DNA of 31,649 bases from the IMG/VR virus record IMGVR_UViG_3300045009_000155, positions 1-31,649 of that record. The stretch is one strand, 5' to 3'. Of the stretch, positions 1-31,649 are shown piece after piece. The DNA comes from a virus. Below the pieces are notes generated by a model. It saw nothing but the letters and a program-made list of their open reading frames with translations, was not told where the DNA came from and made no database searches. The position numbers were made by a program, and so were the translations under genes. How positions within the stretch are numbered: position 1 is the stretch's first letter; every line of letters starts with the position of its first letter.

Positions 1-254
1 AATGTAAAGTCACTACATCGTTTTGCGTACAAGATAAATAAACCCTTGCGGTGCTTTTCAAAACACCAGCAATCTTTACTTTGACATCGTAATAAATTGT
101 TGTAGAAGAAATCGCAGTTGTGCCGAGATAATCGTTTACTGCACGTGGCGAGATATCTAATAAAGCAAAGTCCTTAAAACTTACTCCTGCCCCTGTGTAG
201 TTTGTTGTTGTACTTCCGTTCCATACAGACACATCAACAGAGTGTGTTTTAGTA
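1..254. repeat. Left copy of terminal overlap (circular join)
   Basis: These 254 bases recur at 31396-31649 in the same orientation, with substitutions only at 120 (g/a), 125 (g/t) and 127 (g/a). The overlap implies a circular or circularly permuted molecule of about 31,395 bp. The reading frame of the tail gene on the minus strand continues exactly through the join (1,203 nt, 401 codons), which supports true circularity. It could be a real direct terminal repeat or an assembly overlap between two strain variants. Confidence 0.93.
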
Positions 255-799
255 GTATTTTCCGCATCCGATAAAAATGAAATGAATAAATAACCCGTTT
301 GTAATCTTTCTTTGTTAAAGTAGATATTGGCGTAATCTCTGTTTGAGATAATGTTTCCTTGATATTGTGTTTCATACTCTGATGGAGTTAGATACATCGG
401 GCTTGTCGGTGTGTAAAGATAATCTTGAACGTAATTGTAACCCCTCTTTGTTGTAGTAGTTAGATTTGTGTAGGTTGTTCCATTATACTCTTCTCCGAAC
501 TTTAATTCATAATCGACATAATTATCCGAACCTGTATATGAGAAAACCGAAGGCGTTACGATATCTGGTTTAAAATAAGACGCCCAATAATTTCTAATTA
601 TGGGAGCAACATTAAAAATACCTTTTGAAGAAGTCGGTTGAGGAAAGTTCTTTAACCTTGTTATCAAACTACCACCTACATAAACATCGCAGACATATTT
701 AAAGTTTGTCTGTGTGGTATTTGTTGAACTTAATACAAACCACAATGGTGCGTGTAGGCTTGAGTAATTATCTGGAAAACTATTGATTGTTATTGCCAT
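1..799 (-). CDS. Tail protein, N-terminal 266 residues (cut by window edge)
   Basis: This is the 5' part of a gene whose 3' part is at 30992-31395. The start is the ATG at 799-797 (MAITINSFPDNY...), which overlaps the end of the upstream neck gene by 20 nt. No stop occurs down to base 1. Joined across the circular overlap it gives 400 residues. The protein is rich in Tyr, Thr, Ser and Asn, has no signal peptide or membrane segment, and looks like the beta-rich tail-tip or baseplate proteins of Bacteroidota siphoviruses; that assignment is from general resemblance. The downstream partner is the 717-residue tail protein, coupled by ATGA. GTG and short ATG starts further inside the frame are internal and not needed. 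Confidence 0.85.
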   Translation of the reverse strand, partial: MAITINSFPDNYSSLHAPLWFVLSSTNTTQTNFKYVCDVYVGGSLITRLKNFPQPTSSKGIFNVAPIIRNYWASYFKPDIVTPSVFSYTGSDNYVDYELKFGEEYNGTTYTNLTTTTKRGYNYVQDYLYTPTSPMYLTPSEYETQYQGNIISNRDYANIYFNKERLQTGYLFISFLSDAENTTKTHSVDVSVWNGSTTTNYTGAGVSFKDFALLDISPRAVNDYLGTTAISSTTIYYDVKVKIAGVLKSTARVYLSCTQNDVVTLH

Positions 800-1463
800 A
801 TTGTGAAATTAAAACTTTTATATCTTGCCCTAATATTTTGCTTACACTTACTGCGAAATCATTTCCAAAATATTCATTTACTGCATTATCAAAATATCCT
901 GTTTTTTTTAATCCTTTTTTCTTAATGTTAACCGCTACCGCATAAGCTATGCTTTTCTTTTTATTAGCCTCACTTACCATTTTAGATAGCGACTCCCTCT
1001 TTGCTTGTCGTTTCATTATAGATACATCGTTTCTTTTTATTCCGTTTCTATTAACCCAAGAAGAAATGTTTTTAAGCATTGACCTACTTACCCCTAAATT
1101 CTTAAAAGAATACGGAGAGTTTGGAGTTCCGCTTTCAACACCTTTTACTCCTTTGTTTACAAAGTCATAGTATTTAGCCGCTTTTGATTTAGCAGGATAA
1201 CCCAACGAAATAGAATAACCATTTCGTTCTTTTATTAAATCTCCTTGTGCTATATCATCACTCAACGCCCCTGTATCTGAAATACCTAATACCTCAATGT
1301 TATCCTTAACTTTTTTAATGAAGTTAGCAGCAGCCAATATCAAGTATTGTTCTAAAACAGGAAGTTTTTCCAATTTGAGAAAATCTTCTTTTGATGCTCC
1401 GAGTTGATTCAGGGTACCAGAAGAAAGAAGTTCCGATTGTAATTGTTTAATACTTTTTGGCAT
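780..1463 (-). CDS. Neck/tail-completion protein (HK97 gp10-like)
   Basis: The product is 227 residues. The middle reads YYDFVNKGVKGV followed some ten residues later by SPYSFK. This is the arrangement seen in HK97-gp10-type tail-completion proteins (aromatic-x-FVxxG, then a Pro-aromatic segment near a basic helix). The region after residue 130 is strongly basic (KRQAKRESLSK, NIKKKGLKK), consistent with a virion neck protein. It starts 17 nt inside the end of the frameshifted chaperone product and 10 nt after the zero-frame product. Its end overlaps the next tail gene by 20 nt, so it is translated in the tail operon. The role is inferred from motif shape and position; a minor head protein is the alternative. 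Confidence 0.6.
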   Translation of the reverse strand: MPKSIKQLQSELLSSGTLNQLGASKEDFLKLEKLPVLEQYLILAAANFIKKVKDNIEVLGISDTGALSDDIAQGDLIKERNGYSISLGYPAKSKAAKYYDFVNKGVKGVESGTPNSPYSFKNLGVSRSMLKNISSWVNRNGIKRNDVSIMKRQAKRESLSKMVSEANKKKSIAYAVAVNIKKKGLKKTGYFDNAVNEYFGNDFAVSVSKILGQDIKVLISQYGNNNQ

Positions 1464-2210
1464 ACGCTTTTCTTAATTCTTCGGCTTCGTGTTCGCCCTT
1501 TGCTTTAAGATATGAAAGGTCATTAAGGAATTGGAGCGTAGGTAACTCATAAGCCTCTTCAAGCGTGATTCTTTCGAATGTAGCAACCAATTCGGTTTGG
1601 TATATCCATCCAAAATACTGCATAAACTTTGATACACCGCTTCGGCTTGATACCTCGTTAGCTTGTTCTCCATTATCTCCCGAATCAAATAATCCTTCGA
1701 ATTCTTTATCCAATTTTTGTAAACTTGATAAAAAAAAACCACGCTTCCAAGAACTTGTGTTATCGGTGCTTCCAAAATATCCTGTGAGTACTCTTCGTGC
1801 CGACTTGCATCGTATTTTTCGACACGCCATCCGAATAATGTTCTCTTCATCGGCATAACCATACAAGCCGCTATTCTGTGTAGATTGGCGTTTACATCTT
1901 TTCCGAAGTGTTTAGTTTCAATGTAACGAGCCGCAGGAATCTTACGAACATCATAGATACACTTGTAACGCTTTCCTTTGAGTTTTATGAACCTTTCTGG
2001 TTGTGGCTTTATTTCTTCGTGGATAAAAGAAATAGCCTTTAAAAGCGGCTGTAAATCGCTTACAGGCAAGGAATCAATTTCGTGTTCCGTTAAGCCGGTA
2101 CAAATAGAAGCAGCACTAATGGCTAAATCTAAATCAGTAGCATCCTTACTTTTTAGGAATAAATCATTAAGTTGCTGCCATTGAAATACGTTTATATCTT
2201 TCCAAGTCAT
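1447..2210 (-). CDS. Tail assembly chaperone, -1 frameshift product (254 aa)
   Basis: Translation starts at the ATG at 2210, reads 160 residues to ...GSVVFF, slips back one base on the run of nine T (minus strand, plus positions 1738-1730), and continues as LSSLQKLDKEFEG... to 1447. The extension contains YFGWIYQTELV and LPTLQFLNDLSYLKAKGE, which resembles the C-terminal part of Bacteroidota phage tail assembly chaperones. Tail assembly chaperones coat the tape measure protein and commonly use a programmed frameshift (lambda gpG/gpGT type). The product ends 17 nt inside the following neck gene. A homopolymer sequencing error would give the same fused reading, so the frameshift is inferred from the heptamer and from both tails being open. 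Confidence 0.7.
1473..2210 (-). CDS. Tail assembly chaperone, zero-frame product (245 aa)
   Basis: This is the unshifted product from the same ATG at 2210. Residues 1-160 are shared with the 254-residue form. The remaining 85 residues (YQVYKNWIKN... to ...RANTKPKN) are basic and have no recognisable motif. In gpG/gpGT-like systems the unshifted protein is the abundant form and the shifted one is minor. The zero-frame tail is unusually long for that arrangement and overlaps about 85 codons of the shifted frame, so it may be partly a chance open frame. The gene follows a 169-nt gap after the large terminase. Confidence 0.65.
   Translation of the reverse strand: MTWKDINVFQWQQLNDLFLKSKDATDLDLAISAASICTGLTEHEIDSLPVSDLQPLLKAISFIHEEIKPQPERFIKLKGKRYKCIYDVRKIPAARYIETKHFGKDVNANLHRIAACMVMPMKRTLFGWRVEKYDASRHEEYSQDILEAPITQVLGSVVFFYQVYKNWIKNSKDYLIREIMENKLTRYQAEAVYQSLCSILDGYTKPNWLLHSKESRLKRLMSYLRSNSLMTFHILKQRANTKPKN
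1731..1737 (-). promoter_or_regulatory. -1 ribosomal frameshift slippery heptamer T TTT TTT
   Basis: On the minus strand the chaperone frame reads GTG GTT TTT TTT TAT, giving the canonical X XXY YYZ heptamer T TTT TTT inside a run of nine T. Slipping back one base opens the frame that ends at 1447. A GGAAG stretch lies a short distance upstream and could act as an internal anti-SD contact, although Bacteroidota use these weakly. No strong downstream hairpin was seen by eye. Confidence 0.7.
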
Positions 2211-2379
2211 ACCCTTAAATAGAAAAAACCCTTTGAGTTGTCAAGGATTCCTTGATAGTTCAAAAAGTCAAGTTATTGGTTTACTTTTTCAAGATATAAG
2301 TTAAGAAAAATTCATGCAGATTTTTATATTATTGGTACAACTTGCGTCTGCAATTTAAACCCATCGCCTATATGTACCT
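2211..2379. other. Intergenic region with palindrome before chaperone gene
   Basis: This is a 169-nt gap between the end of the large terminase and the start of the tail chaperone, and the longest non-coding stretch in the leftward block apart from the divergent region. It holds a near-perfect palindrome TCAAGGATTCCTTGA at 2241-2255 (7-bp arms, 1-nt centre), about 30 nt upstream of the chaperone ATG on the minus strand. A widely spaced ggtaca/tgtacc pair also occurs near 2336-2380. No intrinsic terminator and no convincing TTTG/TAnnTTTG promoter was found on the minus strand. An operator or a late promoter for a different sigma factor is possible. Confidence 0.4.
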
Positions 2380-3531
2380 TTATAGAAACGAATATTTCCC
2401 CTGTCCTGTGTTTCTTGTGTAATGATGCCAAGCCAAACCTAAAGCGATAACACAATCATCGTGAAAGCCTTGTGGTGCGGAATAACGAACCCCAGTAGGT
2501 GTGTATTGATATTGAAAGATTTCCAATTCTTCGGTTATATATCCTTGTGGAAATGTTATCTTTCTTTGTTGAATAGCCGAAGCCAATCCCTCCATTAGTT
2601 GTTGCTTGGAAGTTGGACTGAACTTAAACCCTGATATATTTAAGCCATCCCTTTGTAAATCCTCAAAGATTGGGTCTCCTGCTCCTGTGGAATCAATCAA
2701 CATCGGTACTTTAGGTAAATTATTTATTACCTGCTTAATCTGTCTCCAATCCTTTTGAAACCTATCAAAATAACAAACTGAACCATTTTTGTCGAGCCCT
2801 ATGATTACGGTGAAATCTACCGACTTCGCTAAATCAATCCCAAACGCAATAGGAGGCTCGTGGCTGACCTCAAATGTACATTGTTTGATATAACTACTCC
2901 CAAAAGGATTAGAGGCATTTTCGGCAGGATTAGCCATATATTCTTGCTCAAAGACAACTTCGGGTAGTTGGATTCTTGCATCGTCTATCTCTGTCTTGTC
3001 GATATAAGGATTATCATAAGTTGTGAACTTAAACGACTCCCAATCGGGTTCTCCTGACTTTAAGAATAAAGAGTAAAAGAAGTTCTTTCCCTTTGGTGTG
3101 GAAATAAACAACGCTCTTCCTTTGTAATCTGTTAAGGTAGGTCGGATTGAGTTGAGCCATCCGCTTTCAAGGTCTGGAATATATGAGGCTTCATCTATTA
3201 CTCCGAAATGGAACTTGCGACCTCGAAGGTTGTCTAATCTCTCTCCTGTAAAAAAATATATCGCTCCGCCATTTGGGAACTTAATTGACAGCTCCGATTT
3301 GTTAGCCTCAAAAGGTATTGATTTCGTTAGTTGGTCAAAAAATACTCTTGCCAAATTATAGGTCGGTGTAATATAAAATACTTGCTGACCTTGTAAAGCA
3401 TTGACTATTATTTCTATTTGTGAGAGTTCCGACTTACCAAACCTGCGCCCAGCTAATACAACTCTAAACCTTGCCTTTGAATCAAGAATCTTTTGTTGGT
3501 TAATATGTGGGTTAGGTAGTTCAAGCCTCAT
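2380..3531 (-). CDS. terL: Terminase large subunit
   Basis: This is the DNA-packaging motor ATPase and headful nuclease, 383 residues. The Walker A segment is AGRRFGKS at residues 27-34, Walker B with the catalytic acid is FGVIDE at 109-114, and the coupling segment STPKG is at 144-148. The RNase-H-like nuclease domain follows, with acidic residues in GIDLA (D232), LIDSTGAG (D280) and FHDD (D358/D359). The two-domain order and all key residues are intact. The start ATG overlaps the stop of the small subunit gene by 4 nt (ATGA), so the two are translated together. The length is at the short end of the usual large-terminase range but complete. Confidence 0.96.
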   Translation of the reverse strand: MRLELPNPHINQQKILDSKARFRVVLAGRRFGKSELSQIEIIVNALQGQQVFYITPTYNLARVFFDQLTKSIPFEANKSELSIKFPNGGAIYFFTGERLDNLRGRKFHFGVIDEASYIPDLESGWLNSIRPTLTDYKGRALFISTPKGKNFFYSLFLKSGEPDWESFKFTTYDNPYIDKTEIDDARIQLPEVVFEQEYMANPAENASNPFGSSYIKQCTFEVSHEPPIAFGIDLAKSVDFTVIIGLDKNGSVCYFDRFQKDWRQIKQVINNLPKVPMLIDSTGAGDPIFEDLQRDGLNISGFKFSPTSKQQLMEGLASAIQQRKITFPQGYITEELEIFQYQYTPTGVRYSAPQGFHDDCVIALGLAWHHYTRNTGQGKYSFL

Positions 3532-3890
3532 AGAATGGTTTTCCCATTAACAAAAACTACTTCGATTCTGCTATCAGTTTTTACTTGTGATGTCTCTTTC
3601 GGATTTCCGTAAACCCTTGTAAGTAAAGTTTCTACCGAATACAAAGAACCCTTCTCTAAACTTTTGCGCATCGCATTAGCAATTGTTTTTTCAAGTATTG
3701 TCGCTTTCGGGTTATCCCAAACCTCTTTTAAATCTTCTAAATCCATTTGAAGCATTACTTGAATCGTATCGTTAATCTCGGATAACCTATACCCTTGCTC
3801 CCTTAAAAGTGTCACGTATTTTTTAGGTCTGCCATTAGGGTTTGCGACCTCGCCTTTCTTGAAAGGTTTTAAGTTTTGATTGTTAGCCAT
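3528..3890 (-). CDS. terS: Terminase small subunit
   Basis: The product is 120 residues. The N-terminus reads FKKGEVANPNGRPKK, the hallmark of the DUF5681-type small-terminase N-terminal motif (KGxSGNPxGRPKG-like). The rest is predicted helical. The protein should bind the packaging site and deliver DNA to the large subunit. It ends in an ATGA overlap with terL, which supports the assignment. The 22-nt gap from the methyltransferase stop to its ATG at 3890 is A/T-rich. A minor alternative is a plain DNA-binding protein, but the neighbour makes the terminase role likely. Confidence 0.8.
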   Translation of the reverse strand: MANNQNLKPFKKGEVANPNGRPKKYVTLLREQGYRLSEINDTIQVMLQMDLEDLKEVWDNPKATILEKTIANAMRKSLEKGSLYSVETLLTRVYGNPKETSQVKTDSRIEVVFVNGKTIL

Positions 3891-3912
3891 TTCTCTCTAT
3901 TATCTCACTATT

Positions 3913-5010
3913 TTAAATAGGTAACCCATTCTTTTTGATTACTAATGTTGGGTCTAACTTTCTCATTCTATCTACTATGACTTGGCAGTATTTCGGGTCT
4001 AATTCCATTAAATATGTCTTAATCCCTTTTTGTTGTCCTGTTACCATTGTAACACCTGAACCGCCAAAAAAATCAGCAATACTATTAATATTGTCTTTTG
4101 TTTTTTCAATACACCAATTTACTAATAAAACAGGTTTTTGTGTTGGATGTACTCTATTTGCTTTTTCTGATGCTTGAGTAAATTGCCTTATTACACCTCT
4201 TATGTTTGTCCAAGCTAATTCACAATCCGTTTGGTCGCTTCCTCCGTTATTTTTATCCCATACGAGCCAACATTCACTATCTGGTAAAGCATTTGAGTAA
4301 TAGTTTGCACCCCACCAAATATGTGATGATTTTGGATAAAGTGAATAAATTAAATTAAAACTATTTTTTGCAACATCTGTATTATCATCACCTAAAATAT
4401 CATTCCCATATTTTTCCTTTAATACTCCGCTTTTACTTACGGCATTCATTCCATAAGGAGGGTCAGTAAATACCATATCAGCTTTCTCTCCATTCATTAG
4501 TTTAGCCACTTGGTCACTATCTGTACTATCTCCACAAAGTAAACGATGTTCTCCGATTTCAAATAAATCTCCTAAAACTATATCTGTTTGTATTGTTTCA
4601 GGAACTTCATAATCATCTTCTTCAGCTTTTAATACTTCCGTTTCAAAATTCGATATATCTAATCCCCACTCTTCTAATTTCTCCGCTTCCCATTCATTCG
4701 CTAAGTCGTTCCAATCCCATTCTCCAAAACCTACATTATCTTTAATGATAAATTCCTTTTGTTGCTCTTCGGTTAAGTCACTTGCTTTGATAACAGGAAC
4801 TTCCTTTAATCCTGCTTCCTTACAAGCCTTTAACCGCATATTCCCACCAAGAACTATCATATCATCATTTATAACGATAGGTCTCAACTTAAGCATTTCA
4901 GGGAACTCTTGAATTGACTTTACAAGTTTTTTGAACTTATCATCCTTAATAATTCTTGGATTTTTAGGATTCACTTTTACTTTCGTAATAGGTAGAATTT
5001 CTATTTTCAT
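3913..5010 (-). CDS. ParB-like domain fused to DNA methyltransferase
   Basis: From the ATG at 5010 the protein has 365 residues. A longer reading from TTG at 5034 is rejected because the ATG at 5010 sits in an ATGA overlap with the upstream small gene. Residues 1-105 form a ParB/Srx-type domain ([16 protein letters not shown] at 55-62). The methyltransferase part has the catalytic motif DPPYG at 183-187, HPTQKPV at 288-294 and the SAM-binding FFGGSG at 314-319. The order DPPY before FxGxG is that of beta-class N6-adenine or N4-cytosine enzymes. Such ParB-methylase fusions are common phage orphan methylases. It probably modifies phage DNA to block restriction or to mark DNA for packaging. The target site cannot be read from the sequence. 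Confidence 0.9.
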
Positions 5011-5177
5011 ATAGCTTCTTTTACTTCTTGCCAATAGTCTCTGGCATCAAAAACGTGATAGTTGTTACATACTTGACATAGTTCTACGAGTTCATCGTAA
5101 ACTAAATCGGCTATTTTGATAGCTTTTTCTTTTCCGTACTCTTCGACTAATTTGTCTGCTTGTTCTTTTACTTTCAT
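5007..5177 (-). CDS. Small conserved-looking protein, 56 aa
   Basis: ATG at 5177-5175 gives [20 protein letters not shown]... ending ...[10 protein letters not shown], 56 residues. The start overlaps the glycosyltransferase stop by ATGA (5174-5177) and the stop overlaps the methyltransferase start by ATGA (5007-5010). The perfect coupling on both sides is the main evidence that it is real. It is acidic and helical, with a CQVC pair in the middle. Function unknown; the DKLVE-x-YG opening resembles small phage proteins often found near terminases. Confidence 0.8.
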
Positions 5178-6172
5178 AAAGATTCAAATAATTGTTTTCT
5201 TTTTTTGTTTACTTCAAATAGATTAAAGTTTGTAATTGCCCATTCGAATAGTTCTAAACCCTTCTCTTGTCTATAAATAGCATCTTCAGTTACTTTTTTA
5301 ATTTCTTTATACCAATCTCCTTGTTGATTAATTTGAATTATTGGCGTGTTTAAATAAGGCTCAACGTGACTTCCAATTACAGGAATCTTCTTACAAGCTG
5401 CTTCTAATAGTTTTAGATTCGACTTCATTGAGTTAAACTTCGTTGCCCTTAAAGGAACAATTGAACAATCCGCATCGTTGTAAAAGTTCATATATTCACT
5501 AACCGGAAGGAATCTTCTTACATCTCCTAACTTCAAACCACAAGTAAAGTTTGAAATCATCCTATGCCAAATAGCCGAAGAACCTGCTCCAGAATCATCA
5601 TATCCGCATAACTGAAAGTGCACTTTTTGTTTCAAATGCACATCCGAAGCGACTTTTTTAAAAGGAAATTGAATAAGTTTAATATCCTCTTCGTGTGTTA
5701 TTGAACCTGTATAAACAAATTTTATTTTATCGGTTTGCTGCCTTACATCTGTAAATTGGTCATTACCATATGGAAGAGCATTTGGTAAGATGGCTACGTT
5801 TGAATTGATAGGTCTAATTTCATTCCATATTCTTTCATTTGTGCAAGTAACTAAATCGGCTGCTCTTATGTGATTAAGAATTTCTTGTGTAGGATAAACG
5901 CTTTCCAAAATGTGCGACCTATCTAAAATCCAATAATCATCAATGTCGCAAATCATTTTAAATCTATACTTATCTCTTTTTTCTAAAAGAATTCCTAATG
6001 GCGTCCCTGCAACAAAACGATTGAACAAAACAATATCAAAGTTCTCTTCTAATACTTCATCCGTAAGAGTGTCCGTAAACAAAGCATACGTTTTCTCTAA
6101 ATAGTAAATCGGTAGCATTAATCGGTGATAGCCGACTCCAGAGTTTTGAGTAGTTAATACAAGTATTCTCAT
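5174..6172 (-). CDS. Glycosyltransferase (GT4-like, GT-B fold)
   Basis: The product is 332 residues. The N-terminal half has a Rossmann-like opening (MRILVLTTQNSGVGYHRLMLP) and DIDDYW at 76-81. The C-terminal half has KFVYTGSI near 151 and the donor-binding type segment with KSNLKLLEAA at 250-259 followed by KIPVIGS, as in GT4 family enzymes. It probably transfers a sugar from a nucleotide-sugar donor onto phage DNA, a virion protein or a host surface target. Lying directly upstream of the methyltransferase and terminase genes, DNA or capsid modification is plausible, but the acceptor is unknown. The start overlaps the previous stop by ATGA and the stop overlaps the 56-aa gene by ATGA. Confidence 0.85.
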   Translation of the reverse strand: MRILVLTTQNSGVGYHRLMLPIYYLEKTYALFTDTLTDEVLEENFDIVLFNRFVAGTPLGILLEKRDKYRFKMICDIDDYWILDRSHILESVYPTQEILNHIRAADLVTCTNERIWNEIRPINSNVAILPNALPYGNDQFTDVRQQTDKIKFVYTGSITHEEDIKLIQFPFKKVASDVHLKQKVHFQLCGYDDSGAGSSAIWHRMISNFTCGLKLGDVRRFLPVSEYMNFYNDADCSIVPLRATKFNSMKSNLKLLEAACKKIPVIGSHVEPYLNTPIIQINQQGDWYKEIKKVTEDAIYRQEKGLELFEWAITNFNLFEVNKKRKQLFESL

Positions 6173-6495
6173 TTCTTGGGTCTACCTCTTTTCTTTTTTA
6201 CTTCTTCAATTGTGTTTTGAATAACCTCTGTTTGTATTTTCTCTTCTGCTTTTTGTATATCAGGTTGTACAAAATTATGTATACTATCCTCGTATAAAAC
6301 GATTAATCTTTTAAGCATATCGAATACACACTCTCCACACCAATAAGTTAATAAGAATTGTGCATCTAAATAATCTCGATACATTCTTTCGTATTCTCCG
6401 AGAACATCAAATGGAATGTTGCGAGTAAAACCGAGTTTAACGCTCTCAAAATTAATAATGTGTTCTTTGCAGTAGTCAATGTCTTTTTGCTTCAT
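6169..6495 (-). CDS. Phage protein with AT-hook-like C-terminus
   Basis: The product is 108 residues. The core holds LDAQFLLTYWCGECVFDML, with CGEC as a possible metal or redox pair. The last eight residues are KKRGRPKK, the RGRP core of AT-hook minor-groove binders. That suggests DNA contact in AT-rich sequence, although the match is short. It overlaps the membrane protein gene upstream by 20 nt and the glycosyltransferase start by ATGA. Function unknown; a small accessory protein in the pre-packaging operon is all the context supports. Confidence 0.7.
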   Translation of the reverse strand: MKQKDIDYCKEHIINFESVKLGFTRNIPFDVLGEYERMYRDYLDAQFLLTYWCGECVFDMLKRLIVLYEDSIHNFVQPDIQKAEEKIQTEVIQNTIEEVKKKRGRPKK

Positions 6496-6733
6496 ACAAA
6501 TTATTTAAAAAGTTTTTAAAGAATGGAGAAATAACTCCTGCCCCAAACATACATACAACCGCATCTGTTACATATTGCGGAAGTAAGAAAAGCAAAAGAG
6601 CAGTCCAAGCCGTCAAACACAAGGTGCAGTTAAAAGGTTTAAAGTCAAGATTCCACTTAAAGGGAAATCTGTTTTGACTAATAAAGTAAAACGAAAAGAA
6701 GTTAGCTGCTAAAATAATTTCAATCAAGTTCAT
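6476..6733 (-). CDS. Small membrane protein with CTLC motif
   Basis: The product is 85 residues with hydrophobic segments at about 1-20 (IEIILAANFFSFYFI), 38-53 (CLTAWTALLLFLLPQY) and 57-70 (AVVCMFGAGVISPF). The FNCTLCLTAW stretch resembles the cysteine pair of DUF1360-like phage and bacterial membrane proteins. It starts at ATG 6733 inside the end of the sigma-like gene (14-nt overlap) and ends inside the next gene (20-nt overlap). Function unknown; the location outside the lysis cassette argues against a holin. Confidence 0.7.
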   Translation of the reverse strand: MNLIEIILAANFFSFYFISQNRFPFKWNLDFKPFNCTLCLTAWTALLLFLLPQYVTDAVVCMFGAGVISPFFKNFLNNLYEAKRH

Positions 6734-7220
6734 TGTTTCTGATTTTATATTTCAAAAGTGTCTTTGCTTTACGAATAGTTTTTAATAATGACCTGTAAGG
6801 AATCTTTGTTTCTCTGGATATAGCTAAAAGGTTTTTTCCGTTTTGCGAATATAACTTTAAAAGTTCAGCTTCATACCAATGAAGTATCTCCATTCCTTGT
6901 TGAAGTTTAGTTACTAATGTTTCATCATATTCATCTTTAGGTAGTTCGTAAGTAACAGGAATTTCTTGATACACTTGTCTGAACTTCCGATAAAAATTGC
7001 TTCGGTCAGATTTAGCCATATTGAGGATGGTGCGAACAATAAAATACTTCAAATATCCTTGCTCGTACATACTAAACAATTTTTCTTCATCCATTTCGCA
7101 CAAAACCAAAAATACTTCTTGCCTCAAATCATCTTGCAATTCTAATGGCTGCATTTTGGATATTGCCTCATTGATATCCCTTGACTGATATAGTTCCGTT
7201 ATTATGTTTTTTCGGTTCAA
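6720..7220 (-). CDS. Sigma-70-like transcription factor
   Basis: The product is 166 residues. Residues 29-82 (DDLRQEVFLVLCEMDEE..., YFIVRTILNMAKS, FYRKFR) look like sigma region 2. Residues 115-158 (HWYEAELLKLYSQNG, AISRETKIPYRSLLKTIRKAKTLL) look like a region 4 helix-turn-helix. It is the first gene of the leftward block and could direct late transcription or act as a sigma-like activator. The start is uncertain: the frame has no ATG near its beginning, so TTG at 7220 is the best candidate; the frame stays open to a TAA at about 7262. A downstream ATG (residue 23) would cut into the first helix. An RNA polymerase-associated regulator without sigma activity is the alternative. Confidence 0.7.
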   Translation of the reverse strand: MNRKNIITELYQSRDINEAISKMQPLELQDDLRQEVFLVLCEMDEEKLFSMYEQGYLKYFIVRTILNMAKSDRSNFYRKFRQVYQEIPVTYELPKDEYDETLVTKLQQGMEILHWYEAELLKLYSQNGKNLLAISRETKIPYRSLLKTIRKAKTLLKYKIRNNELD

Positions 7221-7239
7221 AACGCTTACTAAATTAATA

Positions 7240-7275
7240 TATTCTTCTTCTTCTTTTACTTATTCTTCTTCTTCT
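7240..7275. repeat. Tandem 21-bp repeat with (TTC)n core
   Basis: The 15-mer TATTCTTCTTCTTCT occurs at 7240-7254 and again at 7261-7275 (period 21). On the minus strand it reads as two purine-rich AGAAGAAGAAGAATA tracts just upstream of the TTG start of the sigma-like gene. It could serve as an A/G-rich ribosome-standby or regulator-binding tract, or simply be slippage-prone repeat DNA. Confidence 0.8.
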
Positions 7276-7352
7276 TATAGCCTACCCAATAGAGTATGCT
7301 ATATCTACCAAATACCTATCAAATGGACTTTTTACCCAAAATATTACCTATT

Positions 7353-7379
7353 CTAACTTATTGATTTATAGTAAGTTAG
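7353..7379. promoter_or_regulatory. Inverted repeat in divergent control region
   Basis: CTAACTTA at 7353-7360 is followed after 11 nt by its exact complement TAAGTTAG at 7372-7379. It lies 40 nt upstream of the predicted rightward -33 box, in the 248-nt region between the two divergent operons. A dimeric regulator operator is the likeliest role; without a T-run and with an A/T-rich stem it is a poor terminator. The 9-mer TATTTGGTA also occurs in opposite orientations, at 7417-7425 (+) and 7306-7314 (-). Confidence 0.55.
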
Positions 7380-7418
7380 CGTATTAGGGAAAAAAATTAA
7401 AAAAAAGTTGATTAAATA

Positions 7419-7450
7419 TTTGGTATGTATTTAAAAATGTTTTATTTTAG
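7419..7450 (+). promoter_or_regulatory. Bacteroidota-type promoter for rightward early block
   Basis: TTTG at 7419-7422, a 20-nt spacer, then TATTTTAG at 7443-7450. The Bacteroidota consensus is TTTG-N19-21-TAnnTTTG; the -33 box is exact and the -7 box matches five of six conserved positions. Transcription would start about 7455, giving a leader of roughly 14 nt before the ATG at 7469. No equally good match was found for the leftward operon. Confidence 0.7.
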
Positions 7451-7468
7451 CTCTATCAAATCTTAAAA

Positions 7469-7675
7469 ATGAAACATTTAACAAAATCTCAAGTTGCTCC
7501 AGATTTAAAACCTGGTGATGTAATTGAATTTACTAACAGAAAAAATTTTAAAGTAGTAATAAAAATTGTTCGTGCAGATGAAAAAAGTTGGTATGATATG
7601 TATGGTAGAGAAAGTTATGGTTCATTGAAAGGATATATGAAATATCCAGACTTCAAAATTATTTCTAATAATTAA
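7469..7675 (+). CDS. Hypothetical small protein, 68 aa
   Basis: This is the first gene after the predicted rightward promoter. The product contains DLKPGDVIEFTNRKNFKVVI, a short beta-strand and turn arrangement like small SH3-type or translation/regulatory barrels, and a Lys/Tyr-rich tail. No family was recognised. Position suggests an early takeover or host-interaction protein. It is followed after 12 nt by the next gene with the A-rich leader described separately. Confidence 0.75.
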   Translation: MKHLTKSQVAPDLKPGDVIEFTNRKNFKVVIKIVRADEKSWYDMYGRESYGSLKGYMKYPDFKIISNN

Positions 7676-7690
7676 AAACTAAACAAAATG
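7671..7690 (+). promoter_or_regulatory. A-rich translation leader, copy 1
   Basis: The 20-mer attaaaaactaaacaaaatg contains the TAA stop of the previous gene, a 12-nt spacer and the next ATG. A near-copy occurs at 8351-8370. No Shine-Dalgarno sequence is present. This fits the A-rich initiation regions preferred by Bacteroidota ribosomes. Confidence 0.55.
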
Positions 7691-8149
7691 AAAACTAATT
7701 TTCATTTCAATGATGGAGGTAGGTCAGATGCAGGTTACAAGGGATTTACAGGTGATTGCGTATGCAGGTCAATATGCATAACAACGGGTTTACCCTATAA
7801 AAAAGTTTACGATGATTTAGCAAATGAATATTTTAACCAACGAAAATCAAAGCTTGCCAAAAAATCTAAACAACGTACTGCATCTAAAGGTATAAAAGTG
7901 AAACGTAAATGGTTTAAAGATTACATGAATTCACTGGGTTTCATTTGGATACCAACTATGAAAATAGGAAGTGGCTGCAAGGTACATTTGAAATCAGAAG
8001 AGCTGCCAAAGGGAAAAATAATTTGCAATGTTAGTAAACATTTTGTGGCAGTTATAGATGGTGTTATTAATGATACTTATGATTGTTCTCGGAATGGAAC
8101 AAGGTGTGTATATGGCTATTATTTATTAACAAAAAATCAAATACAATGA
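7688..8149 (+). CDS. Possible papain-like cysteine peptidase, phage type
   Basis: The product is 153 residues. It begins FHFNDGGRSDAGYKGFTGDC, with Cys24 starting a helix (CVCRSICITTGLPYKKVYDDL), and later has SKHFVAVIDG (His118), NDT (Asp129) and a YDCSRNGTRCVYGYY end. Cys followed by a helix, then His in a beta-strand and a downstream Asp, is the layout of papain-like/C39-like enzymes. The same overall layout is familiar from phage and plasmid proteins usually called hypothetical. The middle is Lys-rich (50-75). Peptidase activity is inferred, not shown; a structural homologue without activity is possible. The stop overlaps the next ATG (ATGA). Confidence 0.6.
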   Translation: MKTNFHFNDGGRSDAGYKGFTGDCVCRSICITTGLPYKKVYDDLANEYFNQRKSKLAKKSKQRTASKGIKVKRKWFKDYMNSLGFIWIPTMKIGSGCKVHLKSEELPKGKIICNVSKHFVAVIDGVINDTYDCSRNGTRCVYGYYLLTKNQIQ

Positions 8150-8355
8150 AAACTATCTATTGCCAATCAATTGAACAAGTTTATGATTTTCAAAAATCTA
8201 ACAGAAACTATGTAGTTAGAAGCAAATCTATTCATGTATGTGCCGGGGAAACTTGCGGATACGAGTTTATCAATCCGGAAACGTATGAAGCGGAATATGT
8301 GCTTGTTGTTGATGAACAAGAATACGACAATGCACCTTTTTGCGAAAAATATTAA
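8146..8355 (+). CDS. Hypothetical small protein, 69 aa
   Basis: The ATG at 8146 is chosen over an upstream in-frame ATG at 8083 because it forms an ATGA overlap with the preceding stop and the extra 21 residues would only repeat coding of the upstream gene. The product starts MKTIYCQSIEQVYDFQ, has Cys at several positions (CAGETCGYEF) and an acidic C-terminus (VVDEQEYDNAPFCEKY). No family recognised. Confidence 0.7.
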   Translation: MKTIYCQSIEQVYDFQKSNRNYVVRSKSIHVCAGETCGYEFINPETYEAEYVLVVDEQEYDNAPFCEKY

Positions 8356-8370
8356 AAACTAAAAACAATG
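8351..8370 (+). promoter_or_regulatory. A-rich translation leader, copy 2
   Basis: attaaaaactaaaaacaatg matches the 20-mer at 7671-7690 in all but two positions, and again runs from a TAA stop through a 12-nt spacer to an ATG. Two tiny genes preceded by nearly identical spacers may reflect local duplication or a shared optimal initiation region. Confidence 0.55.
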
Positions 8371-8616
8371 AAAATCCAAATCACCACTACCGCAGAAACC
8401 GCTAACTTTTTATTAGAAGAAAAGCAATTATTCAAAGCACAATTCTTAAACGCTAACTATCAAACAGGAGCCGTCACGGTTGAGGTTTTATTCCCACCAT
8501 CAGCCGATGCGGAATCAATCGCAATGGCTTTCTTTCTTTCAGGACAATCCTACACAATGCAACAAGTAAAAAAAATCTTTAACAATGAAAACAATCTATC
8601 CCCTCAACCCTTGTAA
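8368..8616 (+). CDS. Hypothetical small protein, 82 aa
   Basis: The product begins MKIQITTTAETANFLLEEKQ and is a soluble alpha/beta-type small protein with a run of small residues (PPSADAESIAMAFFLSG) and an Asn-rich end (NNENNLSPQPL). No domain recognised. It is the third gene of the early block with an A-rich leader. A 28-residue open frame starts inside its end (8585). Confidence 0.65.
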   Translation: MKIQITTTAETANFLLEEKQLFKAQFLNANYQTGAVTVEVLFPPSADAESIAMAFFLSGQSYTMQQVKKIFNNENNLSPQPL

Positions 8617-8671
8617 AGATTTTACCGGGTGGATAAATTATATTGGTCTGAAAGCCTCCCCTAATTTTTAA
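8585..8671 (+). CDS. Possible 28-aa peptide gene
   Basis: ATGAAAACA at 8585 opens a frame of 28 codons (MKTIYPLNPCKDFTGWINYI...) ending at TAA 8669-8671. It starts with the same MKTIY as the gene at 8146 and fills otherwise empty sequence before the 41-residue membrane protein gene. The overlap with the end of the upstream gene (32 nt) and its tiny size make it uncertain; chance is a real alternative. Confidence 0.3.
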   Translation: MKTIYPLNPCKDFTGWINYIGLKASPNF

Positions 8672-8682
8672 AACTTACCACT

Positions 8683-8808
8683 ATGAACCTAAAAGAAAAA
8701 ATTGTTTACTATTTAATTTTTGGCGCATTAGCACACTCAGTTTATTTCACTCTTTTTATTTTATTTGAATTACACACACTCTATAAAAAAATAAAACAAT
8801 GGAACTAA
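8683..8808 (+). CDS. Single-pass membrane microprotein, 41 aa
   Basis: ATG at 8683 follows an A-rich leader and gives MNLKEKIVYYLIFGALAHSV..., 41 residues. One hydrophobic segment (about residues 8-29, YYLIFGALAHSVYFTLFILFEL) is flanked by Lys residues at both ends. The stop lies 10 nt inside the start of the 216-residue gene, so the two are coupled. Too short for motif-based naming. A small early membrane effector (for example superinfection exclusion) is a guess from topology and position only. Confidence 0.6.
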   Translation: MNLKEKIVYYLIFGALAHSVYFTLFILFELHTLYKKIKQWN

Positions 8809-9449
8809 CTAAACCAAACGAAGCCATACAAGTAGCTTCTACGCTCCAGAACTTTGTAAACGAAAGAAAACTTACCGCTAATATTCAAGGAAAAAAATAT
8901 CCGCTCGTTGAGGCTTGGCAATTTGCCGGTAGTCAATTAGGACTAATCCCTGTGGTTAAAGAAGTCAAGAATCTATCTACCGAATCCGAATTAAAATACG
9001 AAGCCTTTGTTGAGATTATCCGCCTTACAGATGGCATAGTACTTTCAAGGGGATATGCGATTTGTTCTAACAAAGAAAACTCCAAAAGAAGATTTGACGA
9101 ATACGCTATTGCTTCAATGGCTCAAACCCGAGCAGTAGGAAAAGCCTATCGAAACATTTTAGCTTGGCTCATGAAAGCCGCAGGTTTTGAAGCTACCCCT
9201 GCCGAAGAGATGGATTTTATCAAAGATATGCCTTCTAATGAAGAAAAATTAATTCTTATAGGATTATTAAATCAAAGCGATTTAAACGAATCTGAATACG
9301 AATTAGCGAAAGATGCAATTAATTCTTGTGCGGACTATAAAACTTATCAAAGAATATCTTGTCGGTTGGAATCTCGGCAGAGACCTATTGACCAAATACC
9401 TAACCCAAGCCAAAAGGATATTAATAGACATTTAAAAAACTCAATATAA
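8799..9449 (+). CDS. Conserved phage DNA-metabolism-type protein, 216 aa
   Basis: The product has a central segment with DEYAIASMAQTRAVGKAYRN, then AAGFEATPAEEMDF (residues 105-140). A run of the form AxTRAxxKAxR...GxEATPAEEM is characteristic of a widespread phage family found beside recombination and replication genes. Some relatives are treated as single-strand annealing or Erf-like proteins, but I cannot confirm that here. The N-terminal half is mixed alpha/beta. The C-terminal third (from about 145) is polar and may be a separate small helical domain. The context with an SSB-like gene and a NinG-like gene downstream fits a recombination role. Confidence 0.65.
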   Translation: MELTKPNEAIQVASTLQNFVNERKLTANIQGKKYPLVEAWQFAGSQLGLIPVVKEVKNLSTESELKYEAFVEIIRLTDGIVLSRGYAICSNKENSKRRFDEYAIASMAQTRAVGKAYRNILAWLMKAAGFEATPAEEMDFIKDMPSNEEKLILIGLLNQSDLNESEYELAKDAINSCADYKTYQRISCRLESRQRPIDQIPNPSQKDINRHLKNSI

Positions 9450-9679
9450 TGACACGCACCGAAAACATTACTTTAACTGTCTTTAATCCCGAAACAGAAG
9501 AATACGAAGATATCCGAGCAAGAGTTGAATTTACTATGTATCAGGGAAGGATTATACCATTCGAGCCTGATGAATACGATTGGGATATTTTATGGATTGA
9601 AGGACCGGATTGGGTGGATAAACAAATTGTTGATAAAGCTATTGAAACCGACTTTGACATAAAAAGCGTTTTTTACTAA
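9449..9679 (+). CDS. Hypothetical acidic protein, 76 aa
   Basis: Starts at the ATG in a TAATG overlap with the preceding stop. The product is strongly acidic (EPDEYDWDILWIEGPDW), with an N-terminal beta-rich half (NITLTVFNPETEEY). Acidic, Trp/Tyr-rich small phage proteins are often DNA mimics or inhibitors of host enzymes, but nothing specific supports that here. No family recognised. Confidence 0.7.
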   Translation: MTRTENITLTVFNPETEEYEDIRARVEFTMYQGRIIPFEPDEYDWDILWIEGPDWVDKQIVDKAIETDFDIKSVFY

Positions 9680-9690
9680 AAACTTGTTAT

Positions 9691-9831
9691 ATGAAAGCAA
9701 AAACACCTTCGAACATCCAGAAAAAAGGGAATTCGTATAGAGTACGAGTTCAAACCAACGGAATCCGAGTAAGCAAAAATTTTACTTCTCTCCGTAAGGC
9801 TTTGCAATTCAGAAAGCAAATGCAAGGCTAA
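9691..9831 (+). CDS. 46-aa integrase-arm/AP2-like DNA-binding domain
   Basis: ATG at 9691 gives 46 residues: MKAKTPSNIQKKGNSYRVRV..., then NGIRVSKNFTSLRKALQFR. Three short beta-strands followed by a basic helix, with the R-V-x-x-NGxRxSKxFxSLxxA layout, is the arm-binding fold at the N-terminus of many tyrosine integrases and of AP2-like domains. Here it stands alone, with no catalytic domain after it. It is very basic. It may be a stand-alone DNA or RNA binder, or the remnant of an integrase. It ends 6 nt before the tRNA-like element, a classic integrase neighbour, but no other att evidence is seen. Confidence 0.6.
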   Translation: MKAKTPSNIQKKGNSYRVRVQTNGIRVSKNFTSLRKALQFRKQMQG

Positions 9832-9837
9832 TGGGTA

Positions 9838-9927
9838 AGCCGGTTAGCGTAAGTGGGAATGAATACCACATAGGTAACGCCTTTACATTGTAGTAAAAAA
9901 ATGGGAGTTCAAATCTCCCACCGGCTT
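9838..9927 (+). tRNA. tRNA-like element, possible tRNA-Thr(UGU) with hairpin in D-loop
   Basis: A 90-nt cloverleaf can be drawn. Acceptor AGCCGGT (9838-9844) pairs fully with ACCGGCT (9920-9926); T8 A9 follow. The D-stem is GCGT (9847-9850) with ACGC (9877-9880). The anticodon stem is TTTAC (9882-9886) with GTAAA (9893-9897), the variable loop is five bases, and the T-arm is GGGAG/CTCCC with loop TTCAAAT. The anticodon would be TGT (9889-9891), preceded by T33 and followed by A37. Two oddities: the anticodon loop has six bases, and the D-loop is 26 nt because of an extra hairpin (GTGG 9853-9856 with CCAC 9866-9869). Without it the length is about 73 nt. No CCA is encoded, and the discriminator is T. 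It could be a decayed tRNA, a tRNA mimic or an att site. Confidence 0.5.
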
Positions 9928-9946
9928 CAAATCAAAATTAAAAATT

Positions 9947-10156
9947 ATGAAACTAAAAGTTTACAGAGAGGTCACGCTTGACCGAAAATATTATTCAGTT
10001 TATGAAGTTCAGGATGATGGCGAATCTATCGTAAAAGTATTTTTATTTAATTTAGCAAATGAAGATGATGTTTATCATCAAGTCATTAAGTTTGCAAAAC
10101 ACATCGAACAAGAAGGACTACCCAACAAAAAACAATTAATTTACGAATCAATCTAA
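9947..10156 (+). CDS. Hypothetical small protein, 69 aa
   Basis: Starts 20 nt after the tRNA-like element with an A-rich leader. The product (MKLKVYREVTLDRKYYSVYE...) is beta-rich in the first half and helical at the end (QVIKFAKHIEQEG). No family recognised. It is followed by the SSB-like gene after five bases, so the two are probably translated together. Confidence 0.65.
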   Translation: MKLKVYREVTLDRKYYSVYEVQDDGESIVKVFLFNLANEDDVYHQVIKFAKHIEQEGLPNKKQLIYESI

Positions 10157-10161
10157 ACACA

Positions 10162-10419
10162 ATGGAAAAACAACAAAAAATCTTCTGCGGTAGCGGTAAA
10201 AAAAAATCAGACACTTGGTTACAAGCCTCAATCAACTTGGATAGAATTAAAGAGCATATCCAAGAGTACAACGGAACTAAGTTCATACGAGTAAACATCA
10301 ACCTAAAAGCAGAACCCGACCAATACGGAAAAGATGTTGCTATAACGATTGATACTTGGAAGCCAGAGGAAAAAAAGTTTTTACACGATAACACGACACC
10401 AAATGACCTACCGTTTTAA
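10162..10419 (+). CDS. SSB-like ssDNA-binding protein with DLPF tip
   Basis: The product is 85 residues. The N-terminal part has short beta-strands with conserved-type Trp and Lys positions (QKIFCGSGKKK, RVNINLK, VAITIDTWKP), compatible with a small OB-fold. The last four residues are DLPF after an Asn-rich linker, matching the acidic-hydrophobic tip (usually DDIPF) by which SSB proteins recruit partner enzymes. It is shorter than bacterial SSB (about 110 residues for the OB-fold alone). The stop overlaps the NinG-like gene by one base. The tip is seen; the ssDNA-binding role is inferred from it and from the neighbours. Confidence 0.6.
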   Translation: MEKQQKIFCGSGKKKSDTWLQASINLDRIKEHIQEYNGTKFIRVNINLKAEPDQYGKDVAITIDTWKPEEKKFLHDNTTPNDLPF

Positions 10420-10790
10420 TGGCTAAACTACCACTTCCGAAACTTCTTAAAAAGGCTCAAGACAAATTCAACGCACATATCAGAGAACGAGACAAACACC
10501 TTGGTTGTATAAGTTGCGGAGCAGAAGTACAACAGGCGGGTCATTACTTTTCACAAGGTCAGCACTCTGCTTTACGATTTGCACTACCAAATGAATTAGC
10601 GTATTTTAATACCAACGGACAATGTATTCGATGCAATATGTATCTTTCTGGTAATTTAATAAAATACCGACAAGGTCTTGTTAAAAGATATGGCGAAGAA
10701 TTAGTTTTAAGATTGGAAGCGGAAGCCGAACAACGAATAAAAAAATGGTCAAGGAGTGAATTAGAACTAATAATTAAAACCTACAAATGA
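10419..10790 (+). CDS. ninG: NinG/Rap-like HNH recombination protein
   Basis: The product is 123 residues. It has KKAQDKFNAHIRERD (11-25), then CISC (C30, C33), QAGHYFSQGQHSALRF (H42 at the HNH position), and QCIRCN (C69, C72) followed by YLSGNLIKYR. This is the layout of lambda NinG (Rap), a structure-specific nuclease of phage recombination: two Cys pairs holding zinc around an HNH core. Lambda NinG is longer (about 200 residues); this is the compact form common in other phages. The stop overlaps the PP-loop gene by ATGA. Confidence 0.85.
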   Translation: MAKLPLPKLLKKAQDKFNAHIRERDKHLGCISCGAEVQQAGHYFSQGQHSALRFALPNELAYFNTNGQCIRCNMYLSGNLIKYRQGLVKRYGEELVLRLEAEAEQRIKKWSRSELELIIKTYK

Positions 10791-11524
10791 CTCGAGTCTT
10801 TAACTTTAGTGGAGGCAAGTCCTCGGCTTATATGGTAATAAAATATTATCAGCCGGGCGATTTAGTTATCTTTTGTGATACTGGTAGGGAACATCCTAAG
10901 ACATATAAATTTATCAATGACTTTGAGGCTCACGAAAATATACCAATAATTAGATTAAAATATGCCAATACTGATGACCCATTTCGTACAATGTTAGAAA
11001 AAAGAAAATACAAGCAAATTCCTAATCGTATGAAAAGGATATGTACGGTTGAATTAAAAATTAAAACTTGCCGAAGATATTTAAGAAGTTTGGGGTTAAT
11101 TGATTATGAAAATTTTGTTGGTTTTAGATATGATGAGCCATTACGAGTAAAACGAAGGAAACAGGCTTGGAAGAGAGTAATAGATAGATTTCCATTATAT
11201 GATGATAAAATAAACAAGCAAACAATAAATGCTTTTTGGAATACAAAAGCATATAATTTAGAAATACCATCTATACTTGGAAATTGCACTTTATGTTTCA
11301 TGAAAGGCAAAAATGCAATAATAAATATTTTATCTACTTATCCTGAATTGGCAGAACAATGGATTAAAGATGAAGATGAGGCACAAAAAAATGGAAAATA
11401 TGGAGGACATACTTATTTTCCTGACATAACATATAAACAATTATTATCTATTGCAGAAAATAATTTGTTCAAACACAATTTAGATAACATAAAACCAGCA
11501 TTTGATTGTGCCTGCACAACTTAA
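10787..11524 (+). CDS. PAPS-reductase/DndC-like PP-loop protein
   Basis: The product is 245 residues. The PP-loop FSGGKSSA is at residues 7-14, which binds and cleaves ATP to AMP and pyrophosphate. Cysteines at 86 (RICTVELKI), 167 and 170 (GNCTLCFMKGK), and 241 and 243 (FDCACTT) match the spacing idea of the Fe-S-bearing PAPS-reductase/DndC group rather than simple transferases. Phages often carry such proteins. Roles proposed for the family include sulfate activation metabolism and DNA phosphorothioate modification. No other dnd or cysteine-pathway gene is seen here. A tRNA-thiolation role is a further possibility. The start overlaps the NinG-like gene by ATGA. Confidence 0.85.
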   Translation: MTRVFNFSGGKSSAYMVIKYYQPGDLVIFCDTGREHPKTYKFINDFEAHENIPIIRLKYANTDDPFRTMLEKRKYKQIPNRMKRICTVELKIKTCRRYLRSLGLIDYENFVGFRYDEPLRVKRRKQAWKRVIDRFPLYDDKINKQTINAFWNTKAYNLEIPSILGNCTLCFMKGKNAIINILSTYPELAEQWIKDEDEAQKNGKYGGHTYFPDITYKQLLSIAENNLFKHNLDNIKPAFDCACTT

Positions 11525-11561
11525 TAAGTAGTGTATCAAATATTTAAAGCCATAGAACAAT

Positions 11562-11915
11562 ATGAAACACTCTAATTCCTTTTACTATGATTTAGATTTT
11601 GGAGAAAAAGCCGAAGATTGGGTAAAAGAGATATTTTTTGATGGCACAAAGGTTGAAGTTAAGTTTGACCGAATGGCACATATTACAGGAAATATATTTG
11701 TTGAAATCTATTCCAGAGGTGAAAAATCAGGAATATCTGCTACTCAAGCCAATCATTGGATATTCGTAATAGAAGAAAAATCTATGTCAATAATTGTTAG
11801 TACCGTAAGATTAAAGGAACTTTGTCGCATCGTATACCAAACCGATGGAATGGTTAAAGGTGGAGATAACAACACTTCCTTTGGAGTTCTTATACCAATT
11901 AAACTATTATTATGA
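11562..11915 (+). CDS. PD-(D/E)XK-like nuclease, 117 aa
   Basis: The product is 117 residues with DFGEKAEDWV near the N-terminus, VEVKFDR at 31-37 (E32-x-K34 as the catalytic E-x-K), and GNIFVEIYSRG at 43-53 (E48), then EKSGISATQANHWIF (54-68). This D...ExK...E(SGI-T-A-W) layout is familiar from small phage resolvase-like or structure-specific nucleases. A Holliday-junction-resolving or recombination-intermediate role fits the neighbouring NinG-like and SSB-like genes. Nuclease activity is inferred from motif order only. It is separated from the PP-loop gene by 37 nt, and its stop overlaps the next ATG (ATGA). Confidence 0.65.
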   Translation: MKHSNSFYYDLDFGEKAEDWVKEIFFDGTKVEVKFDRMAHITGNIFVEIYSRGEKSGISATQANHWIFVIEEKSMSIIVSTVRLKELCRIVYQTDGMVKGGDNNTSFGVLIPIKLLL

Positions 11916-12361
11916 ACACACAACAACAAGCAAATATACTAATACAAATGATTTGTGATGAATATAAAATTACAAAGCTAGACCTCAAAAAAAAGCGTTC
12001 CGCATACACAAAAAAATACAATCAAAAACACTATGTTTCAATCAGCTCAATAAGACAATCCCTTTCATATTTTATTTATATGCACTTCCCTTTAACGATT
12101 ACACAAGTAGCTAAAATGGTTGGGTACTCTGACCACTCCCCTTTATCTTGCCAACGTAAACAAATAGAACACTACATAAAAACAAAAGATTTATATTTTT
12201 TTCCTTATTACGAAAAAGTAAAAGAATATGCCTATCTTTTAGGGATATCAACAGAATACAAAAGAATGATAATACAAGAAAATCCTTTTGTCAGATACGA
12301 GAGTGATGTAGATTTTATATCAAACATAAAATACTATAAAAATGTCAAAACGATTTGTTGA
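11912..12361 (+). CDS. DnaA domain-IV-like DNA-binding protein
   Basis: The product is 149 residues. Residues 42-87 (ISSIRQSLSYFIYMHF, LTITQVAKMVGYSDHSPLSC, QRKQI) read like the C-terminal DNA-binding domain of DnaA, whose signature is a helix ending in GxxDHSTV. No AAA+ ATPase part is present. Such stand-alone domains in Bacteroidota phages sit next to replication initiators and could recognise the phage origin. The C-terminal 60 residues are Tyr-rich and unrecognised. Coupled upstream by ATGA and overlapping the next gene by 20 nt. Confidence 0.75.
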   Translation: MNTQQQANILIQMICDEYKITKLDLKKKRSAYTKKYNQKHYVSISSIRQSLSYFIYMHFPLTITQVAKMVGYSDHSPLSCQRKQIEHYIKTKDLYFFPYYEKVKEYAYLLGISTEYKRMIIQENPFVRYESDVDFISNIKYYKNVKTIC

Positions 12362-12956
12362 TACCAATATTTGGGAGAAAGAATGGTTTATGTCCTGTAC
12401 TCCGACCGAGAAATGTTTAGTCAAATACGTTAGAGATAAATGCGATTTAGCAGGAATCTGGAAGCCAAATTACACTCTTGCCTCTTATGTAATCGGTCAT
12501 AAAGTAGATGAACAAACACTTATTAATATTGATAATGGAAATCAATTCAAAAAGTTACCTGACAATAAAATTATTTGTATTGACTTTGTGAGATTTCAAT
12601 ACGGAATAGAACTTAATCCCTCAAGTCCTATTCACAAAAAAGTAATACAATTATTATCTCGCTACGATGTAGAATATCAAACAAAAGAAGTACAAGCAAA
12701 AGGATTTCATAAGCCTACGATTGAAGATATTAAAGAAGAAATGTTAAATAAATGGGATGATAAAACCGCTACTCATCAAGCTAATAGATTCTTTGATTAT
12801 TACGAAAGCAATGGTTGGTTTGTTGGTAAAAATAAAATGAAATCTTGGAGACACGCAGTAAGCGGGTGGATATCCAGAACAAAAGTAGAACCCTCAACTG
12901 AATCTATTAGACAAAAAATTGCTATATTAGGTGATAAAAAACTATCTGAACTATGA
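12342..12956 (+). CDS. Replication initiator/replisome organizer-like protein
   Basis: The product is 204 residues. The N-terminus (DTNIWEKEWFMSCTPTEKC, CDLAGIWKPN) resembles the winged-helix start of phage replication organizers. The middle has a PTIEDIKEEML segment, then QANRFFDYYESNGWFVGKNKMKSWRHAVSGW (about 145-175), the C-terminal motif shared by many phage O-like/DnaD-like proteins that load helicase. It should bind the origin and recruit helicase or its loader. No iterons were recognised inside the gene by eye. It overlaps the neighbours on both sides (20 nt and ATGA-type). Confidence 0.7.
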   Translation: MSKRFVDTNIWEKEWFMSCTPTEKCLVKYVRDKCDLAGIWKPNYTLASYVIGHKVDEQTLINIDNGNQFKKLPDNKIICIDFVRFQYGIELNPSSPIHKKVIQLLSRYDVEYQTKEVQAKGFHKPTIEDIKEEMLNKWDDKTATHQANRFFDYYESNGWFVGKNKMKSWRHAVSGWISRTKVEPSTESIRQKIAILGDKKLSEL

Positions 12957-13492
12957 ATCCTGCATTTGAATATTTAAGACAATTTAAAAAGGTATCGGAT
13001 GAAACCGAAGAACTTGTTATGAAAGTGATTAAAAAACGATATCCCGAAATTTCAATGAATGAATTAGTAACAATCTTTGAAAATGGTATCTCTGGTGACT
13101 ATGGCAAAGTTTATTCAGCCGACCCCGAAACAATTATTGATTGGGTAAAAATTTTTACAAATAGAAAAGGACAACAGAGGTCATATTACCAAACACCTTT
13201 ATTAACACCTGATGTTACTATTTATGATATACAATATCCTGAGAGACAAGATGAATGGAACAAGGAAGTAAATAAAGGATATACCGCATATTTAAATGGA
13301 GTATCTACAAAAGAAATGCACCCACACATTTATGATAGGTTAATGTTAGATGGCAAAATAAAATTAAACGCTTATTTAAAATATTACGAGGACAAAGTAG
13401 ATAAAGCCAAGCAAATGATTTTGAATGATTACTTTCAAGAACAAAAGAAAAAAGGCTTTACATATATTTACTACATAAAAAGTAATAAATGA
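12953..13492 (+). CDS. Replication-associated protein, possible helicase-loader role
   Basis: The product is 179 residues. The centre has TIFENGISGDYGKVYSADPETIIDWVKIF (42-70), a segment I associate with a family that follows replication initiators in Bacteroidota phages. The C-terminal 40 residues are Lys-rich and helical (EDKVDKAKQMILNDYFQEQKKKGF). No Walker motif is visible, so it is not itself a DnaC-type ATPase. A partner protein for the initiator is the best inference. Coupled by ATGA at both ends (12953-12956 and 13489-13492). Confidence 0.6.
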   Translation: MNPAFEYLRQFKKVSDETEELVMKVIKKRYPEISMNELVTIFENGISGDYGKVYSADPETIIDWVKIFTNRKGQQRSYYQTPLLTPDVTIYDIQYPERQDEWNKEVNKGYTAYLNGVSTKEMHPHIYDRLMLDGKIKLNAYLKYYEDKVDKAKQMILNDYFQEQKKKGFTYIYYIKSNK

Positions 13493-13815
13493 GTTGGCAG
13501 GAATTATCAATTCGAGAACGCAGAGATGTATTTAATGAAATAATTAATAACTCTTTTGTTGAGTTAAGTTTGACCTACGCAAGAGAATACGAAAAGAACC
13601 CAAAGAACTTTATTAGTTGCTATATAAAACATAAAGGAGTAAGAATGTGTTGTAATTGGATTGTGTTTACCTATAAGTACATTGGAGCGTTTGAAGAATG
13701 TAAGCAATTAGGAAAGGACTTTACCGATTGGGCAAATAGACAAAATGTAAAAGATGAACAAAAGAAACCACTTGCTGAACTGATGTTAGTTTTATATTCA
13801 ATACTTAAAAAATGA
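13489..13815 (+). CDS. Hypothetical protein, 108 aa
   Basis: The product (MSWQELSIRERRDVFNEI...) is mostly helical, with Cys at FISCYIKH and RMCCNWIVF and a hydrophobic C-terminal helix (LAELMLVLYSILKK). No domain recognised. ATGA coupling to the preceding replication gene suggests a related role. Eight bases separate it from the next gene. Confidence 0.65.
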   Translation: MSWQELSIRERRDVFNEIINNSFVELSLTYAREYEKNPKNFISCYIKHKGVRMCCNWIVFTYKYIGAFEECKQLGKDFTDWANRQNVKDEQKKPLAELMLVLYSILKK

Positions 13816-13822
13816 AAAGATT

Positions 13823-14038
13823 ATGATAGTACAAACCATACACGAAATATTAAATCCATTTGATGTTGAAACTCCTTTAGGTTATGGAGTAGCTTTATTT
13901 TTTATAGCTGGTTCTATACATTCAAATCCTCAATTTATTGTGCGACTTTACAATAAAGGAATAATTAGAACAATAGACCAAAACGATATTAAGATTTACG
14001 GAAACCCAACAACAGGGGAAAAACTAAATCCTCAATAA
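13823..14038 (+). CDS. Hypothetical protein, 71 aa (TPLGYGVALFFI type)
   Basis: This is the last gene of the rightward block. The product has FDVETPLGYGVALFFIAGS, then HSNPQFIVRLYNKG and IYGNPTTGEKLNPQ. I know this pattern from small Bacteroidota phage proteins of unknown function. The hydrophobic stretch is short and may be buried rather than membrane-bound. It ends two bases before the end of the opposing operon's last gene, with no terminator between. Confidence 0.65.
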   Translation: MIVQTIHEILNPFDVETPLGYGVALFFIAGSIHSNPQFIVRLYNKGIIRTIDQNDIKIYGNPTTGEKLNPQ

Positions 14039-14039
14039 T

Positions 14040-14291
14040 TTATTTTAATTCCACAAACCGAAAACTCATCTGCCAAAGAAACCGAGCGGTAACACTTGAT
14101 TCTTTTTTGACTTTACTTTCCGACCAATCAGGATGCTTTAAGTGGAAATGTTCGTGCAGTAAATAAAGCAAATACCGATACCCTCGTAATCTTTCATCGA
14201 TTTCCATTATGTTCTCTTCGGTGTAAGCTATTCCGTAGGCTTGTTCTTTACCTAATTTTCTATGAATTACTTCGTGTATCTTCTTCTCCAT
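14040..14291 (-). CDS. Small HExxH metallopeptidase-like protein
   Basis: From the ATG at 14291 the product is 83 residues; a TTG at 14324 in frame is less likely. YRYLLYLLHEHFHLKHPDWSE contains the zinc motif HEHFH (H46, E47, H50) on a helix, in the style of SprT/ImmA-type minimal metallopeptidases. A third zinc ligand is not clear. Last gene of the leftward block, overlapping the preceding gene by 32 nt. Proteolytic activity is inferred from the motif. Targets are unknown; ImmA-type proteins usually cleave a repressor, but no repressor is seen here. Confidence 0.6.
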   Translation of the reverse strand: MEKKIHEVIHRKLGKEQAYGIAYTEENIMEIDERLRGYRYLLYLLHEHFHLKHPDWSESKVKKESSVTARFLWQMSFRFVELK

Positions 14292-14490
14292 AAAAATTTG
14301 AGGTATAAATTTCTTTAATTCCAATATGAATTATATACAAAGCCATTACCTTAATCTGTCGGAAAATCTCTTTCTCATCATCATTCATCATTCCGAAATC
14401 AAACTCACTCAATGCATTTAAAGCATTGGTACACGCAGCAATATCTTCGTGTGGGGAAAAATTTAAAGGGCAATCTAAAACCTCTTCCAT
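14260..14490 (-). CDS. Hypothetical small protein, 76 aa
   Basis: The product (MEEVLDCPLNFSPHEDIAAC...) is acidic, with helices around NALNALSEFDF and IFRQIKVMALYIIHIGIKEI. No family recognised. Its ATG overlaps the preceding stop in TAATG form (14490), evidence for real coupled translation. Its 3' end overlaps the HExxH gene. Confidence 0.65.
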   Translation of the reverse strand: MEEVLDCPLNFSPHEDIAACTNALNALSEFDFGMMNDDEKEIFRQIKVMALYIIHIGIKEIYTSNFYGEEDTRSNS

Positions 14491-14684
14491 TAATAATCAG
14501 TTTTAATACGAGGTATTCCTTTCCTACGAGAGAACTCAATAATATCTTTTTCCACTTCTGCTCTCGATTGTTTTCTGTATTTATCACAAAGAGGTTCCAG
14601 CATCTGTAGTCTTTCCACCGGTGTTAGAACCTTCACTAATTCTTGAATCTGCTTTTTGATAATCGGAAAATCTTTGTGTGTCAT
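14490..14684 (-). CDS. Hypothetical small protein, 64 aa
   Basis: The product is Lys/Arg-rich and helical: IIKKQIQELVKVLTPVERLQML, then YRKQSRAEVEKDIIEFSRRKG. No motif recognised. The start is in an ATGA overlap with the exonuclease stop (14681-14684) and the stop overlaps the next start, so translation is coupled on both sides. It may be an accessory to the exonuclease; this is context only. Confidence 0.65.
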   Translation of the reverse strand: MTHKDFPIIKKQIQELVKVLTPVERLQMLEPLCDKYRKQSRAEVEKDIIEFSRRKGIPRIKTDY

Positions 14685-15415
14685 ATATTTTTTTTAATTG
14701 TTTTATCGTGATACCTTCCGCAATCCGTACACTTGTATTGAGCCTTCTTCGTTCCAGAAGCCAACACTCGCACTCTCTGTCGATTAATTTTATTACTACC
14801 ACACTCCGGACAGCTTCCCCTGTCATCGTTTCTAACGACTCCAAAATGCGTTTTAATCGTATCGTGTGCTTTTAGTTTTTGATACACTTTTTCTAAAATT
14901 AACACATCTTGCATACAATAACGAATCATTTTCTTCATCGAAGTTTCGCAGTTTTCAAGTACGATATCCTTCCAAAGAGAATAATCCGTTTTAATCTTTG
15001 CCCCTATCCCTAAAAACTTGGCTATATAATCAAGTTTATTCGAGTTGAACTTAAATTTATTTTTAGAGATTTTAAAAGTATCGATAGTTGTGTAATTTGG
15101 AAACATATCGATATTATGAAACAGACACCTTGTTCTTATCCAAGGTAAGTCGAACATATCGGAGTTATGCCCTACGAGTTCGTGAGCATCATTAGCAACT
15201 TTAATAAACTCTTCGAGTAAAGTTTTGTCGCATTGGTTTTTATCCCATCCTAATGCGTGTATTTTTTTTTCGCCTTCCCACTTATAGCAAATACAAATGA
15301 TTGCTCGTTCTTTTACTATATTTTCCGTTCCTATGTTTAGTTTGTAACCGGCTTCCCAAAACAATCCGATATTCGGACTTACTTCACAATCGAAGTAAAG
15401 ACGTTTTCGTGTCAT
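14681..15415 (-). CDS. RNase-H-fold 3'-5' exonuclease with zinc ribbon
   Basis: The product is 244 residues. The exonuclease-type motifs are FDCEVSPN (D9, E11), GHNSDMFDLPW (82-92, D86/D89) and YCMQDVLILEKVY (D170), matching the YprB/RNase_H_2 group of DnaQ-like enzymes related to B-family polymerase proofreading domains. The C-terminal part has CPECG (C202, C205) and CTDCG (C229, C232), a zinc ribbon likely to hold nucleic acid. It lies after the lysis cassette, an odd place for a replication/recombination enzyme, and opens the group of terminal small genes. Confidence 0.8.
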   Translation of the reverse strand: MTRKRLYFDCEVSPNIGLFWEAGYKLNIGTENIVKERAIICICYKWEGEKKIHALGWDKNQCDKTLLEEFIKVANDAHELVGHNSDMFDLPWIRTRCLFHNIDMFPNYTTIDTFKISKNKFKFNSNKLDYIAKFLGIGAKIKTDYSLWKDIVLENCETSMKKMIRYCMQDVLILEKVYQKLKAHDTIKTHFGVVRNDDRGSCPECGSNKINRQRVRVLASGTKKAQYKCTDCGRYHDKTIKKNI

Positions 15416-15437
15416 ATAGGTAAGTAGATTGGTAGCG

Positions 15438-15908
15438 TTATTTTACCAATTCAAAGTGCATACTATCAAATCCTTTGATTTTTCCATAGTTCTCAAATCC
15501 GTATTTTTCAAAAATATCGAGCATTGGTTTGTACTCTGGTTTTGCAAATTGACTATTTGACCAATTATTTTTTAATCCGTTTCTTACAGGGTCGAGGTCT
15601 ATTGCAATCCCCCAAGCGTGTCTACTCCACTTTGTTTTAGAGCCTCGCATTGTTCTTACGTTCACACAACCCCCAAAAATATCTATGCCTAACTTTTGCA
15701 GTTCAGCTAGTCCGTAGTGAATCAATAAATCATTAAATACCGATAAAAAACGATGCTCCGCAAGTTCGTGGCATTGCATTTTATGTACTTGAGTTTTTAA
15801 ATCCCAAGCTATCCGCATCGGATAAGGAAGTTGAATTATTGTGAAGTTGTCGGGGTTTCCCGGTTGCCCAAAGGCTTTAATTACTTGTGCATCGGTTAGG
15901 AGTGCCAC
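15438..15908 (-). CDS. Endolysin, M15 peptidase
   Basis: The product is 156 residues, a peptidoglycan peptidase of the M15 (VanY/L-Ala-D-Glu endopeptidase) type. Zinc-binding and catalytic residues are present: SRHAWGIAIDLDP gives H97 and D104, and FDSMHFEL gives H151. NVRTMRGSKTKW supplies the preceding conserved Arg. No signal peptide is seen, so it needs a holin to reach the murein. The start overlaps the end of the spanin gene by 13 nt, within a compact lysis cassette. Confidence 0.9.
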   Translation of the reverse strand: MALLTDAQVIKAFGQPGNPDNFTIIQLPYPMRIAWDLKTQVHKMQCHELAEHRFLSVFNDLLIHYGLAELQKLGIDIFGGCVNVRTMRGSKTKWSRHAWGIAIDLDPVRNGLKNNWSNSQFAKPEYKPMLDIFEKYGFENYGKIKGFDSMHFELVK

Positions 15909-16363
15909 GCAATAAACTTTTTAAGTGGATTGTATAAGATTCGAAGCAGGATTATCACTAAAAATAAAATAAGCCAATTTAAGCGGCTTTTTGCCTTCGC
16001 CTTATATTCTTCTGTCTTTTCGGTTTGAATGGCTAATTTTGCCTCTAATTGATTTATACGAGCATTATCAACAATTACCTTTTGGATAGTGTCTGTTATT
16101 TTAATAGTTTTTACTAATGTTTTGGTGAAGGGAACTCTTAAAGTGTCGGTACGTATGATGTCATTAATGATATCCGCACCTTTTTCGTAAATCGTATCGT
16201 AAGTAATTAGAGTGTCGCTTTTAGATTGAATAATAGTATCGTTAGCACAATAGCCATTTGCAATAACATATTCAGCGACTTTATCTAATTTTTCTTTGTC
16301 TCGTAATACTTGTTTGACAGGATTACAAGCTAAAAGAAAAAGACTAATCAGTAGATATTTCAT
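15896..16363 (-). CDS. Unimolecular spanin candidate (lipoprotein with C-terminal TM)
   Basis: From the ATG at 16363 the product is 155 residues. It begins MKYLLISLFLLACNP: a short hydrophobic signal ending in a lipobox LLAC with the modified Cys13. A long polar, periplasm-like region follows with helical stretches (about 98-127). A transmembrane segment lies at 130-144 (WLILFLVIILLRILY), then a short basic cytoplasmic tail. An outer-membrane lipid anchor plus an inner-membrane helix in one chain is the plan of u-spanins such as T1 gp11, which fuse the two membranes at lysis. A longer start at 16438 overlaps the holin gene and would hide the signal, so it is rejected. Confidence 0.75.
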   Translation of the reverse strand: MKYLLISLFLLACNPVKQVLRDKEKLDKVAEYVIANGYCANDTIIQSKSDTLITYDTIYEKGADIINDIIRTDTLRVPFTKTLVKTIKITDTIQKVIVDNARINQLEAKLAIQTEKTEEYKAKAKSRLNWLILFLVIILLRILYNPLKKFIAWHS

Positions 16364-16547
16364 CAGAAAAAAAATTTGATATGAATTTTCCAAGAACTGC
16401 AATAACCATAATAATAGTACCGACTTTAGGTTCGCCATTCAAAATAACAATACTTGCTCCAAATGTACCTGCGGCAGCAAGAGAATCACCTAAAATTCTA
16501 ATTCTTTTAGGAGTTGGCTTGAAATATTCCTTAAACCCAAATTTCAT
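16344..16547 (-). CDS. Holin-like membrane protein, 67 aa
   Basis: The product has a basic N-terminus (MKFGFKEYFKPTPKRIRILGD), then two hydrophobic stretches: SLAAAGTFGASIVIL (22-36) and VGTIIMVIAVLGKFISNFF (42-60). Small size, two helices and position next to the spanin and endolysin make holin the best role. Coupled upstream by ATGA and overlapping the spanin start by 20 nt. Confidence 0.7.
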   Translation of the reverse strand: MKFGFKEYFKPTPKRIRILGDSLAAAGTFGASIVILNGEPKVGTIIMVIAVLGKFISNFFSDEISTD

Positions 16548-16762
16548 TCTTTGTCTTTTTTATTTTGTAATTGAATAGAAAGAGCATTTAATTGATTTGT
16601 AATAGTATCTAACTTTCTTGAGATTTGGTCGTCTTGCTTTTCTACCACCGCAACCCGAATCTCTAATTCTTTTAATTTAAGAGATACTTTTACATAAATA
16701 CTTATTAAGCCTATTAAAATGGCTATTGCTTGTCCTACCAAGAAAATAACTAATTGATTCAT
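16544..16762 (-). CDS. Membrane-anchored coiled-coil protein, 72 aa
   Basis: The product has an N-terminal transmembrane helix (LVIFLVGQAIAILIGLISIYV, split at 4-24) followed by a coiled-coil (LKLKELEIRVAVVEKQ, ISRKLDTITNQLNALS). This resembles XhlA/hemolysin-type partners of holins. It is coupled by ATGA to both neighbours and forms a lysis pair with the 67-residue protein. Which of the two makes the lethal hole cannot be told. Confidence 0.65.
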   Translation of the reverse strand: MNQLVIFLVGQAIAILIGLISIYVKVSLKLKELEIRVAVVEKQDDQISRKLDTITNQLNALSIQLQNKKDKE

Positions 16763-17169
16763 TTGTTATCTATGAGCGTAAATAATGCTGGATAGAACTC
16801 TTCGGTTTCAATATTCTCTAAGTGCTCTAACTTTAAATCCGCTCCCCAGAGTTCCGAAACATTAATCTCCTTTTCTGCGGTTAGCAAATCTTGAAGTTCT
16901 TTGTTGAAGTCAGCGACCTTCTCGGAAGGAATCTCTATCATTCCATCCTTTTCATCACCCCACTTCTTCCAAAGTTCTTGTTTTGCTTCTTCATAAAGTT
17001 TTACCTCTTCGCTAACTAATTTGTTTAAACGCTGAAGATAAACTTTTGTTTTAAGAGACATCTTTTGTTTGAGCATTCCTTGCGATAGAACCTCTGTTTC
17101 TTGTCCTTGTTTTGTTACTCCGTTAAGTTCGTAGTAGAGAGAGACTACTTCGTGCAATTTTAAATTCAT
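16759..17169 (-). CDS. Conserved phage protein of unknown function, 136 aa
   Basis: The product is helical and charged (MNLKLHEVVSLYYELNG, LKTKVYLQRLNKLVSEEVKLYEEAK), with a mid segment LWKKWGDEKDG. It has the general look of DUF1617-like phage proteins found between tail fibre and lysis genes, but I cannot confirm membership. ATGA coupling to the membrane/coiled-coil gene downstream. A virion-accessory or lysis-timing role is possible. Confidence 0.6.
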   Translation of the reverse strand: MNLKLHEVVSLYYELNGVTKQGQETEVLSQGMLKQKMSLKTKVYLQRLNKLVSEEVKLYEEAKQELWKKWGDEKDGMIEIPSEKVADFNKELQDLLTAEKEINVSELWGADLKLEHLENIETEEFYPALFTLIDNK

Positions 17170-17190
17170 ATAGGTTTTATTTTAAATAGA

Positions 17191-17532
17191 TTATTCGGTA
17201 GTATTTTCACTCCAAGGTAAAGGAGGAGTATTAGTAGTTGGGTTTTTTTGAAGTTCAATTTGAGCATCTAAACTTGCATCAATATCCGCAACAGGCAAAA
17301 GTTCATCTAACCAACCTTCAACTTGTGCTTTTGTTAAGTCTTCGTAAGGTGTAAAATTTTGAGGGTCTGGAGCAGGTACACTAACTGTTGAATAAGTTTC
17401 TGCGAAGTAGGTTTTATCTCCATCTACTTCGGTTGCTTGTCTGCGATAGTGGATTATATAAACCACTTCTTGTAAGTCACCTTCTTTAATTTTGCATTCT
17501 AATTGGGAAATTACCCACTGTTTTGTATTCAT
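17191..17532 (-). CDS. Fibre-associated small protein, 113 aa
   Basis: The product begins WVISQLECKIKEGDLQEVVYIIHYRR (broken at 6-31), then YSTVSVPAPDPQNFTPYEDLT and VEGWLDELL, and ends NTPPLPWSENTTE. The W-x-I-x-x-L-x-C opening, FTPYxxLT and a C-terminal LPW are typical of a family encoded next to phage tail fibres (DUF7936-like, from memory). It lies 12 nt after the fibre gene, so a small structural or assembly partner is likely. Confidence 0.6.
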   Translation of the reverse strand: MNTKQWVISQLECKIKEGDLQEVVYIIHYRRQATEVDGDKTYFAETYSTVSVPAPDPQNFTPYEDLTKAQVEGWLDELLPVADIDASLDAQIELQKNPTTNTPPLPWSENTTE

Positions 17533-17544
17533 TTTATTTTAATT

Positions 17545-19866
17545 TTAAAGTGTATAACAAGTTGGAATTAAATATTGTGCTCCATTAATATCAATTTGTA
17601 CATATTGTGAATTGAGTGCAATAGGTGAGTTTGCTGCCTGCCCTAATTTCCACGCTGCTGCCGTTCCATATATTGGAGCTGCGGTTTTTATTGCTCCATC
17701 CACTTCAAGTTTCACACTCGGACTTGTAGTACCTATACCAACATTACCACCTGCTTTTACTGTGAAACGTACACCAACTCCAGTTTCAACAATAGCAAAA
17801 TCACTTCCATCAACAACTGGTCTCCAAGATTTGCTAGTAACGCTGTTTACCAATTCTAACTGGTCTTGTGATGCACCTACAATAACTAATTTACGACCTG
17901 GTGATGTAGTACCTATACCAACATTACCTACATTAAAAGAAAACACGCTTGCATAAAATGGTAGTGCTGCATATGCTGGAACTGTACGATTAAATGATTG
18001 TATAAAACTTGGGTCTATTTCTATATTTTGTGTACCCCCATTAGAAACTACAAATTTAACTTGAGGACTTGTAGTACCTATACCTACATTCCCCCCACTT
18101 GTTATACGCATTCTTTCGGTAGGGGAGATGCTTGGGTCTGTACCATCTGTCCCATTTGTATTAAATGTTATTTCTCCTTTATACCAAGCAACACTATTTT
18201 CGTTTCTAAATAATATTGAAGCCATTTGAGCAAGATTATTGGCATAACTTCTTGACTGCCCAATAATCCCACCTTGTATAGCATTAATAACACCATCAGC
18301 AGCACTATTAGTTAAAAGAATATAATTTGGAGAACTTGCTTGTAAATGTAATTTAGTTAATGGGTTACTTGTACCAATTCCTACATCCCCCCCACTTGTT
18401 ATACGCATTCTTTCGGTATTGTTAGTACCAAATAAAATAGCATTACTTCCTGCGGCAGAAATAATTGCATTATTTCCATTAGTTGCAAAAGCAACATCAC
18501 CAGCTGCCCCAAATTGTGCTGCAAAGCCATTTGAAGATGTATTATATACTGCCCAAGAATAAGCATTGTTTAGTAATCCATATCCTACTGAAATGTGAAA
18601 TTTAGCTCCCGGATTTGTAGTACCTATACCTACGTTAGTACCATTATCAAAAATTTGACTATTCCCTATTGCAATAGCTGAAGTAAACTTAGGAATGTAG
18701 TTGGTAGTACCTGTGCCTGTAACGGGGTTTGTTAAAACTGATTGATATTGTGGAATATTTAAAGTAGAACCTACTAAAGTAGCTGCACCACTCGTTCCTG
18801 TTGTGGTTAGAGTAATAGCGTTTTGCTTATTGTTAAAGGTTGTCCAATCGGTAGAAGATAGTAAACCTTGCCCCGAACCACTCGCAGTAGCGATAGCTAA
18901 AGTAATCGTTCCGCTTGTAGTTACAGGAGTCGAACCAATAGTTACTCCGCTTGTTGCAGAAGATAAGCCAACACTCGTAACCGTACCACCACTTGAAGGA
19001 CTTGAGTTTGTTATAGTAAAGTTTGGATATGTACCACTAACGGAAATTCCTGTACCTGCATTTAAAACAACTGTTTGGTCAGGAGCAGTATTCGTAATCG
19101 TTAAAGTACCACTCGAAGTAATAGGACTTCCCGAAACACTTATTCCTGTGCCACCGGTAGCTGCAACCGAAGTTACTGTACCTGTATTCGCATCTGTATC
19201 ATTAACCCACGCATTACCATTGTATTTTAAAACTTGCCCATTAGAAGGAGATGTTAAAGTAACATCACTCAATAAATCTAAAGAATAATCGCCTTCCGTA
19301 GCTACTACCGCACCGGTTCTACCGAATACACTCGTTACCGCATCCGTATTTAAATCGCTCCAAGTGGCAGTTAAAGTACCGCCATCTTGTTGTGTTAATG
19401 TTAATGTCTTTGTAGTTGTTCCAGAAACCGCAGCACTAATAATTGAATCATTATAGGCAGTATTCCAATTCGAGGAATTGTCGGTAATATAACTAATCGT
19501 TCCCGAAGTAGATTTTACTAACCCCGTTCCGCTTAAAGAAGCCTGACCCCCAATATCGGCTAAAACTTCCGCTCCTGTTCTGTAATTAACAACATTAGAA
19601 GCGTTTAAAGTCAAAAACTTTGTTTGAGTAACCGCAGCATTTGCAATACTCGTTAAAGTTAAATTATTAGAAAATGTCTTTGCTCCGCTTATTGTTTGTG
19701 TTGTTCCGATAGTCACATAGCCATCAGCAATATCCGTTTCAATAATAGTCGCTATCGCAGTTACAGTACACTTAAAAGAATAACCCGAAGAAGGGTCTCC
19801 GACTAACATTAAATCACTTAACGCCGGTGTCCTACTCGATAATTCATTGATTTTTTTATTTGCCAT
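17545..19866 (-). CDS. Tail fibre protein with GIGT repeats
   Basis: The product is 773 residues. The N-terminal part (MANKKINELSSRTPALSDLMLVGDPS) is the attachment segment common in Bacteroidota phage fibres, followed by a Thr/Ser/Gly-rich shaft with repeated VTSV...TGISVSG and STPVTTSGTI units. The second half holds five copies of an NVGIGTTxP unit (minus-strand coding near plus 18612, 18366, 18066, 17900 and 17720), two preceded by ERMRITSGG. Such units form trimeric beta-helical fibres. The last 50 residues (GTAAAWKLGQAAN..., YLIPTCYTL) are the distal tip. It probably binds the host surface. The unusual base composition of antisense frames here comes from these repeats. Confidence 0.85.
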   Translation of the reverse strand: MANKKINELSSRTPALSDLMLVGDPSSGYSFKCTVTAIATIIETDIADGYVTIGTTQTISGAKTFSNNLTLTSIANAAVTQTKFLTLNASNVVNYRTGAEVLADIGGQASLSGTGLVKSTSGTISYITDNSSNWNTAYNDSIISAAVSGTTTKTLTLTQQDGGTLTATWSDLNTDAVTSVFGRTGAVVATEGDYSLDLLSDVTLTSPSNGQVLKYNGNAWVNDTDANTGTVTSVAATGGTGISVSGSPITSSGTLTITNTAPDQTVVLNAGTGISVSGTYPNFTITNSSPSSGGTVTSVGLSSATSGVTIGSTPVTTSGTITLAIATASGSGQGLLSSTDWTTFNNKQNAITLTTTGTSGAATLVGSTLNIPQYQSVLTNPVTGTGTTNYIPKFTSAIAIGNSQIFDNGTNVGIGTTNPGAKFHISVGYGLLNNAYSWAVYNTSSNGFAAQFGAAGDVAFATNGNNAIISAAGSNAILFGTNNTERMRITSGGDVGIGTSNPLTKLHLQASSPNYILLTNSAADGVINAIQGGIIGQSRSYANNLAQMASILFRNENSVAWYKGEITFNTNGTDGTDPSISPTERMRITSGGNVGIGTTSPQVKFVVSNGGTQNIEIDPSFIQSFNRTVPAYAALPFYASVFSFNVGNVGIGTTSPGRKLVIVGASQDQLELVNSVTSKSWRPVVDGSDFAIVETGVGVRFTVKAGGNVGIGTTSPSVKLEVDGAIKTAAPIYGTAAAWKLGQAANSPIALNSQYVQIDINGAQYLIPTCYTL
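17725..17748 (-). repeat. Fibre GIGT repeat, DNA copy (24 bp)
   Basis: A 24-bp stretch on the plus strand (gtagtacctataccaacatt at its core) is identical at 17905-17928, and nearly identical at about 18070 and 18617. Each encodes GNVGIGTTSP on the minus strand. Identity at DNA level indicates recent duplication or recombination between units. Confidence 0.75.
18091..18121 (-). repeat. 31-bp direct repeat in fibre gene, copy 1
   Basis: An identical 31-bp sequence occurs at 18388-18418 (core acttgttatacgcattcttt). It encodes the ERMRITSGG segment on the minus strand. The pair could recombine to delete or duplicate a 297-bp unit (99 codons, in frame). Confidence 0.8.
18388..18418 (-). repeat. 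31-bp direct repeat in fibre gene, copy 2
   Basis: Second copy of the repeat at 18091-18121, 297 bp away, same orientation, encoding the other ERMRITSGG segment. Confidence 0.8.
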
Positions 19867-19889
19867 TGTACGCTTTTAATTAAATAGAA

Positions 19890-20342
19890 TTATGCAGGAA
19901 AAGTGTATGTCGATGGAACTTGACATCTATCAGCAATATAAGGTAGTTCAATAAAAATATCCGCTCTCACTCCTGCCAACAAATCGGGAGTGTCCTCCGT
20001 AAAAAAAGTCAAAGTAGCACTCAAGCCTACATTAAAATCAAAGTTATTGTATCTTAATTGAGCAATAATATCTTGACAAATCTCTAATTGGTCGCTTAAA
20101 ACCTCTGTCTCGTTAGTGTCCTCGGGTAACATCCTATCAAAGAAATATAAAGAAAAATTTAAAGTAACATTCCTTTCTCCTACATTACCACCTGTTAAAT
20201 CAAAAAATAACGAAGGATAAATATTCTCCGTTCCCCTTGACAAGTAATCAGACAAATCACCGAAGTAAACGCTTTTTATCTGCTTGTGAGCATTTGCGAG
20301 GCTTGTTATCTGTGCTACTATTTGATTGAGCGTTAGTGCCAT
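19890..20342 (-). CDS. Tail terminator-like protein
   Basis: The product is 150 residues. It has a helical start (LNQIVAQITSLANAHKQIKS), YPSLFFDLTGG, a beta-rich middle with LNFSLYFFDRM, a helix with VLSDQLEICQDIIAQLR, and FDFNVGLSATLTFFTEDTPD. This is the pattern I associate with Bacteroidota phage tail terminator/completion proteins. Position between the head-tail adaptor and the fibre fits. Alternatives are a minor tail protein or a neck protein. Confidence 0.6.
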   Translation of the reverse strand: MALTLNQIVAQITSLANAHKQIKSVYFGDLSDYLSRGTENIYPSLFFDLTGGNVGERNVTLNFSLYFFDRMLPEDTNETEVLSDQLEICQDIIAQLRYNNFDFNVGLSATLTFFTEDTPDLLAGVRADIFIELPYIADRCQVPSTYTFPA

Positions 20343-20398
20343 TTTCTTGTTTTTGTAAGTAAAGCCGCAGCTTCTTTTGATTTTTTAAGGAATAGGTT

Positions 20399-20989
20399 TT
20401 ATTCGCCACAACAACGATTTATGTTACCTTGATATTTTTCTTCAAAACTCTTACCTCTACAACAATCGGAATCATCCAACCAAATTGAAGTAGTATAGGC
20501 TTGTCTTTCCGGAACCATCGTATCGTAAGTAGAACCCGGATTGTTATACTCTGGAAAAGTATTAAATCCACTTCTGTCAATTAAATACTTAACTAATCTT
20601 TGTTTATAGAACTCTGCTCTCGCTCTGTATCTATCCGCCACATCTATAATTTCCGCAGCCGAAGGGTTCTCTTGACCCTCGCCCGACTTACGAATCATCC
20701 CCTTATTGTAAAACTGATAACTCAATCCCATAGGAAGTTCGCTCATTACATAATAAACCAAAGTAGGTGTTATGTAAGTATCCAAAAGATTAGTTTCGTT
20801 TTGTGTTAAATTATTATTTTCAACACCGGTTTGTAATCTCTCATATAGAGCAGTTCCGAGAGCAGGAAGGATGTACATATCTTGAGCGGTTAAGATTTCG
20901 GGATTAACTAATTTCTCATCCACATTGTTGTGAAGTCCTGTTCTCTCTTTAATAGTATCAACTGATATAAATAAAATATTTCTGCTCAT
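20399..20989 (-). CDS. Head-tail adaptor (DUF6712-like)
   Basis: The product is 196 residues. The N-terminus (FISVDTIKERTGLHNNVDEK, then ILTAQDMYILPALGTALYERL) is the hallmark of a Bacteroidota phage family that I place with gp6/gp15-type connector proteins, which dock under the portal. Helices alternate through to about 150. The C-terminus carries two Cys pairs (DDSDCCRG, NRCCGE), unusual for such a protein and perhaps metal-binding. The gene follows the portal gene by three bases. Confidence 0.75.
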   Translation of the reverse strand: MSRNILFISVDTIKERTGLHNNVDEKLVNPEILTAQDMYILPALGTALYERLQTGVENNNLTQNETNLLDTYITPTLVYYVMSELPMGLSYQFYNKGMIRKSGEGQENPSAAEIIDVADRYRARAEFYKQRLVKYLIDRSGFNTFPEYNNPGSTYDTMVPERQAYTTSIWLDDSDCCRGKSFEEKYQGNINRCCGE

Positions 20990-20992
20990 TTC

Positions 20993-22969
20993 TTACTTTT
21001 TAACAACTACAACTGCGTTCCAAGTGTGTCTACATTTAGGGGAGTGAATGTTCGTATCTGGTAGAGTCCACCAACCACCAGCACGAGCAAACACATCATA
21101 TCCTAATCTCGCACTAATTTGTTCAATCTCGCCTCTTGTATAAAGTTTATTCAAACTCATTAACCTTTGACAAAAAGGTCTTGAAGTATTTATATTCCTA
21201 TCCTTTGAGGTAGTCCTTGAATAATCCCAAGAATATTCATATCGAACTAAAAAACTTGTTTTTAAAGGCTTTTCTAAAATTTCATTTAAAGGCTTTAATA
21301 ACTTACTGATTTGAGTATCTACATCATACTCTAAAATCTCTAAAGCTACCATTTTTGCAATTCGACTTCTTACATCATCCTCTTCGATATCTAAAGCCTT
21401 AGCAATATCCGCAGGTGGAATACGCTTGTTTTTTGCGATTGTATCGAGTATTTTCTTATCAATAGTATCATCTACTACTTCATCTCTAAAAGCCAATTCT
21501 TGAGCCTCTAAATCCCCTACAAACACCTTCTTACGAGCCACTATATAAAACCCCTCTTCCGCTTCACCAAATTGACTAAATAACTCTATTGTTGAATCAA
21601 TATCATCGAATCTTTGCTCATAAGTTTCATCTCCTAACCAAGTATTAACCGCTTCATCATCTAACCCATATCCACTCTTTAACATTTGAATGGCTTGTTC
21701 TCTTGTAATCTCACCTTTGTTATATTTACGGATAATTCTTTGGAAGTTCTGCCACTCCCTTCCCTTCATTCCTTTCAAATGCTCGTTAATTAAACCTTGT
21801 TGAGTAGGCTCGACAGGAGTTTGATATTTAGTCATATCTACCCCTATCTTTTCAAGTATCCACTCTTTTGGAGCAAATTGAGAAATAACACTTTCGCTAA
21901 ACTCAAAGTTTAATGGCTCTACCGGCTTAATATAAAGTTCAGAAGTAACCCCATTAATTTCAGCCAACGAATTAAAAATACCCTCTAAATACTGTTGCTT
22001 ATCGTTCACATAAGTATTCTTAAAAACTTCGTAACCATCTCTAATTTCAGAACGAGTACCCAAAGAACCCTCAACCAAAATACCAAACAAAGAAGGTGTA
22101 GTAATTTGATGACCTGCAAAGATATTCTGTTGAATCATCGTGTCTACTCTTCCAAAATCTTCTTTTGTTAAATCACTCGCTCCTAAATCATCTACCGCAG
22201 GTTTCTTGGCTATATCTTGAACGAAAGAAAGAATAAATTTCTTACCATCCGAACCACTAAACCTTTCGGTAAATCTTCTTTCGATATTTCTCTTTTCATC
22301 TGGAGTCGGTTCTCCATTTGGTAAAGTAATTAGTTTAGAAGCAGAAAACCCTGTTTGTGCATTACCCAAAACGTGTTTTGAAACCTCTACATCACTTTCA
22401 ATGTAATTCAAAGAACCAATGTAACCGGGCAAAGCATAAGTATCTAAACCCGGTCTATATTCCTTAATGTAAAAAATCTGTTTGCCTTCTCTTAAATCTT
22501 TATTGTATCCTAAAACAATCTCTGCTTCGGCTTTTCTATCGTTCCAATCTTTAATCCAATATTGTGTGTTGTCTTTATTAGAACGAACTTTAGTGTAGTC
22601 GATATGACTTATAGAAGCAATTTGACCGCCTATTTTACTCCAAACAATCTCCAAATAAGCACCACCGAAAACCTCGATATCAATAGAAACTTTACGAGTA
22701 ACATCAATTAAAGATTCATAAGGGTTAGCCTTATTAATAAAGTCTTCCGCTTTGACATCTTGTTCTTTTGATGCCCAACCATTACCCGTAATGTAATTTA
22801 CCTTACCTTTTACAATAGCATTGTGCTTTGCACTTTTATTGTAAAGACTTAAAAGATAGTTTGGATAATCGTTCTTGTCTCCGAACTCAATATACCCTAC
22901 ACCTTTTTTTTCTCTGTATTCGGGTTGCTTTGCTTCCGCAAAAGTCAATATGACTAAATTATCCATCAT
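20993..22969 (-). CDS. Portal protein with MuF-like C-terminus
   Basis: The product is 658 residues. Residues 22-62 (KGVGYIEFGDKNDYPNYL, LYNKSAKHNAIVKGKV, YITGNGW) are the portal N-terminal signature in Bacteroidota phages. The central part carries helix-rich stem/crown sequences. The last 85 residues contain SRPFCQRLMSLNKLYTRGEI, LGYDVFARAGGWW and end SPKCRHTWNAVVVVKK, like the C-terminal motif of Mu gpF/SPP1 gp7-type minor head proteins (xCRH-x-W/C). The portal seems fused to a MuF-like end, replacing a separate gene. It forms the dodecameric DNA channel. Start ATGATG overlaps the upstream stop. Lies downstream of the capsid gene, unlike the usual order. Confidence 0.88.
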   Translation of the reverse strand: MMDNLVILTFAEAKQPEYREKKGVGYIEFGDKNDYPNYLLSLYNKSAKHNAIVKGKVNYITGNGWASKEQDVKAEDFINKANPYESLIDVTRKVSIDIEVFGGAYLEIVWSKIGGQIASISHIDYTKVRSNKDNTQYWIKDWNDRKAEAEIVLGYNKDLREGKQIFYIKEYRPGLDTYALPGYIGSLNYIESDVEVSKHVLGNAQTGFSASKLITLPNGEPTPDEKRNIERRFTERFSGSDGKKFILSFVQDIAKKPAVDDLGASDLTKEDFGRVDTMIQQNIFAGHQITTPSLFGILVEGSLGTRSEIRDGYEVFKNTYVNDKQQYLEGIFNSLAEINGVTSELYIKPVEPLNFEFSESVISQFAPKEWILEKIGVDMTKYQTPVEPTQQGLINEHLKGMKGREWQNFQRIIRKYNKGEITREQAIQMLKSGYGLDDEAVNTWLGDETYEQRFDDIDSTIELFSQFGEAEEGFYIVARKKVFVGDLEAQELAFRDEVVDDTIDKKILDTIAKNKRIPPADIAKALDIEEDDVRSRIAKMVALEILEYDVDTQISKLLKPLNEILEKPLKTSFLVRYEYSWDYSRTTSKDRNINTSRPFCQRLMSLNKLYTRGEIEQISARLGYDVFARAGGWWTLPDTNIHSPKCRHTWNAVVVVKK

Positions 22970-23343
22970 CGTACTATAAATGTATTATTTGGTTGGTGTT
23001 TCGTATATGTAAAAGCAGAAGATTCCGAAAGCCTCATAATGCCTGTCTCTACTATTCCGGTAGCTAAAGCAGGATTCGTATTAGAATTGGAAGATTGTTC
23101 ATAAATTACATATTCCCATTCACCCGAATCATAGTTAGCAAAATATGTATTCGTAACTAACGAAAATTGATTAAATCTATCCTTGTAAGCAGAAGTATCT
23201 TGATTGTTTAAAACAACAAATTTAACCTCTATATTAGTACCTCTATGCGTAAACACAAACAAATAATTTGGTGTTGATAAAGTCTGCTTCTCCTTTAAGG
23301 TAAGGATAATTTGACTCGTAGCACCTTTTGTTAAATATACCAT
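22966..23343 (-). CDS. Conserved Bacteroidota phage virion protein, 125 aa
   Basis: The product is beta-rich (YLTKGATSQIILTLKEKQTL, NYLFVFTHRG, EWEYVIYEQS), with a QPNNTFIVR end. I recognise this as a family that recurs next to capsid/portal genes in Bacteroidota phages, without known function. Head fibre or decoration is possible. It is the first gene after the intrinsic terminator at 23382-23407 and its stop lies inside the portal start. Confidence 0.65.
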   Translation of the reverse strand: MVYLTKGATSQIILTLKEKQTLSTPNYLFVFTHRGTNIEVKFVVLNNQDTSAYKDRFNQFSLVTNTYFANYDSGEWEYVIYEQSSNSNTNPALATGIVETGIMRLSESSAFTYTKHQPNNTFIVR

Positions 23344-23381
23344 ACTACTAAATAGACAAAATAAAGATTTTTACAACAAAG

Positions 23382-23407
23382 AAAAAGCCACCCCCAAAGG
23401 GATGGCT
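23382..23407 (-). terminator. Intrinsic terminator after tube gene
   Basis: On the minus strand AGCCATCCC pairs with GGGGTGGCT (nine pairs, one G-U), with a 4-nt TTTG loop (stem-loop 23386-23407) followed by TTTTTCTTT. It lies 35 nt after the stop of the 170-residue gene and 39 nt before the start of the 125-residue gene. It is the downstream boundary of the scaffold-capsid-tube unit. Confidence 0.8.
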
Positions 23408-23441
23408 AATTTACCTACTTATAACGAACCACGAAAGCCTC

Positions 23442-23954
23442 TTATGAGGTTAAACCTGCAATAATACCACTTGCGACAGAGGGAGCAAGTTCTTTCTCGC
23501 CACCTGTAAATGTTAAAGTATATCCATTGCGGTCTCCTTGTGCGGTTCCTGTTGCAGAAGTTCCACCGGTTACATCTAATCCGGCAACACGACCAAGCAA
23601 CCAATAAGAATCATTGGCATCTTGAACAACTGCCATCAATGTATTTTTTGCAAGTAACAAGATTTCATTTCTTGTATTTGCTTGAAGTTTGTTAAGAACG
23701 ATAGAAAGTTCCTGAGCATAAAACACAGTTCCGTTCTCAACAGAAGCGGTAATGGTTTCAGTCAAAGCACCTGTATTCTTAACTAACTCATATTTGTAGA
23801 ATACCTTTCCGGCTGCTTTTGTGATAACTGAAACGACACCGGAAGCCTCTGTAACTGAACTCACATTTCCGTGAGCAATCAACCATACCGCTTTGATACC
23901 GCCCAAACTTTCTCGGCAATCCAGAGTGTATCCTTGTGTTAAAGCACAAGCCAT
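23442..23954 (-). CDS. Probable major tail tube protein
   Basis: The product is 170 residues. It is beta-rich, with CRESLGGIKAVWLIAHGNVS, KVFYKYELVKNTGALTETIT, and a C-terminal WLLGRVAGLDVTGGTSATGT followed by YTLTFTGGEKELAPSV. The alternation of strands with a long loop and the TFTGGEKxxAP end suit a tail tube subunit. It is co-transcribed only with scaffold and capsid, since terminators flank the three genes, which fits a protein needed in many copies. No key catalytic residues. Capsid decoration protein is the alternative. Confidence 0.6.
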   Translation of the reverse strand: MACALTQGYTLDCRESLGGIKAVWLIAHGNVSSVTEASGVVSVITKAAGKVFYKYELVKNTGALTETITASVENGTVFYAQELSIVLNKLQANTRNEILLLAKNTLMAVVQDANDSYWLLGRVAGLDVTGGTSATGTAQGDRNGYTLTFTGGEKELAPSVASGIIAGLTS

Positions 23955-23970
23955 ATTATTAAGTTTTAAA

Positions 23971-23996
23971 ATGGGTAACCTTTAAAGATTACTCAT
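23971..23996 (-). terminator. Weak hairpin between capsid and tube genes
   Basis: ATGGGTAACC at 23971-23980 is nearly complementary to GATTACTCAT at 23987-23996 around a TTTAAA loop (one mismatch and one wobble in either strand). On the minus strand it is followed by TTTTAAAAC. The A/T-rich stem makes it a weak terminator at best; a partial terminator or mRNA processing/stability hairpin that sets capsid:tube ratio is possible. Confidence 0.4.
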
Positions 23997-24003
23997 TTGT
24001 TAA

Positions 24004-24945
24004 TTAAACAATGAAAGAAGCAATTTCATCCAAAAATGCTACGTTGACACCCATCTTGAACTCGCTCACAAAACGAACTTGGTCAGCCTCTTTAGCATAA
24101 AAAAGTTCAAAACGCTCTTCTTCATTGAGAAGGTCTGTTCCTAAGAACATATTGCTCAAACGCATAGCATAAATTTTACTTACACCATTTAAACCGGGAG
24201 TTGCTACAACTTTAATCGGAGTACCGGGTAAATAAAATTCACTATCAGCCTTACCATCAAAAGCATAGTTGAACATATTAGCGTTCTTCAATGCGATTGT
24301 GTAAGTACGGAACACATCTTGACCGCACCAGATAATCATATCATCTTTTGCTACAACGGTTGCAGGAATTGCTTTGTAAAGAGCATCAAAGATAGCTACT
24401 ACGTTAGCAGAAGTAATTGCAGTTGCAGTACTACCATAGTAAGTAGCGTTGTTAGCTTCTACCGCAGAAGCTCCAATCAAAGTTACCAAACCTTGGAATT
24501 TATTAAGGTTTACGTTAGCAGAACCGGTTGCACCCTGCCAAATAGCAGTTTCAAGTTGAGCAGCGATACGAGCAGCCTTCTTGTCTGTATAGTCGGCAGC
24601 AAAAGCGATAGAATCGTAGCGGCTTCCCTCTGGTAAAGCCTTCTGCAAATACTTTGCTTCGAGGTCTTTAGGACAAAGAGATTCATTTACTTTAATCTTA
24701 CCAACAGTTACAGTACGCTGCGTAAAAGTAGTAGAACCAGAAGCGTTAAAACCACAAGTACCACCGCTTTGAAAGATTGCGTCAGTATCCATGATGTTAA
24801 TTGTCTCACTGGATTTAACTCCTACCATTACGTTTCCTTGACCTTTAATCAAAGAAGCGGTTTTGCTTCCAAGAACGGAAGAAGTTACCAAAAGAGCTTC
24901 GTTCTCTTTAGTATAGTTTGCGAGTGCTGATACATCAAAAGCCAT
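24004..24945 (-). CDS. Major capsid protein
   Basis: The product is 313 residues, an HK97-fold type capsid protein. It has FDVSALANYTKEN, then KSSETINIMDTDAIF (N-arm and E-loop region), then LEAKYLQKALPEGSRYDS and KKAARIAAQLETAIWQG (spine helix), a long A-domain with VAIFDALYKAIPATVV and IWCGQDVFRTY, and LNEEERFELFYAKEADQVRFVSE near the end. This pattern is characteristic of Bacteroidota phage capsids. Follows the scaffold-like gene by 28 nt. Cleavage by the XkdF-like protease is not obvious from the N-terminus. Confidence 0.93.
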   Translation of the reverse strand: MAFDVSALANYTKENEALLVTSSVLGSKTASLIKGQGNVMVGVKSSETINIMDTDAIFQSGGTCGFNASGSTTFTQRTVTVGKIKVNESLCPKDLEAKYLQKALPEGSRYDSIAFAADYTDKKAARIAAQLETAIWQGATGSANVNLNKFQGLVTLIGASAVEANNATYYGSTATAITSANVVAIFDALYKAIPATVVAKDDMIIWCGQDVFRTYTIALKNANMFNYAFDGKADSEFYLPGTPIKVVATPGLNGVSKIYAMRLSNMFLGTDLLNEEERFELFYAKEADQVRFVSEFKMGVNVAFLDEIASFIV

Positions 24946-24973
24946 TGTTATTTAATTTTAAGTTTTTAAAAAT

Positions 24974-25552
24974 TTATTTTGCGTAATTAGAAAGAAAGCG
25001 AGAGATTTTGTCATTTTTAGAAGCGAAATGCTTTACTGATTCTTTAGGTTGTGAAGGAGTAACGGAAGGAGTTTTTGTTAATTCAATTACTACATTTGTA
25101 AGTTCAGAAATAGCTTTTGAAAACTTGTCGCTCATTTGAGCAAGATTCTCGCTCATTTTCACTTCAGCCTCTTTCTTGTAACTTTTTAAAGCCTCAAGTT
25201 GTGCTTCCATTTCATCTACCTTCTTCTTTATCAATTCAACTTCAGATTCAGGTGTTTCTACTTCGGGAACTTTTACTTCAAGGATTGTACCTGATTCATC
25301 TAAAACCAAAACAGAACCATCAGCAAGGATATGTTCTCCGGCAGGAGCAGGAATTTCATTACCAGCCGCATCCAACATAGTTACCTTACCGCCAACCTCA
25401 AGTTTATCAACCATAACTTTAACGCCACTCGCTAAAATATATTTAGCAAAATTGGCAACTGCGACTTTAGGAGTAACAACTTCTTGTTTTTCAGCGAACA
25501 TCGCTTTAATTTTTAATAATGCTTCTTGTGGAGACATAAAGAATTTACCCAT
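24974..25552 (-). CDS. Capsid scaffold-like protein
   Basis: The product is 192 residues. A beta-rich part (residues 25-95, with KVMVDKLEVGGKVTMLDAAG and GSVLVLDESGTILEV) precedes a Glu/Lys-rich coiled coil (VELIKKKVDEMEAQLEALKS to ELTNVVIELTK, about 105-160) and a basic C-terminal tail (NDKISRFLSNYAK), as scaffolding proteins have. It lies between the prohead protease and the capsid gene. Its start is 34 nt after the terminator at 25586-25615, so it must be the first gene of its transcript. The beta part may be retained in the head if the coil is cleaved. Confidence 0.7.
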   Translation of the reverse strand: MGKFFMSPQEALLKIKAMFAEKQEVVTPKVAVANFAKYILASGVKVMVDKLEVGGKVTMLDAAGNEIPAPAGEHILADGSVLVLDESGTILEVKVPEVETPESEVELIKKKVDEMEAQLEALKSYKKEAEVKMSENLAQMSDKFSKAISELTNVVIELTKTPSVTPSQPKESVKHFASKNDKISRFLSNYAK

Positions 25553-25585
25553 AAATAGTTAATTTTTATTCTATGTACCATATAG

Positions 25586-25615
25586 AAAAAAAGGGGAGTG
25601 TAGAAACACCCCCCT
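25586..25615 (-). terminator. Intrinsic terminator before scaffold-capsid unit
   Basis: On the minus strand AGGGGGGTGT pairs with ACACTCCCCT (ten pairs, one G-U), loop TTCT, followed directly by a run of seven T (25592-25586). It lies 21 nt after the protease stop and 34 nt before the scaffold start. The structure is close to that of 23382-23407. Its position inside the morphogenesis operon implies a boundary or attenuator. Confidence 0.85.
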
Positions 25616-25635
25616 TCAAACAAAACTATGAAAAC

Positions 25636-26985
25636 CTATGAAACGCTTTTTAAGATATCGATTATGTCTTGCATCATCTTTTCTTCCTTCGATTGAGTTT
25701 TGTAATTGAATATCCCCTCAACCGAGAAGCCTTGTATTTTGCCATCCTTAATCATCTGCCAAACCTCATCGTTTTCTACTTTGAAAGAACCAAACCAAGA
25801 ACCATCCTTCACATCTTCAAATCCTTTCATCGGCTTGATTCCCCTATTCTCATCTACTATCCAACTTTCAAACATCGTAATCCCCTCCATCACTTGACCG
25901 GAATCGTGCATCAAATTTACGTTATTTTGGTAACCTTTTTTAAAATATTTTTGAGCAATCTTTTTAATAGTGTTTTTAGTAAATACAACATAATATTCCC
26001 CGTTTGTATCGTTTCTGTAAATAGGTGTCTCGGCTAACATCAAAACACCACTAATGATTTTTTCTTCTTCATCTTGAATAGCAAAACTCTGTCTTTCTAT
26101 TGACTTTATTTTTGCTTCTGCCCAACTTAAAGCACTTGCTCCACCCCACGCATCGTACATTAATTGCCCACAACCATCTCCGTAACCTTTTGACTTTTGA
26201 GCGTTCTCTTTGTGTCTGGAAAGAAAAGAGTACATTCTTTTAATCGTCTCATAAGATATCGGTTCTCCTTTTGCTAATTGATTCGCTCTTTGTTTACCGA
26301 CAGGAGTACCACAAGAACCCCACCCGTTTTCTTCTGCCCATTTTAAAGCCGCCTTTGCATTGTTACTTACGGAATCGGGATAATCGGAATATGATTTAAA
26401 ATCAGCACTCATCTCATCTGCCTTTGGGTGACTATTCGGAAGTAAATCATAATCAGAAGTATATTTAGCATTCTGCGGTCTGCCATTTTTCAAAAGATAT
26501 AAAAAGGCATTAACCCTTGCAAATGCCCATTGTTCAGCAGATTTTACTTTTGGAGAATGAGAAGTATTGTAAGCACCTAACCCCCTTTGAAATACTGACT
26601 TTAATGCACCAAGCGTAGCCCTACCATTTTTTGTATTACTTTCTTTTTCGTTAAATTCATCTACTTTATTTTGTAAAGTTTTTTCTTGTTCTTCAGTTAC
26701 TTTAGCACCTCTTTTGCCACTTGCATCTCCCTTTGCAGTACCTTCCCCTTTCGGGTTTTTATTTGGTGTATCCGATTTGGGTGCTTTATCTGATTTGCGA
26801 ATAGCTCCCCTTTCGCCTACTTTAGCAAACTCATCAACATACATTAAACATTCATCATCTTCATCAAACTTTAAAAAACTTTTCTCAATCGCAGGTCTAT
26901 CTACGAGAGCCACGAAATCAACTTCTACATTAGATTCTAAATCTTCAACTATATCTAATCGGTATATCGGTAATTCTTTTTCCAT
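25636..26985 (-). CDS. Prohead protease (XkdF/S78_2 type) with nested domain
   Basis: The product is 449 residues. Residues 7-40 (YRLDIVEDLESNVEVDFVAL, VDRPAIEKSFLKF) are the first strands of the XkdF protease. The rest resumes at about 305 (DEEEKIISGVLMLAETPIYR) and carries VNLMHD (His360) and GFSVEG (Ser421), the likely catalytic pair of this assemblin-like fold. In between lie roughly 260 residues: a Lys/Gly-rich linker (55-110), a segment with YNTSHSPKVKSAEQWAFARV and YDLLPNSHP, and one with SYETIKRMYSFLSRHK and YDAWGGASALSWAEAK. The middle seems an inserted domain of unknown job. It should cleave scaffold and capsid arms. Confidence 0.8.
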   Translation of the reverse strand: MEKELPIYRLDIVEDLESNVEVDFVALVDRPAIEKSFLKFDEDDECLMYVDEFAKVGERGAIRKSDKAPKSDTPNKNPKGEGTAKGDASGKRGAKVTEEQEKTLQNKVDEFNEKESNTKNGRATLGALKSVFQRGLGAYNTSHSPKVKSAEQWAFARVNAFLYLLKNGRPQNAKYTSDYDLLPNSHPKADEMSADFKSYSDYPDSVSNNAKAALKWAEENGWGSCGTPVGKQRANQLAKGEPISYETIKRMYSFLSRHKENAQKSKGYGDGCGQLMYDAWGGASALSWAEAKIKSIERQSFAIQDEEEKIISGVLMLAETPIYRNDTNGEYYVVFTKNTIKKIAQKYFKKGYQNNVNLMHDSGQVMEGITMFESWIVDENRGIKPMKGFEDVKDGSWFGSFKVENDEVWQMIKDGKIQGFSVEGIFNYKTQSKEEKMMQDIIDILKSVS

Positions 26986-27000
26986 AACTATAAATAGATT

Positions 27001-28842
27001 TTAGGTTAATCTTGCTGCTCTGTTAATTCTTTTGATTCTTTCTTGTGAGTTAGTTACGTCACTTTCAACAACATATGCACGATTAGTCGCAGAACCTAAT
27101 TCTTGAATTGCTTGTGCATTTAATAAAGTTGAACTTGCTTGTAATTGTTGTGTCGGACTAATTGGTGCAGTTGTAGATATTGAAGGAGGAGTTGATGTAC
27201 TTATTGATGCACCGTTACCACCACCTTTAACGGCAGGAACTTGTACCGAAGTAATAGCTTTTACCGTTTTTAAACCCATAGCAATGATTGCTCCAACATT
27301 CGCAACCTTTGCGATAACATCAAAAGGAGAAGGTAAAGTAGATTTTTGTTTGATAGCTTCCGAAGCACCTTGATAAGTATTTATTAAAGCCGTAGCAATA
27401 CCCAATGCTTTTCCTGCTATCGTATCTTTACCGACTATTGTAGTTAATCCTTGTATTGCGTTTGCAGTTTCGTTTAATTGGTTTTTTCTAAGTTGTAAAG
27501 CCTGTTCTTCGATTTTTATTTTAGTATCCGAAGATGCTTTTTGTATTTCAATTAAAGCATTTTGAAAGGATTTCTCTAAATCTAATTGTGCAGCCTTTTT
27601 ATTTACATCATTTACTTTTGCGATTTGTGCTGCATCTCCTTCCTTTTGTTGTATTAGTTTTAAATTATCCTCTAATAATTTATCTCTCTTTCTTTGTTCT
27701 TCAGCAATTATTTGTGTCTTTAATTGCTCGTTTATTTTTAAACTATTAATTTCATCAACTCTTCTTTGAAAATCTAAATTTATTCTTTCTTGGTTTCTTA
27801 AAAATTCAATTTGTATATTTTCAACTCTCAAATCTTCAAGAGCTTTTAAAACGTTTTTTTCATCTTCAATTCTTTGCTTATTAGCTCCTTGATTTGTTTG
27901 AGAACTATTTTTAGCTTGTTCTTCTTGTGTCTTTTTAATTCTATTAACTTCTTGAATATCTAAAATCTGTTTATCCGTTTTTAGCTTACGGAATTGAGCC
28001 ATCTCTTCTTCGTTTAACTTACCGGTAGTTTTTAATTTATTACGAAGTAGATTTAATTCATTGTCATTTTGTTGTACTTTAAGATTATAGATTTCTTTTT
28101 CTTTTCCACCTAATGCAGTTAAAACAGAAATTTGATTATCAATTTCTCCGTTTATTTTTTTTGTAGAAGCAGCAAGTTTTTGTTGTGCTTTTTCCGCATC
28201 AGAAGTTCTATTTGTCCAATCAATTATTTTTTCAACCAACAAACCAATACCAATAACTAATGCTCCAATTCCTGTGGCAAGTATCGCCCCTCGTAATGCT
28301 TTAAAAGCTACCGAAGTTCCTGTAACAGATACACCAAATGCTCTTTGTACTGCAGTTGCAGCAATAGTAGCTACTTGAAAAGCCTTTGTAAATATTGTGC
28401 TTTGTTGAATAACCGCACCTAATCTCTTAAAATCTTTTGCGGAATCAGCAATCGTACTCAATCCTTGTGAAAGAGCAAGAGCGGATTGAACTTTAACAAG
28501 TGTTTTTTGTACACTCTCGCTTTCCGTACCTAATAAACCTAACGCACCCTGAAAAGCACTAATACCACCAGCTGCAGCACTTAATGCACCTGCAAATGCT
28601 TGGAACTTCTTACCGGGGTCAAATAATTGTGCGGTCTCGCCTGCTTCTTGTAAATTATCTTTTAAAGTAGCTACTTTTTTCGCAGCATTTATTGCTTCAT
28701 TAGAATACTCGCCAAAGTTTTGTTGTGCGGATAATAATTCAAAGTTTGCTTCTTTAAGAAGCTGCTTCATTTCTCCTAATGATTTAACAACTTTTTCTTG
28801 TCCGTTAATCTGTATCTTAAAACCTACTATTTGTTCTGCCAT
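27001..28842 (-). CDS. Tape measure protein
   Basis: The product is 613 residues. The N-terminal part is helical with INGQEKVVKSLGEMKQLLKE; hydrophobic, Ala/Gly-rich segments follow (around 90-130 and GAILATGIGALVIGIGLLVE near 188-207); then long coiled-coil helices (DEKNVLKALEDLRVENIQIE, INLDFQRRVDEINSL) up to about 480; and a Ser/Thr/Pro-rich C-terminus. At about 0.15 nm per residue the tail would be near 90 nm, typical of a siphovirus. Start overlaps the preceding stop as TAATG. It follows the tail-tip genes, reversed from the common order. Confidence 0.88.
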   Translation of the reverse strand: MAEQIVGFKIQINGQEKVVKSLGEMKQLLKEANFELLSAQQNFGEYSNEAINAAKKVATLKDNLQEAGETAQLFDPGKKFQAFAGALSAAAGGISAFQGALGLLGTESESVQKTLVKVQSALALSQGLSTIADSAKDFKRLGAVIQQSTIFTKAFQVATIAATAVQRAFGVSVTGTSVAFKALRGAILATGIGALVIGIGLLVEKIIDWTNRTSDAEKAQQKLAASTKKINGEIDNQISVLTALGGKEKEIYNLKVQQNDNELNLLRNKLKTTGKLNEEEMAQFRKLKTDKQILDIQEVNRIKKTQEEQAKNSSQTNQGANKQRIEDEKNVLKALEDLRVENIQIEFLRNQERINLDFQRRVDEINSLKINEQLKTQIIAEEQRKRDKLLEDNLKLIQQKEGDAAQIAKVNDVNKKAAQLDLEKSFQNALIEIQKASSDTKIKIEEQALQLRKNQLNETANAIQGLTTIVGKDTIAGKALGIATALINTYQGASEAIKQKSTLPSPFDVIAKVANVGAIIAMGLKTVKAITSVQVPAVKGGGNGASISTSTPPSISTTAPISPTQQLQASSTLLNAQAIQELGSATNRAYVVESDVTNSQERIKRINRAARLT

Positions 28843-30995
28843 TATGCGTATGTTAATTCAATTACTCGTAAAAATTCACATTTTGTACTTTCGGGATTCA
28901 TAGGATTGTAGTCAATAACTCGGTTTAATCTCCACAAAGCTCCATCTATGTATATTAATTTTGAGAAATCTAAACCATAGATATCCGTAATTTTCAAATA
29001 AATATAACAAGTCAAAAGTTTAGAATCTTTGTTGGTAATCTCTGCAACGTAATCACTCCAGAAGCCATTGAATAAATTTGCTGAAGGATATGAGTTATTT
29101 AATGTATAATAGATTTCAGTAGGCACTCCGTAGTTAATATCTGCTGTTGGCGTTGTTGGATTGTCTAAATGACCAGCATAAGGATATTCGTTTAAGTGAG
29201 AACCAATATTTCCATTATCATCTTTCATATGCCAATTTGCAACACCCGTAATCTTACGAACTTGCATTATTCGTATGTTATGGTCTATCATATCCTCAGA
29301 TTGTGTGTTTTGAGTATTAGATAACTTAAATATAGTTGGGAATACTTTGTCCTCTCCAGAATATCCAACTAATGGAGTAGCAGAAAAGATTATCGTACAA
29401 GTTTGAATATCTTTTGCAAACTCAAAACCCGTATCCTCAATATGGTCTCCATATCCTCGAGCGTAGTGTTTCGCGTATTCCTCATTATAGTAATCTGAGT
29501 CGCTTTTATATTTAAACTCAAAGAATCTTCCGTTTAACTCCGACATCGGCTTTAATTTAAATGCCTTACTTCTGTCTACTTTAGAAGTCCAATCCAAATG
29601 CGAAGCAGTATAATCATCCAATAATAAAAGGTCTATATCATCAATTAATAACTCTTCTTCAAGGTCATTAACTTGTAAAAAATTTGCAGTTGTTGTATAG
29701 TAATCAATGAATGGAACAATCTTCAAATGTTTCTCTTTTGTTGTATCCTCAATTACATAAAGATTAAACATTTTAACAATTGAAGCAACAAAATCTCTTT
29801 GATAATATCCTCTCGGTAAAGTATTGTTAATGAAAATCTTTTCTGCATAAGTCAAAGGAACTGATTGTGCAGCACTTGATTTAAATTTAACCTCAAACTC
29901 CGTTGTGCTTATTGTTAATGAATTAGATAAATAAGTATCCCAATCTATAACAAGCTCAATTGTGTCATTTGTAGCAACTGAAATGTAAGGTGTACTTTGT
30001 TTATCAATATTGAATAATCCTTGCTCAATTACTAATTGCGTTGCAGTAGTTCCGTTTTTCTTAACTAAAATATATGTTTTGTCTGATGTATCACCAACTG
30101 CGGTAAATTCAAATCGCAATTGTAAGGATTGAGGACCTGTATAAGTAAATATTGTATTGTTATTATTAGCGGTGAAATAACCAAGTGTTCGTATTGCTAT
30201 CATACTTAAACTTGGTCTTGAAGTAGGACTACCGGGGAAAGTATTATTTAAATTAAAGACAACACCATAAAAAGCCGTATCCGAATAATTGCTTAATTCT
30301 TTTTGATTATTAGGAACAACCAATCGTTTGAATAAATTAGTATCAAAGTATTGCGCTTCATAAGTATATCCTGCTCCTGTTATGATTTTATCCATATACT
30401 CTTTAACGAATAAGGCAGGTCTAAAGGCTCTAAATAACCAATCCTTTTTATTATTTTTAGATACTTGCCCGTAATCAATTAATGGATAATAGTATCCAAC
30501 TCCGGATGCAGTAGTACCAGAGGCTTGTTCCCAAGAATCAGTAATGTTTCGCCTTGTCCATAAATGGTCATATGCACTAAAATCTAAATCTTCTAACTTA
30601 TCATTATTTAAAGCAGTAATAAAACCACCCAACTCCCCAAATACAACACATTCGTATTCTATTGTTCCTTTGTCAATAGTGATTTCTAAAAGGCGAATAA
30701 TACCTTTGAATACTTGAATTTTATCTACATAAATAACACAATTTGCAGATTTGGATGCGTTGAAGTTGTAACCCACATTATCTGCGGTTGGGTTATAGAA
30801 GTTACTTGATGTGAACTCGAAAATATGTCCAAATAATTTATTGTTAATTGCATTACCGGGTAATATAATAGTTTTGGAAAAGTTAGTATTTCTTGAAGAG
30901 AAATCTTGTATATCATCAATAGCATAAGTAAACTCTGATGATAAATCTTTGCTTAAATCTAATCTATTATTTTCTATGTAGATTTCAGTTATCAT
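28842..30995 (-). CDS. Tail tip/baseplate protein, 717 aa
   Basis: The product begins MITEIYIENNRLDLSKDLSS and continues FTYAIDDIQDFSSRNTNFSK, then TIILPGNAINNKLFGHIF. This N-terminal signature is familiar from tail proteins of Bacteroidota phages, probably Dit/Tal-like baseplate components. The rest is beta-rich with many Tyr, Asn and Thr and no peptidase motif seen. It is coupled by ATGA to the 400-residue tail protein upstream and by TAATG to the tape measure gene. Exact baseplate position is unknown. Confidence 0.75.
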   Translation of the reverse strand: MITEIYIENNRLDLSKDLSSEFTYAIDDIQDFSSRNTNFSKTIILPGNAINNKLFGHIFEFTSSNFYNPTADNVGYNFNASKSANCVIYVDKIQVFKGIIRLLEITIDKGTIEYECVVFGELGGFITALNNDKLEDLDFSAYDHLWTRRNITDSWEQASGTTASGVGYYYPLIDYGQVSKNNKKDWLFRAFRPALFVKEYMDKIITGAGYTYEAQYFDTNLFKRLVVPNNQKELSNYSDTAFYGVVFNLNNTFPGSPTSRPSLSMIAIRTLGYFTANNNNTIFTYTGPQSLQLRFEFTAVGDTSDKTYILVKKNGTTATQLVIEQGLFNIDKQSTPYISVATNDTIELVIDWDTYLSNSLTISTTEFEVKFKSSAAQSVPLTYAEKIFINNTLPRGYYQRDFVASIVKMFNLYVIEDTTKEKHLKIVPFIDYYTTTANFLQVNDLEEELLIDDIDLLLLDDYTASHLDWTSKVDRSKAFKLKPMSELNGRFFEFKYKSDSDYYNEEYAKHYARGYGDHIEDTGFEFAKDIQTCTIIFSATPLVGYSGEDKVFPTIFKLSNTQNTQSEDMIDHNIRIMQVRKITGVANWHMKDDNGNIGSHLNEYPYAGHLDNPTTPTADINYGVPTEIYYTLNNSYPSANLFNGFWSDYVAEITNKDSKLLTCYIYLKITDIYGLDFSKLIYIDGALWRLNRVIDYNPMNPESTKCEFLRVIELTYA

Positions 30996-31649
30996 CTAAA
31001 TTGAGAGTTTATTTCGGTTCCGATAGTTATATCAAGTTCTAAATTGTAGGTCTTATCTGCGTAACGCTTTTTTTCTGTCCAAGTATTTGATGAAATTTGA
31101 ACAGGAATAAAATTAGCACCTCTTTCTAAATACACTTCGGGAGAAGCGATTAATTCTTTAACCGCTAAATAATCAATGTAACTCAACCAATCGGAAATCA
31201 ATCTATAGCTTAACTTTTGTCTTGTTGAAAATTGATTACTACCGCCATACATTACGCCATAAGTATTTGCACGATTCATATAGTTACTTGCATACTCCCA
31301 CTCAGTACCTTCAAAGGAACTCTTTTCTATGTTTCGTGTTTGTCGGTTTACTTGCGTAAAATCAAAAGAATCATAACCACCCACACTATTTAAATAATGT
31401 AAAGTCACTACATCGTTTTGCGTACAAGATAAATAAACCCTTGCGGTGCTTTTCAAAACACCAGCAATCTTTACTTTGACATCGTAATAAATTGTTGTAG
31501 AAGAAATCGCAGTTATGCCTAAATAATCGTTTACTGCACGTGGCGAGATATCTAATAAAGCAAAGTCCTTAAAACTTACTCCTGCCCCTGTGTAGTTTGT
31601 TGTTGTACTTCCGTTCCATACAGACACATCAACAGAGTGTGTTTTAGTA
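30992..31649 (-). CDS. Tail protein, C-terminal part (continues across circular join)
   Basis: This is the 3' portion of the gene that begins at 799; bases 31396-31649 repeat 254-1. In this copy residues around 31515-31522 read DYLGITA; in the left copy they read DYLGTTA. The 5' boundary here is the window edge, not a start: the GTG at 31627 is internal to the full frame. The C-terminus (KRYADKTYNLELDITIGTEI) is beta-rich like other distal tail proteins. Stop TGA overlaps the start of the 717-residue gene (ATGA). Confidence 0.85.
   Translation of the reverse strand, partial: TKTHSVDVSVWNGSTTTNYTGAGVSFKDFALLDISPRAVNDYLGITAISSTTIYYDVKVKIAGVLKSTARVYLSCTQNDVVTLHYLNSVGGYDSFDFTQVNRQTRNIEKSSFEGTEWEYASNYMNRANTYGVMYGGSNQFSTRQKLSYRLISDWLSYIDYLAVKELIASPEVYLERGANFIPVQISSNTWTEKKRYADKTYNLELDITIGTEINSQFR
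31396..31649. repeat. Right copy of terminal overlap (circular join)
   Basis: Same sequence as bases 1-254 apart from 31515 (a/g), 31520 (t/g) and 31522 (a/g). Genome length without the duplicate is 31,395 bp. Confidence 0.93.

Follow-up and report, generated by a model that had tools for sequence, protein, structure and literature searches.

A tRNA-like RNA that has lost decoding occupies a fixed place between two operon genes of a group of uncultured phages, directly behind a 46-aa open reading frame (ORF), p46. We describe it from the window, by which we mean the whole 31,649-base IMG/VR virus record that was analysed. This tRNA-like structure (TLS) is a selected tRNA-like RNA; it is not an ordinary decoding tRNA, nor is it in decay, and its stems covary among relatives. 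Our analysis gives about an even chance that it would act in cis as an intercistronic processing and 3′-end-protection element, a punctuation mark used by RNase P and RNase Z. As a more tentative reading, which we place a little short of even, tailed phages (probably of Bacteroidota) would recurrently carry anticodon-free, tRNA-derived intergenic RNAs as RNase P/Z punctuation or tRNA decoys, ranging from a near-complete tRNA through a D plus T elbow to an acceptor/T minihelix, at several unrelated junctions and in unrelated phages. The TLS seems to be previously undescribed: a search of open-access papers found no description of it, an absence that is weak evidence.

Structure of the tRNA-like element

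The TLS was read from the sequence, the fold, covariation and a covariance model (R1). It and its surroundings comprise the following features of the window.

9691–9831, plus strand: p46, the 46-aa ORF that is always directly upstream of the TLS; predicted β-β-β-α, AP2/integrase-arm-like
9798–9829, plus strand: stem-loop (from folding) in the final p46 codons, up to the stop codon and just upstream of the TLS
9832–9837, plus strand: 6-nt spacer TGGGTA from the p46 stop to the TLS; in most relatives the first TLS base is preceded by GGWA or GGTT
9838–9927, plus strand: TLS
9838–9844/9920–9926, plus strand: acceptor stem, 7 Watson-Crick base pairs
9845–9846, plus strand: T8 and A9, read directly
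9847–9850/9877–9880, plus strand: D stem, read directly
9851–9876, plus strand: 26-nt D-loop, holding GTGG (9853–9856) and CCAC (9866–9869)
9853–9869, plus strand: 17-nt hairpin insert in the D-loop, GTGG-GAATGAATA-CCAC, from sequence comparison with relatives
9882–9897, plus strand: degenerate anticodon arm, with stem TTTAC/GTAAA (9882–9886/9893–9897) and 6-nt loop ATTGTA (9887–9892)
9903–9919, plus strand: T arm, with 5-bp stem (9903–9907/9915–9919) and loop TTCAAAT
9903–9926, plus strand: T arm plus 3′ acceptor strand, giving an exact 7 + 5 = 12 bp acceptor/T stack with a TTCRA loop, as in 27 of 27 variants
9927, plus strand: N73, an unpaired T
9928–9946, plus strand: 3′ flank up to the next start codon, with an invariant C74, no encoded CCA and the A-rich 5′ leader of the 69-aa ORF
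9947–10156, plus strand: downstream 69-aa ORF (p69), not constant; missing in L095 and L097–L110, where g10162 comes directly

Direct reading and folding bear out the tRNA fold described in an earlier note on this DNA, with its 26-nt D-loop, its GTGG/CCAC hairpin and its 6-nt anticodon loop; the variable loop is 5 nt. The minimum free energy is −29 kcal/mol (z = −3.4 against dinucleotide shuffles, 0 of 200 equally stable), and fold energy by itself is moderate evidence that the window TLS is real. R1 scores it 70.5 bits, the window being part of the R1 training set. Standard finders pass it over: default ARAGORN on the window and Rfam at the gathering threshold gave no match to the TLS owing to the D insert and the short anticodon loop. 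The ARAGORN search that the earlier note had proposed thus came up empty in default mode and, with introns allowed, returned a low-scoring pseudo-Cys (tRNA-Cys with an intron) at 9838–9928. The gathering threshold of the Rfam tRNA family RF00005 is 29 bits; a relative without an anticodon arm (L109) reaches 47.2 bits and 10 near-clade genomes reach 37.6–53 bits, and the window falls under the threshold because of the D insert. ARAGORN found no tmRNA in the window, and Rfam at a permissive threshold gave chance matches only (sraA, 24 bits, well under its cut-off). A terminator-like site on the minus strand (9922–9900, formed by the T-arm hairpin together with the A-rich variable loop) was set aside, as it needs the window's own A-run, which relatives do not have.

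Covariation and conservation among relatives

Close relatives were gathered by a T-arm/acceptor sequence search and a D-arm pattern, and more distant ones by neighbour-protein searches and a search with the p46 alignment. In 40 of 40 near-clade contigs, defined by a p46 of about 70% identity or more, the TLS begins 6–8 nt past the p46 stop. These contigs hold 27 distinct TLS sequences and are not all independent phages, several having identical TLSs; the TLS search demanded a TTCRANY loop, which all 40 loci possess. The MAFFT alignment was misaligned between clades across the anticodon-arm region, and covariation was computed on the acceptor, D and T stems of 21 distinct composite sequences, in which variable loops were taken out for a gap-free alignment and D-stem partners were placed by motif. 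In these composites 99.1% of stem cells are paired versus 86.2% after shuffling, and pairing drops to 32–49% in slid controls. Both sides have changed in 11 of the 16 stem pairs (53 such cells), and 0 of 500 shuffles do as well. This is the decisive evidence that the TLS is not a chance fold, and the stem covariation that the earlier note had proposed to look for in relatives is present.

Among the forms of the acceptor stem are AGCCGGU, AGUCGGU, AGCUGGU, ACUCGGU, AGUCAGG and AGCCGGA, and in every case the 3′ strand matches. Pairs 2–5 and 7 all vary, pair 3-70 is C-G or U-A, and N73 is A, C or U across near-clade variants. The variation in N73 and in the acceptor implies that no consistent aminoacyl-tRNA synthetase identity has been kept. 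All variants have C74, and none encodes CCA. The D arm persists in 26 of 27 variants, and A14, R15, G18G19, A21 and the TTCRA T-loop in most; one variant (L144) has a D-loop without GG. L105/L156 are reduced to a bare acceptor/T helix with neither D nor anticodon arm, and even there (L156) the 12-bp stack is exact.

When R1 was run on whole genomes, the 11 near-clade genomes tested gave a single TLS each, and 5 of 6 distant-clade genomes gave no match. In the sixth (G011) the model matched a complete tRNA-Gly(UCC) elsewhere in the genome, with CCA not encoded in the sequence shown, so phages of this group are able to keep a normal tRNA when it is used for decoding. No second tRNA above the Rfam cut-off was found in the TLS genomes tested, where the TLS is the only tRNA-like gene. 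Comparison of the window DNA with named phage genomes gave no match, and a genome scan with NinG returned distant relatives only, mostly in Bacteroidota and Pseudomonas, which leaves the host a guess.

The anticodon arm and the D-loop insert

A 7-nt anticodon loop is absent from 26 of the 27 distinct variants, the window having 6 nt and its relatives 3–5 nt or no arm. The arm commonly survives as a capped hairpin: UUUAC-UUU-GUAAA, a CUUUGC/GCAGAG stem with a CUUG or UUUG cap, UUUC-UUU-GAAA, CUCU-GCAA-AGAG or GGGAAA-GUAA-UUUCUC. It is missing in L109/L167/L168 and in L095/L144. ARAGORN reports nothing in 19 of the 27 variants and calls tRNA-Thr in L093/L094; L094, with a 4-bp anticodon stem and a 7-nt CUUGUAG loop, is the sole variant that it reads as a complete tRNA, Thr(UGU). 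The CUUGUAG loop of L094 and the AUUGUA loop of the window hint at descent from a tRNA-Thr(UGU). As judged from these sequences, decoding is excluded as a conserved role of the TLS, given the 26 variants without a 7-nt loop and the several without an arm. The UGU anticodon that the earlier note had read in the window is best taken as an apparent relic of tRNA-Thr(UGU), as L094 suggests, and not as conserved decoding.

The D-loop insert forms a 4-bp hairpin with a 9-nt loop, and A14, A15, G18G19 and A21 are retained around it. The GTGGGAATRAATACCAC hairpin was found in the window, L052, L054, L055/L056 and L058/L065 only; L053 and all other relatives are without it, and most have a plain 8-nt D-loop, AATTGGTA. 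By flanking DNA the carriers form one group with the insert-free L053 nested inside, for which one gain and one loss, or recombination, would be the simplest account. This distribution makes the hairpin a late gain within a single subclade and shows that the D-loop tolerates additions. The 17-base insert that headed the earlier note is thus real and subclade-specific, and we dropped it as a defining feature of the TLS. An archaeal-type intron was judged unlikely for so simple a hairpin.

The p46 gene and its surroundings

The AlphaFold model of p46 is confident and has a β-β-β-α fold (pLDDT 81). Its top PDB fold match is the AP2 domain of TEM1, a match that is not significant (E = 0.49, probability 0.87). 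Comparison of p46 with Pfam and PDB families gave none above cut-off, and a search over 84,980 genomes did not find it. Codon-position mismatches of 0.041/0.009/0.09 identify p46 as a real coding gene, although its third positions are unusually conserved (0.09 versus 0.24 and 0.21 in neighbour genes). Compared with synonymous recodings, the last 75 nt of the coding sequence (CDS) give z = −4.3 in the window (0/400), between −3.0 and −7.1 in most of the near clade and −2.6 in L170. When the native codons are permuted instead, the end of p46 gives z = −2.7 in the window and about −2.2 to −2.7 in the window-type group; in the L158-type group the values are −1.9 to +0.4, and with such weak values the L158-type fold signal is partly codon content. 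The unusual CDS structure and the conserved synonymous sites mean that an RNA- or DNA-level constraint overlaps the p46 ORF (9691–9829).

The order g8799–(g9449)–p46–TLS–(p69)–g10162–NinG is largely conserved. Both p69 and g9449 are missing in the L097–L110 group, which makes p46, and not a downstream gene, the constant partner of the TLS. Elsewhere in the window, a phage PAPS-reductase-family gene (10787–11524) adjoins NinG; 50 further contigs have homologues of 57–72% identity, in differing gene orders. On the minus strand, one ORF (3913–5034) combines two domains, the first ParB-N-like and the other an N6/N4 DNA methylase.

More distant p46 loci fill the slot behind the gene in another way. 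Where p46 is about 45–54% identical, 18 of 21 loci have a G/C hairpin, often GNRA-capped, and then a T-rich stretch; the terminator of L177 was confirmed by a terminator scan, and the other distant loci were judged by sequence and folds. In L097/L098-type phages the TLS is still trailed by a T-rich tract, TTCTTTCTTTAAC or ACTTTTTTTAAC. Together these two observations suggest replacement of a 3′-end hairpin by the TLS. Terminator and TLS are not the only occupants of the slot, since L172 (from about 709), L173 (about 3209) and L185 (about 566) carry a different structured RNA after p46, GGGACTCGGTTAAAATGC...TGTTGTATGAGAAGGCACTCTTAAAACAGCGAGTCCC, with covariation apparent by eye. Rfam at the gathering threshold gave no match on L115 and L123, the contigs of L173 and L185.

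Possible roles of the element

RNase P, RNase Z and the CCA-adding enzyme read the acceptor/T domain of tRNA regardless of isotype. The retained part of the TLS is what these enzymes recognise, and from this we infer a processing role in cis; the fold, its covariation, its set position and the loss of decoding are observed. In the model that we propose, a tRNA gene, possibly for tRNA-Thr(UGU), would have become a non-decoding RNA between two phage operon genes. Selection would keep the isotype-independent part, namely the 7-bp acceptor on the 5-bp T stem, the TTCRA loop and usually an elbow-capable D arm, while the anticodon arm could dwindle to a capped hairpin or disappear; one subclade has tolerated a D-loop hairpin. 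Host RNase P on the 5′ side, and RNase Z or exonucleases on the 3′ side, would excise the TLS or pause there. This may leave the p46 message with a fixed 3′ terminus that is protected, and start the downstream message at a new 5′ end, with the TLS standing in for the G/C hairpin and T-rich tract of most distant relatives.

Several observations favour this cis punctuation: the stem covariation, the presence in 40 of 40 contigs, the 12-bp stack kept in L156, the want of a constant synthetase identity, the hairpin and T-rich stretch in 18 of 21 distant slots, the like elements at other junctions (between the terminase genes TerS/TerL in L013 and after a basic-protein gene in L025) and the absence of recombinases from 17 phage records. 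An acceptor plus T arm of about 12 bp with a T-loop lies directly at the gene junction in 27 of 27 variants. A missing RCCA weakens RNase P recognition in some bacteria. The reading is accordingly weakened by a 3′ end that offers C74 only and no RCCA, but the tRNA-Gly of G011 is likewise without an encoded CCA. It is also weakened by the arguable decoding loop of L094, by the different structured RNA that L172, L173 and L185 have in the slot, and by the D arm, which a processing signal need not keep, yet 26 of 27 variants do. RNase P cuts acceptor/T-stem/T-loop hairpins (PMC11143913), and tRNA-like structures act as 3′-processing signals elsewhere, as does the plant mitochondrial t-element (PMC4919922).

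The main rival to cis punctuation is a tRNA decoy or mimic in trans, which we regard as possible though unlikely. Once excised, the stable RNA would bind either an enzyme with which the host handles tRNAs or a defence factor that senses or cuts them, and the anticodon would have been lost as useless or a liability. Such a role would account for the elbow-forming D arm (A14, R15, G18G19, A21) and the TTCRA T-loop, which are kept beyond the needs of processing; the 11 TLS genomes tested have no other tRNA-like gene, and degenerate, variable anticodon arms would evade anticodon nucleases. It fits poorly with L156, which has no D arm, with L144, whose D-loop has no GG, and with the fixed place right after p46, which an RNA acting in trans does not need. 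Distinctly improbable, in our estimate, is a cis role in stability, attenuation or termination exerted by the fold alone, without RNase P or RNase Z, or a TLS that serves as an operon-autoregulating target of the p46 protein or of host tRNA machinery. The terminator-like hairpin in the same slot of many distant relatives and the unusually structured end of the p46 CDS both point that way, but no T-tract stands behind the window-type TLS, the next start codon is about 20 nt on, and a simple hairpin would not require conservation of the T-loop, the D arm and the 12-bp stack.

The earlier note had offered a functional tRNA-Thr, a tRNA mimic and a tRNA losing function as its three readings, and what stands is a non-decoding mimic. 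A working tRNA-Thr(UGU), or a frameshift-decoding tRNA with unusual loops, is very unlikely: the window loop ATTGTA does hold U33-UGU-A37, and ARAGORN calls tRNA-Thr in L093/L094 with a 4-bp stem in L094, but same-locus homologues have 3–4-nt loops or no arm and neither N73 nor the acceptor is conserved. No more credible is a tRNA pseudogene in decay. Most relatives do have a broken anticodon loop and L094 may be near an intact ancestor; the double compensatory changes in 11 of the 16 remaining stem pairs (0 of 500 shuffles) largely refute decay, and retention in 40 of 40 contigs of compact genomes, with clean loss of arms while the remainder is maintained, also speaks against it. We attach next to no probability to the idea that a host tRNA gene left the TLS behind as an attP/attR remnant of integration, in spite of the likeness of p46 to an integrase arm-binding domain and the frequent origin of tRNA fragments via integration (PMC9897764). 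Neither tyrosine integrase (PF00589) nor serine recombinase (PF00239) was found in any of 17 phage records of 31.6–36 kb, and both acceptor strands of the TLS covary, unlike an att core.

Comparison with known systems

In mascRNA and menRNA a tRNA-like fold at the 3′ side of MALAT1 and MENβ is cleaved by RNase P and RNase Z, which forms the 3′ end of the RNA (PMC4919922). The TLS resembles them in lying directly 3′ of a transcript; they belong to animal nuclear lncRNAs and are processed, whereas the TLS belongs to a phage operon, its processing is predicted and its anticodon arm can be absent. Plant mitochondrial t-elements are likewise tRNA-like processing signals in polygenic transcripts, but they are organellar, are cut by PRORP and have no homology to the TLS (PMC4919922). 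The tRNA-like domain of tmRNA shares the acceptor plus T arm and the lack of a decoding anticodon; the TLS differs in having neither an mRNA-like domain nor the alanine identity pair G3-U70 (it has C-G or U-A) and is of independent origin. Among phage RNAs, C4 regulates an antirepressor by an antisense mechanism. The C4 antisense precursor of phages P1 and P7 is an RNase P substrate (Hartmann et al. 1995, via PMC4919922) and is not described there as a tRNA descendant. The closest parallel to L156 is the AT1 type of RNase P model substrate, the acceptor stem, T stem and T loop of tRNA-Phe (PMC11143913); AT1 is synthetic, and L156 is very nearly this minimal substrate in natural form.

The TLS set is a natural series in which the anticodon arm and then the D arm are lost while the acceptor/T domain is maintained at a fixed operon place. 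In this series, what a tRNA does in translation can be told apart from what it does as a substrate of tRNA-handling enzymes, and the phages offer cases in which tRNA punctuation or decoys can be tested.

Other elements of this kind sit at other gene junctions. A 146-nt tRNA-like structure with enlarged D and central regions (L013:8226–8371; R1, 33.6 bits) has an acceptor that starts at the stop codon of a terminase-small-subunit-like ORF, with the terminase large subunit ORF 12 nt on, the gene names being our reading of the translations; by pattern it occurs in 1 contig and is not widely conserved. Another, with a 15-nt anticodon loop (L025:7205–7289), directly follows a small basic-protein gene, and in the near relative L039 the site at the same junction is empty. 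A wider pattern search, for a D arm with a T loop following too early, gave good short-anticodon tRNA-like genes, with loops of 0–6 nt, in the unrelated phage contigs L207, L208, L212, L220/L234, L231, L240 and L241. Several weaker pattern matches, such as L205, L214, L217, L230 and L239, had no tRNA-type pairing and were dropped. Phage tRNA genes of undetermined isotype, here the short-loop genes of L207, L212, L220/L234 and L241 from larger phages, resemble the TLS; they are usually left as annotation oddities, whereas the synteny and covariation of the TLS show selection without decoding. Phage tRNA genes that are called undetermined or are missed may thus be functional RNAs discarded by standard finders, ARAGORN having been blank for 19 of 27 TLS variants. 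The short-anticodon contigs reach about 97 kb, and some of these genes lie near ordinary tRNA genes.
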